Assembly: GCA_947167345.1 (NCBI GenBank)
Contig: CAMVHR010000010.1
Coordinates: 1-64,000, forward strand
From: an uncultured Treponema sp.
GTDB lineage: Bacteria; Spirochaetota; Spirochaetia; Treponematales; Treponemataceae
Direction of reading: 5' to 3'
DNA: 64,000 nucleotides
Positions within the stretch are counted from its first letter, which is position 1. Every line of letters starts with the position of its first letter. The translations under genes and the position numbers were made by a program. This document shows positions 1 to 64,000 of this stretch, one piece after another. The notes below the pieces were generated by a model. It saw nothing but the letters and a program-made list of their open reading frames with translations, ran no database searches and was not told where the DNA came from.

Positions 1-1761
1 TTGCCATGAATCAAAGCCTTTGTCCTTGTCGTACTGACTTGTGAAAAGCTCTTTTGGAAACTGGGCTTTTTGTAAAAGCCAGTCTTTTTCGTTTGAATAA
101 AAATCTTGTTCACTGACTGTGTTTTGCTCGGTAAGGTAACTGTGGCAAAGTGAATAGCCTTTGAATGTTTTTTCTGCTGCAGTAAAGAAAATTCCATCTT
201 GAGCAGAAAGATTATACAGCCGAATAAAAAGTTCTGAAACATCTGTGTCTTGTGTAAAGCCTAGTTTTGCTCTTTTGTCGTCTCGCAAAAAAGAAAGCTG
301 TTTGTATAGGATTGAAAGTGATGCCTGACTTGAATCTATGATTGCCTGCACACTGAATGGAGCTGTTGCTGAAAGCCTGTATGGAAGAATCTGAACTCCT
401 GTGTTTGCATTTTGTGCCAAATACATTTTTTGAGAAAGACTGTTGGTAAAAAAGTGGAACGGTGAGTGTATCTTGCAGTCTGAAAATTCATTTTCCAAGT
501 CTATGAGTATGCCAAGTTCTGTAATGCATCGGCTTATTATGAGGTCGCTTTGCTGCGAGCAGAGGCTCATGTCAAAAAACTTTTCCCTGAAAGAAAAATA
601 TTCTTCCCTTATTTTTGAAAACGTTACGGAGTTTACAAAAGATTTAAGAGTTTTCTTTAGGCTTTCATAGTATGTGCTTAGAAGTTCTTCCTGTGGTTGC
701 GTGTTGAATGCCTGTTCCCAAACATCAATAGTTTTTCCGTTATATGTGTATGAACAAAGACAGTTGTTGTCCTGCCCGAATTTTATGAGACTTAAATTAA
801 GTTCTTCTTCTTTCCACGGAAGGTCTTTGTTTAACAAAAGTTTTTTTATGCTGTCAAAAGAAAAGTCTGTCTGCACGCATTGCTGGGCAAGAGAAAAGAA
901 ACTGCCTGCTCCAAAAGATGCTAGCGGCTGTCCGCTTTTTAGAACAAAAGGAATTTCGTATAAAGAAAGTTCCCTTTCTATGTATGGCGTGTAGGTCTGT
1001 ATGTCTGGAATGCTTAAAGCCATGCAGGACCAGCTGATGTTTTTTTCATCGTGCATTTTCCGCAGGTACTGTGCCACACTGCGGATTTCTGCACGTGAGT
1101 TTTTATAGAAGTTTACAGAAGGGTGCTCTTCTAAAGAATTTTCTATGCTGTTTGCAAGATGAATGAGCTGTATGTCTGGGCTTGATTCCAGTATTGGTTT
1201 GTATTCAAACCAGTCCATCAGAATTTCTGGGTAGAATATTATGTATGTGTTTCCGTTAGATTTAAATGGCGGCGTTTCCCATGCTGGGTCAAAGCAGTTG
1301 TGACTTTCAAGAAAATCTTTATAGCAGTTGTATATGTTAAGTAAATCTGTGTCTTCTTCATCTGGCGCAAGATTCTTTTCTTCAAAATGTTTTTTCCATT
1401 GAAACAAAGATGGAAGAAGTGAGGCTATGCTGTCTGTAAAACTTTCGGCTTCGTGTGCATATTTTTCTGGGATGATGGAATGCAGGATGGGGTTTTTAGA
1501 GTTTAGATTGATTAAGTGTGATGCAAAAATCTGCCTCATTGCAGAAGGTATGGACTGCTTTTCCTGCTGCTGGCTTCTTATTGAGGATCCTTTGAAATCG
1601 TCCCATGCAATAAAACGTTCCATTGCAACTGCTGATGTATCTGTTATTAATGTAGCCCTGTCTGCCCACATTTCTGCGGAAATCTGTGTTGGAAAAACGA
1701 AAATTACATTTTGATTTTTTATGTAGTTTTTTAATGCGTCTTCTATCTGTAAGTTTTTCAT
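1..1761 (-). CDS. AddB/RexB-like helicase-nuclease subunit (N-terminal 587 residues, runs off left edge)
   Basis: Not in the ORF track because its stop lies outside the window. The reverse strand from ATG at 1761 is open for all 587 codons to base 1, and the small plus-strand ORFs at 443-1714 are its shadows. The product starts MKNLQIEDALKNYIKNQ and has an early stretch IFVFPTQISAEMW. A central stretch reads ALSIPDIQTYTPYIEREL...YEIPFVLKSGQPLASFG, and further on VQILPYRLSATAPFS precedes SLSILYKQLSFLRDDKR. These resemble the P-loop-like start, motif IV region and motif V/VI region of AddB/RexB-type recombination subunits. By analogy it would work with a RecB/AddA helicase in double-strand-break processing. 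The PD-(D/E)XK nuclease domain expected at the C-terminus is not in the window. The family call is from motif pattern only; another UvrD-like protein is possible. Confidence 0.6.
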   Translation of the reverse strand, partial: MKNLQIEDALKNYIKNQNVIFVFPTQISAEMWADRATLITDTSAVAMERFIAWDDFKGSSIRSQQQEKQSIPSAMRQIFASHLINLNSKNPILHSIIPEKYAHEAESFTDSIASLLPSLFQWKKHFEEKNLAPDEEDTDLLNIYNCYKDFLESHNCFDPAWETPPFKSNGNTYIIFYPEILMDWFEYKPILESSPDIQLIHLANSIENSLEEHPSVNFYKNSRAEIRSVAQYLRKMHDEKNISWSCMALSIPDIQTYTPYIERELSLYEIPFVLKSGQPLASFGAGSFFSLAQQCVQTDFSFDSIKKLLLNKDLPWKEEELNLSLIKFGQDNNCLCSYTYNGKTIDVWEQAFNTQPQEELLSTYYESLKKTLKSFVNSVTFSKIREEYFSFREKFFDMSLCSQQSDLIISRCITELGILIDLENEFSDCKIHSPFHFFTNSLSQKMYLAQNANTGVQILPYRLSATAPFSVQAIIDSSQASLSILYKQLSFLRDDKRAKLGFTQDTDVSELFIRLYNLSAQDGIFFTAAEKTFKGYSLCHSYLTEQNTVSEQDFYSNEKDWLLQKAQFPKELFTSQYDKDKGFDSWQ

Positions 1762-1900
1762 GTTCAACTCTGTTTAATAGTACCAGTTCCAGACATATTC
1801 TTCAAGGCTGAAAAAATGGCTTTACTATATGTGATATTTGTTGACGACAAAGGAATTTTTGTATATATTCTACAGTCTTGACGGAATGATGGCAGAAGAA

Positions 1901-2771
1901 TTAATACATATCCTTCAGAGTGACCAGCGTATAGCCTCTGGTATTTTCAATGACATAATCTGTAAAGCCTGAAAGAGAAAACAACATGACTTCTAAATTT
2001 GAAGCGGAAAAATAATTAAGTTTTTCCTGAAAAATCTCAAGATCTTCTTTGCCGAAATTTTCTGATTTAAATTTACATTCGCCTGCCAGAACGTATTTTT
2101 TCCCATCTATTCCTAGCAAATCTATTTCAATAGACTTAATTTCTTTTCCAATTTTTACAGAGCTCTGGTATTCAATAATATCCGTCAAGAAACAGGGTAT
2201 CTTTTTAGTTCCTACATTATTCAGAATATAATCTTTTGCCATCTTTTCAAAAACGCTGCCCATAAATTGGTGCAGGTTGTGCTTTACTTTTTGCTCATAA
2301 TAGATTTTTCCTTTACCACTGTTTATAAGGCTTGCACCTGGAGCGACATAGCGAAAATAAAAATTAATCATGGAATCTGTAATTAGATAATACGGTTTGG
2401 GAATTTCACGACGTTCAACGACTTCTGCAGAAATAAGATTCTTAAATTACAAAAATAATCCTTTCTTTAACAGACTCTTCTGCCAGATAATCAAATATTG
2501 AATCGAATGAATCAAATTTCAATTTTCCACTGAGGTTTGGAGCAAGACTTTCAAGGACATCATTTCCCATTCTTAACAGAAGTTCGGATTCTGTCATTTC
2601 AGTGCTTACGAAAGAGACTGATTTACATTTATTAATTTCAATGAATTTATTTACAAGCGTTGTTTTTCCAACTCGCCTGCGGCCAAAAAGGACGGCCATA
2701 TTAAATCCTTTCTTATCATAAAGTTCCTGAAGTGCAGAGAGTTCCTCTTTTCTTCCTATGAATTTACTCAT
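1901..2771 (-). pseudogene. Broken archaeal-type ATPase with DUF234 C-terminal domain
   Basis: Two ORFs on the same strand are the two ends of one gene. The 5' part (2442-2771, 109 aa) begins MSKFIGRKEELSALQELY and has a P-loop GRRRVGKTT. It stops right after RIIFVI, where intact homologues continue into the Walker B segment (DEYPYLA-like). Just after that stop, in another frame, the sequence reads LISAEVVERREIPKPYYLITD and runs into the 156-aa ORF (1901-2371), a DUF234-like nuclease-fold tail with EIDLLGIDG and GECKFK. About 290 residues remain of a family usually near 450-480, so an internal deletion of several hundred bases with a frameshift is inferred. Intact relatives are ATPases of unknown role, common in treponemes and archaea. 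Palindromic repeats lie upstream of the start. Confidence 0.8.
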
Positions 2772-2821
2772 AACCGCGATCCTTTCTTTACAGCTGTGAT
2801 TTAATATTACTGAAATGAATT

Positions 2822-2857
2822 CTACTAGAGTTAATTCTAGTAGAGTTCACTCTAGTA
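2822..2857. repeat. Overlapping palindromes upstream of the broken ATPase gene
   Basis: CTACTAGAGTTAATTCTAGTAG (2822-2843) is a 22-bp palindrome with one mismatched pair. It runs into TAGAGTTCACTCTA (2841-2854), whose 6-bp arms are perfect. The block lies 51-86 bp upstream of the ATPase start at 2771. The position suggests an operator or autoregulatory site, and the second ATPase in this window also has a repeat array upstream of its start. The remaining bases between 2772 and 3048 hold no convincing gene; the 69-aa ORF at 2869-3078 shows no family features. Confidence 0.6.
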
Positions 2858-3048
2858 ATGTTAAGTGAATGGAAATTATTTGTCAACAAGAAAAATCCTT
2901 ATTCAAACTTCGCATCCTAATATTGTCTGCAAATTTTTATAGGATTTATCAGAAGGTTTTCTTTGGTATAAATTTTCGCAAAATTAATGTGAAAATAGAA
3001 AATTCTTGTTGTGTTTTAGTAAAGCCTGAAAAACTGCTTTACTATTGC

Positions 3049-3452
3049 AAACGGTGCAGAAATAATAGGAAATGCTGATAATAATACGGTTTCAAGTCCA
3101 GAAATAGCAGCTGCTTTACCATTAGCCACTATGGAAAATGTACCAGAAGAAATAAGTTCTGCAATTACGGAGTCCATTACAGAACAAACTTCATCTCAGA
3201 ATCTGTATAAAGAAATACCTGCTAATTCAGCAACGGCATGGGGACTTTCTAAAAGACGAAGGATATGACAGCAATAAAGATGCATGTTATCCGAATGTCC
3301 GAAAATATGAAGCCCCTGATGTTGAGGGCGGAATTACTGGAATAAGGCTATGCCGTTCATTAAACAGAACTCCTAAAAAGAAAAGTTTGATTGAGAGCAT
3401 AACAGGCTTTTTTATAGGATTGTTCAAGTGATTGTTGATACTTGTATGATAT
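3049..3452 (+). pseudogene. Scar of a deleted duplicate of the Ser-rich/SUMF cluster
   Basis: Bases 3049-3251 match 6170-6372 (inside the Ser-rich C39 gene) with five mismatches in 203. Bases 3247-3452 match 11983-12188 (the 3' end of the tandem-SUMF gene plus downstream DNA) with seven mismatches in 206. The two parts join at a shared TTCTA. This is what remains of a second copy of a roughly 6-kb segment from which about 5.6 kb was removed between 5-bp microhomologies. Reading the first half through the join hits a stop within a few codons (GLSKRRRI then TGA). The SUMF half is still open and ends in the same ITGFFIGLFK tail. No start codon or leader remains, so it is not expected to be expressed. 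Confidence 0.9.
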
Positions 3453-3505
3453 AAACAAAAAGTGTTGTCTCCTTCTTTCAGGAAATGCCTCTGTTTTATA
3501 GAAAA

Positions 3506-3934
3506 TTAAATACTATCATTAAACGGTGTCTCTTGATATTTTAATGTACCGTTTCGTTTCCTGAAAGCCTTTTCTGCCTTCTTAAATTGAGTTCCATGTA
3601 AATCTTTTTGGACTCTGGAAAGTGAAATTCTTCCATGGTAAGAATCTAAATTAGTACATTTGCAAAAGTAATCGAGAGAAGTTTCTAGCTGTCTACTTGC
3701 CCATTCCCTGTCTTTTCCTTTTAATTCAATAAGATATGCAGCATTTTCTTGTACAATAAGAGCATAATCGCATTTATTGCCATTTTTTATTAAAACACCA
3801 TCAACACGAAGTGCTAGAACTTTTTTTTCATTTTTATTTTCAGCATGATAAATGCTTTTACTTCTTGCATCTTTCAAGGATATGTTTTTTCGAGTGTCCT
3901 CAAACAGCTTTGCTTCATTTGGAAAATCATTCAT
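3506..3934 (-). CDS. Small PD-(D/E)XK nuclease-like partner of the adjacent ATPase
   Basis: 142 aa from ATG at 3934. This start is preferred over the track start because the ATG overlaps the ATPase stop by 8 nt (CATGAATGA), typical of translational coupling. The core shows RVDG, then KCDYALIVQENAAYLIELKGKD. Asp56 followed 14 residues later by Glu70-Leu-Lys72 fits the D...ExK signature of PD-(D/E)XK nucleases, with a following helix (REWASRQLETSLDYF) as in that fold. No signal peptide or membrane segment is seen, so it is probably cytoplasmic. With the ATPase it forms a two-gene unit resembling ATPase-effector defence modules (Septu, PARIS and similar), but I cannot assign it to a named system. 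The nuclease assignment rests on the motif alone. Confidence 0.65.
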   Translation of the reverse strand: MNDFPNEAKLFEDTRKNISLKDARSKSIYHAENKNEKKVLALRVDGVLIKNGNKCDYALIVQENAAYLIELKGKDREWASRQLETSLDYFCKCTNLDSYHGRISLSRVQKDLHGTQFKKAEKAFRKRNGTLKYQETPFNDSI

Positions 3935-5171
3935 GATCTGAAAACTCCAAATCTTCCAAACGGGAATACTCTTCATTTATTGTTTTAGAACAAGTATCTA
4001 TTTCAGCAGGATTTATCTGTTCAATTTCAGAATCTTTTATGTCATAAATGCTGCCTTCTTTTATGACATACGCAGAAACATCACAATAATCTATGTGATA
4101 CTTTTGTTGCTTTATCATCTCTGAGTGAAAACCTTGGCGTCTAAGGGTTCCTGCATAAATGCAGTTATTCAAAGTTTCCAATACATAAGGACTGTGTGTT
4201 GTAATGAGCAGTGAATTGTTTTTCCTCTTGTTTGCATGAATGACAAGGGAATCTACAAGCCATTTTTGAGATTCTGGAAACAGATTTTGCTCTGGTTCTT
4301 CTACAATATTTATAAGATATTCGTTTATGTATTTTGAATATGAATCTGAATAATCCAGAATATCATTATCTGTAAAATTTTTATTTACACCTGAAACAAA
4401 TAGCAGATTCAGATTTTTCACGACATTTTCATTCTTAATGCCAGATAATATTTCTGACTGTTCATCAGAACTTAAAGAACAGAGCTTTTTCAAAATTGAT
4501 TGTGCGACATCTTGTGAAAGATATTCAGTTACAAGCATGAGTGGAATCATGGACTGTAAGCCACTGGAAGCAAAAGCTACTGGTAGTGCGACATTTGAAT
4601 TTGGTTCAGATACAATAAGAGAGTCGGTAGGCTCATCATATTTTAAACTGTATTTTCCAAGTGGAACTATATCATTATTAGTAAAATACTCATTTTTAGA
4701 TTTTTTTATTTCCTGCTGCAACCATTTGATTGTCTGTGGTAGATTTTTTATTTTATCTGCACCTGCCAGGACTGAAATTACATTGCGTTCGGAAGCAATG
4801 TACATGATTTTTGGACGCTTGTAATTTGCTTTTTGCTGTAGCGTAATTGTAAAATGATTTTTTATATATGTAAAATTTACAAAATCTCCATAGTATGCAA
4901 GTTCTGAGTCTTGCGTAAAATAGGAAGCTGGAAGTTGCTGATTTTTGCATAGGTCTATAAAGTCTTTTTCTGAAAAATCATCTTTTCCATAATCGCCACG
5001 AAAAAGTGCTTTTTCAAGCCAAGAGAAAGATGAATATAATTTTGCAACAGTACTTTTTCCTGCTCCCTGTTCCCCAATGAAAACTGAAAACTTACAGATA
5101 TTCATAAAACCGTCATTGTCTGTGAAACCATTTTTTATTGGACCGAAATTTTTTATTTTCAAGGTAACCAT
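3927..5171 (-). CDS. ABC-type/AAA_21-like ATPase of an ATPase-nuclease pair
   Basis: 414 aa from ATG at 5171 (MVTLKIKNFGPIKNG, the usual N-terminus of this family); the track start adds 18 unlikely residues. Walker A is GEQGAGKST (33-41). A signature-like FASSGLQSMIPL, Walker B IVEEPEQNLFP and H-loop TTHSPYVLETL follow, so all parts of an ABC/SMC-type head are present. It lacks a long coiled coil, so it is a compact RecF/OLD-like ATPase without a TOPRIM domain. It overlaps the downstream nuclease-like gene by 8 nt. The pair sits between the duplication scar and the Ser-rich gene, in accessory DNA. The likely role is sensing or gating the nuclease in defence; this is inference from architecture. 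Confidence 0.8.
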   Translation of the reverse strand: MVTLKIKNFGPIKNGFTDNDGFMNICKFSVFIGEQGAGKSTVAKLYSSFSWLEKALFRGDYGKDDFSEKDFIDLCKNQQLPASYFTQDSELAYYGDFVNFTYIKNHFTITLQQKANYKRPKIMYIASERNVISVLAGADKIKNLPQTIKWLQQEIKKSKNEYFTNNDIVPLGKYSLKYDEPTDSLIVSEPNSNVALPVAFASSGLQSMIPLMLVTEYLSQDVAQSILKKLCSLSSDEQSEILSGIKNENVVKNLNLLFVSGVNKNFTDNDILDYSDSYSKYINEYLINIVEEPEQNLFPESQKWLVDSLVIHANKRKNNSLLITTHSPYVLETLNNCIYAGTLRRQGFHSEMIKQQKYHIDYCDVSAYVIKEGSIYDIKDSEIEQINPAEIDTCSKTINEEYSRLEDLEFSDHE

Positions 5172-5176
5172 AACAT

Positions 5177-5182
5177 TATTAT
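5177..5182 (-). promoter_or_regulatory. -10 box very close to the ATPase start
   Basis: On the minus strand TATAAT (5182-5177) ends five bases before the chosen ATG, with no Shine-Dalgarno between them. If used, the transcript would begin at or near the start codon and be leaderless. No clear -35 was found. Alternatively the upstream ATG at 5225 is the real start and this box is chance. Confidence 0.35.
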
Positions 5183-5262
5183 ACCAATTTAATGTAAAAA
5201 TAGAAGTATATTTTGTAGATTTCATAATGGAGCCTTGTCGTGAACCAAAACAGCTTTACAGT

Positions 5263-5302
5263 CTGTATTAACAGTGATAGTATAAAGACAGTTTTAATAC
5301 AG
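5263..5302. promoter_or_regulatory. Inverted repeat spanning the Ser-rich gene promoter
   Basis: CTGTATTAA (5263-5271) and TTAATACAG (5294-5302) are perfect 9-bp arms separated by 22 bp. They enclose TATAAA (5281-5286), a plausible -10 box, and the right arm ends 10 bp before the ATG at 5313. The geometry fits a repressor or activator operator over the promoter of the downstream cluster. Confidence 0.45.
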
Positions 5303-5312
5303 AGACAATAAA

Positions 5313-6932
5313 ATGAATGGAGATGAAAAAGTCTTAAAATTTGCAACAGAATTGACGGATGAACAGCTTTTTGCTGTAAATGGAGGAGGCTGGCGTTCTA
5401 GTAGCAGCTCCAGTTCATCAAGTAGCAGTTCTCGTTCTTCTGGTAGGAGTTCCAGCTATTCGAGCGGTTCGCACGGAGGCTCTGGAAGCAGCCGTTCGTC
5501 AGGAAGCAGCTCAAAATCTTCTGGTAGCAGCTCAAAATCAAGTGGAAGCTCAAAAAGTAGTGGTAGCAGCCTGGGAAGTAAAATCAGTAGTGCAGCATCA
5601 AGCATAGGAAGCAAGATTAGCAGTGCGGCATCGAGCGTAGCATCAAAAGTCAGCAGTGCTGTAAGCGGAAACAAACAGAATTCCAGCCAGCAGAAGTCTG
5701 GTGCCCAGAAAGCGGCAGCAGTGGCTAAAGGACATATAAATTCTAGTCCAGCAAGCGTTGTTGCCGGTACTGCGGGAACCGGTGCAAAGACATCAAAGCC
5801 GTCAGGAACGGCAGCAACTTCTACTACTGCTACACAAAAGCCTCAGGCAACAGCCAGTGCACCGCAAAATACAGTTACCGTGACAAGAACAACAAACAGT
5901 AGTGCTGATAATGCACCTACGGGAATGACGGGAAGTTCGTCAACTTACCTGTCAGGAAACTTTTCATCATGGAATAATACATCTTCTAGTACAAGTACAG
6001 GACAGAAGCCTAAAACTAATTCATGGAATAGTAGCAGTTCAAGTTCTTCCAGCAGCAGTTCGAATTATTCAAGTGGAGGAAGCAGTTACAGTAATAATAC
6101 GGATTATAGAGGTTATCCTCATACTACGCAGTATATTTCAGCTCCTCAGACAGAAGCCGTTTCTTCTGTAAACGGTGCAGAAATAGTAGGAAATGCTGAT
6201 AATAATACGGTTTCAAGTCCAGAAACAGCATCTGCTTTACCATTATCCACTATGGAAAATGTACCTGAAGAAATAAGTTCTGCAATTACGGAGTCCATTA
6301 CAGAACAAACTTCATCTCAGAATCTGTATAAAGAAATACCTGCTAATTCAGCAACGGCATGGGGACTTTCTACGGAACTTGCAGACAAAAAGAATATGCA
6401 AGAGTATGAAGGTACAGATGATGATGACAAAATGAATGGCGAGGGAAATAAATTCAGCAAAAAAGGCTGTAAGATGGCTTCTACGGCAAAAATGATAAGT
6501 GATGCATTAGGAATAGATGTAAGTCTTATTGATATAAATAGTTATGATTCAAATAATGATGGATGCATGTCCGAAGAGGAGATAGCTTCTGCATTTAGGT
6601 CTTACCTTTCAGCAAATGATTCTGATGCAGAGTTAAAAACCGACTATTGGAAAGATAAGCTTTCAAAAGAAAAGCTAAATGAAATAGTAGCAAAAGAAGA
6701 AGGTACTACGTATGTACTTGGACAAGCAAAAGATGTTTTTGGCGGTGATCATTGGGTTGTACTTACAGGCTACAGACTTAATGATAATGGACAGATACAG
6801 TTTAATTATTCTGGTTCTAGTGTAAATGATGCTAAGCAGCATAGAAATTATATTTTAGGTGAAGCTCTTAGTACACAAAGTGATACATATACTATAACTA
6901 AAATAGAAACATATACATTAGTAAAACATTGA
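5313..6932 (+). CDS. Ser-rich secreted protein with double-glycine leader, EF-hand loop and C39-like peptidase domain
   Basis: 539 aa. The N-terminus ELTDEQLFAVNGGGW is a classic bacteriocin-type double-glycine leader, so export and cleavage by a C39-containing ABC transporter is expected. Residues 28-110 are a low-complexity Ser/Gly tract, then three LGSKISSAASS-like units near 85-117 and a long Ser/Thr/Asn-rich region with few charges to about 380. The C-terminal part has KKGCKMASTAKMISD with candidate nucleophile Cys386. DSNNDGCMSEEE (412-423) fits all ligand positions of an EF-hand loop, and GGDHWVVLTGY carries His480, as in peptidase C39-like enzymes. It may be a calcium-dependent secreted protease or peptidoglycan/peptide-acting enzyme on a flexible stalk. 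No transporter for it is in the window. It heads a same-strand run with the SUMF lipoproteins, and a piece of it is duplicated at 3049-3251. Confidence 0.75.
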   Translation: MNGDEKVLKFATELTDEQLFAVNGGGWRSSSSSSSSSSSSRSSGRSSSYSSGSHGGSGSSRSSGSSSKSSGSSSKSSGSSKSSGSSLGSKISSAASSIGSKISSAASSVASKVSSAVSGNKQNSSQQKSGAQKAAAVAKGHINSSPASVVAGTAGTGAKTSKPSGTAATSTTATQKPQATASAPQNTVTVTRTTNSSADNAPTGMTGSSSTYLSGNFSSWNNTSSSTSTGQKPKTNSWNSSSSSSSSSSSNYSSGGSSYSNNTDYRGYPHTTQYISAPQTEAVSSVNGAEIVGNADNNTVSSPETASALPLSTMENVPEEISSAITESITEQTSSQNLYKEIPANSATAWGLSTELADKKNMQEYEGTDDDDKMNGEGNKFSKKGCKMASTAKMISDALGIDVSLIDINSYDSNNDGCMSEEEIASAFRSYLSANDSDAELKTDYWKDKLSKEKLNEIVAKEEGTTYVLGQAKDVFGGDHWVVLTGYRLNDNGQIQFNYSGSSVNDAKQHRNYILGEALSTQSDTYTITKIETYTLVKH

Positions 6933-6946
6933 GTTTGGAGAAATAT

Positions 6947-8299
6947 ATGAAGAATCTTGTTTTAGAAAAATCATTATTAATATTATTATGTGTGAGTTTA
7001 TTCATTTCTTGTTCTAAAATTAAATCTGAGACTTTTACAGCTGAAGGTTCTGAAACAGTTACAGAAATGGCTTCTGTAGAAAATTCTGAAGATGGTTTTG
7101 AACAGCAAAATGAAAATTCAGAAAAAGAAGAAAGTTCAGAATTTGAGTCTGCCAGCCCAAGAATGATTCTTGTTGAAGGGGGAACATTTAAATTAGGAAC
7201 TGAAATAGAAGGTTTTCATGATGTTACAGTAAGTAGTTTTGAGATTGGAGAAACAGAGGTTACTATAGGACAGTATCAGTCTGTTACAGACGAAAAAGAA
7301 ATAGATGAAAGTTTGAGAAATTATCCTGTAACTGATGTAAACTGGTTTGAAGCTATCATATACTGCAATAAATTAAGCATGAAGTGCGGCTATGAACCTT
7401 GTTACAGCATAAATGGAGAAACAAATCCTTTTATGTGGAGTTCTGACATACCTTCTCTCACAGAAGATAAAGGTCAAGTAGGAGATATGACCGTATGGAA
7501 TACAGTGCAGTGTAATTTTAATGCAAATGGTTATAGGCTTCCGACACTTGCGGAATGGACATTTGCTGCTCAAGGCGGAAATGAAAGCAATCATACAAAA
7601 TACAGCGGAAGCAATATAATAAACGAAGTTGGTTGGACAGAAGAAAATTCAAAAGAAAGACATCAAGTTGCAACAAAAAAAGCAAATGAACTTGGCATTT
7701 ACGACATGAGTGGAAATGTCTGGGAATGGTGCTGGAATCGAATAAGTGCTTATGCGAGTGAACCTGAAATAAATCCTACAGGACCTAATGATGGAAATTA
7801 TTATAGAATGCGCTGTGGTGGAGGTTGGGGAACACCTGCATCATGCGGTGATATAACTAAGCATTCAAATGAAAGTCCTGATGTTCAGTCTCCATACATA
7901 GGGTTCCGTTTATGCCGTTCCATTGGGGATCGTACAGAAGTCCAAGCCGAAAAGTCTTCAGAAAATCCTTTCACTCATTGCTATTTTAACAGCGATAAAG
8001 ACCAGATTGTTCTAAGTAATGAAACCGGTAATTACAAACTTAGTGTCTGGCTGTACGGAACTCCAATTGAAGAAGGTGAATATCAAGTTTTCGGAAGCGA
8101 CAAGGAGACTCTGCTTGAAGGAGTTTTAGAGGAAGACAGTGACAGCAGGGACGTAAAGACAACGCTCTTTATCAGTTATTCGGAAGGTGTAATAAAAGTG
8201 TCTGGTTCTGCACAGCTGTATAAACCTCATAGTGCTACAAAGAGCGGTGAAATCTTAGATTTCAACTATGAAGGAAGCCTTGTAAAATTAATGGAATAA
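6947..8299 (+). CDS. SUMF1/FGE-fold lipoprotein with extra C-terminal domain
   Basis: The start is placed at ATG 6947, with GGAG 8 nt upstream, not at the TTG that overlaps the previous stop. The resulting 450-aa product starts MKNLVLEKSLLILLCVSLFISCSK, a signal peptide with lipobox LFISC. A Glu/Ser-rich linker is followed by the SUMF domain: MILVEGGTFKLG, SSFEIGETEVT, VNWFEAIIYCNKLS, NGYRLPTLAEW, GIYDMSGNVWEWCW and GFRLCRS. A further 120 residues form a beta-rich domain of unknown type. True formylglycine-generating enzymes carry a paired Cys in a YCxxYRCAAR-like segment. Here only one Cys (PASCGDITKH) is in that place, so catalysis is doubtful and a lectin-like binding role on the cell surface is more likely. 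Confidence 0.85.
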   Translation: MKNLVLEKSLLILLCVSLFISCSKIKSETFTAEGSETVTEMASVENSEDGFEQQNENSEKEESSEFESASPRMILVEGGTFKLGTEIEGFHDVTVSSFEIGETEVTIGQYQSVTDEKEIDESLRNYPVTDVNWFEAIIYCNKLSMKCGYEPCYSINGETNPFMWSSDIPSLTEDKGQVGDMTVWNTVQCNFNANGYRLPTLAEWTFAAQGGNESNHTKYSGSNIINEVGWTEENSKERHQVATKKANELGIYDMSGNVWEWCWNRISAYASEPEINPTGPNDGNYYRMRCGGGWGTPASCGDITKHSNESPDVQSPYIGFRLCRSIGDRTEVQAEKSSENPFTHCYFNSDKDQIVLSNETGNYKLSVWLYGTPIEEGEYQVFGSDKETLLEGVLEEDSDSRDVKTTLFISYSEGVIKVSGSAQLYKPHSATKSGEILDFNYEGSLVKLME

Positions 8300-8301
8300 A
8301 A

Positions 8302-9573
8302 TTGAAAAGATTTTACTATTTCTTAATTCCTATTGTCTTATGTGCGTGTTCAAAGAATTTTGTACAGCAGTCGTCTGCACAAGAAGAAACTTCATCTTTT
8401 CAGAAAACAGATATAGAAGTTCCTTTTTATCCTGCTGTTTTTGGAGGAGTTCAAAATCAGTCGGATGGAACTCAGTTATTACTTATTAGAGAATATGACA
8501 AGTCTGAACCTGAAGCCTGTAACACAGCTTATAAGTCTGTAATCATTCCCAAAAAGCCTTGTGAAGACCGATTTATTCCTGTCCAGATGCAAGATAGCAG
8601 TTTATGGACTTATGCGGATGTTTGTAAGAAAGGTTTACCTATTGTTCCTGCAGTTTTTGCGGAAGTAAGACCTTTCAAAGATGGGCTTGGTGCAGTTTGT
8701 CGTGATGGACTTTGGGGATTTATAGATGAGAATGGAAAGCTTGCTGTCAATTTTGACTATATCTCAGTTCAAGATTTTTACAACGGAATATGCATTGTTT
8801 CTTTTATGCAAGGTGAAAAGAAATGGTGGGGAGGTATAGACAGAAGTGGAAAGCTGCTTTTTTCTATTCCAGACAGAACATGGTCTACAGATGGTGTCTC
8901 TGATATTTACAATTTCTATGAGTATGATTATGCCAAAGGAAAGACAGATAATGGAGAATGTTTTATTTCTAGAAGTGGTGAAATTCTTTTAAATAATATA
9001 ACTTTGGGAGATATAGAATTCCTTACAATGAAAGATGACCGCTTTGATTTTGAATATGGAAATAAAACTTTATGTGTTCGAGGATTTTTTGATGATAAGC
9101 TTTACTTACAGACGAAAAGTGAGAGCCGTTCAACTCTTTACGGTGCATTTGACAGGTCTGGAAAATGGATTATAGAACCTGTTCATAAGAATTATTCAGA
9201 AGTCATAGGCATTATAAATAATTCTAAAATTGAAGGAATAAAGCCTTTTCTGAGCACCAGCGTACAAGACGAGGATACAAAGCTGTTTGGTCTAAAAGAC
9301 AGAAACGAAATGTGGCTGGTACAGCCCGAATATGCATTTATTCTGGCAGATAAAGACAATGGATATTTTATTTTGATGACAACGGATGAAAAGTTTGGAG
9401 TTGCTGATGCTTACGGAAGAATAACTGTAGTTCCGAATTATGAAGATATTGCATGCATACATACTAATCCTTTATATTTCTGTGCTTGCAGAAATGGAAA
9501 ATATGGAATTATAAATTTGTCAGGAAAAGAATTGTATTCATTTGAAAATGATGACATGATTTTTCTAGATTGA
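8302..9573 (+). CDS. WG-repeat lipoprotein
   Basis: 423 aa, TTG start two bases after the previous stop. The signal peptide MKRFYYFLIPIVLCACSKN ends in lipobox LCAC. The mature protein has about six degenerate WG-type repeats: DGLWGFIDENGKL, KWWGGIDRSGKLL, TLYGAFDRSGKW, LFGLKDRNEMWLV, KFGVADAYGRI and KYGIINLSGKEL. WG repeats build beta-propeller-like surfaces whose ligand is unknown. The signal peptide is almost identical, in DNA as well, to that of the next gene, although the mature parts are unrelated. This points to recombination that swapped export signals within the cluster. Probable operon with the flanking SUMF genes. Confidence 0.85.
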   Translation: MKRFYYFLIPIVLCACSKNFVQQSSAQEETSSFQKTDIEVPFYPAVFGGVQNQSDGTQLLLIREYDKSEPEACNTAYKSVIIPKKPCEDRFIPVQMQDSSLWTYADVCKKGLPIVPAVFAEVRPFKDGLGAVCRDGLWGFIDENGKLAVNFDYISVQDFYNGICIVSFMQGEKKWWGGIDRSGKLLFSIPDRTWSTDGVSDIYNFYEYDYAKGKTDNGECFISRSGEILLNNITLGDIEFLTMKDDRFDFEYGNKTLCVRGFFDDKLYLQTKSESRSTLYGAFDRSGKWIIEPVHKNYSEVIGIINNSKIEGIKPFLSTSVQDEDTKLFGLKDRNEMWLVQPEYAFILADKDNGYFILMTTDEKFGVADAYGRITVVPNYEDIACIHTNPLYFCACRNGKYGIINLSGKELYSFENDDMIFLD

Positions 9574-9592
9574 TATTGTAAAAAGATAAAAA

Positions 9593-10546
9593 ATGAAAAG
9601 ATATCTCTATTTCCTAATTCCAGTTGTCTTATGTGCTTGCTCAAAGAATTCTGTACGACAGTCTGTGCAGATAACAGAACTTACCGAACCAAATAATGCA
9701 TCTGTTAGTGTGCAAAACTCAGAAGCTGAGGATGAGGTAAAAACAGTACATGAAGAAAAACTGTCTCAAATAGACATAGTTTCGGAAGAAGAATATCTTG
9801 CTTTGTATGCTGATACGGATTGCAGTTTAACAAAGCCTAAAATGATATTTGTTGAAGGCAATGAACACCTAGACTTAAGCAGTTTTGAAATTGGAGAAAC
9901 AGAAGTTACAATTGAACAGTACTGCACTGTAATTGGAGAAACTGAATTTAATAAAGAATGGGGAAAACATCCAATAGCTGGCATAAACTGGTTTGAAGCA
10001 ATTATGTTTTGCAATAAATTAAGCATTATGAACGGATATGAACCATGCTACACTTTGAACGGAGAAAAAGACCCTTCTTTATGGAAAGGTGACCTGCCTT
10101 ATTATACAGAAGCAGATGGTCATGTTGGAGACATTAGCGAATGGAATCCTGTACGGTGTAATTTCAATGCCAACGGCTATAGGCTTCCTACAAAAAAAGA
10201 ATGGGCTTTTGCTGCACGTGGCGGAAATAAAAGCAATCATACACAATTTAGCGGAAGTGATGATATAGATGAAGTTGGTTGGACAGAAGAAAACTCTAAA
10301 GAAAGACAGCAAGTAGCAACAAAAAAGCCGAACGAGCTTTGCATATACGATATGAGTGGAAATGTTTGGGAATGGTGCTGGGATAAAATGCGTTCTGATC
10401 CTAATGATTTTCGCCGTATAGTAAAAGGTGGTGGCTGTGGCACGCCAGCTTCATACAGTGCTATTTCATATATATCAAGCGACGAACCTGATGTACAATC
10501 CTTGTATTACGGTTTCCGTTTATGCCGTTCTATTGGAGAACGATAA
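9593..10546 (+). CDS. SUMF1/FGE-fold lipoprotein
   Basis: 317 aa with signal peptide MKRYLYFLIPVVLCACSKN (lipobox LCAC). The SUMF domain runs from about residue 82 to the end: MIFVEGNEHLDLSSFEIGETEV, INWFEAIMFCNKLS, NGYRLPTKKEWAFAARGGN, IYDMSGNVWEWCWDK and YGFRLCRSIG. It is a paralogue of the 6947 gene and shares GWTEENSKER and ATKKPNEL with it, but lacks the C-terminal extension. The start of its domain is shorter than usual (VEGN rather than VEGGTF...). Only one Cys sits where FGE has its catalytic pair, so an enzymatic role is unlikely. Probably anchored to the outer or inner membrane by lipid. Confidence 0.85.
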   Translation: MKRYLYFLIPVVLCACSKNSVRQSVQITELTEPNNASVSVQNSEAEDEVKTVHEEKLSQIDIVSEEEYLALYADTDCSLTKPKMIFVEGNEHLDLSSFEIGETEVTIEQYCTVIGETEFNKEWGKHPIAGINWFEAIMFCNKLSIMNGYEPCYTLNGEKDPSLWKGDLPYYTEADGHVGDISEWNPVRCNFNANGYRLPTKKEWAFAARGGNKSNHTQFSGSDDIDEVGWTEENSKERQQVATKKPNELCIYDMSGNVWEWCWDKMRSDPNDFRRIVKGGGCGTPASYSAISYISSDEPDVQSLYYGFRLCRSIGER

Positions 10547-10568
10547 AGAAATCTACTAAATAAGAATT

Positions 10569-12167
10569 ATGAGAGTTATGAAACGTAAAATATATCGCTT
10601 ATTACTATTATCGTTATTCTTTTCTACACTGCTCCATGCTGAAATGGTGCGTGTTGAAGGCGGAACATTCTACATGAAAGACTGGAGAAACCAGAAATAT
10701 CATAAAGTAACTGTGAGCAGCTTTGAAATCGATGCTGTTGAAACTGGCATGAGATACAACTGGTGGGAGTCTGTAGCTGAATGTAACCGTATGAGCCGTA
10801 GTTGCGGATATACACCATGCTACAGTCTGAATGGAGAAACCGATGAAAGAAAGTGGGGAAATCCTCCTGAAAGCTGTGAGTTTGACATCATGAAAGTCTG
10901 GTCTGAAATAGAATGTGACTTCAATGCCAATGGATACAGATTACCCACTTCTGCCGAATGGGAATGGGCTGCACAAGGCGGAATCAAGAGTAAAGGTTGT
11001 AAATACAGCGGAAGCAATAATCTGGATGAGGTCGGATGGTATGACGGTAATACACAAATTGATAGAAGATATTTTGATCGCGGTGGACCTGCACCTGATA
11101 TAAACGGAAATTACTGGCAGGAAAGCGCACAGAAAAAGCCTAATGAACTTGGTATTTATGATATGAGCGGTAATATGTGGGAATGGGTCTGGGACTGGTA
11201 CTGGCCGTACAGTGAACTTCCTCAGATAAATCCTACTGGCTACAGTGACAGTGAATGCAGTCTGAAGTGCAAGACTATACGAGGAGGGGGCTGGACTTCT
11301 CCATCACAAGACTGTGAAGTAACATCTTATGCTTGGGCAGAAACCATGACAGAGTCTACAGGGTATGTTGCTTTCAGAGTTTGCCGTTCCCTTACAAAAG
11401 ACCATTCAGATACGGTACTGCTTGAAGACAACGGCACAAACAGGCAGGCACTAAAGCCTGTCATGATATATGTTCCGTGTGCAAATGCACCTACATCGCT
11501 AAATATAGAGCCTTATGAGATTTCCGAGACGGAGCTTAGCCGAGAACTTTATGCACTCATTAGAGGAACGGAACTGTATCAGCCGGAAGGAAATCTGCCA
11601 GTGGAGGGTGTTTCTTGGTATGAGGCTGTTGAACTGTGCAACCTTCTGAGCTTTATGTACGGCTATACTCCATGCTACAGCCTTGGCGGTAAGACAAATC
11701 CTGATGAATGGAAAAATGATGACGGTCTTACATGGAAAAAGATTAAGTGCGACTTTACTGCTGACGGTTACAGGCTTCCGACTGAGATAGAGTGGAACTA
11801 TGCAGCCGAAAGTGGAAAGACTGGGAAAAGACTTATGTCAGAATGCTGGTATTCTGAAAACAGCGGAGGCAGATGCCATGCAGTACTTTCAAAAGCAATG
11901 AACTCTCTTGGAATATACAACATGCTGGGTAATGTGCAGGAATGGTGCTGGGAATCTGCTGCAAAGGATAATCCTGAAAAAGTTCTAAAAGGCGGAGGAT
12001 ATGACAGCAATAAAGATGCATGTTATCCGAATGTCCGAAAATATGAAGCACCTGATGTTGAGGGCGAAATTACTGGAATAAGGCTATGCCGTTCATTAAA
12101 CAGAATTCCTAAAAAGAAAAGTTTGATAGACAGCATAACAGGCTTTTTTATAGGATTGTTCAAGTGA
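10569..12167 (+). CDS. Secreted protein with two tandem SUMF1/FGE-fold domains
   Basis: 532 aa. The signal peptide LLLLSLFFSTLLHAEM has a type I-like cleavage site and no lipobox. Domain 1 (about 25-275) carries MVRVEGGTFYM, NGYRLPTSAEWEWAAQGG, GIYDMSGNMWEW and VAFRVCRS. Domain 2 (about 295-510) carries VSWYEAVELCNLLS, DGYRLPTEIEWNYAA, GIYNMLGNVQEWCW and GIRLCRS. The tail RIPKKKSLIDSITGFFIGLFK is basic then hydrophobic and may bind membrane. A second ATG three codons in (10578) is a possible alternative start. The 3' end and following bases are duplicated in the scar at 3247-3452. The tandem domains suggest internal duplication of a SUMF unit. Confidence 0.85.
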   Translation: MRVMKRKIYRLLLLSLFFSTLLHAEMVRVEGGTFYMKDWRNQKYHKVTVSSFEIDAVETGMRYNWWESVAECNRMSRSCGYTPCYSLNGETDERKWGNPPESCEFDIMKVWSEIECDFNANGYRLPTSAEWEWAAQGGIKSKGCKYSGSNNLDEVGWYDGNTQIDRRYFDRGGPAPDINGNYWQESAQKKPNELGIYDMSGNMWEWVWDWYWPYSELPQINPTGYSDSECSLKCKTIRGGGWTSPSQDCEVTSYAWAETMTESTGYVAFRVCRSLTKDHSDTVLLEDNGTNRQALKPVMIYVPCANAPTSLNIEPYEISETELSRELYALIRGTELYQPEGNLPVEGVSWYEAVELCNLLSFMYGYTPCYSLGGKTNPDEWKNDDGLTWKKIKCDFTADGYRLPTEIEWNYAAESGKTGKRLMSECWYSENSGGRCHAVLSKAMNSLGIYNMLGNVQEWCWESAAKDNPEKVLKGGGYDSNKDACYPNVRKYEAPDVEGEITGIRLCRSLNRIPKKKSLIDSITGFFIGLFK

Positions 12168-12200
12168 TTGTTGATACTTGTATGATATGGGCTGTGGTCA

Positions 12201-12240
12201 AACCATCCGTTTGACGGGTGGTTATGATGTATTTTTATTT
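12201..12240. terminator. Hairpin terminator after the SUMF cluster
   Basis: AACCATCCGT (12201-12210) pairs with ACGGGTGGTT (12214-12223) over a 3-nt loop with one wobble, followed within a few bases by a T-rich run. It lies 34 bp after the tandem-SUMF stop and also marks the end of the Rpn-like remnant on the other strand. Confidence 0.6.
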
Positions 12241-12405
12241 TTCTTCTTCCGTTACCGTTATTTTATTGTATGCCTGTTCCGCCATTTCAAGCTCCTTGGT
12301 CATGCCGTTACTCTCTTCAAATCGGGCAAGTTCCTCTGACCCGATACCTTCTGATATAAATTTGCACCAGAACACAGCCCTTTTCAAATCTTCGGGAACA
12401 CTCAT
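12235..12405 (-). pseudogene. C-terminal remnant of an Rpn-family (PD-(D/E)XK transposase-like) protein
   Basis: Too short for the ORF track. The minus strand encodes 56 residues, MSVPEDLKRAVFWCKFISEG...LARFEESNGMTKELEMAEQAY...TEEEK, then stops. The combination of an EELxRFE-like segment with MAEQAY and TEEEK resembles the C-terminal part of Rpn-family recombination-promoting nucleases (the TIGR01784 group), whose members are usually near 300 aa. The frame stays open upstream of the Met for some codons, without recognisable family sequence. The catalytic N-terminal domain is absent, so it is a fragment. The plus-strand 69-aa ORF at 12218 is its shadow. The family call is from memory of the pattern. 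Confidence 0.5.
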
Positions 12406-12472
12406 TATTGTAGACTGGGCGGTTTGATTAGTGTATACTGCCAGATGTATTAAAACGTAATGAGGTAAAAAA

Positions 12473-13429
12473 ATGAAGTTAAGTTTTAACGGAATTCCTT
12501 CTTTTCGTTCTTTGATATCATCTATGATGCCATCTCTGCTACTGTCACTTGTTGTTTCTGTGATAGTTACAGCTATTGTGGTTCATAATAGTTCTGGCAG
12601 AATAAGCCGGAACCGCTATTGGAAATTTCAAATCCTTATGTTTTTAGGATTTTGTCTTTATGGACCAGTTTTTTGGGTAGCATTTTTCATAACAGTTAGA
12701 TTCTTTTTTCACTCTATTTCTATAGCTTTAATTATGCTTCTGTTACTCTGCTATATAATTGGCTATATAATTTTTGTATATAAGTACATGCAGCTGCAGG
12801 TTCGTCGTTATCAGGATATGGGCTATTCTGGCTGGTATCTTATGTTGCAGTACATCCCATTACTGAATATTTATCTGATAATACTAAGGTTTATTAAGAA
12901 AAGAACTTCATTGATAAATGAGTTTGATGAATCAATTGATTATCTGCACATCTTAAAAAAGATGGGATTGTATCCAAAAATGACTTTTATCGTAATGGAA
13001 GGCGTGGATTTTTACATAAACAATGTAAAATTTGAATGTAGAAAAAATAATGGTCACACTCAGTATGAAGTTTCTGCAATAACCCTTGAAGATGATAAGA
13101 TGCTGAACGAGTATTGCAGGAAAAATTTGAAACAGACAGAAAATGCTTCTGGCTATATGAATAGCTATAAAATTTCTTTTCTTGACGAAGGAAACTTATT
13201 GGAAAAAATAAAAAAAGATTTAAATGCATTGATAATAAAAGAAGGATTTGTTTTAGGTAATGGAATGGAATTTATGATTCGTGATAATTACGGTCTGTAT
13301 GAAATTGTTTATGAAAACGCCTTTGCCGATAAAATCAAATCTTATTCTGAGGTTGAAACCTTGGGCGACTATTCCAGCCAGACGCTGAATAAAGATCAGC
13401 TGCGTAATCTGTTGCTGGAAGCTGTCTGA
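12473..13429 (+). CDS. DUF805-type membrane protein with soluble C-terminal domain
   Basis: 318 aa; GAGG stands 7 nt before the ATG. The N-terminal 145 residues contain hydrophobic segments (SLLLSLVVSVIVTAIVV, ILMFLGFCLYGPVFWVAFFI, IALIMLLLLCYIIGYIIFVY, LMLQYIPLLNIYLIIL). DUF805 hallmarks are GRISRNRYWKFQ and RRYQDMGYSGWYLMLQ. The remaining 170 residues are soluble and unrecognised, rich in Lys/Glu, with FDESIDYLHILKKMG after the last helix. DUF805 proteins are inner-membrane proteins of unknown function. The gene is monocistronic, between two terminators. Confidence 0.75.
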   Translation: MKLSFNGIPSFRSLISSMMPSLLLSLVVSVIVTAIVVHNSSGRISRNRYWKFQILMFLGFCLYGPVFWVAFFITVRFFFHSISIALIMLLLLCYIIGYIIFVYKYMQLQVRRYQDMGYSGWYLMLQYIPLLNIYLIILRFIKKRTSLINEFDESIDYLHILKKMGLYPKMTFIVMEGVDFYINNVKFECRKNNGHTQYEVSAITLEDDKMLNEYCRKNLKQTENASGYMNSYKISFLDEGNLLEKIKKDLNALIIKEGFVLGNGMEFMIRDNYGLYEIVYENAFADKIKSYSEVETLGDYSSQTLNKDQLRNLLLEAV

Positions 13430-13460
13430 CATTTTTTTAGTGATAATATCAAGTTTTCAA

Positions 13461-13503
13461 AAAAAAGCCCTCGCAATGGCATAAACCGTTGCAGGAGCTT
13501 TTT
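13461..13503. terminator. Bidirectional hairpin terminator
   Basis: AAAAAAGCCCTCGCAATGG (13461-13479) pairs imperfectly with CCGTTGCAGGAGCTTTTT (13486-13503). The A-run on one side and T-run on the other let it serve both the DUF805 gene and the convergent ATPase gene ending at 13519. Confidence 0.75.
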
Positions 13504-13518
13504 GCATTAAGCTGAATA

Positions 13519-14841
13519 TTACAAAAAAAGAGCCATGTAAAACGGAATAAAAGTTACTCCATCTTCAACACTCAAATCCTTTGAATAAATGACATATTTT
13601 TCGCCTGTCTGCTGTGAATATTTTTGACAGAACAAATCAAGCGAGCGATGATTTTTATATGTCGAAGATTTTACTTCCACAGGAATAATTTTTTTGCCTT
13701 TTGAAAGCATAAAGTCAATTTCATGATGATTAAAATTATGAAAGTACAAATCGTAACCTTTGGAACGTAAAATTTGAGCAACAACATTTTCAAAAACCAT
13801 TCCAAGATTTAAACTGATTTTATCTACGATAAGCTGTCTGTAAATAGACTCTTCAATTGGCAGTTTTGAATTCATAAATATCTGTGTAATCAAAAGTCCT
13901 GTATCGCCCATAAAGATTTTCTGAGTCGAAATGTCTTTGTTGAGTGAAAAAGCAAAATTAGGATCACTACAGTTGTTTGCAATGTTTACAATCATGGAGT
14001 CTTTTATAGCTTCAAAAGAACTGTAATTGCGTGAAACTCGAGAATTCTTTCCAAGAGCAGTTGCCTTGAAAAGCCTTGAATGAGAAGAAAGCTCAGAAGG
14101 AAGGGCATCTAAAATGAGCGAAGTCGAAAGATTGTAACTCGAATCAAGTTTTTTTAAGTCATTATGATAAAGTAAAAGAATGTCACGTTTTATTTCATCA
14201 ACTCTGGAATAGTCGTTTGATTTTAAAAGTTCCTCTATTGCCTGTGGCATTCCTCCTACAGACATATACAAGCGGAAATCTTTTATGATTTTTCTATGAA
14301 CTGCATCTCCCAAAGGCTTTTTTGCAGTAAAATTTTCCCGAATCATTTCTATGGTAACTTCATCACCCATTGCCCATAAAAATTCTTCAAAATCCATTGG
14401 GAACATATCTATAGTTTTTTCTTCGCTTGGAAGAAGGATTTTTTCAACATTTTGCCTTAATGTTATCAGAGATCCTGTTTCCATATAATGAAATCGTCCA
14501 TCTGCGACAAGTTGCTTTATTGACTGACGGGCAACAGGAAATAACTGTACTTCATCAAAAATTATAAGGCTTTCATGCGGAATGAGTTTTTTGCCATAAA
14601 TTAGAGAAAGAGAACGAAAAAAAGAATCTAAATCAGTAATGTCGTCAAAAAGAGATTTAACTTTGTTCAAATCTGTCTGAAAGTTTATGAGAATATATGA
14701 TGAATATTGTTTTTTTGCAAATTCCTCTACAATTGTAGACTTTCCTATTCGCCTTGCTCCTTGAACAAGCAATGCACGGGAAGAAGCCCATTGTTCTTTC
14801 CAATCTAAAAAACGACTGTATATCTTTCTTTTAAACAGCAT
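13519..14841 (-). CDS. AAA_14 ATPase with DUF4143 nuclease-fold tail
   Basis: 440 aa, full length for the family. The P-loop is QGARRIGKSTIVEEFA (30-45), Walker B is LIIFDEVQLFP, and sensor-like METGSLI and YMSVGGMPQAI follow. The DUF4143 tail carries GMVFENVVAQILRSKGYDLYF and then HEIDFMLSKGKKIIPVEVKSS, a PD-(D/E)XK-like D...ExK set. These proteins are abundant and often multicopy in treponemes; their role is unknown, with defence or stress-linked selfish behaviour suggested. A three-copy phased repeat lies immediately upstream. It belongs to the same broad type as the broken ATPase at 1901-2771 but to a different subfamily. Confidence 0.9.
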   Translation of the reverse strand: MLFKRKIYSRFLDWKEQWASSRALLVQGARRIGKSTIVEEFAKKQYSSYILINFQTDLNKVKSLFDDITDLDSFFRSLSLIYGKKLIPHESLIIFDEVQLFPVARQSIKQLVADGRFHYMETGSLITLRQNVEKILLPSEEKTIDMFPMDFEEFLWAMGDEVTIEMIRENFTAKKPLGDAVHRKIIKDFRLYMSVGGMPQAIEELLKSNDYSRVDEIKRDILLLYHNDLKKLDSSYNLSTSLILDALPSELSSHSRLFKATALGKNSRVSRNYSSFEAIKDSMIVNIANNCSDPNFAFSLNKDISTQKIFMGDTGLLITQIFMNSKLPIEESIYRQLIVDKISLNLGMVFENVVAQILRSKGYDLYFHNFNHHEIDFMLSKGKKIIPVEVKSSTYKNHRSLDLFCQKYSQQTGEKYVIYSKDLSVEDGVTFIPFYMALFL

Positions 14842-14853
14842 AATGAATTATAT

Positions 14854-14939
14854 GCACAAATATTAAGGTTTGTAAATTGTAATTTTGCACAAATAGTAAG
14901 GTTTTTAACTAGTGATTTTGCACAAATAGTAAGTTTTTT
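14854..14939. repeat. Three direct repeats with exact 33-bp period upstream of the ATPase
   Basis: GCACAAATAnTAAGgTTT occurs at 14854, 14887 and 14920, each 33 bp apart (about three helical turns), so all copies face the same side of the DNA. The first copy begins 13 bp upstream of the ATPase start. The spacing and position suggest cooperative binding of a regulator, possibly the ATPase itself. Confidence 0.85.
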
Positions 14940-14948
14940 AAATTCCAC

Positions 14949-14976
14949 TTTACATTTTTAAGATTGGATTTATAAT
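14949..14976 (+). promoter_or_regulatory. Promoter of the small exported protein gene
   Basis: TTTACA (14949-14954), a 16-bp spacer and a perfect TATAAT (14971-14976) precede the ATG at 15012, with ribosome-binding sequence AGGAG at 15001. It is a good sigma-70-type promoter just outside the last 33-bp repeat. Confidence 0.75.
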
Positions 14977-15011
14977 TAATCTTGTAATCTTTTTTGATAA
15001 AGGAGTGAATA

Positions 15012-15395
15012 ATGAAGAAGATTTTCGCTTTGGCATTAGCTGCCTGTGTAGGCATTGCAGGAGCTTTTGCATTTGATGTCGGTTCTATCCGTGGTTCCTG
15101 GATAGATGAACGCTACGATGCTAAATGGACATTCAGTGCAAATCAGATTGATTTGTACATAGCAAGTACAGGTCAGCATGTATATACATTTACTGATGAT
15201 AATATTGAAAGCTTTAAAGTAAACATGCAGGCTACAGGAGCTTCTGTTTCTTTCAGATGTCCTGGCGCACGCCGTTACTACACCTTTACAAAGCCTGTAG
15301 AACTGACTGCTGATTTGGACGTAAATATTGATCCTGATTGGACAGACCTTGACTACAGAACTCGCTTTAAGTATGTAGAAGGTACAATGGAATAA
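15012..15395 (+). CDS. Small exported protein of unknown function
   Basis: 127 aa. The signal peptide MKKIFALALAACVGIAGAFAFD has a clear AFA-F cleavage site. The mature part is about 106 residues, predicted beta-rich (GSWIDERYDAKWTFS, IDLYIASTGQHVYTF) with many aromatic residues and two Tyr-Tyr/Tyr-rich strands. It resembles a small lipocalin-like or calycin-like periplasmic barrel, but I do not recognise the family. A strong promoter and its own terminator mark it as an independently and perhaps highly expressed gene. Confidence 0.75.
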   Translation: MKKIFALALAACVGIAGAFAFDVGSIRGSWIDERYDAKWTFSANQIDLYIASTGQHVYTFTDDNIESFKVNMQATGASVSFRCPGARRYYTFTKPVELTADLDVNIDPDWTDLDYRTRFKYVEGTME

Positions 15396-15410
15396 TTTTT
15401 AAGATACAAG

Positions 15411-15442
15411 GCACTGTGGTTCTTGCTACAGTGCTTTTTTTA
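15411..15442 (+). terminator. Rho-independent terminator after the small exported protein
   Basis: GCACTGT (15411-15417) and ACAGTGC (15428-15434) form a perfect 7-bp stem with a 10-nt loop, followed by eight T residues. It lies 16 bp after the stop at 15395 and overlaps the track start of the GH27 gene. Confidence 0.85.
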
Positions 15443-15460
15443 TTATACCCTGTTAGTGAT

Positions 15461-16792
15461 ATGTATTCAAAAAATAATGTTGCCCCTCAGCCTCCTATGG
15501 GCTGGAATTCTTACGATTATTACAATACAACTGTAAATGAAAAGCAGGTTCGTGCCAATGCAGAATACATGGCACAGAATTTAAAAGAATATGGCTGGAA
15601 TTACATTGTCGTTGACATCCAGTGGTCAGACCCTGATGCCGGAAAACTGAATGCTGATAATGTACAGTACATTCCGTTCAGTCATTTTTGCATAGATGAA
15701 TATTCAAGGCAGATTCCTGCTCCAAATCGTTTTCCTTCAAGTAAAGACGGCAATGGGTTTGCGCCTATTGCAGACTATATTCACAGTCTGGGGCTTAAAT
15801 TCGGCATTCATATAATGAGGGGCATCCCGAGGATATGTGCCCATAATCACACAAAGATTTTTGGCACGGATGTAACTGCAGACCAGATAGCCAATCCTTT
15901 CAGCATAAGCCGCTGGAATGGTGACATGTATGGCGTTGACTATACAAAAAAAGGTGCTCAGGAATATTACGATAGTGTATTTGCACTTTATGCCCAGTGG
16001 GGTGTAGATTTTGTAAAAGTTGATGACATCTGCAATACAAACATGTATCCGTCTAATCCCTATTCTGCAGAAAAAGAAATTGAAATGATAGCGCGCGCCA
16101 TTGAAAGATGCGGTAGACAGATGGTTCTTAGCCTTAGCCCAGGACCTGCTGTTATTGAAAAGGCTTGGCACTTGGAAAAATATGCAAACATGTGGCGCAT
16201 TACTGATGATTTTTGGGATGACTGGACATTGCTCAAGGCTATGTTTGAACGCTGTGAGGTGTGGCAGAAGCATGTTGGTGGCGGAAACTGGCCTGACTGC
16301 GACATGCTCCCTTTAGGAAAGCTTGGTGAAGGCTGGGGCAAAGGCTCGTGGATGACTCGTTTTACTCCTGCAGAACAGCGTACAATGATGACTTTGTGGT
16401 GCATTTTCAGAAGTCCGTTAATGATTGGTACTGATTTGCCGCAACTGGATGAAAATACTAAAAAACTGCTTACGAATCGAGAGGTTCTTTGGGTGCAGCG
16501 TTTTGCGCGGGATGCATTTCAGGTGATGAGAAATGAAGATCAGTGCGTGTGGGCAAGTTACGGCGGAGGATGCCCGGCTTCTGGTATGCAGATATATGTT
16601 GCATTGTTTAATCTGTCTGATGAAGATTATGATGTAACTGTACGGCTGTCGGAAATTAAAGGAATTCAGGCTCAGAATACCTATCAGGTACGCAATCTGT
16701 GGGAAAAGTCTGACATGTTCCCTCTTGCAGGAGATAGTCTTTTGAGCATGAATATAGAAGCCCATGATTCTGTTTTGCTGAAATTTAGTTGA
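15461..16792 (+). CDS. GH27 alpha-galactosidase
   Basis: 443 aa from ATG 15461. The track start (GTG 15416) lies inside the preceding terminator hairpin and is disfavoured, although that extension looks hydrophobic (VLATVLFLLYPV). GH27 features are PQPPMGWNSYDYYNTTVNE at the N-terminus, NYIVVDIQW, the nucleophile Asp in DFVKVDDICN and the acid/base Asp in WRITDDFWDDW. FRSPLMIGTDLP lies near the end of the barrel. The C-terminal 90 residues form the usual beta-sandwich. It releases terminal alpha-galactose from plant galactosides. With the internal start it would be cytoplasmic, acting on imported oligosaccharides. No transporter gene is adjacent. Confidence 0.85.
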   Translation: MYSKNNVAPQPPMGWNSYDYYNTTVNEKQVRANAEYMAQNLKEYGWNYIVVDIQWSDPDAGKLNADNVQYIPFSHFCIDEYSRQIPAPNRFPSSKDGNGFAPIADYIHSLGLKFGIHIMRGIPRICAHNHTKIFGTDVTADQIANPFSISRWNGDMYGVDYTKKGAQEYYDSVFALYAQWGVDFVKVDDICNTNMYPSNPYSAEKEIEMIARAIERCGRQMVLSLSPGPAVIEKAWHLEKYANMWRITDDFWDDWTLLKAMFERCEVWQKHVGGGNWPDCDMLPLGKLGEGWGKGSWMTRFTPAEQRTMMTLWCIFRSPLMIGTDLPQLDENTKKLLTNREVLWVQRFARDAFQVMRNEDQCVWASYGGGCPASGMQIYVALFNLSDEDYDVTVRLSEIKGIQAQNTYQVRNLWEKSDMFPLAGDSLLSMNIEAHDSVLLKFS

Positions 16793-16805
16793 GTTTTACT
16801 TAAGC

Positions 16806-16836
16806 TTGTTAAGTATACATGCACAGTTGCTATAAT
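16806..16836 (+). promoter_or_regulatory. Possible promoter of the amino-acid biosynthesis block
   Basis: TATAAT at 16831-16836 with TTGTTA at 16806-16811 (19-bp spacer, long). It lies 65 bp before the thrA start. No attenuator hairpin or leader peptide rich in Thr/Ile/Phe codons was seen in the interval. Confidence 0.35.
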
Positions 16837-16900
16837 TTATTGAAACTGCTATACTGTCTCATTATTTTATCTGAATAAAAATTAGTATAAGAGGATGTAT

Positions 16901-19390
16901 ATGATTACACTTAAATTTGGTGGAACAAGTATGGGTTCTGCCCGTCGCATTCTGAACAGCGTTGATATTATGATTGGTCGTGCATCTACAGACCGCATTT
17001 CAGTTGTCGTCAGCGCAGTGGCTGGAGTTTCAAACAAGCTGCAGGAAGCCATTGACGGGTGTGTTGCTGGCGGTTCTGCTGAAAATTATGTAACACAGAT
17101 TAAGAATATACATTCTGACATTTGTTCTGAAATAAAGGCATCTGTTGCTGAATTTGACAAAGAAAGTGTTGTTGCAAAAATAGACGGAATTTTAAAAGAG
17201 CTTGAAAAGCTGCTTTCTGGTCTTGTTTCCTTCGGAGAATGTCCTAAAAGCGTTCATTGCCGCATAATGGGAATGGGCGAACTGATGTGTGCTCCTATTG
17301 TAGAAGCTGTACTTTCTGCCAAAAAACAGAGTGTCCTTCTCCTTGATTCTCGTAAATTCATTTATACGACAGGTTCTCAGAAAGAAGGTGACCCTGATTA
17401 TTCTCGCTGTGCAGAAGCTTTTGCTCCGTACAGGGATGGAAATCAGGCACAGATTCTTTTGTTCCCAGGGTTTATTTGCTCTTGGATTGGTGGTACTGGT
17501 GCAAAACCGGTAATGGGCTTGCTCGGACGCAATGGTAGTGACTTTTCTGCTGCTGTAGTAGGTGCTTCCCTTGGTTCCAAAAAAGTAGAGTTTTGGACAG
17601 ATGTTGACGGAATCTATTCCGCAGACCCTCGCATTGTAAAAGATGCAGTTCTTGTTCAAGACATGAGCTATGAAGAAGCCATGGAACTTTCTTTCTTTGG
17701 AAGTAAAGTTCTGCATCCAAAAACACTTGCTCCTCTTGCTGCAAAAAATATTGAAGCCTGGAGCTTGAACAGTCACAATCCTTCTGCCAGAGGAACACGC
17801 ATTGGTAAAGGACCTTTTGAAAGCGAAAAGAAAGCTGGTCCTGTACGTGGCATAAGCTGTCTTAAAGACTGTGCAATGGTTTCTGTAAGCGGTTCTGGCA
17901 TGAAGGGACGCAAAGGCATGGCTACACGCATTTTTTCTGCTGTAAGTAATGCCGGCATTTCCATTCTGCTTATTACTCAGTCTTCTTCTGAATATACACT
18001 TTCATTCTGTGTACGCAAGGAATTTGCAAACCGAGTACAGGATGTTCTTAAAAATGAATTTGCTCTTGAAATTGCAGGCAAACTTGTAAATCAGATTGAT
18101 GTACGCCCTGATTGTGCCATTGTTTCAATTATTGGCGATGCCATGAAGGAAAAGCGTGGTGTTGCCGGTACGTTCTTTAATGCCATTGCCTCACGAGACA
18201 TTAACATTATGGCTATTGCACAGGGAGCTGGCGAGCGCTCAATTTCTGCTGTAATTAATGCTGCTGATGGTGATACTGCTGTACGCATTGTTCATAAATT
18301 CTTCTTTAATACAGTTCAGACAATTCAGGTTTATGCATTTGGTGCAGGAACTATTGGCGGAACTATGATTGACCAGATTTGTGAGCAGCAGAAATCTCTT
18401 CTTGCACAGGGAATTGATATCCGTGTAATGGCAATTGCAAACATTGATGGCATGATTTTCAATTCCCATGGAATTGACTTGAAAGACTGGCGTGAACAGG
18501 TTAAGAAATCAGGTGAAAAGACAGATCTTGACCGCATTCTTGATTTTGTCCGCGATACAAAGCCTCTTAATCCTATATTTGTTGACTGTACTGCAAGCTA
18601 CGATTTGCCAGAACGGTATATAGACATTCTTAAGGCAGGCATGAACATTGCAACTCCTAACAAGCGTGCAAACTCTATGAGCATGGATTTTTACCGCAAG
18701 TTGCGTGAGACTGCAAATGAAATGCATGTGCGTTTCCTTTATGAAACAAACGTTGGTGCAGGTCTTCCTATTATTGATACTCTTCAAAACTTGTTTAAGT
18801 CAGGAGACCGCCTTACAGCATTTAATGGAATTATGTCTGGTTCCCTCAGCTATATTTTTGGACGTCTTGATGAAGGAGCTAAGTTTAGTGAAGCTGTTCT
18901 TCAGGCAAAGGAACTTCGCTATACAGAGCCTGATCCTCGCGATGACCTTAAGGGAACAGACGTTGCTCGTAAGGCTTTGATTATTGCCCGTGAAGCTGGA
19001 ATGGATATAGAAATTGAAGACATTCAGATGAATTCTATCTTCCCAGAAGGATTCAGTCTTGAAGGTTCTACAGAAGAATTCCTTAAGAAACTGCCTGAAC
19101 TTGATGATTATTTTGATAAGAAAATGGCAGCTCTTAAAAAAGAGAATAAAGTACTCCGCATGGGAGCAAGCATCAAAGATGGAAAAGTCAGCGTAGGTAT
19201 GCTTGAAGTAGGACCTGAGGATCCTTTGTACGGTGTACGCGGTGGAGAAAATGCCTTTGTATTTACAACAGCACGTTACACACCAATTCCTTTGACTGTT
19301 CGCGGTTATGGTGCTGGTGCTGGTGTTACTGCTGCTGGTGTATTCGGCGACATTCTGCGCACTGTAAGCTGGAATATGTCCAGTTTCTAA
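16901..19390 (+). CDS. thrA: Bifunctional aspartokinase/homoserine dehydrogenase
   Basis: 829 aa from the second ATG (16901). GAGG abuts the first ATG, so only the second has normal spacing. The aspartokinase part (1 to about 450) has KFGGTSMGSARR, GRNGSDFSAAVVGASLG, EFWTDVDGIYSADPR, HPKTLAPL and two ACT units (GMATRIFSAVSNAGISILLITQ, GTFFNAIASRDINIMAIAQGAGE). The homoserine dehydrogenase part follows, with NAD-binding VYAFGAGTIGGTMIDQI, ATPNKRANS, MSGSLSYIFG and DPRDDLKGTDVARKALI. It catalyses the first and third steps toward threonine and methionine in the cytoplasm. The ACT domains suggest feedback inhibition. It is followed 16 bp later by the aromatic fusion gene, probably in one operon. 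Confidence 0.95.
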   Translation: MITLKFGGTSMGSARRILNSVDIMIGRASTDRISVVVSAVAGVSNKLQEAIDGCVAGGSAENYVTQIKNIHSDICSEIKASVAEFDKESVVAKIDGILKELEKLLSGLVSFGECPKSVHCRIMGMGELMCAPIVEAVLSAKKQSVLLLDSRKFIYTTGSQKEGDPDYSRCAEAFAPYRDGNQAQILLFPGFICSWIGGTGAKPVMGLLGRNGSDFSAAVVGASLGSKKVEFWTDVDGIYSADPRIVKDAVLVQDMSYEEAMELSFFGSKVLHPKTLAPLAAKNIEAWSLNSHNPSARGTRIGKGPFESEKKAGPVRGISCLKDCAMVSVSGSGMKGRKGMATRIFSAVSNAGISILLITQSSSEYTLSFCVRKEFANRVQDVLKNEFALEIAGKLVNQIDVRPDCAIVSIIGDAMKEKRGVAGTFFNAIASRDINIMAIAQGAGERSISAVINAADGDTAVRIVHKFFFNTVQTIQVYAFGAGTIGGTMIDQICEQQKSLLAQGIDIRVMAIANIDGMIFNSHGIDLKDWREQVKKSGEKTDLDRILDFVRDTKPLNPIFVDCTASYDLPERYIDILKAGMNIATPNKRANSMSMDFYRKLRETANEMHVRFLYETNVGAGLPIIDTLQNLFKSGDRLTAFNGIMSGSLSYIFGRLDEGAKFSEAVLQAKELRYTEPDPRDDLKGTDVARKALIIAREAGMDIEIEDIQMNSIFPEGFSLEGSTEEFLKKLPELDDYFDKKMAALKKENKVLRMGASIKDGKVSVGMLEVGPEDPLYGVRGGENAFVFTTARYTPIPLTVRGYGAGAGVTAAGVFGDILRTVSWNMSSF

Positions 19391-19406
19391 AATAGGAAGG
19401 TTCTAA

Positions 19407-21329
19407 TTGGTTGTAGTTCTTAAGAAAGATATTTCTGAAAATCAGAAGAATGGCATACGCGACTTTCTTGTTCAGAAAAATTTTAAAGTGAACGAGATTG
19501 TCGGTGAAGAAGATACTGTTATTGCCGCTGTCGGCAGGCATTCTGTTGACAAGGTCGAGGTAGAAGCTCTTCCTGGTGTTTATGCCGTAATTCCTATCAG
19601 TAAACCGTATAAGCTTGCAAGCCGTGAGTTTAAAAGAGAAGATACTGTTGTAGAAGTGCCTAACAGACGTGGACAGAAAATCCGCATAGGGGGAAACAGG
19701 GTTGTTGCAATTGCTGGTCCCCGTGCTGTAGAAAGCCGTGAGCAGATTATGGAAACTGCTGCGGCTGTTGCTGCAAGCGGTGCTGTCATGCTTAGAGGCG
19801 GTGCTTACGAGCCTAATTCTTCTCCTTATAAATTTCAGGGGCTTGGCGAGCAGGCTTTGAAATATCTAAAAGAAGCTGGTGACAAGTATGGTCTTCCGAT
19901 TGTAACGGAAATTCTTTCTCCTGAACTTATTCCTGTAATGCAGGATTATGTTGATGTGTACCAGATTGGTGCACGCAACATGCAGGATTTTAATCTGCTT
20001 AAAAAAGTTGGTGCTACAGGAAAGCCTGTTATTTTGCGCCGAAGCCATTCTGCAACTCTTGAAGAATTGCTTATGTCGGCAGAATATCTGCTTTCATCTG
20101 GTACTGATAATGTTATTCTTTGTGAACGTGGAATAAGGACTTTTGAGCCTTCTACGCGTAATACCTTAGATTTGTCGGCTGTGCCGATGCTTAGGGCTCT
20201 TACACATCTTCCGATTATTGTAGACCCAAGTCATTCTCTTTCTGTTCGTGACAGCGTAAGTTCCATGGGACTTGCGGCAATTGCATCTGGTGCAGACGGA
20301 TTGATGCTTGAAGTACACAGCCATCCTGAAAAGGCTTTGGTTGATGGTGCTTCTTCAATGATGCCTGCTCAGTTTGATAAGATGATGCATGATATAGAAG
20401 CTCTTGCTCCTGTAATGGGCAAAGCCGTTGCTCATATCCGCGAGGAAAAACGCGAGAAGGTTGTTTGTGCTTATAGTGGAAAGCGCGGTGCGTATGCAGA
20501 GCAGGCTATAAGCAGATATTTTGATGCTGCCGATGTTGAAGCAGTTGCTGTTGATTCTTTTAGCGAAATTTTCCAGAGTGTTACGGACTGCAAGGTTGAC
20601 TACGGTATGGTTCCTATTGAAAACAGTCTTGCAGGTTCTGTGTACCAGAACTATGACAATTTCAGCCGCTTTGAGGATGTTACCATTGTTGGTGCTGTTA
20701 CCTTGAATATCCGGCATTCGCTTCTTGGTGTAAAGGGTGCAACTCTAGATGATGTAAAGACTGTATATTCACATCCTCAGGGATTCGGTCAGTGTAAGAA
20801 ATTCTTAGATAAATACAAAGAATGGGCTCAGATTGATTCTGTTTCTACGGCAACGGCTGCCGAAGCTGTAAGTAAAGCCGGTGACAAGTCTAACGCTGCC
20901 ATTGCTAGTACTGTAAATGCTTCTTTGTATAATCTTGATATTCTTGCAGAAGACATTGAAAATGACCCAAGCAACTTTACTCGCTTTGTTGTAATTCAGT
21001 CTACGGCAATTGCAGGCACAAAATCAAAAGAACTTAACATTAAGCCTAATATGGCAAGCTTTATCATTAAGACAAAGAATGAACCTGGTGCTTTGTATAG
21101 AACGCTTGGTGTGTTTGAAAATTATAAGATAAATCTTACACGTCTTGAATCAAGACCTCTGGAAGGTCAGCCGTGGAACTACTGGTTCTATGCGGATGCA
21201 GAACTTTCTGGAATTCCTTGTGCGGGGCATGATGATATTATTGAGTATGTTCATAAAGTGACCGATGAGTTGAAGGATAATACCGAAGATGTACGTCTTT
21301 TGGGCATTTATCATGAAGACCGTCATTAA
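19407..21329 (+). CDS. Fusion of DAHP synthase (type I-beta) and prephenate dehydratase
   Basis: 640 aa; TTG start with AGGAAGG 8 nt upstream. Residues 1-75 are a ferredoxin-like regulatory domain. Residues 95-340 are DAHP synthase, with MLRGGAYEPNSSPYKFQGLG, YQIGARNMQDF, CERGIRTFE, NTLDLSAVP, VDPSHS and LMLEVHSHPE. From about 352 it is prephenate dehydratase (AYSGKRGAYAEQA, MVPIENSLAGSVYQNYD, SHPQGFGQC, catalytic NFTRFVVI), then an ACT domain with LTRLESRP. It joins the first aromatic step to the last phenylalanine-specific step. Oddly, the usual AGPCxVES reads AGPRAVES here, so the metal-binding Cys is Arg106, while the His, Glu and Asp ligands look intact. No chorismate mutase domain is present. 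Confidence 0.9.
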   Translation: MVVVLKKDISENQKNGIRDFLVQKNFKVNEIVGEEDTVIAAVGRHSVDKVEVEALPGVYAVIPISKPYKLASREFKREDTVVEVPNRRGQKIRIGGNRVVAIAGPRAVESREQIMETAAAVAASGAVMLRGGAYEPNSSPYKFQGLGEQALKYLKEAGDKYGLPIVTEILSPELIPVMQDYVDVYQIGARNMQDFNLLKKVGATGKPVILRRSHSATLEELLMSAEYLLSSGTDNVILCERGIRTFEPSTRNTLDLSAVPMLRALTHLPIIVDPSHSLSVRDSVSSMGLAAIASGADGLMLEVHSHPEKALVDGASSMMPAQFDKMMHDIEALAPVMGKAVAHIREEKREKVVCAYSGKRGAYAEQAISRYFDAADVEAVAVDSFSEIFQSVTDCKVDYGMVPIENSLAGSVYQNYDNFSRFEDVTIVGAVTLNIRHSLLGVKGATLDDVKTVYSHPQGFGQCKKFLDKYKEWAQIDSVSTATAAEAVSKAGDKSNAAIASTVNASLYNLDILAEDIENDPSNFTRFVVIQSTAIAGTKSKELNIKPNMASFIIKTKNEPGALYRTLGVFENYKINLTRLESRPLEGQPWNYWFYADAELSGIPCAGHDDIIEYVHKVTDELKDNTEDVRLLGIYHEDRH

Positions 21330-21349
21330 TTAAGGGAGGAAACGAATTT

Positions 21350-21844
21350 ATGGAAGAAAAGTATGTTTTGTCTGTTCTTGTAGAAAACCATGCAGGTGTA
21401 TTGAGCCGTGTTTCAGGACTTTTTAGCCGCCGCGGATACAATATTGACTCTCTTACTGTATGTGAGACAGCAGATCCAGAACGCTCAAGAATGACAATTG
21501 TTGTTCGTGGTGATGAATATATCCTTGAGCAGATTGAAAAGCAGCTTTCTAAGCTGGTAGAAGTAATTTCTATTGAGCATTGCAATCCGTCAACTACAAC
21601 TCAGCGTGAAATGGCCTTGATAAAGGTAAAAGCAGACGGTCCTAACCGTGCTGTCATTATTGAAACTTGTAATATATTCAGGGCACACATTGTTGATGTT
21701 GCGGAGGAATCCCTTATTGTTGAAGCTACAGGTAGCGAAGATAAAATCTCTTCCCTCATCCGCCTGCTTGAACCTTATGGCATCATGGAATTGTTGAAAT
21801 CAGGTTTGACAGCAATGGATCGTGGCTCAAAGATAATGAAATAG
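21350..21844 (+). CDS. ilvN: Acetolactate synthase small (regulatory) subunit
   Basis: 164 aa with strong ribosome-binding sequence GGGAGGA. It starts MEEKYVLSVLVENHAGVLSRVSGLFSRRGYNIDSLTV, the diagnostic ACT domain of IlvN/IlvH. A second ferredoxin-like domain follows (EMALIKVKADGPNRAVIIE, FRAHIVDVAEESLIVEATG, RLLEPYGIMELLKSG). It activates and gives valine sensitivity to the catalytic acetolactate synthase of branched-chain synthesis. The catalytic subunit is not next to it, which is unusual, so it must be elsewhere. It closes a three-gene run of ACT-domain enzymes (Thr, Phe, Ile/Val/Leu). Confidence 0.93.
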   Translation: MEEKYVLSVLVENHAGVLSRVSGLFSRRGYNIDSLTVCETADPERSRMTIVVRGDEYILEQIEKQLSKLVEVISIEHCNPSTTTQREMALIKVKADGPNRAVIIETCNIFRAHIVDVAEESLIVEATGSEDKISSLIRLLEPYGIMELLKSGLTAMDRGSKIMK

Positions 21845-21849
21845 CCTTT

Positions 21850-22266
21850 TTAAACTTTGACCCATTTGTCATCAAAAATCTGCCAGCTGTTACATTCTAG
21901 AACTGCACGTGCTTTTCTGAATACACGCAGCTGCAAAGGAAAAGCGTCTGAATTAATTTCAGGCGCTTTTTTTATTGGCTGTTTACTGGTAGCAAAAACT
22001 ATTTGCAGATTGTCATGCGAGCCGTCTGCATATTTTAGTACGAAAGGAAAATACAGCTGGCAATCTTCAAGTTTTGGTGCAAGAATGCTACAGCTTTCAA
22101 GTTTTTTATTTACTATATTTTCAGGTTCAGGTGTAAAAGCAAAAAGAGGGTATTGTGGAAAAAGAAATTCCAAAGGAGTTTTTTTTCTGTTATAGGTGAA
22201 AATGATATTCTTCTGCATCTGTGAAAGCTTTAGAAGTATGTCTTTATGCGGTATATATGCAGTCAT
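21850..22266 (-). CDS. Hypothetical cytoplasmic protein
   Basis: 138 aa from ATG 22266 (MTAYIPHKDILLKLSQMQKN). The track start 54 nt upstream would overlap the divergent gene and is disfavoured. No signal peptide, membrane segment or known motif was found. The protein is mixed alpha/beta with several Pro-rich turns (PQYPLFAFTPEPEN) and a Trp near the end. It ends 6 bp from ilvN on the opposite strand. Function unknown. Confidence 0.6.
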   Translation of the reverse strand: MTAYIPHKDILLKLSQMQKNIIFTYNRKKTPLEFLFPQYPLFAFTPEPENIVNKKLESCSILAPKLEDCQLYFPFVLKYADGSHDNLQIVFATSKQPIKKAPEINSDAFPLQLRVFRKARAVLECNSWQIFDDKWVKV

Positions 22267-22311
22267 TTTATTAGTGTAGAATAAATCAAAAAAAAAGTGT
22301 AGTATGCCTGT

Positions 22312-24081
22312 ATGACTCATAAATTGGTTAAGGCTTCTTTTCTTACTTTTTTACTTGCAGCGACAGGTATTATCATATATGTAACATTTGCTAGAATGTC
22401 AGTTTCTGGTACTGTACTTGGAATGAACGGAGAGAGTTTCATTGCATTAAATTCTCAGGCCGCAAAAGCTCGTGTCACGAGTCCATATAAAAATTCTTCA
22501 CTGTATTATCAGTTTACGAATAATCAGCGTACTCATTTAATGAACAGAATTCAGAAAAATAGTGGAGCTGCCGTTCAGGCAACTTTTAAAATACTTGGCA
22601 AGCATGAAAATTTAAAAAATGAAAAGCCCTTTGAGTTTGGTTTTCTGTATGATACTGATGGCAAGCTTTCAGTGGGAAATAATATCGTAAAAGGCGATTT
22701 TGCCCAGCTGGTTCATCGTGGAAAAGATGCCGTTTCTGTTTCAATTTGTATTTGCGATGCAAATAATGTTCCTTCAGGCTTTTTTGTACACGGGACACTT
22801 CCGTATGAACTTGCAGAAATACGTATTGTTGACATGAAAATAGGATGGGACAGAAGTTCTTCAATTGAATTATATGCGTTCGGCGTTAATGGTGGCGATA
22901 TATCTAATGTTTCTGCTAAAAAATTTGATACTGCTGAAGGAGCTGTTCTCTTTCCTTCTGATAAGAATTTTCCTATGCCAAAAGTAATTGTCAAGCTAAA
23001 ACCTGCAAAGACAATAGGGACTCTTAACAATCAGGAAACTCTTACCATTTATTACGGAAAAGAAAAATTTTCTGTCAGACGCTCATATTCACAGAATTCA
23101 TTTACACTGCAGCTTGCAGGATTAAAATCCGACTACGATATGCTTGAATTTGCAGAACCGGCAGAAATTATTTCGGTAATGCTTTCAGGTAATGAAAAAA
23201 AACTGAATGCAGATAACAAAGGAAGAGTATATTATCCTTTAGTTACAGACTTGGGATTAATTGTCAAATGGCCACAACAGAAATGGCGTACTCAAGATTA
23301 TGAATTATTTGAATGGGAAGAAATTCCTAATGTGCTGTTCTTTGATTTTGCAGATTATGAAGTACAGAATGATTTTCTTACCCGTCTTGCCTATTTTGTT
23401 GAAAAAGCCGGATATCGTGGAACTCTTGTTAGCGACGATTTTATTGCCACGCATCACGGATATAATGCGCATGATTATAAGGCTAAGGATTTAGCAGAGT
23501 TTTTTACTACGGCATCTTTACAGGACTTTCAGCTAAAACCGCGTGAGCTGCTGCTCAGGGACATACTTGTAAAAAACAATGTTATTATAGAAGAAAAAGA
23601 TGGTGCTTACTCCGAAGGTAAGGGGGCTGTAATTTCTATTTCGCGTCAGTCACCTGAAAACTTACGCTGGCAGTTTCTGGCACATGAGAGCTGGCATGGA
23701 ATTTTCTTTACTAATGAATCTTTTCGCCATAAAGTTTCTCTGATTTACAATGCCTTTGATGATACGAGTCTTGAATTCATTAAGACTTTTTGGGAAACAC
23801 AGAATGGACTCAATTATGATCGAAATGATGATTATTTGATGCGCAATGAATTTATGGCATATATAATGCAACAAAGGTTTTCGGCTATTGGAGATTATTT
23901 TGTCTCCCTTGCGAAACGCAACTCTGTCAATCAGTTTGAACCTGAGCTTGCTGCCTATATTAGGGACACTCAGGCCTCTGAATTTGTTGCAGCAGGCAAA
24001 GAACTTAATGACTATGCCTTTAATAACTTCGGCTTCGCAGCCGGCCGTGTGCATTTAATCTCTCGTTCATATCGAGATTAA
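22312..24081 (+). CDS. Membrane-anchored putative zinc metalloprotease (HExxH), uncharacterised
   Basis: 589 aa. The N-terminal hydrophobic segment VKASFLTFLLAATGIIIYVTFA is an uncleaved anchor or signal peptide. A long beta-rich middle is followed near residue 460 by WQFLAHESWHGIFF, a perfect HExxH zincin motif. MRNEFMAYIMQQ lies about 50 residues later and could supply the third zinc ligand (Glu), as in gluzincins. No named peptidase family is recognised. It probably acts in the periplasm. The 3' end overlaps the convergent metallo-beta-lactamase-fold gene by 62 nt, an unusually long overlap, so the last residues (FAAGRVHLISRSYRD) are constrained by both genes. Confidence 0.7.
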   Translation: MTHKLVKASFLTFLLAATGIIIYVTFARMSVSGTVLGMNGESFIALNSQAAKARVTSPYKNSSLYYQFTNNQRTHLMNRIQKNSGAAVQATFKILGKHENLKNEKPFEFGFLYDTDGKLSVGNNIVKGDFAQLVHRGKDAVSVSICICDANNVPSGFFVHGTLPYELAEIRIVDMKIGWDRSSSIELYAFGVNGGDISNVSAKKFDTAEGAVLFPSDKNFPMPKVIVKLKPAKTIGTLNNQETLTIYYGKEKFSVRRSYSQNSFTLQLAGLKSDYDMLEFAEPAEIISVMLSGNEKKLNADNKGRVYYPLVTDLGLIVKWPQQKWRTQDYELFEWEEIPNVLFFDFADYEVQNDFLTRLAYFVEKAGYRGTLVSDDFIATHHGYNAHDYKAKDLAEFFTTASLQDFQLKPRELLLRDILVKNNVIIEEKDGAYSEGKGAVISISRQSPENLRWQFLAHESWHGIFFTNESFRHKVSLIYNAFDDTSLEFIKTFWETQNGLNYDRNDDYLMRNEFMAYIMQQRFSAIGDYFVSLAKRNSVNQFEPELAAYIRDTQASEFVAAGKELNDYAFNNFGFAAGRVHLISRSYRD

Positions 24082-24628
24082 AAACCTTTTCTGCTCCAAC
24101 TGTGGTTGGCGGTCCGTGTCCCGGCATGATGACAGTTTCATCTGTCTGTGAAAAGATTTTTTCCTTTATTTTACTGACGAGCATTCTTTTTGAGTATTTA
24201 CTTGATGTTTCTCCGATAATGCCCGATGTAATCGCATCTCCTGTAAAGAGAACGTTTCCTATTTTGAAGACAAGGCTGTCTGCTGTGTGACCGGGAACTG
24301 CCATGTACTCGACTTTAAGCCCTGCCGGCATTATTATTCCGTCACCTTTCAGAACACAGGCGTTTGAAGAGCACAATCCGTAGTCTGCTGCATATATTAT
24401 TGGAGAATAAATCTTATTGAGCGTGCTAAGCCCCTTTACATGACTTGTGTGGTTGTGTGTTATAAGGACTGCTGTAAGATTGTAACCGCCTTCTTCTATC
24501 TGCTTTATCATTTGTGTTGTAATTTTTGCAGGATCAATCAGAAGTGCTTCCTTTACATTAGGATCATCATTCACAATAAGATAGCTGTTTGTAAATTCTT
24601 CTATAGTAAGATGGAAGTAGATTTTCAT
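24020..24628 (-). CDS. Metallo-beta-lactamase-fold hydrolase (glyoxalase II-like)
   Basis: 202 aa. Motifs in order are NSYLIV, LIDPA, LITHNHTSHVKG, VPGHTADSLVFKIG, LFTGDAI and MPGHGPPTTVGAEK, matching the small glyoxalase II-like group. The usual HxHxDH reads HNHTSH, so the Asp that holds the second metal is Ser; a one-metal or altered site is possible. Cytoplasmic. It overlaps the upstream pentapeptide-repeat gene by 4 nt (ATGA), so the two are probably coupled. Its 3' end lies inside the convergent HExxH protein gene. Confidence 0.85.
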   Translation of the reverse strand: MKIYFHLTIEEFTNSYLIVNDDPNVKEALLIDPAKITTQMIKQIEEGGYNLTAVLITHNHTSHVKGLSTLNKIYSPIIYAADYGLCSSNACVLKGDGIIMPAGLKVEYMAVPGHTADSLVFKIGNVLFTGDAITSGIIGETSSKYSKRMLVSKIKEKIFSQTDETVIMPGHGPPTTVGAEKVFNLDMNERLNAHGRLRSRSY

Positions 24629-25308
24629 AATTCGTTCTGCTCCTCATCATCGTAGGCAAACTGTTCCTGAAAGTCTCCCATAAGGCCCCCTTTTGTACGG
24701 TCAACAAGAGCTTCTTTTGTGTTTGACATTTTAAATGACATGCCGTCTCGGCTGGATTCATAAAATACAGTCTTTTTAAGATTGCAGTTTTTCATAGAGG
24801 CATTCATAAGAATTGATTTGATAAAACGAGTGTTATACAGGTCACTGTCGTCAAAACTGCACTGGTAAGCCATGATGCCGTTAAAATTATTGTGAATCAA
24901 GTCACTGCCTGTAAAGATTACATGTCCGAATCTGCATCCTGCATACGAAGAAAACTGTATGTTGCTGTTGTTAAAGTAACAGTCTGTAAATGTAGAAAAA
25001 TCATGTATGCACATTCTGATGACTACATTTTCTGCATGAATGTTAGAAAACAGGGAATTCTGAAAATTGCATCCAATGAATTTTTTGCCAGAAATGTCAA
25101 TTCCGTCTATAATGGATCCCTGCATATTCAATCCAATTATCTTGTCATGTGTCCTAACAAATTCTATTGTCTGCTGTTTTATTCCTGCCTGATCGGGATG
25201 ATGTTCCAGACAATAACCTGGACCTTCTGCAATATTGCCGTTTTCATCAAATTTTGAGACAGCCATTTTTTTGCATCCGGGATGCTGACAGGGATTGAAT
25301 AAGTACAT
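24625..25308 (-). CDS. Pentapeptide-repeat-like protein with Cys/His head
   Basis: 227 aa. The N-terminus CQHPGCKK...YCLEHHPDQ is a likely zinc-binding knuckle (C-x4-C...C-x2-HH). From about residue 60 the chain follows the five-residue periodicity of pentapeptide repeats, with a Phe/Leu centre every five positions (ISGKKFIGCNFQNSLFSN, FTDCYFNNSNIQFSSYAGCRF, SDLYNTRFIKSILMNASMKNCNL). This gives a right-handed beta-helix of roughly five coils. The C-terminal tail is acidic (YDDEEQNEL). Some relatives of the fold mimic DNA to protect gyrase, but nothing here indicates that. It is coupled to the downstream hydrolase. Confidence 0.75.
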   Translation of the reverse strand: MYLFNPCQHPGCKKMAVSKFDENGNIAEGPGYCLEHHPDQAGIKQQTIEFVRTHDKIIGLNMQGSIIDGIDISGKKFIGCNFQNSLFSNIHAENVVIRMCIHDFSTFTDCYFNNSNIQFSSYAGCRFGHVIFTGSDLIHNNFNGIMAYQCSFDDSDLYNTRFIKSILMNASMKNCNLKKTVFYESSRDGMSFKMSNTKEALVDRTKGGLMGDFQEQFAYDDEEQNEL

Positions 25309-25343
25309 ATAGATACTTTACGCTATTGAAAACATTTAGTCAA

Positions 25344-25622
25344 ATGGCTAGAATATTTTTCATGTGTTGGAAGTGTGGTTCTGATATAACTTTGACTTCG
25401 CCCATATATAGGGAGTCTGAATGTCCTGTCTGTCATGCGGATTTACATTCGTGCAGAAACTGTTCCTTTTATTCTCCGGGAAGTCATTATGATTGCCATG
25501 AGACTATTGAGGAGCTTGTAAAAGATAAGGAGCGCTCAAATTTTTGTGACAGTTTTAAGGTCAAGACTCATTTTTCACCAAAGACTTTACCAAAAAATCT
25601 TGATGCGTTGTTTAATATATGA
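25344..25622 (+). CDS. Small zinc-ribbon protein
   Basis: 92 aa from ATG 25344 (MARIFFMCWKCGSDI); a TTG at 25326 and an ATG at 25362 are alternatives, and none has a clear ribosome-binding site. CWKCG...CPVCHADLHSCRNCSFY contains two CxxC pairs and a third CxxC, typical of zinc ribbons, with CHETIEELVKDKERSNFCDSF after it. The gene ends with a 4-nt ATGA overlap into murI, indicating coupled translation. Function unknown; probably a cytoplasmic metal-binding protein. Confidence 0.7.
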   Translation: MARIFFMCWKCGSDITLTSPIYRESECPVCHADLHSCRNCSFYSPGSHYDCHETIEELVKDKERSNFCDSFKVKTHFSPKTLPKNLDALFNI

Positions 25623-26443
25623 AAAATTCTATTGATTTCGCTTTTTTGGACAGCGGAACGGGCGGCATTCCTTATATGAAGGAATTAAAAGGAAAGCTTC
25701 CATCCGTCCGCTGTGTATATTTGGGAGATACGGCTCATTTTCCCTATGGTCAGAAATCTGCCGCAGAAGTAACTGAATGTGCTGCTTCTTCGATTCGAAA
25801 AATCATAACCTTATGGAATCCTCGTGTGCTGATTATTGCCTGCAATACAATCAGTGTTACAGCTTTGGATGATTTACGCTCTATTTTTCCTGAACTGCCC
25901 ATTGTGGGCACAGTGCCTGCAATCCGCCTTGCTGCGCGTAAATCAAAAAACAGAAAGATTGGCCTCCTTGCCACTAATGCCACGGTAAGGCATCCTTACT
26001 GTGAAAGGCTTGTAAAAGATTATGCTTCTGACTGCCAGGTATTTAACAGAGGGGATCCTGATTTGATTTCATTTATTGAACATTCCCTTTTTACTGCTTC
26101 AAAAGAAGATCGGCTGGCTGCCGTACAGCCTTCTGTCGATTATTTTCTGTCAAATGGATGCGATACAATCATTTTGGGATGCACTCATTTTACTCACATG
26201 GCAAAAGACATTGCCGAAGTTGCAGGAAACAGCGTTATGATTGTGGACAGCAGGGAAGGAGTTGCAAATCAGGCAATAAAGATACAGAATCAGGAATCTT
26301 CTTTGGAACATGAAACAAAACTTCCTCTCTTTTTGCCTCCAGATAAAAGCTTTTTTGTTACAGAATGCCGTTCTTCTGCTGATGAAAAGGAATATGCCTC
26401 GTTGTGCAGGGCTTTTGACATTCCTTGGGGTGGAAAAATATAA
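25619..26443 (+). CDS. murI: Glutamate racemase
   Basis: 274 aa. The enzyme interconverts L- and D-glutamate for peptidoglycan. Hallmarks are FLDSGTGGIPYMKEL, YLGDTAHFPYGQKS, the catalytic Cys in IIACNTISVTA and the second catalytic Cys in IILGCTHFTHM. VGTVPAIRLAAR and GLLATNATVRHPY lie between them. Length and order match the family. Cytoplasmic. Its start overlaps the zinc-ribbon gene by 4 nt. Confidence 0.95.
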   Translation: MKNSIDFAFLDSGTGGIPYMKELKGKLPSVRCVYLGDTAHFPYGQKSAAEVTECAASSIRKIITLWNPRVLIIACNTISVTALDDLRSIFPELPIVGTVPAIRLAARKSKNRKIGLLATNATVRHPYCERLVKDYASDCQVFNRGDPDLISFIEHSLFTASKEDRLAAVQPSVDYFLSNGCDTIILGCTHFTHMAKDIAEVAGNSVMIVDSREGVANQAIKIQNQESSLEHETKLPLFLPPDKSFFVTECRSSADEKEYASLCRAFDIPWGGKI

Positions 26444-26471
26444 AAAAAACATCCCGATGAAAATCGGGATG
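26442..26471 (-). terminator. Terminator of rpsU
   Basis: CATCCCGAT (26450-26458) and ATCGGGATG (26463-26471) form a perfect 9-bp stem with a 4-nt loop. The eight A residues at 26442-26449 become a T-run on the minus strand, so it terminates rpsU. It may also slow plus-strand transcription from murI. Confidence 0.85.
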
Positions 26472-26495
26472 CAACAAGATTAATAATCTCTAGAA

Positions 26496-26702
26496 TTAGT
26501 AATCCTTTTTCTCAGGTTTGCGCTTTTTGTTCAAAAGCTTGCGCTCCAAAGTTGTTTTCTTCTGGTGAAGAGTTGTAGAAGGCTTTACAAAGTACTCACG
26601 CTTTTTGAATTCGCGAACAATACCTTCTTTTTCAACCATACGCTTAAAACGTTTGATTGCTCTTTCAAGGTTCTCAGAATCGTCTACAACGATTGTTGCC
26701 AT
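26496..26702 (-). CDS. rpsU: Small ribosomal subunit protein bS21
   Basis: 68 aa from ATG 26702 with AAAGGATGG upstream; the longer track start is not needed. [38 protein letters not shown] is bS21, followed by a basic tail [19 protein letters not shown]. It is a component of the 30S subunit near the mRNA exit platform. It has its own terminator. Confidence 0.95.
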
Positions 26703-26817
26703 TATTAATTCACCATCCTTTGCTTCGGAGATGCCGAAACATGCGATAATTTTACTTGAAAAATACAAGTAAATTCAAGGGCTTTTTATGCAAATTCATT
26801 AAATTCATAAAGAATTT

Positions 26818-28626
26818 TTATGCAAGCTCCTTTTCGAGCTGGTCAACTAGAGTTTTGAATGTATTCAGTGCCGACAAAACAGGTTCTGTCTGTTCCATGT
26901 CTACTCCTGCAACTTTAAGGCTTTCTATAGGATAGCGTGAACCGCCGCTTTTCAGGAATGTAAAGTAGTCGTTCAGCTCCTGTTTGCCGCCAGTTGTTAC
27001 ACGCTTTGCAAGTGCAAGTGAAGCGGAAATTCCTGTCGCATACTTGTACACATAGAAAGCATTGTAAAAATGAGGAATGCGTAAGCCTTCAAGGTCACTG
27101 GTCTTTTCAAAATGCATTTCGCTTCCAAAGTATTGTTCCAGCAGCTTCCTGTAAATTTCACGCAGGCTGTCTGTCGTTAACGGTATTCCCTTTTCTGCAT
27201 TTTCATGAGCAATAAGCTCAAATTCTGCAAACATGGTCTGGCGGTGCAGGGTGGCAAGAATGTCTGATGCCCTCATTGAAAGCAGGTATGTCGTAAGGGC
27301 TTTGTCTCCCTTTTCCTTTGCATTTTTGAGCATATATTCAAAAACAAGCTCTTCATTGAATGTAGATGCAACTTCTGCCTCAAAGATTGTGTATTCATAG
27401 CTCATGTACGGGTTGTTTCGGACGCTGTACCAGGAATGCATTGAATGTCCTCCTTCATGAGCCATTGTGTATACATCGCGGATGGAATCATCCTTGTAGT
27501 TAAGCAGAATATATGGATAGCCTTTGTATGCACCGGAAGAAAATGCACCTGAATGCTTGCCTTTGTTTTCATAGCGGTCTGCCCATCCGTTTAAAAGACC
27601 GTTGCATAATGTGTCAGTGTATTCTGTTCCAAGGACTGCAAGGGCATTTCTTATTATCTCAACGGATTCTTCATAAGTTGTGTGGGTTTTTACTGATTTT
27701 ACAAGCGGTACATATACATCATAATGCCGCAGTTCTTCTACGCCCAGAACCTTTTTGCGCAGTGCATAGAATCTGTGCAGGGGTTCAAGGTTTTCATGTA
27801 CTGTATTGACAAGGTTCCGGTATACGCTTGCAGGAACTTTGTCGCCGTAAAGAGCTGCTTCAAGTGACGATTTATAGCCTCTTGCCCGTGAAGTGAAAAT
27901 GTCATTTGCCACAGAACCTGCATACAGGGATGCAAGTGTGTTTGCATGTGCATCAAAAGTATTGTAAAATTTTTCGTAAGCTTCTTTGCGGACTTTTCTG
28001 TCCGGGTTTTCCATGAATGTTGACCATGTGCTGTGTGTAAGGGGCAAGTCTTTGCCGTCTACGGTTACGGTTCCGAAATTCAAGTCTACATCTGACAGGA
28101 GCGAAAATGTGTTGCTTGCAGTCTGCCCTGATTCCGACTGAAGCGCAAGAATGCGCTCTTCTTTTTCGGAAAGGGTGTAAGGCTTTCTGTGCAGAATTTT
28201 CTTTATGTAAATGCGATAATCATCAAACTCTTTTGATTCAATCCATGAATTTATTTTTTCATCTGGAATTGAAAGCAATTCTGGCATGTAAAAACTAATC
28301 TGTGCTGTAGTTTGCGTGTATGCCATCATTGCTCTGTTTACTTTGTCCTGGGAAGTGCTGTCACTCTGATCTGCCTCATGCATAAGGTTTGCATAGTGAA
28401 AGACATTTTCCATGGTGCGGCTCAAAGCTTCGTCTGCCTTTAGTACTGCAAGAAGATTCTGTGCGCTTTCCGAAAGCTTGCCTTTAAGTTCACATAATGC
28501 ATTTGTTAGCTCTGGCAGTTTTTTTAAGTCTGCTTCCCATTCTTCATCTGATTTATAAATTAATGAAAGATCCCATTTGTCTTTTGCAGGGACGTCTTTG
28601 CGTAACGGTATGTTTTCTTTACTCAT
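26818..28626 (-). CDS. pepF: Oligoendopeptidase F
   Basis: 602 aa, usual length for the M3 family. The zinc site is TMAHEGGHSMHSWY with the third ligand in IFEAEVASTFNEELV. The N-terminus DVPAKDKWDLSLIYKSDEEWEADL is diagnostic of PepF. FYNAFYVYKYATGISASLALA lies near the C-terminus. A cytoplasmic oligopeptide hydrolase. It is separated from rpsU by about 115 bp and divergent from the chemoreceptor gene. Confidence 0.95.
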   Translation of the reverse strand: MSKENIPLRKDVPAKDKWDLSLIYKSDEEWEADLKKLPELTNALCELKGKLSESAQNLLAVLKADEALSRTMENVFHYANLMHEADQSDSTSQDKVNRAMMAYTQTTAQISFYMPELLSIPDEKINSWIESKEFDDYRIYIKKILHRKPYTLSEKEERILALQSESGQTASNTFSLLSDVDLNFGTVTVDGKDLPLTHSTWSTFMENPDRKVRKEAYEKFYNTFDAHANTLASLYAGSVANDIFTSRARGYKSSLEAALYGDKVPASVYRNLVNTVHENLEPLHRFYALRKKVLGVEELRHYDVYVPLVKSVKTHTTYEESVEIIRNALAVLGTEYTDTLCNGLLNGWADRYENKGKHSGAFSSGAYKGYPYILLNYKDDSIRDVYTMAHEGGHSMHSWYSVRNNPYMSYEYTIFEAEVASTFNEELVFEYMLKNAKEKGDKALTTYLLSMRASDILATLHRQTMFAEFELIAHENAEKGIPLTTDSLREIYRKLLEQYFGSEMHFEKTSDLEGLRIPHFYNAFYVYKYATGISASLALAKRVTTGGKQELNDYFTFLKSGGSRYPIESLKVAGVDMEQTEPVLSALNTFKTLVDQLEKELA

Positions 28627-28727
28627 GCAGTTAGTTTATCACAACAATAATTTTATTACAATTGCAGTGCTACCATAGAAAAAAACTGCCGAACATTAGA
28701 TATAGAAAAGAAGTTTTGGGAGATAAT

Positions 28728-30455
28728 ATGGATTTCGTAAAAAAATCACTTGTTTTAATAGGAACTCCGGTTGCCGTACTTTTCATTATTACGACTGTTC
28801 TTGTAACCTCTGTTGTTGGAGGAACTTCTAAAAATCAGACTTCTGAGTTCATGAAGGCTCATGCACAGAAATGTGTCTTGGAGCTGGAGAATGTTCTGCA
28901 GGCTCCGATGATGATGACTGAAGCCATCGCATGGGTTTTTAAAGACGGATATTATAGACGCTATTCTGATACGAATGAAATATTTGTAAATATGTCAGAG
29001 GCTTATCCCCGTTTTTCGGGTTTTTACGGATGCCGTACTGATAAGACAATGTACAAGACCGACAGGCTTATTATCCCGGAAGACTTTGATCCTACAAGCC
29101 GCGGATGGTATAAGGGTGCTGTAGAAAAGAAAGGAGAAATGTTTTTTTCAGATGTTTACGTAGATGCCTCTACACATGATCTTGTTGTAACCTTTTCTCA
29201 GGCTGTATATAAAAAGAACAAGCTTGAAGGTGTTGTTGCTTTTGATTTTCCTTTGACGGATATCCTTCAGCTGCTAGGTAATGTCAAAACTTCTGAAACA
29301 GATCAGTCATTCATCCTTTCTCCTGACGGCAATTTTTTTATGCACGACTCCTTTTCTCCTGACGAAAACATTTTGACTGTATCAAACGGTGCCTATAAAG
29401 AAATCGGAACCAAGCTGCTTGAAAATCATGGAGACTTTGTATATGGCAGAATTGACGGCAAAGATTATGTGTTCATTTCGTCCAAAATGCCTGTTACGGG
29501 CTGGATTTATGTTCTTGGCAAGGAACTGAATGAGGTGAACCGCTATCAGAAAATGTTGTATGCTATTCTTGTCAGTTGCTTTCTGACACTTTTTATATTT
29601 ATCATGGTAATTACTGCCATTATAATTAAAAAAATGCGTATTAAGGCGGAGAAGGCTAGTTCTGCACTTGTTGAGGAAACTCAGAGCCTTTCTGTAGCAG
29701 CAAAAGAAAATGCCGCAACAAGTCAGGATCAGAGTGCGGCTGTAAAAGAAATTGTTGCCACTATGGAAGACAACAATGCACTGTCTGAAAACATTGCCAT
29801 AAAGATAAAAGACGTATCGAAGGTTGCAGGAAAGACCTCTGATGACGTAAGTGAAGGCGTTCAGTATCTTGAAATTAATGTTCAGCAGCTTCATGATATT
29901 GCCGAGGCCAATCAGAACACTATTGACGGCATAAAGAATCTTAGTGAAAAGATTGATAACATTTGGGACATCGTTACGCTCATAACTTCTGTTGCAGATC
30001 AGGCAAAAATCATTGCATTCAATGCAGAGCTTGAAGCAAGCAGTGCAGGTGAAGCAGGAAAGAACTTCCATATAGTCGCAACGGAAATACGTCGTCTGGC
30101 TGATGGAATTATTGATGGCACTAAAGAAATTAAGGACAAGATAAACGAAATCCTTCAGTCATCTGACAGCCTGATTCTGGCAAGTGAAAACGGAACTGAA
30201 AAGATTAACAAGGGCTGTGAAAATGCAAAGAGTCTTGAAGAACGTTTTGCAAGCATCAAGAATGCTTCTGAAATAACAGCTGGCAGTGCAGGGGACATAA
30301 CTACAATAATCCAGCAGCAGGCTATGGCAAGTGAACAGATTCTTATTACCCTAAAACAGATTGCGGCAGGAGTTGAAAATTTTACGACTGCCACGGAGAA
30401 TATCTCAAAAGCTTCCGAAAACCTTAAAACTATATCTGATAATTTAAATGGCTGA
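28728..30455 (+). CDS. Methyl-accepting chemotaxis protein
   Basis: 575 aa from ATG 28728, with GGGAG upstream; the track start adds 22 residues. Topology is TM1 (SLVLIGTPVAVLFIITTVLVTSVV), a periplasmic Cache-like sensor with DPTSRGWYKGAVEKKGEMFFSDVYVDASTHDLVVTFSQ, then TM2 (MLYAILVSCFLTLFIFIMVITAIII). A coiled coil follows almost directly, with no recognisable HAMP domain. The signalling tip reads ITSVADQAKIIAFNAELEASSAGEAGKNFHIVATEIRRLADG. It is recognisable but departs from the common QTNLLALNAAIEAARAGE form, which suggests a spirochaete variant class. Senses small ligands and signals through CheA/CheW. Confidence 0.88.
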   Translation: MDFVKKSLVLIGTPVAVLFIITTVLVTSVVGGTSKNQTSEFMKAHAQKCVLELENVLQAPMMMTEAIAWVFKDGYYRRYSDTNEIFVNMSEAYPRFSGFYGCRTDKTMYKTDRLIIPEDFDPTSRGWYKGAVEKKGEMFFSDVYVDASTHDLVVTFSQAVYKKNKLEGVVAFDFPLTDILQLLGNVKTSETDQSFILSPDGNFFMHDSFSPDENILTVSNGAYKEIGTKLLENHGDFVYGRIDGKDYVFISSKMPVTGWIYVLGKELNEVNRYQKMLYAILVSCFLTLFIFIMVITAIIIKKMRIKAEKASSALVEETQSLSVAAKENAATSQDQSAAVKEIVATMEDNNALSENIAIKIKDVSKVAGKTSDDVSEGVQYLEINVQQLHDIAEANQNTIDGIKNLSEKIDNIWDIVTLITSVADQAKIIAFNAELEASSAGEAGKNFHIVATEIRRLADGIIDGTKEIKDKINEILQSSDSLILASENGTEKINKGCENAKSLEERFASIKNASEITAGSAGDITTIIQQQAMASEQILITLKQIAAGVENFTTATENISKASENLKTISDNLNG

Positions 30456-30466
30456 GAGATTGTTTT

Positions 30467-31138
30467 GTGAAATTTAGGAAATGTATTCTAATCACTCTGT
30501 TGATTTTGTTTTTTGTGGTCGGTTTGTTTTGTACAGGCATTAACATTTACATGGTTTTGTATGCAAAGCCTTATGTATATGCAGATGTAAACTCTGTGCC
30601 CGAAAGATATGCTGTAATTCTGCCGGGTGCTAAAGTTTACAGTAATACAGTTTCGCATGTCGTGAGGGATAGAATAGAAGGTTCTTTGCTGTGTATTGAT
30701 GCCGGCAAGGCAAAAAGAATTCTTGTGTCAGGAGACCATGGCAGAAAAGATTACGATGAAGTCAATCAGATACGCCTGTACATGCAGAATGTCTATGGAA
30801 CGGATGGCAGTTTGATTTTTATGGATCATGCAGGCTTTTCTACTTATGAGACTATGTACCGTGCTCGCGATGTTTTTTGCGTAAAAGATGCCGTCATCGT
30901 TACGCAAAAGTTTCATGTATACCGTTCTGTGTATATTGCACGCAAGCTGGGAATTGATGCCGTTGCTCTTGAAGCTCCGGAAATGGTATCGTATGCAAAA
31001 AGATTACATCGGGTATGGGAATTCAGGGAATTCCTTGCAAGAATAAAAGCTTTTTTTTCCGTTGCATTCAATGTAAAGCCTACATATCTTGGAAATCAGA
31101 TACCTATTACAGGAGATTCTTCAAAAAGCTGGGATTAA
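30467..31138 (+). CDS. SanA/YdcF-like DUF218 membrane protein
   Basis: 223 aa, GTG start after GAGAG. One N-terminal transmembrane segment (ILITLLILFFVVGLFCTGINIYMVLYA) is followed by the DUF218 fold: YAVILPGAKVYSNTVSHVVRDRI, AKRILVSGDHGRKDYDEVNQI, FMDHAGFSTYETMYRARDVF and VIVTQKFHVYRSVYIARKLG. SanA relatives affect envelope permeability and vancomycin resistance; the enzymatic activity is not known. It lies 11 bp after the chemoreceptor and is possibly co-transcribed. Confidence 0.88.
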   Translation: MKFRKCILITLLILFFVVGLFCTGINIYMVLYAKPYVYADVNSVPERYAVILPGAKVYSNTVSHVVRDRIEGSLLCIDAGKAKRILVSGDHGRKDYDEVNQIRLYMQNVYGTDGSLIFMDHAGFSTYETMYRARDVFCVKDAVIVTQKFHVYRSVYIARKLGIDAVALEAPEMVSYAKRLHRVWEFREFLARIKAFFSVAFNVKPTYLGNQIPITGDSSKSWD

Positions 31139-31231
31139 GATTGTTTTATTTTAAATGCTGTGCTAAGATGAAATTATCACTGGATATTTGAGACTTCGTT
31201 TTGTTTTTTTTAGAATAATAAGGAGGAGCTT

Positions 31232-32137
31232 ATGTTCAATAAAATCTTTTTTTCTTCTTTAATTCTTGTTGCTGTGCTTTTTATTGGTTGTGCTGGTGGT
31301 GTTGCAGATTCGTCTGATTCTGATTCTTCTGCAGAAAATCTTTCTATTTCAATTCATTCAAACACTTCTGGACGCTCTTTAGACATTACGTACGCAGAAC
31401 CTAATGTCTCGTATGGAAGGGCAGCGATTGGCACTTCAAATATGTATGAAGTTTCTGTTGTAATTGACGGTGTTGGCGGATATACAAAGACTAAGTCTGT
31501 CTTAGTTCCTAATGGAACTAACAAGGCTACTGTATCGTTTGATGACATTCCGATTGGTGAGGCTACAGCCACTGCCACTGTCTTGAACCGCTATCATAAA
31601 AAATGGACAGGCTCCAAAACTGTAACCATTACACCTGAGGAAAATCTCTTTAAGATTCAGCTGAGTAATGTTGGATACGATATTTCTGATATGGCAACAG
31701 GTGACCTTGTGCTTTCAACAGGCGGATATATAAAGCGCTCTGACTATAATGATAGCATTGATTCTTCTGCAGGATCTGTGTATGCGGCTCTAAAAATAGG
31801 CTCTGCCCTTTATGCGATAAAACAGGGATATAATCAGTATTCTTCTACAAATTATTCTGTCTGTGAAACATCTGCGGCAGGCATAACGCCGATAAGCTGG
31901 GCAAGTGAAAATTTCCGTATGCCGACTAAAGATGAGTTGCAGCAAATTTATGATCAGCGTAATTCATGGATGGGAATATATTCCTCTTCTGGAGCCGCTT
32001 TTGCACTTACAACGACATTTTCGTACTGGAGTTCTACTATGGACGGTGCCATGCATTGGATTCTTGAGTGGTCATCAGGAACTTGGACAAATACAGATGC
32101 CTCTGCGGGTGATGAATATATTTGCAGGTTGAATTAA
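31232..32137 (+). CDS. Lipoprotein with DUF1566-like C-terminal domain
   Basis: 301 aa; AAGGAGGAG precedes the ATG. The signal peptide FSSLILVAVLFIGCAGG has lipobox FIGC. Residues 20-45 are Asp/Ser-rich. A carboxypeptidase-regulatory-like beta-sandwich follows (MYEVSVVIDGVGGYTKTKSV, FDDIPIGEATATATVL). The C-terminus has WASENFRMPTKDELQQIYDQR, FSYWSSTM and HWILEWSSG, like the Lcl/DUF1566 fold found in secreted bacterial proteins. It is probably surface exposed or periplasmic. Confidence 0.8.
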   Translation: MFNKIFFSSLILVAVLFIGCAGGVADSSDSDSSAENLSISIHSNTSGRSLDITYAEPNVSYGRAAIGTSNMYEVSVVIDGVGGYTKTKSVLVPNGTNKATVSFDDIPIGEATATATVLNRYHKKWTGSKTVTITPEENLFKIQLSNVGYDISDMATGDLVLSTGGYIKRSDYNDSIDSSAGSVYAALKIGSALYAIKQGYNQYSSTNYSVCETSAAGITPISWASENFRMPTKDELQQIYDQRNSWMGIYSSSGAAFALTTTFSYWSSTMDGAMHWILEWSSGTWTNTDASAGDEYICRLN

Positions 32138-32232
32138 TGTTTTATTGACCATGACGGCAAACTGTGGAATAATGCAATAACAACTTTGAACAAAGTTTCT
32201 AGAAAAAATATGTTAAAACGGAGTTTTCACAC

Positions 32233-32472
32233 ATGGTAGCATTGATTATTGGTATTCTTCTCATGGCATTCTGTGCCTTTGCATGCATTCCGTCCGGTCT
32301 TGCATGGGGGGCTTATGTTGTTGATTTTTTAAAAGGCTGTGTTCCTGTACTGTCTGCATTTGTAGGTCTCATTGCTGTGTTCATTGGCTTTGCAGACATA
32401 AAGGACAAGAACGAGGCAAAAAAAGAAGAGCTTGCTGCACGTAAGGCAGAAGAAGCCTCTCCTGAAAAATGA
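32233..32472 (+). CDS. Small membrane protein, unknown
   Basis: 79 aa with CGGAG before the ATG. Two hydrophobic segments (VALIIGILLMAFCAFACIPSGLAWG and VPVLSAFVGLIAVFIGFADI) are followed by a charged Lys/Glu/Ala tail (DKNEAKKEELAARKAEEAS). The tail is probably cytoplasmic. Function unknown. It precedes the ribosomal-protein promoter. Confidence 0.7.
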   Translation: MVALIIGILLMAFCAFACIPSGLAWGAYVVDFLKGCVPVLSAFVGLIAVFIGFADIKDKNEAKKEELAARKAEEASPEK

Positions 32473-32475
32473 CAC

Positions 32476-32505
32476 TTGACTAAGTTTTTTTAATAATGTT
32501 ATAAT
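32476..32505 (+). promoter_or_regulatory. Promoter of rplM-rpsI
   Basis: TTGACT (32476-32481), an 18-bp spacer and TATAAT (32500-32505). The leader of about 100 nt before rplM may allow regulation by a ribosomal protein, but no clear structure was resolved by eye. Confidence 0.8.
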
Positions 32506-32609
32506 ACTTTACCCCGTATATATTGCAGACGACTGCTCATTGTTTGCAAGCATTCAGGATTCGATGCAAAATCCAGAATGTAATGTTTTTATAGAAAGGT
32601 ATATATACA

Positions 32610-33038
32610 ATGAAGACGATTTTTGCTAAACCAAATGACGTTAAGCACGACTGGTACATCATCGATGCTTCAGGACAGACACTTGGTCGTGTCGCACAGA
32701 AAGCCGCTAGTGTACTTCGCGGAAAGAACAAGCCTACTTATACTCCTAATGCTGAGTGCGGTGACTATGTTGTAATTATCAATGCTGAAAAGATCCAGGT
32801 TACAGGAAACAAGGCTGATGATATGAAGTATCGTCACTATACTGGATATGTACACGGTCTTCGCGAATATTCATTCAACGAACTTCTTGCAAAGCATCCT
32901 ACAGATCCTCTTAGAAGAACAATTGAAGGCATGCTTCCACATAACCGCCTTGGTCGCAAGATTAGCGGTAACTTGAAGATTTATGCTGGCAGTGAGCATC
33001 CTCATGCAGCACAGAATCCAAAACCTCTTGAAGTATAA
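32610..33038 (+). CDS. rplM: Large ribosomal subunit protein uL13
   Basis: 142 aa. WYIIDASGQTLGRVAQKAASVLRGKNKPTYTPN and HYTGYVHGLREYSFNELL identify uL13, as do IEGMLPHNRLGRKI and the end HAAQNPKPLEV. It binds 23S rRNA early in 50S assembly. AGAAAGG stands upstream. In the standard operon with rpsI, 17 bp apart. Confidence 0.97.
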   Translation: MKTIFAKPNDVKHDWYIIDASGQTLGRVAQKAASVLRGKNKPTYTPNAECGDYVVIINAEKIQVTGNKADDMKYRHYTGYVHGLREYSFNELLAKHPTDPLRRTIEGMLPHNRLGRKISGNLKIYAGSEHPHAAQNPKPLEV

Positions 33039-33055
33039 GGTAAAAGGAGTTTATT

Positions 33056-33448
33056 GTGGTTAGAAACATTGCAATTGGTACAGGTAGAAGAAAGACAGCA
33101 ACTGCTCGCGTATTCTTGCGTGAAGGTTCTGGAAAGATTGTTGTTAACGGAAAGGATGTAAAAGACTATTTCTGCACTCCTTCTCAGGTAAATCTTGTAA
33201 ATCAGCCTTTGCTGGTTACTTCAAACGGTAATAAGTTTGATATTCTTATCAACGTATGTGGTGGCGGTCTTAACGGACAGGCTGCAGCTTGTCTTCACGG
33301 AATTTCACGTGCTTTGACACAGGTAGATCCAAACTGCCACACAGCTTTGAAGGCAAACGGTTATCTTACACGTGATTCACGTATGGTTGAGCGTAAGAAG
33401 TACGGTCAGCGTGGTGCACGTAGAAGATTCCAGTTCAGCAAGCGTTAA
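33056..33448 (+). CDS. rpsI: Small ribosomal subunit protein uS9
   Basis: 130 aa, GTG start after AAAAGGAG. GTGRRKTATARVFLREGSGKIVVNGKD opens the protein and VERKKYGQRGARRRFQFSKR is the conserved end whose C-terminal Lys-Arg contacts P-site tRNA. Co-transcribed with rplM. Confidence 0.97.
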   Translation: MVRNIAIGTGRRKTATARVFLREGSGKIVVNGKDVKDYFCTPSQVNLVNQPLLVTSNGNKFDILINVCGGGLNGQAAACLHGISRALTQVDPNCHTALKANGYLTRDSRMVERKKYGQRGARRRFQFSKR

Positions 33449-33464
33449 TCTTTTTACCCTGAAG

Positions 33465-34073
33465 ATGATCATTCAGGAATTAAAGCAGACTTTGTCTGGG
33501 GTGTACGAGATTACACCGGAGGCAGGGTCTGCCTTTTTTTTGCGTACTACATATTTGACTTTTGTACCGGAAGAGCGACTTTGCATTCATGAAACTTTTA
33601 CTGATGAAGAAACTGCCGATATTTTAAATGCAGCCCTCATTTACAGTACAGAAGTTGCAGCCATGTCATATTTGTCACGTGCTGAGCAATGCCGCTATTC
33701 ATTGACTTCAAAACTTTTAAAAAAAGGTCTGCAGAAAAATGCCATAGAACCTGCACTTGATTATTTGGAAAGTGTTCATTATCTCGATGATAACCGCTTT
33801 GCAGGGGCATGGCTGAGGAATAGGGCAATAGATCATGTCGAAGGCCGTCTTAGGCTTAGTGCAGAACTTGCCGGCCGAGGCATTGACAGGCTGATTGCCA
33901 GAAAAGCTTTGGATGAGTTTTTTTCTACTCATGATGAGCATGAATTGTGTCGTATTGCATTGAATAAGTGCATTAGGCAAAAAAAATCAGAGGATAAGAT
34001 ATACGCATCTTTGCAGCGTAGCGGATTTTCAATAAAAGAAATAAGGTCTGTATTGAATGAACAGAAACAGTAA
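33465..34073 (+). CDS. recX: RecX-family regulator of RecA
   Basis: 202 aa from ATG 33465. The track start lies inside rpsI and its first 31 residues are rpsI shadow. The pattern is RecX: AAMSYLSRAEQCRYSLTSKLLKKGLQKNAIEPALDYLESVHYLDDNRFAGAWLRNRA, then AELAGRGIDRLIARKALDEFF and a third three-helix repeat ending SIKEIRSVLNEQKQ. RecX limits RecA filament growth. The start codon sits within a short hairpin (CCTGAA/TTCAGG), which may couple its translation to rpsI. It overlaps the next gene by 17 nt. Confidence 0.88.
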   Translation: MIIQELKQTLSGVYEITPEAGSAFFLRTTYLTFVPEERLCIHETFTDEETADILNAALIYSTEVAAMSYLSRAEQCRYSLTSKLLKKGLQKNAIEPALDYLESVHYLDDNRFAGAWLRNRAIDHVEGRLRLSAELAGRGIDRLIARKALDEFFSTHDEHELCRIALNKCIRQKKSEDKIYASLQRSGFSIKEIRSVLNEQKQ

Positions 34074-34668
34074 TTCAAAAAAGCCGATAGTTTACTCAGC
34101 CATGGAGGTTGCCAGATTTTGCGGAGTTGTAAATCAGACGGCTATTAACTGGATAAAGAGTAAGTATATAAAAGCGTTTCAGACACCTGGAGGTCAGTAT
34201 AGGGTTTATCCCGAAGACCTTGTTGCTTTTATGAAAAAAAAGAATATCAATGTGCCTGAAGAACTTTTGCTGGCATGTCATAAATCCGAAGGCAAGCATA
34301 CACTTCTTCTTGTTGACGATGACAGAATCTGGAATGATGTGATGGCAAAATATCTGACTTTAAAACTGGAAGATACAGCTATAATTCAAGCTTTTGATGG
34401 TTTTGAAGCTGGAGCTCTTATGGTTGAGCGGCATCCAGATGTTGTTGTACTTGACTTGGATTTACCTGGTATTGACGGCATCCGCATTTGCAAGACGATT
34501 CGCGAAGAAAATTCTTTTGGCAAGCCAGCCATTGTTGTTACAACAGCACTGGAAGATGAAGGGCTTGAACAGGAATGCCTTGAACTTGGCGTGTCTAAAT
34601 TCCTTAAAAAACCCGTTAATCTTCCAATGCTTGCAGAAAATCTTATAGCCCTGAATTCAAACAATTAG
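34057..34668 (+). CDS. Response regulator with N-terminal excisionase-like HTH
   Basis: 203 aa. Residues 11-65 form a MerR/excisionase-type helix-turn-helix (VYSAMEVARFCGVVNQTAINWIKSKYIKAFQTPGGQYRV). Residues 80-200 are a receiver domain with LLLVDDDR, phospho-acceptor Asp in VVVLDLDLPGIDGI, VTTAL and FLKKPVN. The DNA-binding domain comes first, the reverse of most response regulators. This arrangement is known in spirochaetes and a few other groups. No histidine kinase is adjacent. It overlaps recX by 17 nt and convergent sppA by 4 nt. Confidence 0.88.
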   Translation: MNRNSNSKKPIVYSAMEVARFCGVVNQTAINWIKSKYIKAFQTPGGQYRVYPEDLVAFMKKKNINVPEELLLACHKSEGKHTLLLVDDDRIWNDVMAKYLTLKLEDTAIIQAFDGFEAGALMVERHPDVVVLDLDLPGIDGIRICKTIREENSFGKPAIVVTTALEDEGLEQECLELGVSKFLKKPVNLPMLAENLIALNSNN

Positions 34669-35693
34669 TTATAAAAACTTCCTTCGTAAAGATATGCAGG
34701 ATACTTTACGTCAGATGAAATTACTTTTTCAATTGCATCCGGCAACTGTGACTTTGCATGAAGTTTTGACATGCCCATGAACAGATGATACAGTGAATCA
34801 TCCTTTTTATATTCATAGTCCTTTATTTCGTAGTTTTCATTTTCAAATTCATTACGCTTCATTGCTTCTACTATTTCTTCCCAACTGCCAATGCCGTCAA
34901 TAAGCTTGTTTGCAAGAGCCTGCTTTGCCGTATAAAGCCGCCCGTCAGACAGTTCTATAGTTCTGTTTTTAGAAAGTCCCCTTGCATCTGCAACAATGTC
35001 AGTAAACTGGTCATAACATTCATCTGCAATTGACTGCATTATTGCACGCTGCTCATCTGTTACAGGTTCATTGTAGTTGCCCATGTTCTTGTTGCGTCCT
35101 GAATGTATTGTTTCAGATTTTATTCCATACTTTGCCATAAGTCCTGTAAGGTCTGTAAATTGTCCGCATAAAACGCCGATGCATCCGCAAAGAGTGTTTC
35201 TGTTTGCCATAACGTAGTCTGCTGCACAGGACATGTAATAGCCACCGCTTGCAGCCATTCCTGCAAAATAGGCATATACAGGCTTTGTCTTTTTGTAATC
35301 CAAAAGCTCAAGATATACTTCATCTGTTTCGTATACGCTGCCACCAGGAGAGTTTATGAAAAGAATGATGCCTTTGTTCTTGTCATCAGCTTTCAAATCT
35401 TTTATTGTCGAAAGCAACCATTTCTGGTCGTAAGTGTTGCCAGCTTCTGTTATTACACCTGTAATGAATATTTTTGCAATGTAGTTCTGAGTACTTTTTT
35501 GTGTCTTTGTTTTACTTGCTTTATTAAAAACAGATGCCGGATTTTTTGTTATTGATGTTGTTTCACCGTCTGTTGTAATGCTTATGTCAATGTTCGAGCC
35601 AGTTTTTTTTCTTTCAAAGACAAAACTTGCTACTGCCAGTATTGCAATAATTACAAAAACTATGATTCCTGTGCGCTGTTTTGAATTTTTCAT
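34665..35693 (-). CDS. sppA: Signal peptide peptidase SppA (S49)
   Basis: 342 aa; AGAAGG before the ATG. An N-terminal anchor (GIIVFVIIAILAVASFVF) is followed by GIILFINSPGGSVYETDEVYLELLDY, the catalytic Ser region YFAGMAASGGYYMSCAAD, and GCIGVLCGQFTDLTGLMAKYGIKSETIHSGRNKNMG. The protein is of the short (single-domain) type and degrades remnant signal peptides at the membrane. It is last in a four-gene minus-strand run with DUF975, CYTH and GH94. Confidence 0.92.
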   Translation of the reverse strand: MKNSKQRTGIIVFVIIAILAVASFVFERKKTGSNIDISITTDGETTSITKNPASVFNKASKTKTQKSTQNYIAKIFITGVITEAGNTYDQKWLLSTIKDLKADDKNKGIILFINSPGGSVYETDEVYLELLDYKKTKPVYAYFAGMAASGGYYMSCAADYVMANRNTLCGCIGVLCGQFTDLTGLMAKYGIKSETIHSGRNKNMGNYNEPVTDEQRAIMQSIADECYDQFTDIVADARGLSKNRTIELSDGRLYTAKQALANKLIDGIGSWEEIVEAMKRNEFENENYEIKDYEYKKDDSLYHLFMGMSKLHAKSQLPDAIEKVISSDVKYPAYLYEGSFYN

Positions 35694-35714
35694 ATAAATA
35701 ACCTTCTTTTATGC

Positions 35715-36458
35715 CTATAAATTTTCTTTGTTTTCAGAATTATCTTGTATTGCAGTCTGTACAGGTTCTGCATCTTCTGCATTTGAAGTATCCCAGTTGT
35801 ACTGTGAACCTGTAGTTGTGCCAGAAGATTCTGATGGAGTATTTTGTGTTGTTTTAAAATCTTCTGCTGTTACAATGCCGTTGTCCAATGCCTGCTGCTT
35901 TATGCTGTGATATGCATTGATTTCTGCCATGTTCATGTATGGTATGAGCCACAGTAGCAGGATGCCAAATGTAAAGCCTGAAAGAATCAGCCATCCAATA
36001 AAACTCAATGCCATTATGAACAAATCCATCTTGTGACCCTGTGTTATTTTCTTGCTCAAATTCATTGCAGTGCGTACATCCATATCTGGAGACTCCGCAA
36101 TGATAAAGAACATCTGGGAATAGGCCAAGCTCTTTACGATTCCCGGAATCAAAAACAGACATGACCAAAGTGTTGTCCACAGAATGAACCACAGTGTGCC
36201 TAAAATACCGTTCAGCCAGAAAGAAAATCCCTGAATGAATTTTGAAAGCGGCTGCTTTTCCTTGGTATGCGAAAGCGTAATGTATAAGTAGACATTTGCC
36301 ATGCAGAGCACTGAGAGAGCACAGAATGCAACGAGTGGAACTGTTGCACTTAGTGCAGAACTAATGGCAAGTGTTATTATTGTTGCAAGAATAGGTGTGC
36401 CCCATCTGCCTGCAAGCTGTTTTTTTGCAATGTTTTTGTATGCAGCTCTGTTAAACAT
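35715..36458 (-). CDS. DUF975 family integral membrane protein
   Basis: 247 aa with GGAG upstream. The start RAAYKNIAKKQLAGRWG is typical of DUF975. Several hydrophobic stretches follow (ATIITLAISSALSATVPLVAFCALSVLCMA, LWFILWTTLWSCLFLIPGIVKSLAYSQMFFIIAE, LFIMALSFIGWLILSGFTFGILLLWLIPYM). The cytoplasmic C-terminal 55 residues are Ser/Thr/Glu-rich. Function unknown. It is 4 bp from the CYTH gene. Confidence 0.85.
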   Translation of the reverse strand: MFNRAAYKNIAKKQLAGRWGTPILATIITLAISSALSATVPLVAFCALSVLCMANVYLYITLSHTKEKQPLSKFIQGFSFWLNGILGTLWFILWTTLWSCLFLIPGIVKSLAYSQMFFIIAESPDMDVRTAMNLSKKITQGHKMDLFIMALSFIGWLILSGFTFGILLLWLIPYMNMAEINAYHSIKQQALDNGIVTAEDFKTTQNTPSESSGTTTGSQYNWDTSNAEDAEPVQTAIQDNSENKENL

Positions 36459-36462
36459 AAAC

Positions 36463-37059
36463 TTATAACTCCTTCAGCATTTCGCTGTAATAACGTTTTT
36501 CTATTTTGCTTTTTGGAATGCCAGTCATTTCCAAAAGTTCTTCCAGCTTTTTTTGAATTTTGCTGACAGATACTTCATCATTATAAGGTGAAAGGATTTC
36601 TATTTCAAGAAAGTTACCGAGTGGTGGAACAGCACACAGCTCAAAGGTCGCAATAAGCCTCTCTGGAACAAGTTCTTTAGCAGGGATGATGAGTTCCCAT
36701 GACATTACGTCCTTGTGTTTTTTTAGCTGTATGGAATACCCTGTGTCTGTAAGAAATGCCTTTATTACGTCTGGTGATGACACTGAACATTCCTTTTCAT
36801 CGTTTACTTCTACAGCCGTTCCATCTGCATCAGTACGGATTTCCTTTCTCTTATATGTGACAAGAAAGGTTTCGCCTGGCAAGCACCCACTTTCGTCACA
36901 AGTTTCTTTACGAATCCTTATTTTATGAGTGTCTGTTGATGATTTTCCGTAATACTCATCATCACGCAAAACTCTGCCTGTGTAAGCAGCCTTTGCATTC
37001 AGTACTTCTATAAGGGCAGCCCTGTCATCTACATGAGCCTTTAATTCAATTTCCATCAT
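36463..37059 (-). CDS. CYTH-domain protein (class IV adenylate cyclase/triphosphatase-like)
   Basis: 198 aa. The N-terminal MEIELKAHVDD holds the ExExK motif. Charged strands KIRIRKET and LVTYKRKEIR and the acidic FLEIEILSP complete the triphosphate tunnel. CYTH proteins hydrolyse or cyclise triphosphates (thiamine triphosphate, polyphosphate or ATP); substrate cannot be told here. Start Met1 or Met2 is equally possible. Flanked at 4 and 12 bp by co-directional genes. Confidence 0.85.
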   Translation of the reverse strand: MMEIELKAHVDDRAALIEVLNAKAAYTGRVLRDDEYYGKSSTDTHKIRIRKETCDESGCLPGETFLVTYKRKEIRTDADGTAVEVNDEKECSVSSPDVIKAFLTDTGYSIQLKKHKDVMSWELIIPAKELVPERLIATFELCAVPPLGNFLEIEILSPYNDEVSVSKIQKKLEELLEMTGIPKSKIEKRYYSEMLKEL

Positions 37060-37071
37060 GTAAATTTAACC

Positions 37072-39519
37072 TTAAAGCCTTTGTACAGCTTCTTTCTTGT
37101 ATGGGTTTGAATCCGTCACCCCACCTATTACAGCAATGACATCGTTTGTGTCTTTAAGCATTTCTGTAGGAATAACGTTTCCTTCAATCTTCTTGCCGTT
37201 TACGGTAATCGAGTGAATGCCCCTGCATTTATGCTCAGGATTTTGTATCTTGATGTTAAGAATCTTGCCTCTGAAACGCCTTTGTACTGTAAAGCCATCC
37301 CAGCTGTCAGGAATGCACGGATCTATCATCATTCCTTCATACTGCGGGCGGATGCCAAGAATATATTGCGTAAGGCTGTAGTATGACCAGGTTGCCGCAC
37401 CCGAAAGCCATGATACCCTTGTGTTGCCGGCTCTTGGACTGAATATTGAATATGTTGTCTGTCCCTGTACATAAGGCTCGCTCTGCCTGATTTCTGCCTT
37501 GTCATTGTAGGCCGCAGGAAGTGCAGCCTTGCAGTATTCATAAGCCCTGTTACCATTGCCCATAAGACATTCTGCAATTATGCCCCAGCCTTGTGTGTGG
37601 TTGAATATGCCCGCGTTTTCCTTGATTCCAGGATTGAACACAACAGCACGCATTACGTCTACGCTTGTCTTTTCAAACGGAGGCATGCAGAGCATGAGAC
37701 CATAAGGTGTTGCAAGCTTTTCTTTTACGGTCTGCATGCATTTTTGTGCCTGTTCTGGTGTTGCAGCCTGTGACAGAACCGACCATACCTGTGTGTTAAA
37801 GTATACCTGACCTTCTTCGTAAGTCTTTGTTCCGTATACAGTTCCGTCTTCTCCTATAGCCCAAATCCACCAGTTGCCGTCCCAGCATTTTTTCTGTATG
37901 GCTTTATCCAATGAGTCGCGGATGCCCAAAGCCCATTCTTTTTCACTGGATTTGCCAAGTCTTTCTGAAATGTCTGCATAGGTAGTAAGTCCCAGCCTTA
38001 ACTGAAAAGCAACAAAGAGACTTTCACCATGATAGCCCAGTTTTAGACAGTCGTTCCAGTCTGCAAGCAGTCCGCATGGAAGGTCATTCTTTCCCATGTG
38101 GTTAAGGTTAAAGAGCAGAGCCTGTTTTAAATGCCCGTATACAGTGGCTTCACCCTTGTCTGCATAAGGAACAACCTTGTTGTACAGTTCAAATTTTCCA
38201 CTTTCGGCAATATACGCTGGTACGGCATTAAAGAACCACAAGCAGTCGTCAGAACGGTATTCTTCTTCTTTCGGGGCTTTTTCGTGCCCTGCATTGTGAT
38301 CTGTGCGAATTACAGGAATTGCACCACCGTTTGATACTTGTCCAGAAAGCATTCTTATCATGCGTCCTTCTGCTTCTTCTGGAATTGCGGCTGATATTCC
38401 AAGAATGTCCTGTACGGAATCCCGGAATCCCAGACCGTCTCGCTCTCCGTTATAGACGAGAGACGCTGCCCGGCTCCATGCGAATGTGATTATGCAGTTG
38501 TAAAGTCCCCACATGTTTATTGTGTGGTTTATGTCTGCATCAGGTGTGTTTACAATAAAGCTGTCAAGTTTTGAATGCCAGCTCTTCTTAAGTTTTAAAA
38601 GTTCTTCATCTGCTTTTGCAATGCTTCCGAATTCAGATATTGCCTTTTTTCCGTAAGTTTGTGCGCTGCCAATGCCCAGCATTATCATTATTTCTTTTGA
38701 TTCTCCGGGATTAAGCGTTATGTCTGCCTGCAAGGTTCCGCAGCCTGAATCTCCATAAGCATTTGAATTTGTACATTTTCCTTCAATTACGACCTTAGGC
38801 TCTTTATAGCTTCCGTATGTTCCAATAAAAGATGTCCTGTCAGTATCATAACCTGTTGTATCTGCTCCAATAAGAGTCATCCATTCGTTCATAGGAACGT
38901 CACCGCCCACCTGAACTTTTTGGTCTGGATTCTGCTTAAGAAAGTTGTCGTGAATTGATATGCCTAAGATGTTATCCTTAAATTCACCTTTCGTGATGAA
39001 AAGTGAATACTGAAGGTTTACTTGATCCTGTTCCGTTGACCACTGGTTTGAAAACTCACAATAGCTGAATGTGCGCAGCTTGCGTACACGGTCTGTTGTA
39101 TTTGTCAACTTAAGGCGCCAGTATTCGAATGTCTGGCCGAGAGGAACATAATATGTCGTCTCTGATGTAATGCCTGAATAAGATGACGTAATTTTTGTGT
39201 ATGCAGTACCGTGGCGGCACTCGCTTTTGTACTGGTCAAGTTTTTTTCCTACAGGCTGCCATGATGCAGACCAATAGTCATTTGTTTCTTCATCCCTAAT
39301 GTAAAAATAGCGTCCGGGCTGATCCATGGGAACTGCATTAAAACGAAGCCGCATAAAGCGTCCGCGAGCTCCAGACTTATAAAAGCCGTAACCTCCGGCA
39401 TTGTTGCTTATTACAGCTCCGTATTCCGTAGAGCCAAGGTAATTGCTCCACGACTGTGGAGTATCAGGGCGTGTAATTACATATTCTTTATTTTCATCAT
39501 CAAAAAAGCCGTAGTTCAT
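37072..39519 (-). CDS. GH94 cellobiose phosphorylase
   Basis: 815 aa, full length. MNYGFFDDENKEYVITRPDTPQSWSNYLG is the usual start. The phosphorylase core includes SAASLVYNGERDGLGFRDSVQDILG, GHEKAPKEEEYRSDDCLWFF and the catalytic Asp in LLADWNDCLKLG. RAGNTRVSWLSGAATW and GIRPQYEGMMIDPCIP lie near the end. It converts cellobiose and phosphate to glucose-1-phosphate and glucose in the cytoplasm, saving ATP in cellulose-derived sugar use. AGAGG stands upstream. It is first of the four-gene minus-strand run. Confidence 0.93.
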   Translation of the reverse strand: MNYGFFDDENKEYVITRPDTPQSWSNYLGSTEYGAVISNNAGGYGFYKSGARGRFMRLRFNAVPMDQPGRYFYIRDEETNDYWSASWQPVGKKLDQYKSECRHGTAYTKITSSYSGITSETTYYVPLGQTFEYWRLKLTNTTDRVRKLRTFSYCEFSNQWSTEQDQVNLQYSLFITKGEFKDNILGISIHDNFLKQNPDQKVQVGGDVPMNEWMTLIGADTTGYDTDRTSFIGTYGSYKEPKVVIEGKCTNSNAYGDSGCGTLQADITLNPGESKEIMIMLGIGSAQTYGKKAISEFGSIAKADEELLKLKKSWHSKLDSFIVNTPDADINHTINMWGLYNCIITFAWSRAASLVYNGERDGLGFRDSVQDILGISAAIPEEAEGRMIRMLSGQVSNGGAIPVIRTDHNAGHEKAPKEEEYRSDDCLWFFNAVPAYIAESGKFELYNKVVPYADKGEATVYGHLKQALLFNLNHMGKNDLPCGLLADWNDCLKLGYHGESLFVAFQLRLGLTTYADISERLGKSSEKEWALGIRDSLDKAIQKKCWDGNWWIWAIGEDGTVYGTKTYEEGQVYFNTQVWSVLSQAATPEQAQKCMQTVKEKLATPYGLMLCMPPFEKTSVDVMRAVVFNPGIKENAGIFNHTQGWGIIAECLMGNGNRAYEYCKAALPAAYNDKAEIRQSEPYVQGQTTYSIFSPRAGNTRVSWLSGAATWSYYSLTQYILGIRPQYEGMMIDPCIPDSWDGFTVQRRFRGKILNIKIQNPEHKCRGIHSITVNGKKIEGNVIPTEMLKDTNDVIAVIGGVTDSNPYKKEAVQRL

Positions 39520-39632
39520 TTTAATCCTCTTAATAAATAAAGAATAGTTTATAATGCTTTCTTTGTCTACAATGGGTACAAAGTAACATTTTCTTCATTA
39601 AAGTTGTTGTTATGTGTATGAATATGATTTCT

Positions 39633-39962
39633 ATGGCAAAAAAAGCATGCATTCTATTTGTTTGCTGCCTTTTGCTTGCAGGATGCAAAAGCGCAGCAAA
39701 ATCTGAACAGCCTGTTGCAGAACATTCCATGAGGACTGTAATTGTATCTTTGGAACACGAAATGTCTGATGCCGAAGTTGAAAGCCTTGCCGCTGATTAC
39801 GGGCTGAATGTTTTATATAATTACAGCTCGCTTAATATGTGCGCCCTTGCTTCTCCGAAGGATCTGTCGGAGAAGCAGCTTATAGAGCTTATGGACAGAC
39901 TTACCGTCGACAGCCGTGTACTGAGCGTAGATCGAGACTATATCATGCACGCTGACCAATAA
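39633..39962 (+). CDS. Lipoprotein resembling a subtilisin propeptide/I9 inhibitor
   Basis: 109 aa from ATG 39633 (MAKKACILFVCCLLLAGCKS, lipobox LAGC); ATGs at 39612 and 39624 are alternatives. The mature 80 residues read TVIVSLEHEMSDAEVESLAADYGLNVLYNYSSLNMCALASP, then LSEKQLIELMDRLTVDSRVLSVDRDYIMHA. This is the alpha/beta pattern of subtilase propeptides (I9 fold), without an attached protease. It may be a stand-alone protease inhibitor or chaperone on the periplasmic side. The 3' end overlaps the convergent cyclase gene by 20 nt. Confidence 0.7.
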   Translation: MAKKACILFVCCLLLAGCKSAAKSEQPVAEHSMRTVIVSLEHEMSDAEVESLAADYGLNVLYNYSSLNMCALASPKDLSEKQLIELMDRLTVDSRVLSVDRDYIMHADQ

Positions 39963-40701
39963 AATAAGTAGTCATCTTTCCTTTTCCCTTTACTTCTACT
40001 TCAACACTGTCACCGTATGAGAAAGTATTTTTTGTCTGCGCATAGGTTGCTTCGCTTACATGAATCTTCATAGGCATTCCGGTACTTTCCATGCGGCTTG
40101 CTACGTTTACTGTATCGCCCCAAATGTCGTAGATGAATTTTGACTTGCCGATTACACCAGCCACAAGGTCTCCGCTATTTATGCCTATGCGAATTTGAAT
40201 GTTTGATTCCCATGTTTTGTTAAACTCTTCTACATCCTCAATAAGTCCCTGTGCAAAACGAAGCATTTTTTCTACGCTTCTTTCAGAGTTTTCTTCGCTC
40301 AGACCTGTTGCTGCCATATATGCATCGCCTATCGTCTTGATTTTTTCGATGCCTTCGATTTTTGCCCTTTCATCGAATTTCGATACAAGTCCGTTCAGCA
40401 TGGTAACTACATTTTCAGCTGTCATTGTACCACTCATTTTTGTAAAGCCTACTATGTCAGTAAAAAGCACTGTAGCATTATGATATTTTTTTGCTATAGT
40501 ACGATCAGGATGTTCCGTAAGTTCTGCCGCGACTTCTTTTGGCAGTATGTTCAAAAGAAGACTTTCGGCCTTTTCATTTGCGACTTTCAGTTCCTTGGTT
40601 CTGTCTTCTACCTTCTTCTCAAGCACAATCATGATTGATGTAATGGTCATGCCGGGAAGTCCGTCTGATGTGTCCCAGTTTTTCTGTACAAAATCGTCCA
40701 T
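39943..40701 (-). CDS. Class III adenylate cyclase
   Basis: 252 aa. A short N-terminal part with a coiled coil (IVLEKKVEDRTKELKVANEKAESLLLNILPKEVAAEL) leads to the catalytic domain. The domain has the first metal Asp in VLFTDIVGFTKMS, the second in GINSGDLVAGVIG, substrate-binding Lys in IEKIKTIGDAYMAATG, and WGDTVNVASRM. No sensor domain or membrane segment is present, unlike most relatives, so it may be cytosolic or the sensor may have been lost. It makes cAMP from ATP, to judge by the Lys/Asp pair. Confidence 0.88.
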   Translation of the reverse strand: MDDFVQKNWDTSDGLPGMTITSIMIVLEKKVEDRTKELKVANEKAESLLLNILPKEVAAELTEHPDRTIAKKYHNATVLFTDIVGFTKMSGTMTAENVVTMLNGLVSKFDERAKIEGIEKIKTIGDAYMAATGLSEENSERSVEKMLRFAQGLIEDVEEFNKTWESNIQIRIGINSGDLVAGVIGKSKFIYDIWGDTVNVASRMESTGMPMKIHVSEATYAQTKNTFSYGDSVEVEVKGKGKMTTYFIGQRA

Positions 40702-40773
40702 AAATATGGGATATTTTTTAATTTTTGCATATTTATAGAAAATATATTGCTACTGGTTAATAAAAATGCAATA

Positions 40774-42051
40774 ATGGAAAACATGAATACTTTTCCATTA
40801 ACACACGAGCAGCTTTTGGAGCTTGTAAAGAAATATCCTACTCCGTTCTACCTTTATGACGAGCAGGGAATAAGAGACAACATGCATTATTTTAAAAATG
40901 CATTCAGTATTTTTCCTGAGTTCAGGGAATATTTTGCTGTAAAGGCACTGCCAAATCCTTATATCCTGAAAATCCTTAAAAGCGAGGGTGTAGGTGGTGA
41001 CTGTTCCAGCTTGCCGGAGCTTATCCTGTGCGATAAGGCTGGCATTTCTGGCAAGGGAGTAATGTTTACCAGTAACGAAACACCTGCCGAAGAATATGTT
41101 TATGCGTATGAACATGGTGACATAATAAACCTTGATGACATTACACATATAGAATTCCTTAAAAATGCCCTTGGAGGAAAACTTCCAGATACCATTTGCT
41201 TCCGCTATAATCCAGGCCCTTTGAAGGAAGGCGGAAATGCCATTATCGGAAAGCCTGAAGAAGCTAAATACGGACTTACACACGAACAGATGATTGAAGC
41301 TTATAAAATCTGCAAGGCTGAGGGGGTAAAGCATTTTGGCTTGCATACTATGGTTGCAAGCAACGAGTTGAATCCTGACTTTTTTGTAGATACAGCTCAT
41401 CTTGTGTTTGACCTTGTTCTTGAAATTCAGAAAAAAGTTGGTGTAAACATTGAGTTCGTAGACTTGGGCGGAGGTGTAGGAATTCCTTATAAGCCTGGAC
41501 AGAAAAAAGTAGACCTTGAATATGTAGCACGTGAAATCCGCAAACTGTACGACAGCATGATTGTTCCAGCAGGTCTTGATCCTCTTGCAATCTGCTTTGA
41601 GTGTGGTCGTCCTATTACAGGACCTTACGGATGGCTTGTTACAAAGGCTATTCACAAAAAGCACATCTACCGCGAGTACATAGGATGTGACGCAAGTATG
41701 GCAGATTTGATGCGTCCAGGCATGTACGGGGCATATCATGAAGTTACGGTAAGCGGCAAGGAGAATGCACCTAAAAACTGCGTGTATGACGTTGTAGGAA
41801 GTTTGTGCGAAAACTGCGACAAGTTTGCCGTACAAAGAGAGCTACCGGAAATCGACATTGGTGACTTGCTCATAATACATGATGCGGGAGCTCACGGTCG
41901 TTCCATGGGATTCAACTATAACGGCAAGCTTCGTGCAGGAGAGCTTTTAAAACGCTGTGACGGCAGCATCGTTCAGATCCGCCGCCGCGAGACAATAGAA
42001 GACTATTTTGCTACTCTGGACTTTACAGCCCTCACTGACGGTTCATGGTAA
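40774..42051 (+). CDS. lysA: Diaminopimelate decarboxylase-like fold III PLP enzyme
   Basis: 425 aa from ATG 40774; the track TTG start has no ribosome-binding support. PLP-binding Lys is in EYFAVKALPNPYILKIL. HTMVASNELNPDFF, FVDLGGGVGIPYKPG, CFECGRPITGPYGWLV and DVVGSLCENCDKFAVQRELP are the phosphate-binding and active-site segments of LysA. The last step of lysine synthesis also supplies or consumes diaminopimelate for the wall. CDASMADLMRPGMYGAYHEV matches the family. An ornithine or other amino-acid decarboxylase role is less likely. The 3' end overlaps the convergent transporter by 20 nt. Confidence 0.85.
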   Translation: MENMNTFPLTHEQLLELVKKYPTPFYLYDEQGIRDNMHYFKNAFSIFPEFREYFAVKALPNPYILKILKSEGVGGDCSSLPELILCDKAGISGKGVMFTSNETPAEEYVYAYEHGDIINLDDITHIEFLKNALGGKLPDTICFRYNPGPLKEGGNAIIGKPEEAKYGLTHEQMIEAYKICKAEGVKHFGLHTMVASNELNPDFFVDTAHLVFDLVLEIQKKVGVNIEFVDLGGGVGIPYKPGQKKVDLEYVAREIRKLYDSMIVPAGLDPLAICFECGRPITGPYGWLVTKAIHKKHIYREYIGCDASMADLMRPGMYGAYHEVTVSGKENAPKNCVYDVVGSLCENCDKFAVQRELPEIDIGDLLIIHDAGAHGRSMGFNYNGKLRAGELLKRCDGSIVQIRRRETIEDYFATLDFTALTDGSW

Positions 42052-43717
42052 GCTGACCGGCGATGGAGAAACATCTGTCGCCGATTTTTTCTATCTGGCG
42101 GACTAAGTCCATGTACAGAAGTTCCGCCTTTACGTTTGCACCGTCTTCAAGCCTGTTTCTTGCAACTTTCTTAAGGGCTTTTCGTTCTGCATCAATAGAA
42201 TCTTCCAGTTCCTTTGCAAATTCCATCTGAAGTTCTGTAAGATTCTTGTCTATGTTCTTGTAAACAAACTGCAAAAGCTGCCTTACAAGCTCCAGATAAG
42301 GGAGCAGTCTGTTAAAATCCTCCTGAGGATAAACATACTGCTTTTCATTCATTCTCTTGATATATACGCCGATGCTCAGACAGTCGTCCGAAAGGCTTTC
42401 TAGCTCGCTTGTAATCTGGATGAGCATGTTTATCGTGTCGTTCTGGCGGTTGTCAACATCGAGTTGCTCGCACTTGATAAGATAATTTACCAGCTGCTCA
42501 TGCATCTGATCCATAAAGTTTTCTTCATTTACAAGATTGCCGTAATGGTCTGCAATGAATCTTCCTGAACGGTCTGTAAAGCCATACTGCAGGCGGTCGA
42601 ACATCTGTACTCCTATGTCGGCCATATGGCTTACTTCGTTTTGAGCAGTAATGATGTATGTCATTGGAGAATTACGCATTGGCGATTCTGGAAATTCCAG
42701 CTTGTATTCGTCAGAAAGCTTTGAAGGATCGTCCTTTACGAGTTTTAGCATGAGTGATGCAATTTGTTTTGTCCATGGAAGGAAAAGAAGGTTTCCGATG
42801 ACTTTGAGCAATGTGTGCAGCATTGCAATGTGAATGACTATGTTGCTTTGTACAGTTCCAGGAACAATGAAATCTACCAAAGTTGTGAAAGGCTTTAACA
42901 GCATGAGGGCAAGCAGGGCATTAAAACAGTTGAACAGAACGTGTACGAGCGAAGCCCTCTTTGCATTCGCATTTGCACCGAATGAAGCCATGATTGAATC
43001 TATTGTTGAGCCAATATTGCTTCCTATTACGATTGCTGCCGACAGCATCCAGATGAACTGTCCGTTTTCGCCTGTCGTAACGTTGTAAGCCATAGTAATT
43101 ACGATAGCAGTCATTGCAGAAGATGAATGCATGAGTGCCGTAAGGATAATGCCGATTACAAATCCTACCGGTATGCTCATGAATCCGATGTTCTGGATAG
43201 CCGGCATCATTTTTTCTATGTACGGGTTGCTGGAAAGGGCTGCTGAAAGCCATCCAAGGGCAATGAACAAAAGCCCAAAGCCCATGATTGCCTGTCCAAA
43301 GCCTTCCTTGTGCCATTTTTTTATTGTTGTAAGCAGATAGCCCACTCCAAAAATAGGGATGGCGAACACTTCCATCTTAAAGTTAAATCCGAATACTGCG
43401 ACAATCCATGCAGTTATTGTTGTTCCTATGTTCGCTCCAAAAATGACAGGAATTGACTGTTCTAGTGTTATCAATCCAGCATTGACGAATGTTATTACCA
43501 TGACGGTTGTTGCACCAGATGACTGGATAATCATTGTCAAAAGACAACCTGTAATAAGTGCCGTAAAGCGATTTCCTGTCATAAAGTGGAGAGCAGCCTT
43601 AAGCTTTTCTCCTGCCGATTTTTGAATGCCGTCGCTCATCAGCTTCATGCCGTAAAGAAGAAAGCACAGGCTTCCGGCAATATTTAGGATTGTTGCTATA
43701 ATGGAAGTAACGCTCAT
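42032..43717 (-). CDS. Na/Pi cotransporter with PhoU-like tail
   Basis: 561 aa. The membrane part (1 to about 310) shows the inverted QSSGATTV (MIIQSSGATTVMVITFVNAG) and MHSSSAMTAIVITMAYN repeats that define the NptA/PNaS family, and GANIGTTITAWIVA. The C-terminal 210 residues are PhoU-like helices (MADIGVQMFDRL, LESLSDDCLSIGVYIKRM, LVRQIEKIGDRCFSIAGQL). Imports phosphate or exchanges it in the inner membrane. Confidence 0.92.
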   Translation of the reverse strand: MSVTSIIATILNIAGSLCFLLYGMKLMSDGIQKSAGEKLKAALHFMTGNRFTALITGCLLTMIIQSSGATTVMVITFVNAGLITLEQSIPVIFGANIGTTITAWIVAVFGFNFKMEVFAIPIFGVGYLLTTIKKWHKEGFGQAIMGFGLLFIALGWLSAALSSNPYIEKMMPAIQNIGFMSIPVGFVIGIILTALMHSSSAMTAIVITMAYNVTTGENGQFIWMLSAAIVIGSNIGSTIDSIMASFGANANAKRASLVHVLFNCFNALLALMLLKPFTTLVDFIVPGTVQSNIVIHIAMLHTLLKVIGNLLFLPWTKQIASLMLKLVKDDPSKLSDEYKLEFPESPMRNSPMTYIITAQNEVSHMADIGVQMFDRLQYGFTDRSGRFIADHYGNLVNEENFMDQMHEQLVNYLIKCEQLDVDNRQNDTINMLIQITSELESLSDDCLSIGVYIKRMNEKQYVYPQEDFNRLLPYLELVRQLLQFVYKNIDKNLTELQMEFAKELEDSIDAERKALKKVARNRLEDGANVKAELLYMDLVRQIEKIGDRCFSIAGQLTMNRQ

Positions 43718-43786
43718 AATGCCCCTAGTATAGAGTAAATGGGTATAAATTGTAAGTGGAAAGGCATAAAAAAGTTTTGTAAATGC

Positions 43787-45229
43787 CTAGTTTTTCCAGA
43801 ATGACGGAAAGAACATTATTATCATTGTGTAAATTTCCAGTCGTCCTGTCAGCATGACAAAACTGTACCACCATTTTATGGCATCAGGCAGCCAGCCATA
43901 ATTGCATGATGGTCCAAGCTTGTTGAATGCAGGACCATAATTACCAACCATGCTGGCAGAAGCCGTAAATGACGTGAATATGTCTATGCCTGCCAGTGCC
44001 GTTATGAATGTAGAAATCAGTACCAGTGCCATGTATGCAAACAGAAACGCCGTAACGTTGAAAACTACATCCTTGCGGCCTGCCCTGCGGTTCAATCTTA
44101 TGGAAAAAATTCCGTGCGGATGCAACATCCTTTTTACTTCGTTTAAAAGCTGTTTTGCTACAATGGTAATTCGTATGACTTTAATTCCTCCAGATGTAGA
44201 GCCAGAAGAACCTCCTATGAAAAACAGCATGAAGATGAGTACCTGGCTTGCAGGATGCCACAGAGTATAGTCTGTTGTTGCAAAGCCTGTCGTTGTTATG
44301 AGTGACAGCACTTGGAACGCAGAATAGCGCAGAGAACGCATGACGGAACCATAGCTTGAAAGCTCAATGAACGTTATTGCAATCACTATTGCAATGATAA
44401 GTGAGATGTAGACTTTTAGCTCAGAATCTTTTTTTATGTCGTTTATTTTGCCTGTAAAAAGATAATAATACAACGAAAAGTTTACTCCGGCACAGAACAT
44501 AAAGAATGTAAGAATCCAGTCTATTGCCGCACTGTCAAATCCTGCAATGCTTGCATTTTTTGTAGAGAAACCTCCAGTTCCGAGTGTAGCAAACGCATGG
44601 CTTAAAGCATCAATAAAATCCATGCCTGCAATCTTAAGGAGCAAAGTTTCTGCAACTGTAAGACTAAAATATAAAATCCAAAGAATTTTTGCCGTGTTTG
44701 TGATTTTTGGCGTAAGCTTGCCTTTTTCGGGACCTGTTGTTTCTGCCTTTATAAGCTGAAAACCCCCTACACCCATGATCGGAAGCAGTGCCACAGTAAG
44801 GGCTACAATACCCATGCCTCCAAGCCAGTGAGTTTCGCACCGCCACAGGTTTATGCTTCGTGGTAGTGTTTCTATGTCGCTTAAGATTGTTGCCCCTGTG
44901 GTAGAAAAGCCGCTAGTGCTTTCAAAGACAGCATCTGCAAGATGCGGAATTGCACCACTTGCATAAAGAGGAATTGCACTGAAAAGACTTGCCGATATCC
45001 ATGCAAGGGCAACTACAATGAATGAACTGCGGCTGTTGAGCCGTATCTTCTTTTTTCTTCCTGCAAGAATGAATGTTGCTGCAAGAACAATGCTTGCAGC
45101 CATAGGAATGAGGAACGAAGGCAATACATGATATTCCCTGCATGCAAGGGCTGTAAGGACTGGAACAATGAATGTACAGCCGACAATTCCGTTTATGGCA
45201 AAAACAATACGTATAACTGTAAAAAACAT
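43787..45229 (-). CDS. trkH: Trk potassium transporter membrane subunit
   Basis: 480 aa from ATG 45229, with GAGG upstream; the track start overlaps trkA. Selectivity-filter segments include ESTSGFSTTGATIL, FATLGTGGFSTKN, ITTTGFATTDY and SMVGNYGPAF. ETHWLGGMGIVALTVALLPIMGVGG is diagnostic. It has ten or so transmembrane helices. Works with TrkA, encoded immediately upstream (10-bp gap), for low-affinity potassium uptake. Confidence 0.95.
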   Translation of the reverse strand: MFFTVIRIVFAINGIVGCTFIVPVLTALACREYHVLPSFLIPMAASIVLAATFILAGRKKKIRLNSRSSFIVVALAWISASLFSAIPLYASGAIPHLADAVFESTSGFSTTGATILSDIETLPRSINLWRCETHWLGGMGIVALTVALLPIMGVGGFQLIKAETTGPEKGKLTPKITNTAKILWILYFSLTVAETLLLKIAGMDFIDALSHAFATLGTGGFSTKNASIAGFDSAAIDWILTFFMFCAGVNFSLYYYLFTGKINDIKKDSELKVYISLIIAIVIAITFIELSSYGSVMRSLRYSAFQVLSLITTTGFATTDYTLWHPASQVLIFMLFFIGGSSGSTSGGIKVIRITIVAKQLLNEVKRMLHPHGIFSIRLNRRAGRKDVVFNVTAFLFAYMALVLISTFITALAGIDIFTSFTASASMVGNYGPAFNKLGPSCNYGWLPDAIKWWYSFVMLTGRLEIYTMIIMFFPSFWKN

Positions 45230-45239
45230 TATGTCAACC

Positions 45240-46676
45240 TCAAACAGCACCACTGAATTTTTCAAGAATCTTTTTATCACCAGCCTTTTCTATAAGGACA
45301 AGGTGATCTTTTGCCGCAAGAACCGTATTTCCTCCAGGCAGCTCGTAATCCATCTGTCCGTGCTTTCGTACAAGAAGCATTAGGTATTCTCCAGGACTTG
45401 CAATGTCTTTAAGAGCCTTGCCGTTGAATTTGCTTGATTCCTGAAGGTCACATTCTACAATTTCAAAAGAACCGTCCGATACTGTATGAATGCCCTTTAC
45501 ATTCTTGCCCTTTAGGTGGCTCATTATGCTGTCTACGATTGTGTCTCGTAAAGGTATAGGCACTTCTACACCAAGCTTTCTTGCAATGTCTGCAAAAGCA
45601 GAGTGCGCAACCAAAGATATTGTTTTCTGCACACCGATAGATTCCATGTAGGCAGAAATGACCATGTTCATTTCATGATTATGGGTTGCACAAATTACAA
45701 GGTCTGATTTGTCAAGACCTTCTTCCTGAATAAGGCCCTCATCCGTAATGTCACCGCAGAGGACTTTTGCAGAAGGAAACTTTTCACTGGCTTCCTTGCA
45801 TAAATCTTTGTCGCTGTCTACAATGACAAAGTTCTGTGCAATCTTTTTTGATGATGGAGCAAACAGTTTTTTTAAGAACGAAGTGTTGCGCTTTTCCAGA
45901 ATGTGATCTGCGACAATGGAGCCTATTCTTCCTGCCCCTACAAGTGTTATGTTTCTAAGTGCGTCAATTTTTGCACCGCTCAGTTTGAGCATTTCTTCAA
46001 TATTGTTTTTTTGTGTCAGAATGCCGATTCTGTCGCCTGCGTGAAGGATTGTGTCGCCACTCGGCAAGGAAGAACCTTCTTCCGTTTCTACGAATACGAC
46101 AATGAACTTGCTTTGTGTCAGTGTACGCAAGTTTTTGAGCGGACATCCGTCCAACTGACTTTTTTCTTCAACTTGCAGAGCCAGAAGCTCATGGTTTTCA
46201 CCAAAAGTAAAGACATCGCTTACAGCACCGTGTTCTACCGCACTGACTATAGCCTTTGCGGCTTCTACGTCAGGGTGAATCATGTAGTCAATGCCGTAAA
46301 GAGGTCGTTTTTTTCCACTGAAAGACTCGGCATGATTTTTAGCAACCCTGCTTGTATTTGTGTAATATGCGTAATTGCGTACTCGTGCTATTTTAAGGAG
46401 TGAAGGGTATACGGAATCAACCAAAGAACATGTAATCATGTTGATTTCATCATTTTCCGTGAGCGTAACAAGAGCGTCTGCCTTTGCGATTCCTGCTTCT
46501 TCAAGAGTTTCAAGATTATTGCCGTCGGCATGAATGACGTTACAGTCAAGCCTGTTGCTTGCATGTTGCACAGTATCTGCATCGTTGTCAATAAGGACAA
46601 CGTTGTTTTTTTCGTTTATAAGTCTTTTTGCCAGCTGGATTCCAGTGAATCCGGCACCGATGATAACAATGTTCAT
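45240..46676 (-). CDS. trkA: Trk potassium transporter regulatory subunit
   Basis: 478 aa with two RCK units. Unit 1 is MNIVIIGAGFTGIQLAKRLINEKNNVVLIDND with a TrkA-C domain (ALQVEEKSQLDGCPLKNL). Unit 2 is NITLVGAGRIGSIVADHILE...FVIVDSDKDLCKEASEKFP with its TrkA-C domain (VECDLQESSKFNGKAL). It binds NAD(H) and nucleotides and gates TrkH from the cytoplasm. The start codon lies in a long inverted repeat with a TATAAT in its centre and no ribosome-binding site, so the mRNA may be leaderless. Confidence 0.95.
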   Translation of the reverse strand: MNIVIIGAGFTGIQLAKRLINEKNNVVLIDNDADTVQHASNRLDCNVIHADGNNLETLEEAGIAKADALVTLTENDEINMITCSLVDSVYPSLLKIARVRNYAYYTNTSRVAKNHAESFSGKKRPLYGIDYMIHPDVEAAKAIVSAVEHGAVSDVFTFGENHELLALQVEEKSQLDGCPLKNLRTLTQSKFIVVFVETEEGSSLPSGDTILHAGDRIGILTQKNNIEEMLKLSGAKIDALRNITLVGAGRIGSIVADHILEKRNTSFLKKLFAPSSKKIAQNFVIVDSDKDLCKEASEKFPSAKVLCGDITDEGLIQEEGLDKSDLVICATHNHEMNMVISAYMESIGVQKTISLVAHSAFADIARKLGVEVPIPLRDTIVDSIMSHLKGKNVKGIHTVSDGSFEIVECDLQESSKFNGKALKDIASPGEYLMLLVRKHGQMDYELPGGNTVLAAKDHLVLIEKAGDKKILEKFSGAV

Positions 46677-46700
46677 GCTATTGATTATAGCATGAACATT
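46668..46700. promoter_or_regulatory. Perfect 14-bp inverted repeat over the trkA start
   Basis: AATGTTCATGCTAT (46668-46681) and ATAGCATGAACATT (46687-46700) are perfect arms with a 5-nt loop. On the minus strand the trkA ATG lies in the downstream arm and TATAAT spans the loop, seven bases before the ATG. It could be an operator for the promoter or, if transcribed, a hairpin hiding the start codon. Confidence 0.7.
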
Positions 46701-46718
46701 TAGGTTTTTGTATAGATG

Positions 46719-47027
46719 CTAGCCAATAAAAAGTTCAAGAATGAACACTACTGCACAGCATACGCATGCTACAGGAAGCAGTCCTGCTCCCATAAAAGAT
46801 ATTATGATTCCTATGACGAGTGCCGCAATGCCGGCAATGGGCGATGACGTTGCCTGAACTATGGCAGGAAAAGTCATTACTGCAAGCGTAACATACGGTA
46901 CATAATATAGAAAAGATTTGACGAAAACATTTTCTATAGGCTTTCTTATGAGGGTTAGTGGCAGAATTCTTATAAGGTATGATACTGCCGCGGCAACAAG
47001 GATGTATATGTATGCGTTTCCAGACAT
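46719..47027 (-). CDS. azlD: Branched-chain amino acid exporter small subunit
   Basis: 102 aa, almost entirely membrane: YIYILVAAAVSYLIRILPLTLIRKPIEN, YYVPYVTLAVMTFPAIV, GIAALVIGIIISFMGAGLLPVACVCCAVVFILELF. The RILPLTL start and the four-helix layout are those of AzlD. The start shares one base with the azlC stop (TGATG), so translation is coupled. Confidence 0.9.
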   Translation of the reverse strand: MSGNAYIYILVAAAVSYLIRILPLTLIRKPIENVFVKSFLYYVPYVTLAVMTFPAIVQATSSPIAGIAALVIGIIISFMGAGLLPVACVCCAVVFILELFIG

Positions 47028-47734
47028 CAGTTCTTTTTCCTTTCTATTGGAGATATGGCTGCGGCAGCTGCCGAGATTAACACTGTAAGTATTATTGTGC
47101 GTGTTCCTGCAGAAAGGCTTTTTATGACCGGTGCTATAGAAGTTGCAAAGCTTAATGCAAAACTTATTGCAACGCAGACGGCTATGGTTTTGTTCCTTTT
47201 CGCCGGAGGAATTATGATTGCAATGAACATGCCGTACAGGGCAACACTAAGGGCACTCACTATGCGTGCAGGAAGATATGTTCCTGCAAGTATGCCTAGT
47301 GAAGTTGCTATAGACCAGAGGGGGACTGCAACAGCTATTGCACCGTAATTATAAAACGGCTCTACATTGCCTTTGCGTGCAATTGAAATGCCGAAAATTT
47401 CATCCGTAATGCCGTATCCTACAAGAAGCCTGTGTAAAAGCCCTGTGTTTTGCGAGAATCTCTGGCTGAGGGCAAAACTCATAAGAAAGTAGCGTGCGTT
47501 TACAATGAGTATTGCCAGTGCTACTTCCAGATATGTAACCTTGTCCTGAATTGCAGAAAAGAGAGCGTATTCACCTGCAGACGCTACGTTTAAAAAACTT
47601 GCCCAAAAGCCCTGCATTGCAGTGAGTCCGACTTTTTTTGCAAAGATTCCAAGAGAAAAGGCTACTGCAAAGTATCCGAGTCCGATCGGAATGCCGTCAA
47701 CCAAGCCGTCACGAAAATTTTTTGCCTTGTACAT
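47027..47734 (-). CDS. azlC: Branched-chain amino acid exporter large subunit
   Basis: 235 aa. FRDGLVDGIPIGLGYFAVAFSLGIFAKKVGL and AMQGFWASFLNVASAGEYA mark AzlC, as does ILIVNARYFLMSFALSQRF followed by YGITDEIFGIS. The inner-membrane partner of AzlD exports branched-chain amino acids. Divergent from the winged-helix regulator gene. Confidence 0.92.
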   Translation of the reverse strand: MYKAKNFRDGLVDGIPIGLGYFAVAFSLGIFAKKVGLTAMQGFWASFLNVASAGEYALFSAIQDKVTYLEVALAILIVNARYFLMSFALSQRFSQNTGLLHRLLVGYGITDEIFGISIARKGNVEPFYNYGAIAVAVPLWSIATSLGILAGTYLPARIVSALSVALYGMFIAIIIPPAKRNKTIAVCVAISFALSFATSIAPVIKSLSAGTRTIILTVLISAAAAAISPIERKKN

Positions 47735-47966
47735 TATAGTAATTCCAGATGTGTAATTATAATGATTTGCAAATAAAAAACAACAGGCAGTATTCTTGAC
47801 TTTCTAGCGGTAATTTTGTACTCTATTTTCATTCGGTCTTGGTGCACCTGTGTTTGCGGGGCTTTTAAGGCTTAATAGCGTCATTCATGGCGTTTTCCTT
47901 TCTCTTTACATGATGCACATCTTTGTGCTGTTGGTAGAAATTTATTTAAATCCGTAAAATATCATA
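47735..47966. other. Intergenic region with possible protein remnant
   Basis: The 232 bp between azlC and the regulator contain TTGACT near 47795 with TACTCT 17 bp later, a weak plus-strand promoter. A reading frame without a start (47814-47957, plus) encodes a hydrophobic stretch such as GAPVFAGLLRLNSVIHG and then YMMHIFVLLVEIYLNP before a stop. It could be a decayed membrane protein end or chance; I do not recognise it. Confidence 0.25.
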
Positions 47967-48500
47967 ATGTACCGCAATTTTGACATTACATTTTTATCAT
48001 CTCTCAACGATACTCTTTCTGAAAATCCGACCGCCACACAGCGGGAAATTGCTGCACGGCAGGGAATTTCGCTTGGCATGACTAATGCCTGGCTTGGAAA
48101 ACTTGCGGATAAAGGTTGGGTGCTTATGCACAGAATAAACCGCAAGACTGTGCGGTATGCCCTTACTCCAGAAGGAATGCATCAGATTGCTCTGAATACT
48201 GCAAATTACATGCGTAAAACCTTTTCTTTGATGAAGGAGTATGGTTCTATTATAGAAAAAAATGTTTGCATTTTAAAAGATAACGGATATACGAAGATTG
48301 TTCTTTCAGGAAACAGTAATATTGATTTTCTGTTGGAATATTCCTGCCAGAAAAGTGACATGCAGTTTGAAAAAAACTCTTTGCACAATGCAGATATAGG
48401 AATGGACGACAATTCAAAGGTGTTTTTTCTTGCAGGCGAAGATGTTCAGAATTCAGAAATGACATCTGTATTTGATTTTATGGGAAATAAAGAAAAATAA
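47967..48500 (+). CDS. Winged-helix (MarR-like) regulator at the head of the polysaccharide locus
   Basis: 177 aa. The N-terminal 75 residues are a winged helix: NPTATQREIAARQGISLGMTNAWLGKLADKGWVLMHRINRKTVRYALTPEG. The C-terminal 100 residues are alpha/beta and start with YGSIIEKNVCILKDNGYTKIVLSGN; they look like a degenerate Rossmann-type or coenzyme-binding part but are not recognised. It sits 21 bp upstream of the ABC-2 permease and may regulate the locus. Confidence 0.75.
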   Translation: MYRNFDITFLSSLNDTLSENPTATQREIAARQGISLGMTNAWLGKLADKGWVLMHRINRKTVRYALTPEGMHQIALNTANYMRKTFSLMKEYGSIIEKNVCILKDNGYTKIVLSGNSNIDFLLEYSCQKSDMQFEKNSLHNADIGMDDNSKVFFLAGEDVQNSEMTSVFDFMGNKEK

Positions 48501-48521
48501 TGGAGTATTGATAAAATAACT

Positions 48522-49361
48522 ATGGAACAATGGACAAAAGTTATTTCTGCAAAGCATAATCTTTTGAATTTACATCTTAAAGATGTATGGAAATATCGTT
48601 ATCTCATAAAAATGTTTATAAAAAGGGATTTTATTGTTGCTTATAAGCAGACTATACTTGGACCGTTATGGTATCTAGTTCAGCCTATTATTTCTTCTAT
48701 AATGTACACATTTGTATTTGGCAGGCTTGCAAATATTGGTACAGACGGCATCCCCTTCCTGCTTTTTTATTATGCAGGTACAATGCTTTGGACCTATTTT
48801 ACATCATGTCTTTTGCAATCTTCAGCGGTTTTTACATTGAACCAAAATATATTCAGCAAGGTTTATTTTCCTCGCCTAACTGTACCTATAAGCATGACTG
48901 TCGGACAGATTATTAGATTAGGCATACAGTTTGCACTCCTTATGGTGTTTTATGCCTATTACATGATACGCGGTTGTTCTGTGCGTCCTTCTGTATTTGC
49001 ACTTTTATTTCCGTTTATAGTAATGTGGATTGGTGCTTTAGGAACAGGTCTTGGACTTATTATTTCCTCATTAACAACAAAGTATCGTGATTTAAATGTG
49101 CTTTTAAACTTTGGCGTGCAGCTTGCAATGTATGCAACTCCTGTTGTGTACCCATTGAGCGAAGCTCCAGAACGTTTTAGATGGGTGTTTACAGTAAACC
49201 CTATGAGTGCACCAATAGAACTTTTCCGTGTTATTTTTTACGGTTCTGGCTTTTTACCACCTGAAATGATAGCGATAAGCCTTTGTACTACTGCTGCAAT
49301 CTTGTTTTTAGGGCTTATTCTTTTTACACGCAACGAACGTACTTTTGTTGACGTAATTTAA
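48522..49361 (+). CDS. wzm: ABC-2 polysaccharide/O-antigen export permease
   Basis: 279 aa with six membrane segments. YLIKMFIKRDFIVAYKQTILGPLWYLVQPIISSIMYTFVFGRLA is the diagnostic Wzm/KpsM/TagG start. TKYRDLNVLLNFGVQLAMYATPVVYPLSE and NPMSAPIELFRVIFY complete the family signature. It exports lipid-linked polysaccharide across the inner membrane. The ATPase partner (Wzt) normally follows directly but is absent; a terminator and an unrelated opposite-strand gene come next. Confidence 0.92.
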   Translation: MEQWTKVISAKHNLLNLHLKDVWKYRYLIKMFIKRDFIVAYKQTILGPLWYLVQPIISSIMYTFVFGRLANIGTDGIPFLLFYYAGTMLWTYFTSCLLQSSAVFTLNQNIFSKVYFPRLTVPISMTVGQIIRLGIQFALLMVFYAYYMIRGCSVRPSVFALLFPFIVMWIGALGTGLGLIISSLTTKYRDLNVLLNFGVQLAMYATPVVYPLSEAPERFRWVFTVNPMSAPIELFRVIFYGSGFLPPEMIAISLCTTAAILFLGLILFTRNERTFVDVI

Positions 49362-49372
49362 TTTGTTATGGT

Positions 49373-49408
49373 GAGCATGGATAATTCTTTGTAGAATTCT
49401 CCATGCTC
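49373..49408. terminator. Hairpin terminator after wzm
   Basis: GAGCATGGA and AATTCT pair with AGAATT and TCCATGC(TC) around a TTGT loop, with a one-base bulge on each side, followed by TAATTTA. The T-run is poor, so termination may be partial. It lies between wzm and the convergent DNA-binding protein gene and may serve both. Confidence 0.6.
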
Positions 49409-49428
49409 TAATTTATATCTTATAGAAT

Positions 49429-50148
49429 TCAGTCTTGCAGTACCTTAATTGGTGTGCTGAAAGTAGATTCTTCAAGGCTGTCCTTGCGGGGACTTGTTAC
49501 AATTTTTATTTTGTAAATGCCTGATTCAAGGTTTTTAGGAATGAATACTTCCGTAATGGAACATCCTATGCTGTTATAGCGAGTGGCTCGGGTTTCATTG
49601 CCTTCTTGGTCTATAAAAAATATACCTTGTTTTTCTTCTGCTGCATCAAAGTTTAAGTGTTTGCCTTTAATGCGTAAGACATCATGGCTTACAAAGTCTA
49701 ATTCTGTCTTTTCAGCTCCCTGATTGCTTATGCTTAATAGTTCTGTAATTTTAGGAAGAATTGACCAGCCTATTCCTGCAATGCGGTAGGCTGTGGAGTT
49801 TTCCATTTCTTTTGCAGCTTCTTCCTTAAAGGTGCAGACAGTCTCAAAACGATGGTCGCCAGTTCCTGGTGTAAAACCTTCGTTTAATTTGCTTGTAGTT
49901 CCATTTGCTTTCAGATGAATGAATGCGAACGGAAGTTCTACGTTGTATCCTAGTTTTACGAAATGTTTTACACGGTCATTTAGAACGGAAAGTACAGCCC
50001 TTGCATCTGCTTCGGTGATTGTTGAGTTGTAGCCGATGATTTCCTGAATCAGCTGTTCGTAACTCAGCTCCTGATCAATGACACTTCTAAAACAGTAGTC
50101 CTTTTTGCGTGTTGAAAGTTGATTTTTATAAGCAGTAATTGCTATCAT
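49429..50148 (-). CDS. HU-like DNA-binding protein with DUF4469-type Ig-like tail
   Basis: 239 aa with AGGAG before the ATG. Residues 1-125 resemble the HU/IHF-like domain found in Bacteroidetes and treponemes (LSYEQLIQEIIGYNSTITEADARAVLSVLNDRV...LPFAFIHLKANG). Residues 135-239 are an Ig-like beta-sandwich, the DUF4469 pattern (GWSILPKITELLSISNQ, VLRIKGKHLNFDAAEEKQGIFFIDQEGNE, IPKNLESGIYKIKIVTS). Function unknown; probably nucleoid associated. It interrupts the polysaccharide locus on the opposite strand. Confidence 0.7.
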   Translation of the reverse strand: MIAITAYKNQLSTRKKDYCFRSVIDQELSYEQLIQEIIGYNSTITEADARAVLSVLNDRVKHFVKLGYNVELPFAFIHLKANGTTSKLNEGFTPGTGDHRFETVCTFKEEAAKEMENSTAYRIAGIGWSILPKITELLSISNQGAEKTELDFVSHDVLRIKGKHLNFDAAEEKQGIFFIDQEGNETRATRYNSIGCSITEVFIPKNLESGIYKIKIVTSPRKDSLEESTFSTPIKVLQD

Positions 50149-50338
50149 ATTTATTTCTCCTATAATTGTTGTTTATGACGGAATGATGGAGCCGTCGCAC
50201 CCTTGAAGATTGGCCAATCTTTTATTGTTGTTTTGTTGAACATAAATATACAGCAAACAATGGGTATGAATTTGTAGTTTAAACTTGATTTTTAAAGAAT
50301 TTTTCATTGTTTTTTTGATAATAAATCTGAGTTTTCAT

Positions 50339-50413
50339 GGCCACTGGTCATAATGATTGTGGCCAGTGGCCGTAATGATTATGAGCACTGGCCGTAATCA
50401 TTACGGCCAGTGG
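50339..50413. repeat. Palindromic repeat array upstream of UDP-glucose dehydrogenase gene
   Basis: Four copies of a CCACTGGCC-type arm alternate in orientation with TAATnATT spacers over 75 bp. The last unit, CACTGGCCGTAAT-C-ATTACGGCCAGTG (50386-50412), is a perfect 13-bp inverted repeat. The first, GGCCACTGG...CCAGTGGCC (50339-50371), is an imperfect 33-bp palindrome. It stands about 70 bp before the start of ugd, in an otherwise empty 335-bp gap with no gene seen. The local GC content contrasts with the AT-rich flanks. Confidence 0.85.
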
Positions 50414-50483
50414 AGAAAATTGTATGGTCAAATACGCTAAAATTCTTAAACAGAAATAGATTTTATATATTAGGGGTTAATTA

Positions 50484-51824
50484 ATGAACATTTCAATTAT
50501 AGGTACAGGATATGTAGGCCTTGTGTCTGGCACATGTTTTTCTGAAATGGGAAACCATGTCTGGTGTATTGATATCGATCAGAAAAAGATTGATAACCTT
50601 AAAAATGGAAAGATTCCGATTTATGAGCCGGGCCTTGAAGAAATGGTTTTGCGTAACCACAAAGATGGCCGCTTAGACTTTACGACTGACTATGCGGAAG
50701 CAATTCCTTCTTCTGATATCTGCTTTATTGCTGTAGGCACCCCACCGGGAGAAGACGGCTCTGCTGACACCCGTTATGTCTTAGCCGCTGCAGAAAGCAT
50801 TGCCAAGCACATGTGCGGCTACACTATCGTTGTAGATAAATCAACGGTGCCGGTTGGCACTTCAGAAAAGGTTCGCGCTGCCATTCAGAAGGTGCTGGAT
50901 AGCCGTACTGACAGCCAGGGGCTGGAATTTGATGTTGTTTCTAACCCAGAGTTCTTAAAGGAAGGCGTGGCTGTAAATGACTTTATGAGGCCTGACCGTG
51001 TCGTTATCGGCTGTGACAACGCCCGCTCAGAAGCTATTATGAAGCAGCTTTATGAACAGTTTACATTGAATGAGCATCCTATTATCTGCACCGACATTAA
51101 GTCTGCTGAAATTACCAAATACGCTGCAAATGCTATGCTTGCCACCCGTATCAGCTTTATGAATGAAATTGCAAGGCTCTGCGACAAGGTTGGCGGTGAT
51201 GTTCGTGCCGTAAGACAAGGCATAGGAACGGATTCCAGAATCGGCATGAGCTTTTTGCATGCTTCATGCGGTTACGGCGGTTCCTGCTTTCCTAAGGATG
51301 TTAAGGAGCTGGTTTCTGTGGGAAAAAGAAACGGCATCCAGATGCGCATTGCTACAGCGGTAGAAGACGTTAATAACGACCAGAAGTATGTTATTCCAAA
51401 CCGCATCGTAGAAAAATATGGTGAAGACCTTAAGGGTAAGACTTTTGCCCTTTGGGGACTTGCCTTTAAGCCTGAGACTGACGACATGCGTGAAGCTCCT
51501 GCAATCACTGTTGTAACCGAGCTTACAAAACGGGGAGCTAAGATTAAGGCTTATGACCCCCAGGCTTATGAAATGGCCAAGCACTACCTGGCAGATATCC
51601 CATCCGATGCTATCAGCTATGAGCCTGATATGTGGTCTGCTCTTAACGGCGCTGACGCCCTTATTCTGGTTACCGAATGGAAGCAGTTCCGCTCACCTGA
51701 TTTTAGTAAGGTAAAGGCTTTACTTAAAGCGCCTGTTATTTATGATGGAAGAAACCAGTACGATCCAAAAGCCATGAAAAGAGAAGGCATTGAACTTCAC
51801 TGTATTGGCCGCGGTTTAGTCTAA
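50484..51824 (+). CDS. ugd: UDP-glucose 6-dehydrogenase
   Basis: 446 aa; AGGGG before the ATG. NAD-binding ISIIGTGYVGLVSGTCFSEMGNHVWCIDID, then STVPVGTSEKVR, NPEFLKEGVAVNDFMRPDRVVIG, ITKYAANAMLATRISFMNEIA and catalytic Cys in SCGYGGSCFPKDVKELV. It oxidises UDP-glucose to UDP-glucuronate, the precursor used by the next gene. Cytoplasmic. It opens the co-directional polysaccharide block and follows the palindrome array. Confidence 0.96.
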   Translation: MNISIIGTGYVGLVSGTCFSEMGNHVWCIDIDQKKIDNLKNGKIPIYEPGLEEMVLRNHKDGRLDFTTDYAEAIPSSDICFIAVGTPPGEDGSADTRYVLAAAESIAKHMCGYTIVVDKSTVPVGTSEKVRAAIQKVLDSRTDSQGLEFDVVSNPEFLKEGVAVNDFMRPDRVVIGCDNARSEAIMKQLYEQFTLNEHPIICTDIKSAEITKYAANAMLATRISFMNEIARLCDKVGGDVRAVRQGIGTDSRIGMSFLHASCGYGGSCFPKDVKELVSVGKRNGIQMRIATAVEDVNNDQKYVIPNRIVEKYGEDLKGKTFALWGLAFKPETDDMREAPAITVVTELTKRGAKIKAYDPQAYEMAKHYLADIPSDAISYEPDMWSALNGADALILVTEWKQFRSPDFSKVKALLKAPVIYDGRNQYDPKAMKREGIELHCIGRGLV

Positions 51825-51838
51825 TAAGGTAAAAGAAG

Positions 51839-52777
51839 ATGAATAAGAAGACTGTTTTAGTTACCGGTGGTGCAGGCTTTGTCGGTTCCCATCTGTGCCG
51901 TGCCTTGCTTAAAAGAGGAAACCATGTTATCTGCATGGATAACTTTTTTACCGGCAGAATGCAGAATATAGAGGAGTTAAAGTCAAATCCGGACTTTGAC
52001 CTCATGATTCATGACGTAACCCTTCCGTACAGTTTTTACGTTGATGAGATTTTTAACCTGGCCTGTCCGGCCTCTCCGCCATTTTATCAGCGTGACCCTA
52101 TTGCAACATACAAAACCAGCATCTTTGGTGCATTGAATGCACTGGAACTGGCTGACAAATGGAATGCAAAGGTATTCCAGGCAAGTACTAGCGAAGTATA
52201 TGGTGACGCTATTGTGCATCCCCAGCCAGAGACTTATTGGGGTAATGTAAATCCGCATGGAATAAGAAGCTGCTATGATGAGGGAAAGCGTGGGGCGGAG
52301 ACTTTGTTCTTTGACTACCACAGACAGCACGGAACAAGGATTAAGATTGTCCGCATTTTTAACACTTATGGTCCTGCCATGAACCCGGAAGACGGAAGGG
52401 TAGTGTCTAACTTTATAATGCAGGCCCTGCGCGGTGAAGATATCACCATCTACGGTGACGGAAAGCAGACCAGAAGTTTTCAGTATGTGGACGACCTGAT
52501 CCGGGGCTTTTTGTGCCTGATGGACAGCGACGATGACATTACCGGCCCTGTCAATATGGGTAACCCGGGAGAGTTTACTATGCTTGAGTTTGCAGAAAAG
52601 GTCTTGCAGCAGACGGGCAGTAAGTCTAAGCTTGTTTATAAACCCCTCCCTGGAGACGATCCAAAGCAGAGAAAACCTGATATAAGTCTTGCAGGCAATC
52701 TTTTTGGATGGAAGCCGGAGATTCCTTTAGACGAAGGCTTAAAGAGAACGATTGAGTATTTTAAGGGGACACTGTAA
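51839..52777 (+). CDS. UDP-glucuronate decarboxylase (UDP-xylose synthase)-type SDR
   Basis: 312 aa. [39 protein letters not shown] is the Rossmann start. [34 protein letters not shown] is diagnostic for the UXS group. The catalytic triad shows in [11 protein letters not shown] and the YDEGKR motif (Tyr, Lys), and [19 protein letters not shown] follows. It makes UDP-xylose from UDP-glucuronate and so follows Ugd directly in the pathway; 14-bp gap between the genes. The polysaccharide therefore probably contains glucuronate and/or xylose. Confidence 0.92.
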
Positions 52778-52789
52778 AAAGTAAAGTTT

Positions 52790-53728
52790 ATGAAAAAGAT
52801 ATCTACCATAGTTCCTGTTTATAATGAAGAAAAAAATGTTCTTTTAATGCACCAAGCTTTAAAAGACGTTGCATCAAAGCTTCCCCAATATGACTGGGAG
52901 TTTATTTATATTAATGACGGCAGCGTGGATTCTTCCTGGGCTAACTTACAAAAAATCGCTGATGATGATAAGCGGGTAGTGGCCCTGGACTTTAGCAGGA
53001 ACTTTGGTAAAGAAATAGCATTAACAGCAGGGGTGCAGAACTGCACAGGAGACGCTGCAATCTTTTTGGATTCAGACCTGCAGCACCCGCCGGCCCTTAT
53101 ACCAGACTTTGTTAAAAAGTGGGAAGAAGGGGCAGAGGTTGTAGCAAGTATCCGAAAGTCAACTGAAAAAAAATCCTTTATAAAAAATGCAGGCTCTCAT
53201 TTGTTTTATGCCATGATAAAAAAAATGGGTGGTATGCGGATTACTGAGAATGCAACTGACTTTAAACTTATAGATAAAAAAGTAATAAATGAGCTTTGTA
53301 AATTTACAGAGCACAAACGTTTATTCCGTGGACTTATTGAATGGATGGGCTTTAAGACTGAATATATTGAGTTTGTGGCTCCTGAAAGAATAAACGGGGT
53401 GGCAAGCTATTCTTTTAGGAAGCTTCTGTCGCTTGCCATTAACAGTGTTTCTAGTTTTTCTTTGTATCCTTTAAAGCTTTTTGCTTATTTTGGTGTTCTT
53501 TTGACTATGGGCTCTTTCTTGCTTTTGCTCTTTATGCTATTTCAGCGTTATTTTGGAGATGCTGGAATGTTTAGTTCTATAAGCTATGTTATTGTGTCTA
53601 ATACTCTTGTTTTAGGCATTATGCTTATGAGTCAGGGCTTTTTGGCCTTGTATGTTGGGCAGATACACAATGAAGTGCTTAACAGGCCTTTGTATGTGGT
53701 TAGAGAACGAATTGGTGAAAAAAAATAA
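52790..53728 (+). CDS. GtrB/DPM1-like GT2 glycosyltransferase
   Basis: 312 aa. GT2 domain: STIVPVYNEEKNVLLMHQAL, YINDGSVDSSW, RNFGKEIALTAGVQNCTGDAAIFLDSDLQHPP (DxD-like) and VASIRKSTEKKSFIKNAGSHLFY. Two C-terminal membrane helices (SLYPLKLFAYFGVLLTMGSFLLLLFMLF and VIVSNTLVLGIMLMSQGFLALYVGQIH) are typical of enzymes that load a sugar onto undecaprenyl phosphate. Ends one base before the ATPase start. Confidence 0.9.
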   Translation: MKKISTIVPVYNEEKNVLLMHQALKDVASKLPQYDWEFIYINDGSVDSSWANLQKIADDDKRVVALDFSRNFGKEIALTAGVQNCTGDAAIFLDSDLQHPPALIPDFVKKWEEGAEVVASIRKSTEKKSFIKNAGSHLFYAMIKKMGGMRITENATDFKLIDKKVINELCKFTEHKRLFRGLIEWMGFKTEYIEFVAPERINGVASYSFRKLLSLAINSVSSFSLYPLKLFAYFGVLLTMGSFLLLLFMLFQRYFGDAGMFSSISYVIVSNTLVLGIMLMSQGFLALYVGQIHNEVLNRPLYVVRERIGEKK

Positions 53729-53729
53729 A

Positions 53730-54845
53730 ATGTTAGTAGAATCATTATATATAGAAAATTTTGGGCCTCTAAAAAAAATAAAACTTGAAAATATAACACC
53801 ACTTACGGTTTTTGTAGGAGAGTCTGGAAGTGGAAAAAGTACTATAATGAAAGTTTTGGTACTGTTCAGATATTTATATAAAAAAGTAGTAATACGATCT
53901 TATTTAAGAAATTCTGGAATCTCTAAATCTCATTTTAGAATTCAGTTTAATTATTTTATAAAAAATAATGGTTTTGAAGGTTATATTTCTGATCAGACTT
54001 CAATTATATACAAACGTGGAAGATATTCCATCGAATATAAAAACGGGAAATTAAAACTTAATATTACAGTCTCAAATGAAGATTTATCTTTAGATAAAAT
54101 GAGTTTTATTTCTGATAAGCGAAATATTATTCCAGATATTTTAGAAAAAACTGTTTCAGTATCAGATAAGGATATGTATTTAAATGAGACTTGGCATGAT
54201 TTTCAAGATGCTACTTTGAATTTTACTTCAATGGAAATTCCTTACTTGGGAGTAGTTTTAAATAAAAAGAAGACCCAGAATGGAGTAAAATTTGTTGTAA
54301 AAAATAATAATCTTAGAGCTGAAAGTTATGAAATTGCATTTACGGATTCCTCATCAGGTACACAGAATGTTGCACCGCTTGTTAGTATTTTAGATTATTT
54401 TACGAATCATTATGATTTAATTGCTTCATTTAATAGGGCTATATTAGCTAATCTTTCTGATTCAGATATGTTAAGTAAATTCCGTCCAGAACTTGATATT
54501 GGAAAGATAAAATATAAAAATCTTTATTTTCATATAGAAGAACCAGAATTAAGTTTGTATCCATCTACACAAACAGAATTAATGTCTCAAATTGTGCAGC
54601 TATGTTTTGAAAATAACAATAAAACATTTAATACATATTGTATGATGACAACTCATAGCCCTTATGTTGTAAATTATTTAAATCTGCTTATTAAGCAGAA
54701 AAGGTTGAAATTTGATGATTTATCTGTTTATGAAGTTTTGGCAGGAAATTTAAAATCTCTTAAAAATGAAAAACTTAAAGTAATAGATACAACATTACTA
54801 TCTGAACCAATCTCTAGAATCTATGAAGAATATAACAGAGTTTAA
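53730..54845 (+). CDS. Second ABC-type ATPase of an ATPase-partner pair
   Basis: 371 aa from ATG 53730 (MLVESLYIENFGPLKKIKL), one base after the GtrB-like stop; the track start is inside the previous gene. Walker A is GESGSGKST (30-38), signature-like FTDSSSGTQNVAPL, Walker B YFHIEEPELSLYPSTQTE and H-loop MMTTHSPYVVNYL. No coiled coil and no TOPRIM domain are seen. It has the same layout as the ATPase at 3927-5171, with very different sequence outside motifs. Base composition is far more AT-rich than the upstream sugar genes, suggesting recent arrival. It is followed 2 bp later by its small partner. Defence is the likeliest role, but unproven. Confidence 0.8.
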   Translation: MLVESLYIENFGPLKKIKLENITPLTVFVGESGSGKSTIMKVLVLFRYLYKKVVIRSYLRNSGISKSHFRIQFNYFIKNNGFEGYISDQTSIIYKRGRYSIEYKNGKLKLNITVSNEDLSLDKMSFISDKRNIIPDILEKTVSVSDKDMYLNETWHDFQDATLNFTSMEIPYLGVVLNKKKTQNGVKFVVKNNNLRAESYEIAFTDSSSGTQNVAPLVSILDYFTNHYDLIASFNRAILANLSDSDMLSKFRPELDIGKIKYKNLYFHIEEPELSLYPSTQTELMSQIVQLCFENNNKTFNTYCMMTTHSPYVVNYLNLLIKQKRLKFDDLSVYEVLAGNLKSLKNEKLKVIDTTLLSEPISRIYEEYNRV

Positions 54846-54847
54846 AA

Positions 54848-55483
54848 ATGTCTTTAGAAGCATTATTAGTAACAGACTTAGTTAAATATTTTGATTCTCA
54901 GAATTATAAAAGTTTTAAAGGAATAAAAGCTCCGACTGAATATACAAACAAAAAAGCATTTGGTTTAATGGATAAAGAAGACCCATTTATTGTAGAGGAA
55001 GCAAATGGCAGTGTAACGTATAAAAACGATTTGCAGAAAAATATTTGTATAACTAATTATGAAGAGTTTATTAATTCCTTGCCTAAGAGTTTACAAATTG
55101 GTAAAAAACGATGCGATTTCCTTGTATACCAAGATGATAACAATTCTTTTTTTATTCTAAATGAATTGTCACAGAGCAGAAATATAGATGCAAAAGAGTC
55201 TGATGCATTATATCAATTACAAAATACATTAGAAAATTTATGTAGTGTTGATACAATAAAAAGTATAATTAATTCATGTAGACAGCGGTTATGTGTTTTT
55301 TCAAATAAAGTAAAACCTGTAGAGGCCCCGCTTGGAATGACAGCAGGTTTTAATATGACGTATTCCACAGTAATGCTTGATGCTATAACTTTTGAATTTG
55401 ATGGTATTAATATTCATGGCTTTGAATATTATCGTGCAAACTGTATTGACATTGGCGAATCGATTAAATTAAAGAATTGCTAA
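54848..55483 (+). CDS. Small partner of the second ATPase, degenerate PD-(D/E)XK-like
   Basis: 211 aa. KKRCDFLVYQDDNNSFFILNELSQS resembles the nuclease core of the first pair's small protein: Asp90, then Glu106-Leu-Ser108. The Lys of ExK is Ser here, so the site is either inactive or uses a migrated Lys. The N-terminus VTDLVKYFDSQNYKSFKGIKAP and the C-terminal 80 residues (LGMTAGFNMTYSTVMLDAITF) are not recognised. No signal peptide. It lies 2 bp behind the ATPase, in the same AT-rich segment. An effector or toxin role is inferred from the two-gene layout. Confidence 0.55.
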   Translation: MSLEALLVTDLVKYFDSQNYKSFKGIKAPTEYTNKKAFGLMDKEDPFIVEEANGSVTYKNDLQKNICITNYEEFINSLPKSLQIGKKRCDFLVYQDDNNSFFILNELSQSRNIDAKESDALYQLQNTLENLCSVDTIKSIINSCRQRLCVFSNKVKPVEAPLGMTAGFNMTYSTVMLDAITFEFDGINIHGFEYYRANCIDIGESIKLKNC

Positions 55484-55499
55484 AAGAATTTGTTTTACT

Positions 55500-56507
55500 A
55501 TGCAAAAAGTATCTGTAATTATTCCCATATACAACGCTAGGGAATATCAACTAAAAAGAAGTATAAACTCTGTTTTAAATCAAAGCTTCAAAGATATTGA
55601 GTTGCTTCTTATAAATGACAAAAGTAGCTTGTCTGAAACTTTGTCTTTTTTAGAAAAGGTCGGGTCTTTAGATGAACGCATCAAGCTTTATAACAACGAA
55701 ATAAACATGGGAATCTCACGTTCCAGAAATAAAGGTATTGAATTAGCTAGTGGACACTACCTTTGTTTTCTAGACCAGGATGATTATTACCGCTCTAATT
55801 ATATAGAAAAACTAGTAGCCGCTCTTGAAAGGGAAGATGCAGAACTAGCAATGTGCGGTTTTGATTCAATAGATGATAAGGAAAAGCTTATTAATACTTA
55901 TCCCAGCATGAGTGTAGATTCTTTGTGGCACCCCTGGTCCAGCTGCACCATCTGGAACAAGCTATATAAAAGACAGTTTTTATTAGATAATAATATAAAA
56001 TTTCCTGAAGGCTGCATGTCAGAAGACGTTATCTTTAACATGCAGTGCAACATGGAAGCAAAAGCCATGGCTATTTTGACAGATCGATTATATGTAAATG
56101 TGCAGGAAAAAACGTCTACTTCAAGATCGAAAAACTTTAAAGCCCTGAGATTGGAGCAAATGCCCCTTTTACAGCTTAGAGAAATTGTGGCTAAATACAG
56201 TCCTTGTAATAAATATCTGCATGCTTATGTCTGCAATGAGGTTGCTGTTCTTACCACTGTTTTAAGTCTTGGAAATAAGACTAAAGATCTTAAAGAAGTT
56301 ATTCAATATCTTGGAAATACGGTAAGGACAGCCTGCAAAGGGAACAGCCTGAAAAATATTATTGAATATAATAATTATTATAATGACAGGCTGCTAATGA
56401 AAATATTAAATATCTGTGTACATATTTCCTATAAGATGCATATTGAAAAGCCTGTCTTTATTATTGTGCATTGGCTTGGAAAAGTTATGTACGGACACGT
56501 TTCGTGA
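55500..56507 (+). CDS. GT2 glycosyltransferase
   Basis: 335 aa. VSVIIPIYNAREYQLKRSINSVLNQSFKDIELLLINDKSS, GISRSRNKGIELASGHYLCFLDQDDYYRSNYIEKLV (DxDD) and WSSCTIWNKLYKRQFLLDNNIKF with EGCMSEDVIFNMQ form a standard GT2 GT-A fold. It adds a sugar to the growing polysaccharide in the cytoplasm. No membrane anchor. Ten base pairs before the next glycosyltransferase. Confidence 0.9.
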   Translation: MQKVSVIIPIYNAREYQLKRSINSVLNQSFKDIELLLINDKSSLSETLSFLEKVGSLDERIKLYNNEINMGISRSRNKGIELASGHYLCFLDQDDYYRSNYIEKLVAALEREDAELAMCGFDSIDDKEKLINTYPSMSVDSLWHPWSSCTIWNKLYKRQFLLDNNIKFPEGCMSEDVIFNMQCNMEAKAMAILTDRLYVNVQEKTSTSRSKNFKALRLEQMPLLQLREIVAKYSPCNKYLHAYVCNEVAVLTTVLSLGNKTKDLKEVIQYLGNTVRTACKGNSLKNIIEYNNYYNDRLLMKILNICVHISYKMHIEKPVFIIVHWLGKVMYGHVS

Positions 56508-56516
56508 GTTAAAAAT

Positions 56517-57725
56517 ATGAATGATAAATCTATTTTGTGGATATCTGCTGCAGTTCCTTATGACAAGGTGCCCCATGCAGGCGGAAAAATACATAATTAT
56601 TACATAAAGTTCTTAAAAGCTCATTCAGACTGCAAGCTAAAGCTTTTGTCATTTTATTGGGCAAAAGAAAAAGAAAAAATAGATTTGGATTCTTATGGCA
56701 TTGACTATGACCTTATAGAAAGAAAGATATGGCACCTACCGGATTTACTGATTAATGCAGAAAGTATATTAAATCCCTGGAACCGCTATGCAGGCATAAA
56801 TCAGAACTATATTGTCATGCAGCTTAGAAAAAAGCTTTCTGAATATAAAAAGCAGAATACTTATCCTGATATTGTTTTGCTGCAATGGACAGAAATGGTT
56901 GTCCTTATCGATGTTGTAAAACAGTATTTCCCAAATGCCAAATATATTGCAATTGAAGAAGAAGTTAAATTCCTTGGGTATGAGAGGAAGGCAAATGATT
57001 CCAAAGGACTTTTAAGAAGTCTTTTTAACCAGGTTCGATATAATAAACTTAAGGCAATTGAACTTAAAGCCTGTGCTACATGCGATAGGGTTATTTTGAA
57101 TAATCCAAAAGATAAAGATCTTCTTTTGCGCTGTGGTTTAAATGAAAATATATTAATGGAATGGCAGCCTTATTTTGATTCTTTTATAGATAATCCTTAC
57201 CTAGGCCATAAAAAATACATCATTTTTTATGGCGCTATGGGAAGACATGAAAATGAAGAAGCTGCCCTCTGGCTTATTCATAAGGTTCTCCCTCTTATAA
57301 AGGACCCTGAATGTGAGATTCTTATTATCGGCTCTTCGCCAACGGCTGAACTCAAGACAGAGGAAAGCAGACGGGTACATATATTGGGCTTTGTTGATGA
57401 TATAGGCTCCTATTTTAAAGAGGGATTATGTTTTGCGGCTCCCCTTCATAAAGGTGCTGGCATTAAGATAAAGATTTTGGAGTCTATGTCTTCTGGTATT
57501 CCGGTTCTTACAACAGATATTGGTATAGAAGGAATACCTGCTGAAAATGGAAAAGAGTATTTTCATTGCGATAGTGCTCAGGAATATGCAACAGTTATAG
57601 ACAAGCTCGTAACTGATGAAGAACTAAGAAAGTCAATTTCGGTTAACGCAAAAAGATTTATAAGAGACCGCTTTGATTTACAAAAAAGTGGAGAGCGTTT
57701 TTTGGAGACTTTGCATAATATATAA
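56517..57725 (+). CDS. GT4-type glycosyltransferase
   Basis: 402 aa with GT-B layout. The N-terminal half has HAGGKIHNYYIKFLKAH and IVLLQWTEMVVLIDVVKQYFPNAKYIAIEEE. The C-terminal half has YIIFYGAMGRHENEEAALWLIHKVLPLIKDPECEILIIGSSP, VHILGFVDDIGSYFKEGLCFAAPLHKGAGIKIKILESMSSGIPVLTTDIGIEGI (the E...E-like nucleotide-binding segment). Retaining transferase of unknown sugar. A 160-bp AT-rich gap without a gene follows it. Confidence 0.88.
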   Translation: MNDKSILWISAAVPYDKVPHAGGKIHNYYIKFLKAHSDCKLKLLSFYWAKEKEKIDLDSYGIDYDLIERKIWHLPDLLINAESILNPWNRYAGINQNYIVMQLRKKLSEYKKQNTYPDIVLLQWTEMVVLIDVVKQYFPNAKYIAIEEEVKFLGYERKANDSKGLLRSLFNQVRYNKLKAIELKACATCDRVILNNPKDKDLLLRCGLNENILMEWQPYFDSFIDNPYLGHKKYIIFYGAMGRHENEEAALWLIHKVLPLIKDPECEILIIGSSPTAELKTEESRRVHILGFVDDIGSYFKEGLCFAAPLHKGAGIKIKILESMSSGIPVLTTDIGIEGIPAENGKEYFHCDSAQEYATVIDKLVTDEELRKSISVNAKRFIRDRFDLQKSGERFLETLHNI

Positions 57726-57886
57726 TTTGTATCTGTGGGAATAAAATGGATGAAATGTTAAAAGCTAATAAAAAAATATCTTTATCAAGATAATATGTAT
57801 TGATTTCACTGGTGACTTTTTGGTAATTACATAATAAGGCGAGTATTAGTATTTACTAAAAGAGAAAAAGGTAGATTGAAAAGAAA

Positions 57887-58429
57887 ATGTTTAGATTCCT
57901 TGTCCAAGTATATGGCGACCTTAGATGGTTATGGCTTAACGGTATTGTAAATAAAATTCCCTTTTGGCCTATTAGATGGCTTTTTTATGCAATTTGCGGA
58001 TTAAAAATGGGAAAGTATTGTAGAATAGGTTTAAGAACCACTATTGTGTATCCAAAAGGTATAACACTAGGAAAAGGGGTAATCATTAACGAAGATTGCT
58101 ATATTGATGGAAGAGGGGGGCTAACCATAGGAGATTCAACTTCAATTTCTATATATACTAAGATAATTACTGCCAGCCACAGTAAATCTTCAGGAACTTT
58201 TGCATACCATTCCAATAAGACTGAGATTGGAGCAAATGTGTGGATTGGAACAGCTGCAATCATACTTGATAATTCAATTATTGAAGATGAATGTGTAATC
58301 AGCGCGGGGTCTGTATTTAAAGGAAAAGCAGAAAAAGGAATGATTTATCAGGGAAATCCTGCTGTAATTTGTGGAGAAAGAAAATTGCAGAAAAAATATG
58401 AATTAAAAAGAAATAGTTTTATTGTTTGA
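57887..58429 (+). CDS. Hexapeptide-repeat acyltransferase
   Basis: 180 aa. A left-handed beta-helix is encoded by MGKYCRIGLRTTIVYPKGITLGKGVIINEDCYIDGRGGLTIGDSTSISIYTKI, with catalytic-type His in ITASHSK. IGANVWIGTAAIILDNSIIEDECVISAGSVF and QGNPAVICGERK complete the WcaF/maltose-acetyltransferase-like fold. It probably O-acetylates a sugar of the polysaccharide. Confidence 0.88.
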   Translation: MFRFLVQVYGDLRWLWLNGIVNKIPFWPIRWLFYAICGLKMGKYCRIGLRTTIVYPKGITLGKGVIINEDCYIDGRGGLTIGDSTSISIYTKIITASHSKSSGTFAYHSNKTEIGANVWIGTAAIILDNSIIEDECVISAGSVFKGKAEKGMIYQGNPAVICGERKLQKKYELKRNSFIV

Positions 58430-58470
58430 TTCTTTGTAAAAGAAATTTTTAAATGTTATATGGGGTAGTT

Positions 58471-59352
58471 ATGAAAATAAAAAATATAGTTAGATTTTTT
58501 AGGAATGAGTTTATCAAGAAAAAAGCATATTATGAAATAACTAGTAAGAATTTTAGAAAAACTCATCCTGAGTTCACAAAAGAAATTGAGTTCATAAAAA
58601 AAAGAAAAAAACTTGAACTTTTTCCCTATAGTTTCATAAACAAATATGGTAAAGATAATTATCCAATGTACAAAGAAGATGGTTCCGAGATTCCTTATTT
58701 TATATATAAAGGGAAAAAATTATTTTTTTCTGATGAAAATATAGGGGTTGATTCTGATTTTGTAAAATGGAAGTACTCATGTTTAATGAGTGAACAAGAT
58801 GATGAAAGTCCTCATAAGTATTTTACAAATAATTTTTATGTTGAAAAGAATGACTTATTTATAGATGTTGGTTGTGCAGAGGGAAAAGAAGCGTTAGAGA
58901 TTTTAGATGATGCTTCAAAAGTATATTTATTTGAGTGTGATACAAATTGGAATGAGTCCTTGAAAAGAACCTTTGATGCCGACATAAAATCAGGCAAAGT
59001 TATAATTATAAACAAATATGTATCAGATTCAGAAAAAGATGGCTGTGTAAAACTAGATGATGTTGTTGAATCTGATAAAAATTTATTTATAAAAATGGAT
59101 GTTGAAGGGGCTGAATACGAAGTTATAAAGAGCGCAGAAAAATTAATCAAAAATGCGAAATCTGTAAAATTGGTTGCAACTTGTTATCACAATAAAGATG
59201 ATGCCGATAAAATTGTGGGTCTTCTTGAAGAAATGGGATTTACATGGGAATTTTCTGATGGGTATATGCTGTATTTTTATGGAGATACATCAAATTTTAT
59301 ATATCCGTATTTCCGACATGGGGTTATAAGAGCCCAGAAAAGTATACAATAA
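58471..59352 (+). CDS. FkbM-family methyltransferase
   Basis: 293 aa from ATG 58471 with GGGG upstream; ATG 58453 is an alternative. SAM site DLFIDVGCAEGKEALEILDDASKVYLFECDTNW, then VVESDKNLFIKMDVEGAEYEVIKSAEKLIKN, the typical FkbM core. It methylates a hydroxyl, probably on a sugar residue. Strongly AT-rich and Lys-rich. The stop is immediately followed by the next start. Confidence 0.85.
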   Translation: MKIKNIVRFFRNEFIKKKAYYEITSKNFRKTHPEFTKEIEFIKKRKKLELFPYSFINKYGKDNYPMYKEDGSEIPYFIYKGKKLFFSDENIGVDSDFVKWKYSCLMSEQDDESPHKYFTNNFYVEKNDLFIDVGCAEGKEALEILDDASKVYLFECDTNWNESLKRTFDADIKSGKVIIINKYVSDSEKDGCVKLDDVVESDKNLFIKMDVEGAEYEVIKSAEKLIKNAKSVKLVATCYHNKDDADKIVGLLEEMGFTWEFSDGYMLYFYGDTSNFIYPYFRHGVIRAQKSIQ

Positions 59353-59980
59353 ATGAATTATTATAATAAAATAAAACTTTTTATGAAATTGCCCTTTGAT
59401 AATAAAATAATATCACTTCTACAATTTCTATATCCAATTTGTTATAAAAGAAAATTCGGAAAAATTGGCAGGGGATCATATATAAAAAGACCATTAAGTA
59501 TTATTAATCCAAAAAAAAATATTTATAGGAAAAAATGTATTTATTGGTAATGCTGTAAGAATTGACTGTTTGGAAAAATGGAATGATAAAGATTATTCCC
59601 CTATCTTAACTATTGGCGATAATGTTTCTATAGGGCAAAATTGTACATTATCATGTGCTGATAATGTAACAATCGGTAATGATGTTGTTATATCATTTGG
59701 TTGCTTAATTACTGACAATGAGCATTCAGATTTACCTGTAAATACGCATTTGTTTAGTAAAGAGATTGAAGTTTTACCAACAAAAATTGGTAATTTTACA
59801 TATGTGGGTTGTTATTCAATAATCTTAAAAGGTGTAAAAATAGGTATAAACTGTATTATTGGTGCGAATTCATTAGTAAAAACGGATGTTCCAGATTTTA
59901 CAATGGTTGCAGGAATACCTGCCAAAGTTATAAAAAAATATAATAAAAAGCTAAATATTTGGGAAAGAGTTAATAAATAA
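59353..59980 (+). pseudogene. Hexapeptide acetyltransferase split by frameshift at an A9 run
   Basis: ORF 59353-59550 (65 aa, MNYYNKIKLFMKLPFDNKIISLLQFLYP) ends in a wrong frame shortly after LSIINPKK. Removing one A from the run of nine at 59511-59519 restores IFIGKNVFIGNAVRIDCLEKWND and joins the 59570-59980 ORF, giving about 208 aa. The second part has the beta-helix IGDNVSIGQNCTLSCADNVTIGNDVVISFGCLITD, catalytic His in TDNEHSD, and GANSLVKTDVPDFTMVAGIPAKVIKKY, a WbbJ-like O-acetyltransferase. As read, the full protein is off. Homopolymer slippage could switch it on, or transcriptional slippage could give some product. A sequencing error in the run is also possible. Confidence 0.85.
59511..59519 (+). 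repeat. A9 homopolymer at the frameshift
   Basis: Nine A residues (CCAAAAAAAAAT) sit exactly where the frame of the acetyltransferase is lost. A8 would restore the frame. Runs of this length are slippage-prone in replication and transcription. Confidence 0.85.
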
Positions 59981-59981
59981 A

Positions 59982-60971
59982 ATGAAAATCTTATTTTTTA
60001 ATCATATTATAAATGAGTATGAATGTACTCTTTTATTACATGGGTTATATCAGCTAGAAAATATTGAAATTTTTTTATTTAATGATATACCTTGGTTATT
60101 TACAGGAGAAAAAATCGATATTAAATCCTTATATGGAAAAGGATTTAATTTAGTAAATTTAATATCTTCAGAAAAAAAACAAATTCATACACAGGAACAA
60201 ATCATTAAAAATCTTGAAGAGCATTGGTATGACTTAATAATTTATGGATGTGCTTATGAGGAAACTCCTTTCTTAGAAAATGTTATTAAATCTTATTCCA
60301 AAAATGAAATATTTTTTATTGATGGAGCTGACGAGGATTTTGGATTTAAAAAAAATTATACAACTTTTCATGGGTTATTAAAATGTATGATCCCTTTTTG
60401 GTATATTCCATTAAAAATGAAGAAGAGGGCGCTTTACCTTTCGAAACTTGGTTTATATTTTAAGAGAGAAATTTCAAATCATTATTCAAAAAAATTTATT
60501 CCTATTTCATTCGCATATCCTGAACAACTATTTATAAAGAATTTAGATTTTATTAAAAAAAAGATATTAATGGCTGATTTAATTCCAGGGAAAAAAGAAA
60601 CCTATATATATAATGATTCCGAAGAATATAATAAAAGTTATCAGTCTGCAATGTTCGGAACAACATTTAAGAAAGCTGGATGGGATTGCTATAGACACTA
60701 TGAAATCCTTGCTAATGGGTGCATCCCTTATTTTCCAGATATTGAAAAATGTCCTGATAATACAATGTTTTTATTTCCTAAAAAGATATTAACAATAACA
60801 AATAATTTGTATATAAGATGGGAGAAAAGCTCTTTTAATCATAAGGATGAGAAAATATATAAATTTTATCAAAAATTATTGTTTAATTATGCAAAGGAAA
60901 ATCTTACAACAAAAAAGCTTGCTGAATATGTTTTATCATTTTTTTATAAAAATAGAACAACTAAATATTGA
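59982..60971 (+). CDS. Exostosin-like (GT47-type) glycosyltransferase
   Basis: 329 aa. The key segment is FKKAGWDCYRHYEILANGCIPYFPDIEKCPDNTMFLFPKK, the nucleotide-sugar site pattern of exostosin-like bacterial transferases. The N-terminal half (MKILFFNHIINEYECTLLLHGLYQLENIEIFLFND, DLIIYGCAYEETPFLE, FIDGADEDFG) fits a GT-B Rossmann fold. Very AT-rich. Sugar specificity unknown. Confidence 0.7.
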   Translation: MKILFFNHIINEYECTLLLHGLYQLENIEIFLFNDIPWLFTGEKIDIKSLYGKGFNLVNLISSEKKQIHTQEQIIKNLEEHWYDLIIYGCAYEETPFLENVIKSYSKNEIFFIDGADEDFGFKKNYTTFHGLLKCMIPFWYIPLKMKKRALYLSKLGLYFKREISNHYSKKFIPISFAYPEQLFIKNLDFIKKKILMADLIPGKKETYIYNDSEEYNKSYQSAMFGTTFKKAGWDCYRHYEILANGCIPYFPDIEKCPDNTMFLFPKKILTITNNLYIRWEKSSFNHKDEKIYKFYQKLLFNYAKENLTTKKLAEYVLSFFYKNRTTKY

Positions 60972-60994
60972 GATAAAGGTTCTGTAAGAAAATT

Positions 60995-61969
60995 ATGAAT
61001 AAAGTTACAAAAATAGTATATATAATTGTATTAAACTATAAAGACAAAAAAGATACATTAAATAGTGTTGTATCAATGCTCAAGAATTTAAAATATCCTA
61101 ACTACAAGATTGTAATGGTAGATAATAATTCACAGGATGGCTCTTATGAATTATTTGAAAGTGAAGCTGAAAAACTATCTAAGCAGTATGGTAAAGAAAT
61201 AAAAGCAATTGGTAATAATACTAATTTTGGTTATGCCCACGGAAATAATATTGGTATAAAATATGCTCTGAAAAGCGGCGCAGATTACATTTGTTTAATG
61301 AATCCAGATGTAACCGTAACGGAAGATTTTCTTAGTGTTTTAATAAATCAGATGGAAAAAGACTCTTCTATCGGGATTATTGGACCTGCAGAGGCATGTG
61401 GTGCAAATGGTGAAATTTGCGAACAATGCGGGGCAAATATAGGAAAAATTACTGGAACAACAAAACTGCTAAATTCAGGAAAAACTTTTTCCCAAATCAA
61501 TAATAAAATATATGACTGCGACTATGTTTGTGGAGCATGTTTAATTACTAAGAAAGAAGTATTAGAAAAGGTTGGTTTATTGCCTGAGAATTACTTTTTG
61601 TATTTTGAGGAAACCGAATGGTGTCGAAAAATTCGAAAAGCCGGATATCGATGTGTTGCATGTGCACATACCAAGATTTTGCATAAGGGCTCTGCAACAG
61701 TAAATAAAGAAGCGGAAGAAAGATCAGAAAAAGAAAAGAATAAAGGACTCAATTTTCGTGATTATTATATGTATAGAAATCGGGTAGTGTATCAAAAACG
61801 CAATACTCACTGGTTTTGTTTTGTACCTTTCCTGGTTTATTATTTTGCGGAAATTTTATATTGCGCATTTAAGAAAAAATGCTCCTGGAATATGTTTTTA
61901 GCTTATTTAGATGGAATAAGTGGTAAAGATCGTTTTAATTGTATAATAAAAGAGAACTATGAAAAATAA
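60995..61969 (+). CDS. GT2 rhamnosyltransferase-like glycosyltransferase
   Basis: 324 aa. VYIIVLNYKDKKDTLNSVVSMLKNLKYPNYKIVMVDNNSQDGS, NTNFGYAHGNNIGIKYALKSGADYICLMNPDVTV and LPENYFLYFEETEWCRKIRKAGYRCV are the WbbL-type signature. One hydrophobic stretch (FCFVPFLVYYFAEILYCAF) near the C-terminus may contact the membrane. It transfers a sugar (often rhamnose in relatives) to the lipid-linked chain. The next gene overlaps its end by 11 nt. Confidence 0.9.
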   Translation: MNKVTKIVYIIVLNYKDKKDTLNSVVSMLKNLKYPNYKIVMVDNNSQDGSYELFESEAEKLSKQYGKEIKAIGNNTNFGYAHGNNIGIKYALKSGADYICLMNPDVTVTEDFLSVLINQMEKDSSIGIIGPAEACGANGEICEQCGANIGKITGTTKLLNSGKTFSQINNKIYDCDYVCGACLITKKEVLEKVGLLPENYFLYFEETEWCRKIRKAGYRCVACAHTKILHKGSATVNKEAEERSEKEKNKGLNFRDYYMYRNRVVYQKRNTHWFCFVPFLVYYFAEILYCAFKKKCSWNMFLAYLDGISGKDRFNCIIKENYEK

Positions 61970-63041
61970 TAAAATCAGCAAGTTAAATCATATATTAAAT
62001 TTACTTTTTCTCGTTCTTAAAGCACATGGTTGTAAAAAAGACTCACAGGATACTATTGTTATTGAAGCAGTTGTTCAAAGCGGAATGGCAATGCTTTTAT
62101 ATGTCCTAAAAGATCATTTCAAGCATTTTGTGATTGTTGGACATCCTTCAACTCTCATTTATTGTCAGAAAGTGTTCGGGAAAAGCTATGGGAGAAAAGT
62201 AGCATATCTTGGTAAGATAAATCATGCATCTTATAAAAAAGCTGCCATCATATCTGATTCTAAAGACAAGAACTGCGATTTGTATACAGATTTTGATTAT
62301 TATAACACTGAAAAAAGAGAGTATATTCAGAAATCTGGCAAGGGCATTATAATTCCATATTATAGGTCACCAGCTCGGCATTATGCGGTTTACAAAGAAG
62401 GAACTAAAGATTTTGTGCCTGTTTCTGCTAGAATCTTTTTTGCAGGCGCTCTTCCAAGTCATGGATACCCTTTATTAAAGTCTGTCTTTCCAGAACTGAT
62501 GAACAGAACTCAGGTTGTAGATGCATTATATGATGTAGCTGAAAAGCATTCTGAAGAAAATAATGGCAAAAGAGAGGTTTATATTGCGGTAAAAGACACA
62601 AGGCGTGGCGTTCAGACATACCCCATAGATTTTGCTGATTTTGAAAGACAGCTTGCTGTCTGCGATTTTTTCATTGCCCCGCCAGGTAACGGAATGCCTC
62701 ATTGTCATAATATTATGGAAGCTTTAAAAGCCGGCTGTGTACCAATAACGAACTATGCAGGGTGGTTTTATCCTCCGTTAGAGGTTGGAAAGAACTGTTT
62801 TGTGTTTAATGATGAAACGTCCTTGAAAAAATGCATTGAAAAAGCACTTTCGTTTAGTGAAGAAGAAATTAGGAATCTAAAAGAGAATGCCAGAAATTAT
62901 TATGAAAAGTATTGTTCAGCAGAAAGCGTATATGAAAATCTTAGAGCGTTTTTGGGTAAACGGTCACAAGCAATGTTTTTAGTAAACGATGAAGGAAATT
63001 CAATACGGTTACATAAAGAAAATAGTCCTTACCGAATATAA
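61959..63041 (+). CDS. Glycosyltransferase, exostosin-like C-terminal half
   Basis: 360 aa, start overlapping the previous gene by 11 nt. RQLAVCDFFIAPPGNGMPHCHNIMEALKAGCVPITNYAGWFYPPLEVGKNCFVFND is a sugar-nucleotide site like that of exostosin/GT-B transferases. YAVYKEGTKDFVPVSARIFFAGALPSHGYPLL and KREVYIAVKDTRRGVQTYP lead into it. Base composition is less extreme than the two genes before it. Family assignment is moderate. Confidence 0.7.
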   Translation: MKNNKISKLNHILNLLFLVLKAHGCKKDSQDTIVIEAVVQSGMAMLLYVLKDHFKHFVIVGHPSTLIYCQKVFGKSYGRKVAYLGKINHASYKKAAIISDSKDKNCDLYTDFDYYNTEKREYIQKSGKGIIIPYYRSPARHYAVYKEGTKDFVPVSARIFFAGALPSHGYPLLKSVFPELMNRTQVVDALYDVAEKHSEENNGKREVYIAVKDTRRGVQTYPIDFADFERQLAVCDFFIAPPGNGMPHCHNIMEALKAGCVPITNYAGWFYPPLEVGKNCFVFNDETSLKKCIEKALSFSEEEIRNLKENARNYYEKYCSAESVYENLRAFLGKRSQAMFLVNDEGNSIRLHKENSPYRI

Positions 63042-63121
63042 AAATGGGTGATAATAAAAACAAACCTAAATGATATTCATTTTTAAAAATATGACTGTAA
63101 ATTAAATGTGATAAAAATTTA

Positions 63122-63149
63122 TTGATAAAATTACAGAAAACTTTATATT
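63122..63149 (+). promoter_or_regulatory. Possible promoter of the HtrL-like gene
   Basis: TTGATA (63122-63127), 16-bp spacer, TATATT (63144-63149), with GGGAAAG then ATG at 63166. The surrounding 125-bp gap is so AT-rich that chance matches are common. Confidence 0.4.
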
Positions 63150-63165
63150 TATTTATGGGAAAGCA

Positions 63166-64000
63166 ATGAATAAAATTTTAACAACTGATTTGGATAAGAG
63201 TTATGATGATATTACATTTGTAACTATGTGTTTTAATATAAGGAATAGCAAAGAAGGACATGTTAATCTTAATAAAAATGGTAACGATAGACATATAAAA
63301 AGAGAATACATTGATTTTTATGTTAAAAATTTAGAAAAACTTTGCGCAAAATTCAAGGATGTGGTTATATATTGCGATAAGGAATGTGCTGATAATCTCA
63401 ATGCACCTAATGCAAAATTGGTTGTAATGAAACTTGCTGAACTTCCTTTATATCAAAAACTTTCTGAATTAAAGAATTTATTCCAAAATATGGGACAGAC
63501 AATTCATCAACGTCGTAATATGATGTTTCACCTAAAGGGAAGCGAGCTTGTTTATCAGAATAGGGCCTTGTATGCTTCAATAGTTTTAAGTAAAGTGCAC
63601 ATTTTAACACTTGCATCAAAAAACAAGGACGTACGTAGTAAATATTTATGTTGGTTAGATGCTGGTTTGCTTGGTCACCAAGCACGTTTGTTTGACGAAT
63701 GGGATGGTAAAATTACAAAATATCCACATAATGGAAAAATTAAAGTAATTTGTTCCAGAAATAATGATATTAAAAGTACTATTTATGACATTAGACATAC
63801 CAAACTGAGAGATTCTGTTTTTTGTAGAAGGCCATTGAGTTTTTCATATAGGACCTTTATGTCGCTATTAGGTCGTGAAATATGTAATGTAAATCAAATG
63901 TCTGCAGCGGTTTTATTCATAGAGAAAAAATTACAGGGTAGTCTAGAGAGTCTTTATAATGAGTATCTAAAACGTATTATGAATGAAAAACTTATTTGCT
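63166..64000 (+). CDS. HtrL/YibB-family protein (truncated by window end)
   Basis: 278 codons are present and the frame is still open at base 64000, so it is missing from the ORF track; the minus-strand 92-aa ORF at 63407 is its shadow. DDITFVTMCFNIRN, REYIDFYVKNLEKLC and DVVIYCDKECADNL match the start of WlaTC/HtrL proteins. A short KYLCWLDAGLL corresponds to their WxDAG motif. HtrL-like proteins occur in LPS and capsule loci and are thought to act in polysaccharide synthesis, possibly as glycosyltransferases. GGGAAAG precedes the ATG. Confidence 0.75.
   Translation, partial: MNKILTTDLDKSYDDITFVTMCFNIRNSKEGHVNLNKNGNDRHIKREYIDFYVKNLEKLCAKFKDVVIYCDKECADNLNAPNAKLVVMKLAELPLYQKLSELKNLFQNMGQTIHQRRNMMFHLKGSELVYQNRALYASIVLSKVHILTLASKNKDVRSKYLCWLDAGLLGHQARLFDEWDGKITKYPHNGKIKVICSRNNDIKSTIYDIRHTKLRDSVFCRRPLSFSYRTFMSLLGREICNVNQMSAAVLFIEKKLQGSLESLYNEYLKRIMNEKLIC

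What the first reader, a model, noticed from the sequence alone, without database searches (positions are those of the whole stretch)
50339..50413. GC-rich palindrome array before the capsule sugar genes
Four alternating CCACTGGCC arms with TAATnATT centres, the last a perfect 13-bp inverted repeat, sit in an otherwise gene-free 335-bp gap upstream of ugd. It resembles in design the arrays upstream of the ATPase genes, but no ATPase is here. It may be a multi-site operator, the remains of a lost ATPase gene promoter, or a recombination/inversion site.
Basis: seen in the sequence. Interest (0 to 1): 0.65.

Follow-up and report, generated by a model that had tools for sequence, protein, structure and literature searches.

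The report
Dispersed 22-bp palindrome array, Treponema
The GC-rich palindromes before ugd are one copy of a family of tandem 22-base repeats scattered between genes in this Treponema and some relatives; they look like landing strips for a DNA-binding protein, possibly one of the HU type, and are not a special switch for capsule-sugar genes.

Summary
Window 50339-50413 holds seven alternating 11-bp palindromic blocks (GGCCASTGGCC / RTAATNATTAY), i.e. a 22-bp unit with four CASTG cores (not 27 bp), in a 335-bp gap between two divergent genes: an HU-type protein with DUF4469 (49429-50148, -) and ugd (50484, +). It is far beyond chance. The same unit recurs at three other loci of this genome and at several in a relative, beside unrelated genes. 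It belongs to a wider class of 22/23-bp tandem intergenic arrays with many unrelated unit sequences, about 15 in 853 kb of this genome. Array presence upstream of ugd is not conserved: two relatives share the ugd gene pair and promoter-like sequence, and one has an array (of different sequence) while the other has none. No IS21 or RAYT transposase explains it. The lost-ATPase-promoter and inversion-site readings find no support. One signal stands out: such arrays lie within about 500 bp upstream of 9 of 30 HU-HIG genes against 2.2% of all genes in matched genomes (P 6e-7; 2.6e-5 after de-replication). I propose cooperative protein-binding arrays, possibly for HU-HIG proteins including the one encoded next door. 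The binding step is inference.

The parts
50339..50413 (.). tandem array: seven alternating 11-bp palindromic blocks, period 22 bp, four CASTG cores at 50342, 50364, 50386 and 50408
50339..50371 (.). first palindrome, 16-nt arms around 50355, mismatches only of T/C type
50361..50393 (.). middle, weakest palindrome, centre 50377
   Evidence: overlapping copies, period 22
49429..50148 (-). HU-DNA_bdg + DUF4469 protein, 239 aa; its start lies 191 bp from the array; candidate array-binding protein
50484..51824 (+). ugd, UDP-glucose/GDP-mannose dehydrogenase family; its start lies 71 bp from the array
50269..50325 (.). AT-rich stretch between the array and the HU-type gene; a 26-nt piece is identical in relative G037, and a second G037 match lies upstream of another HU-type gene; possible promoter region

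Best explanation
SHOWN: the array is one copy of a dispersed, low-copy intergenic repeat made of tandem 22-bp units with dyad symmetry. It belongs to a larger class of 22/23-bp tandem arrays, of many unrelated unit sequences, in this Treponema and its relatives. SHOWN: the class is enriched upstream of genes for HU-HIG proteins (HU/IHF superfamily), and this copy sits between an HU-type gene and ugd. INFERRED: the 22-bp spacing (two helical turns) and the inverted 11-bp half-sites make it a cooperative binding array for a dimeric DNA-bending or nucleoid protein, most likely an HU-HIG type protein that binds the copy at its own promoter and further copies elsewhere. Any effect on ugd would be incidental, by proximity. 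Units are gained and lost 22 bp at a time.
For: Unit at four loci of the own genome (window; C29:37310-37377; C115:116-170; C38:20021-20053) and at C49, C164, C237, C254 and C330 of relative G037. CASTG-N17-CASTG-N17-CASTG in 15 of 146 genus genomes, up to 63 matches in one, with 0 matches to the reversed control pattern in most. Neighbouring genes unrelated. About 15 intergenic 22/23-bp arrays in 853 kb of the own genome, at least six unit families. Dyad symmetry of the ugd unit 0.90 against 0.55 for shuffles, P 0.001; 0.82 in three arrays of the 23-bp family. HU-HIG loci: 9 of 30 have a 21-24-bp array within about 500 bp upstream, against 12 of 742 own genes, 4 of 133 genes of unrelated loci and 7 of 315 genes in matched genomes; P 6e-7, or 2.6e-5 with 7 of 28 after de-replication. 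Three of these HU arrays (L162, L172, L180) were found starting from the HU gene, not from the array. In G087 the unit before one HU gene recurs at four dispersed loci. C29 and C115 copies differ by one 22-bp unit.
Against: Binding of any protein is not tested. HU proteins usually have weak sequence specificity (general knowledge). The window's HU-type protein scores just above the HU-HIG cut-off and is best placed in HU-DNA_bdg. Other HU-HIG genes of the own genome that were read (L169, L178, L187) have no array. The HU link was noticed after the fact among many families scanned. Most arrays are not beside HU genes. Dyad symmetry is only a tendency in the class (10 of 33 arrays at P<0.05).
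Confidence: 0.45

Rival explanations
1. Neutral or selfish dispersed repeat (REP/MITE-like) with no dedicated binding protein; arrays grow and shrink by slippage and spread by recombination or by a transposase acting in trans.
For: Dispersed, flanking genes unrelated, no general position preference (divergent, convergent and co-directional gaps all occur), presence variable at orthologous ugd loci, one-unit copy-number difference.
Against: Enrichment upstream of HU-HIG genes; strict two-turn spacing across unrelated unit sequences; no RAYT over the cut-off in own genome, G012, G087 or G127; no shared flanks or terminal repeats seen between own-genome copies except the C29/C115 duplicate region.
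Confidence: 0.33
2. Multi-site operator that specifically controls ugd (or ugd and the divergent gene together).
For: Placed 71 bp upstream of ugd between divergent starts; relative G068 has a 22-bp array of different sequence upstream of ugd.
Against: Relative G128 keeps the same ugd gene pair and promoter-like sequence without an array; the array sequence recurs beside unrelated genes.
Confidence: 0.12
3. Orphan end of an IS21-type (Mu/Tn7-like) transposon, whose ends carry tandem repeats.
For: IS21 ends consist of direct repeats spaced 23 bp with GC-rich contacts separated by about 10 AT-rich bp (PMC10122671), a design like this array; two own-genome copies lie at contig ends.
Against: No IS21 helper ATPase in the own genome at E 1e-20 and none of the genus IS21 loci read carry such ends; arrays have 3-11 units, not two inverted ends; neighbours are not transposases; the partial ORF at the contig ends matches no Pfam family.
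Confidence: 0.05
4. Recombination/inversion switch or relic of an ATPase-gene promoter.
For: Palindromes; unit copy number varies between C29 and C115.
Against: No recombinase or inverted flanks nearby; ATPase-gene repeats have different sequences, periods and promoter position.
Confidence: 0.03

Closest known systems
REP / BIME elements (repetitive extragenic palindromes)
   Same: short intergenic palindromes in alternating orientation, dispersed, species-variable, potential binding sites of nucleoid proteins (PMC2817692, PMC3733652)
   Different: low copy, strict 22-bp tandem spacing, no GTAG/CGTC foot seen, no RAYT in own genome, and here between divergent gene starts rather than downstream of genes
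IS21 / Mu / Tn7 transposon ends
   Same: tandem protein-binding repeats about 22-23 bp apart with GC-rich blocks separated by one AT-rich helical turn (PMC10122671)
   Different: no transposase, no paired inverted ends, 3-11 units
Iterons and tandem operators such as met boxes (own knowledge)
   Same: tandem units spaced by whole helical turns, dyads at two centres per unit, suited to cooperative binding
   Different: no replication gene; cognate protein unknown; many loci per genome

Membership tests
REP/BIME | 20-40 bp imperfect palindrome, intergenic, units in alternating orientation | tested here: met
REP/BIME | high copy number (usually >100 per genome, PMC2817692) | tested here: not met
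   four loci in the own genome for this unit
REP/BIME | associated RAYT tyrosine transposase (for GTAG REPs) | tested here: not met
   no PF01797 match over cut-off in the own genome; a 35-position sub-threshold piece only
REP/BIME | GTAG or CGTC tag at one end of the hairpin (most REPs, PMC3733652) | tested here: not met
   no such tag adjoins either hairpin
IS21 terminal repeats | istA/istB between two arrays in inverted orientation | tested here: not met
IS21 terminal repeats | direct repeats about 23 bp apart, GC-rich/AT-rich alternation | tested here: met
22/23-bp tandem array class of this genus | at least three intergenic tandem units of 22 or 23 bp | tested here: met
ugd-specific operator | conserved at orthologous ugd loci and restricted to functionally related genes | tested here: not met
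HU-HIG cognate binding array | protein binds the array specifically | not testable with these tools
   only positional enrichment shown
Known Rfam RNA element | match above a family's gathering score | tested here: not met

The most novel reading that the evidence does not exclude
Treponema HU-HIG proteins are sequence-specific array binders, each paired with its own 22/23-bp tandem array at its promoter and at scattered chromosomal sites: a diversifying set of HU-array pairs that organise chromosome regions or form small regulons. The array before ugd would be the promoter copy of the pair made by the HU-DUF4469 gene.
Probability: 0.2. Interest if true: 0.8.

Novelty: new variant of a known kind. 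Interest (0 to 1): 0.45.

Why it matters
If the class is real biology, it gives a testable link between the poorly understood HU-HIG/DUF4469 proteins and a DNA target, and a simple explanation for much of the intergenic repeat content of rumen treponemes. If it is only a dispersed repeat, the ugd promoter reading should be dropped, which avoids a false regulatory annotation at a capsule locus.

Tried and rejected
IS21-end hypothesis: no helper ATPase and no such ends. RAYT/REP mobilisation: no RAYT over cut-off in own genome. The gene start shared beyond the C29/C115 arrays (MKEIFILEVKARL...) gave no Pfam match in its G037 version. A scan of 85,000 species genomes with an exact unit pattern found only one contig, from Treponema sp. 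RGIG5076, which matches G037 in contig length (the pattern was strict and the own genome may be left out). Rfam: no family above its gathering score. Terminator scan: none. Literature searches found no description of such arrays in Treponema; the library holds open-licence papers only. Dyad symmetry is not general to all arrays of the class.

Full report
WHAT IS THERE. Window 50339-50413 reads GGCCACTGGTC ATAATGATTGT GGCCAGTGGCC GTAATGATTAT GAGCACTGGCC GTAATCATTAC GGCCAGTGG: seven 11-bp blocks, alternately GC-rich and AT-rich, each close to a palindrome. The repeat period is 22 bp; the last 27 bp form a perfect palindrome with 13-nt arms. Four CASTG cores lie exactly 22 bp apart. A unit pattern gives 9 matches in the window against 1.0 expected, with none of 100 shuffles reaching 9; the strand folds 8.6 sd below shuffles; none of 20,000 simulated gaps had three cores in register. 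The gap runs from 50149 to 50483 and separates two divergent genes, an HU-DNA_bdg/DUF4469 protein (Pfam) and ugd.

COPIES IN THIS GENOME AND ITS RELATIVES. With three mismatches the unit is found only at four loci of the own genome: the window, C38, C29 and C115. C29 and C115 are two versions of one region and differ by one 22-bp unit. Only one of 145 relatives searched, G037, has the same subtype under the stricter 31-base pattern, at more loci than this genome; it is very probably Treponema sp. RGIG5076. A looser pattern, CASTG three times at 22-bp spacing, occurs in 15 of 146 genomes of the genus, 63 times in G037, 25 in G012 and 11 in G098, with no match to the reversed control in most genomes. 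The bases between the cores differ between arrays.

A WIDER CLASS. In 853 kb of the own genome, 17 of 40 intergenic tandem-repeat rows have period 22 or 23. They fall into several unrelated unit families; the largest alternates TTCTTAAGAA-like and TTGTGTCGCAA-like blocks at 23 bp and lies beside genes for a methyltransferase, a YchJ-like protein, a zinc peptidase, HSP20 and others. Dyad symmetry is strong for the ugd unit (0.90 against 0.55 in shuffles) and for several 23-bp arrays, and is a tendency only for the rest.

NEIGHBOURS. The genes around 37 arrays are mostly unrelated. One family stood out: HU-HIG. Starting from 30 HU-HIG loci of ten array-bearing genomes, 9 have a 21-24-bp array within about 500 bp on the upstream side. 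The comparison values are 12 of 742 genes in the own genome, 4 of 133 in unrelated loci and 7 of 315 in 378 kb fetched from five of the same genomes. Fisher P is 6e-7, and 2.6e-5 after collapsing orthologues and duplicates to 7 of 28. Three of the HU arrays were met only by starting from HU genes. In G087 the array before one HU gene has the same unit as four dispersed arrays. The window array, 191 bp from the start of its HU-type gene, falls in the same distance range. The association was found after looking at many families and needs an independent count.

NOT A ugd SWITCH. In relatives G068 and G128 ugd faces the same divergent gene, and both keep a TTGATA-17-TATTAT sequence before ugd; G068 has a GC-rich 22-bp array upstream of it and G128 has none. 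Other relatives' ugd loci show no array. So an array can be absent, or of another sequence, at a conserved ugd promoter. No terminator-like site was found.

OTHER READINGS. IS21 ends share the design (direct repeats 23 bp apart, GC-rich contacts one AT-rich turn apart; PMC10122671), but no IS21 helper ATPase was found in this genome and the genus IS21 loci read have no such ends. REP/BIME elements share the palindromes and alternation (PMC2817692, PMC3733652), but copy number, RAYT and GTAG/CGTC tag are not met.

CONCLUSION. Shown: a real, non-random, dispersed 22-bp tandem palindromic array of a genus-level class, with copy-number change in whole units and with enrichment of the class upstream of HU-HIG genes. 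Inferred: cooperative protein binding, with HU-HIG-type proteins as the leading candidates. Not shown: any binding or regulation.

Noticed in passing
window 14853-14944; own-genome loci L231, L234, L236, L237, L238, L239, L240, L243: Many of the 17 DUF4143/AAA_14 ATPase genes examined are preceded by their own repeats (33-, 22- or 23-bp tandem, or short inverted repeats), each of different sequence, mostly close to the start codon: possible self-operators.
   Followed up: partly
own-genome L207, L205, L220, L224, L197, L196: Dispersed 23-bp tandem family alternating TTCTTAAGAA-like and TTGTGTCGCAA-like blocks, at several loci beside unrelated genes.
   Followed up: partly
L147 (G000:C21) and L138 (G012:C205): A stretch of several hundred bases beside a solo CCAGTGG unit looks nearly identical between two different species, suggesting recent transfer.
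   Followed up: no
window 2801-2864: A separate 64-bp palindromic array (15-bp unit TCTAGTAGAGTTAAC) in AT-rich DNA.
   Followed up: no
L021 4440-4489, L006 1-60, L067 near 4363: An ORF beginning MKEIFILEVKARL follows the arrays at C29 and C115 and, altered, one in G037; no Pfam match.
   Followed up: partly
window 50269-50294: A 26-nt AT-rich motif identical in G037; another G037 match lies just upstream of an HU-type gene.
   Followed up: partly
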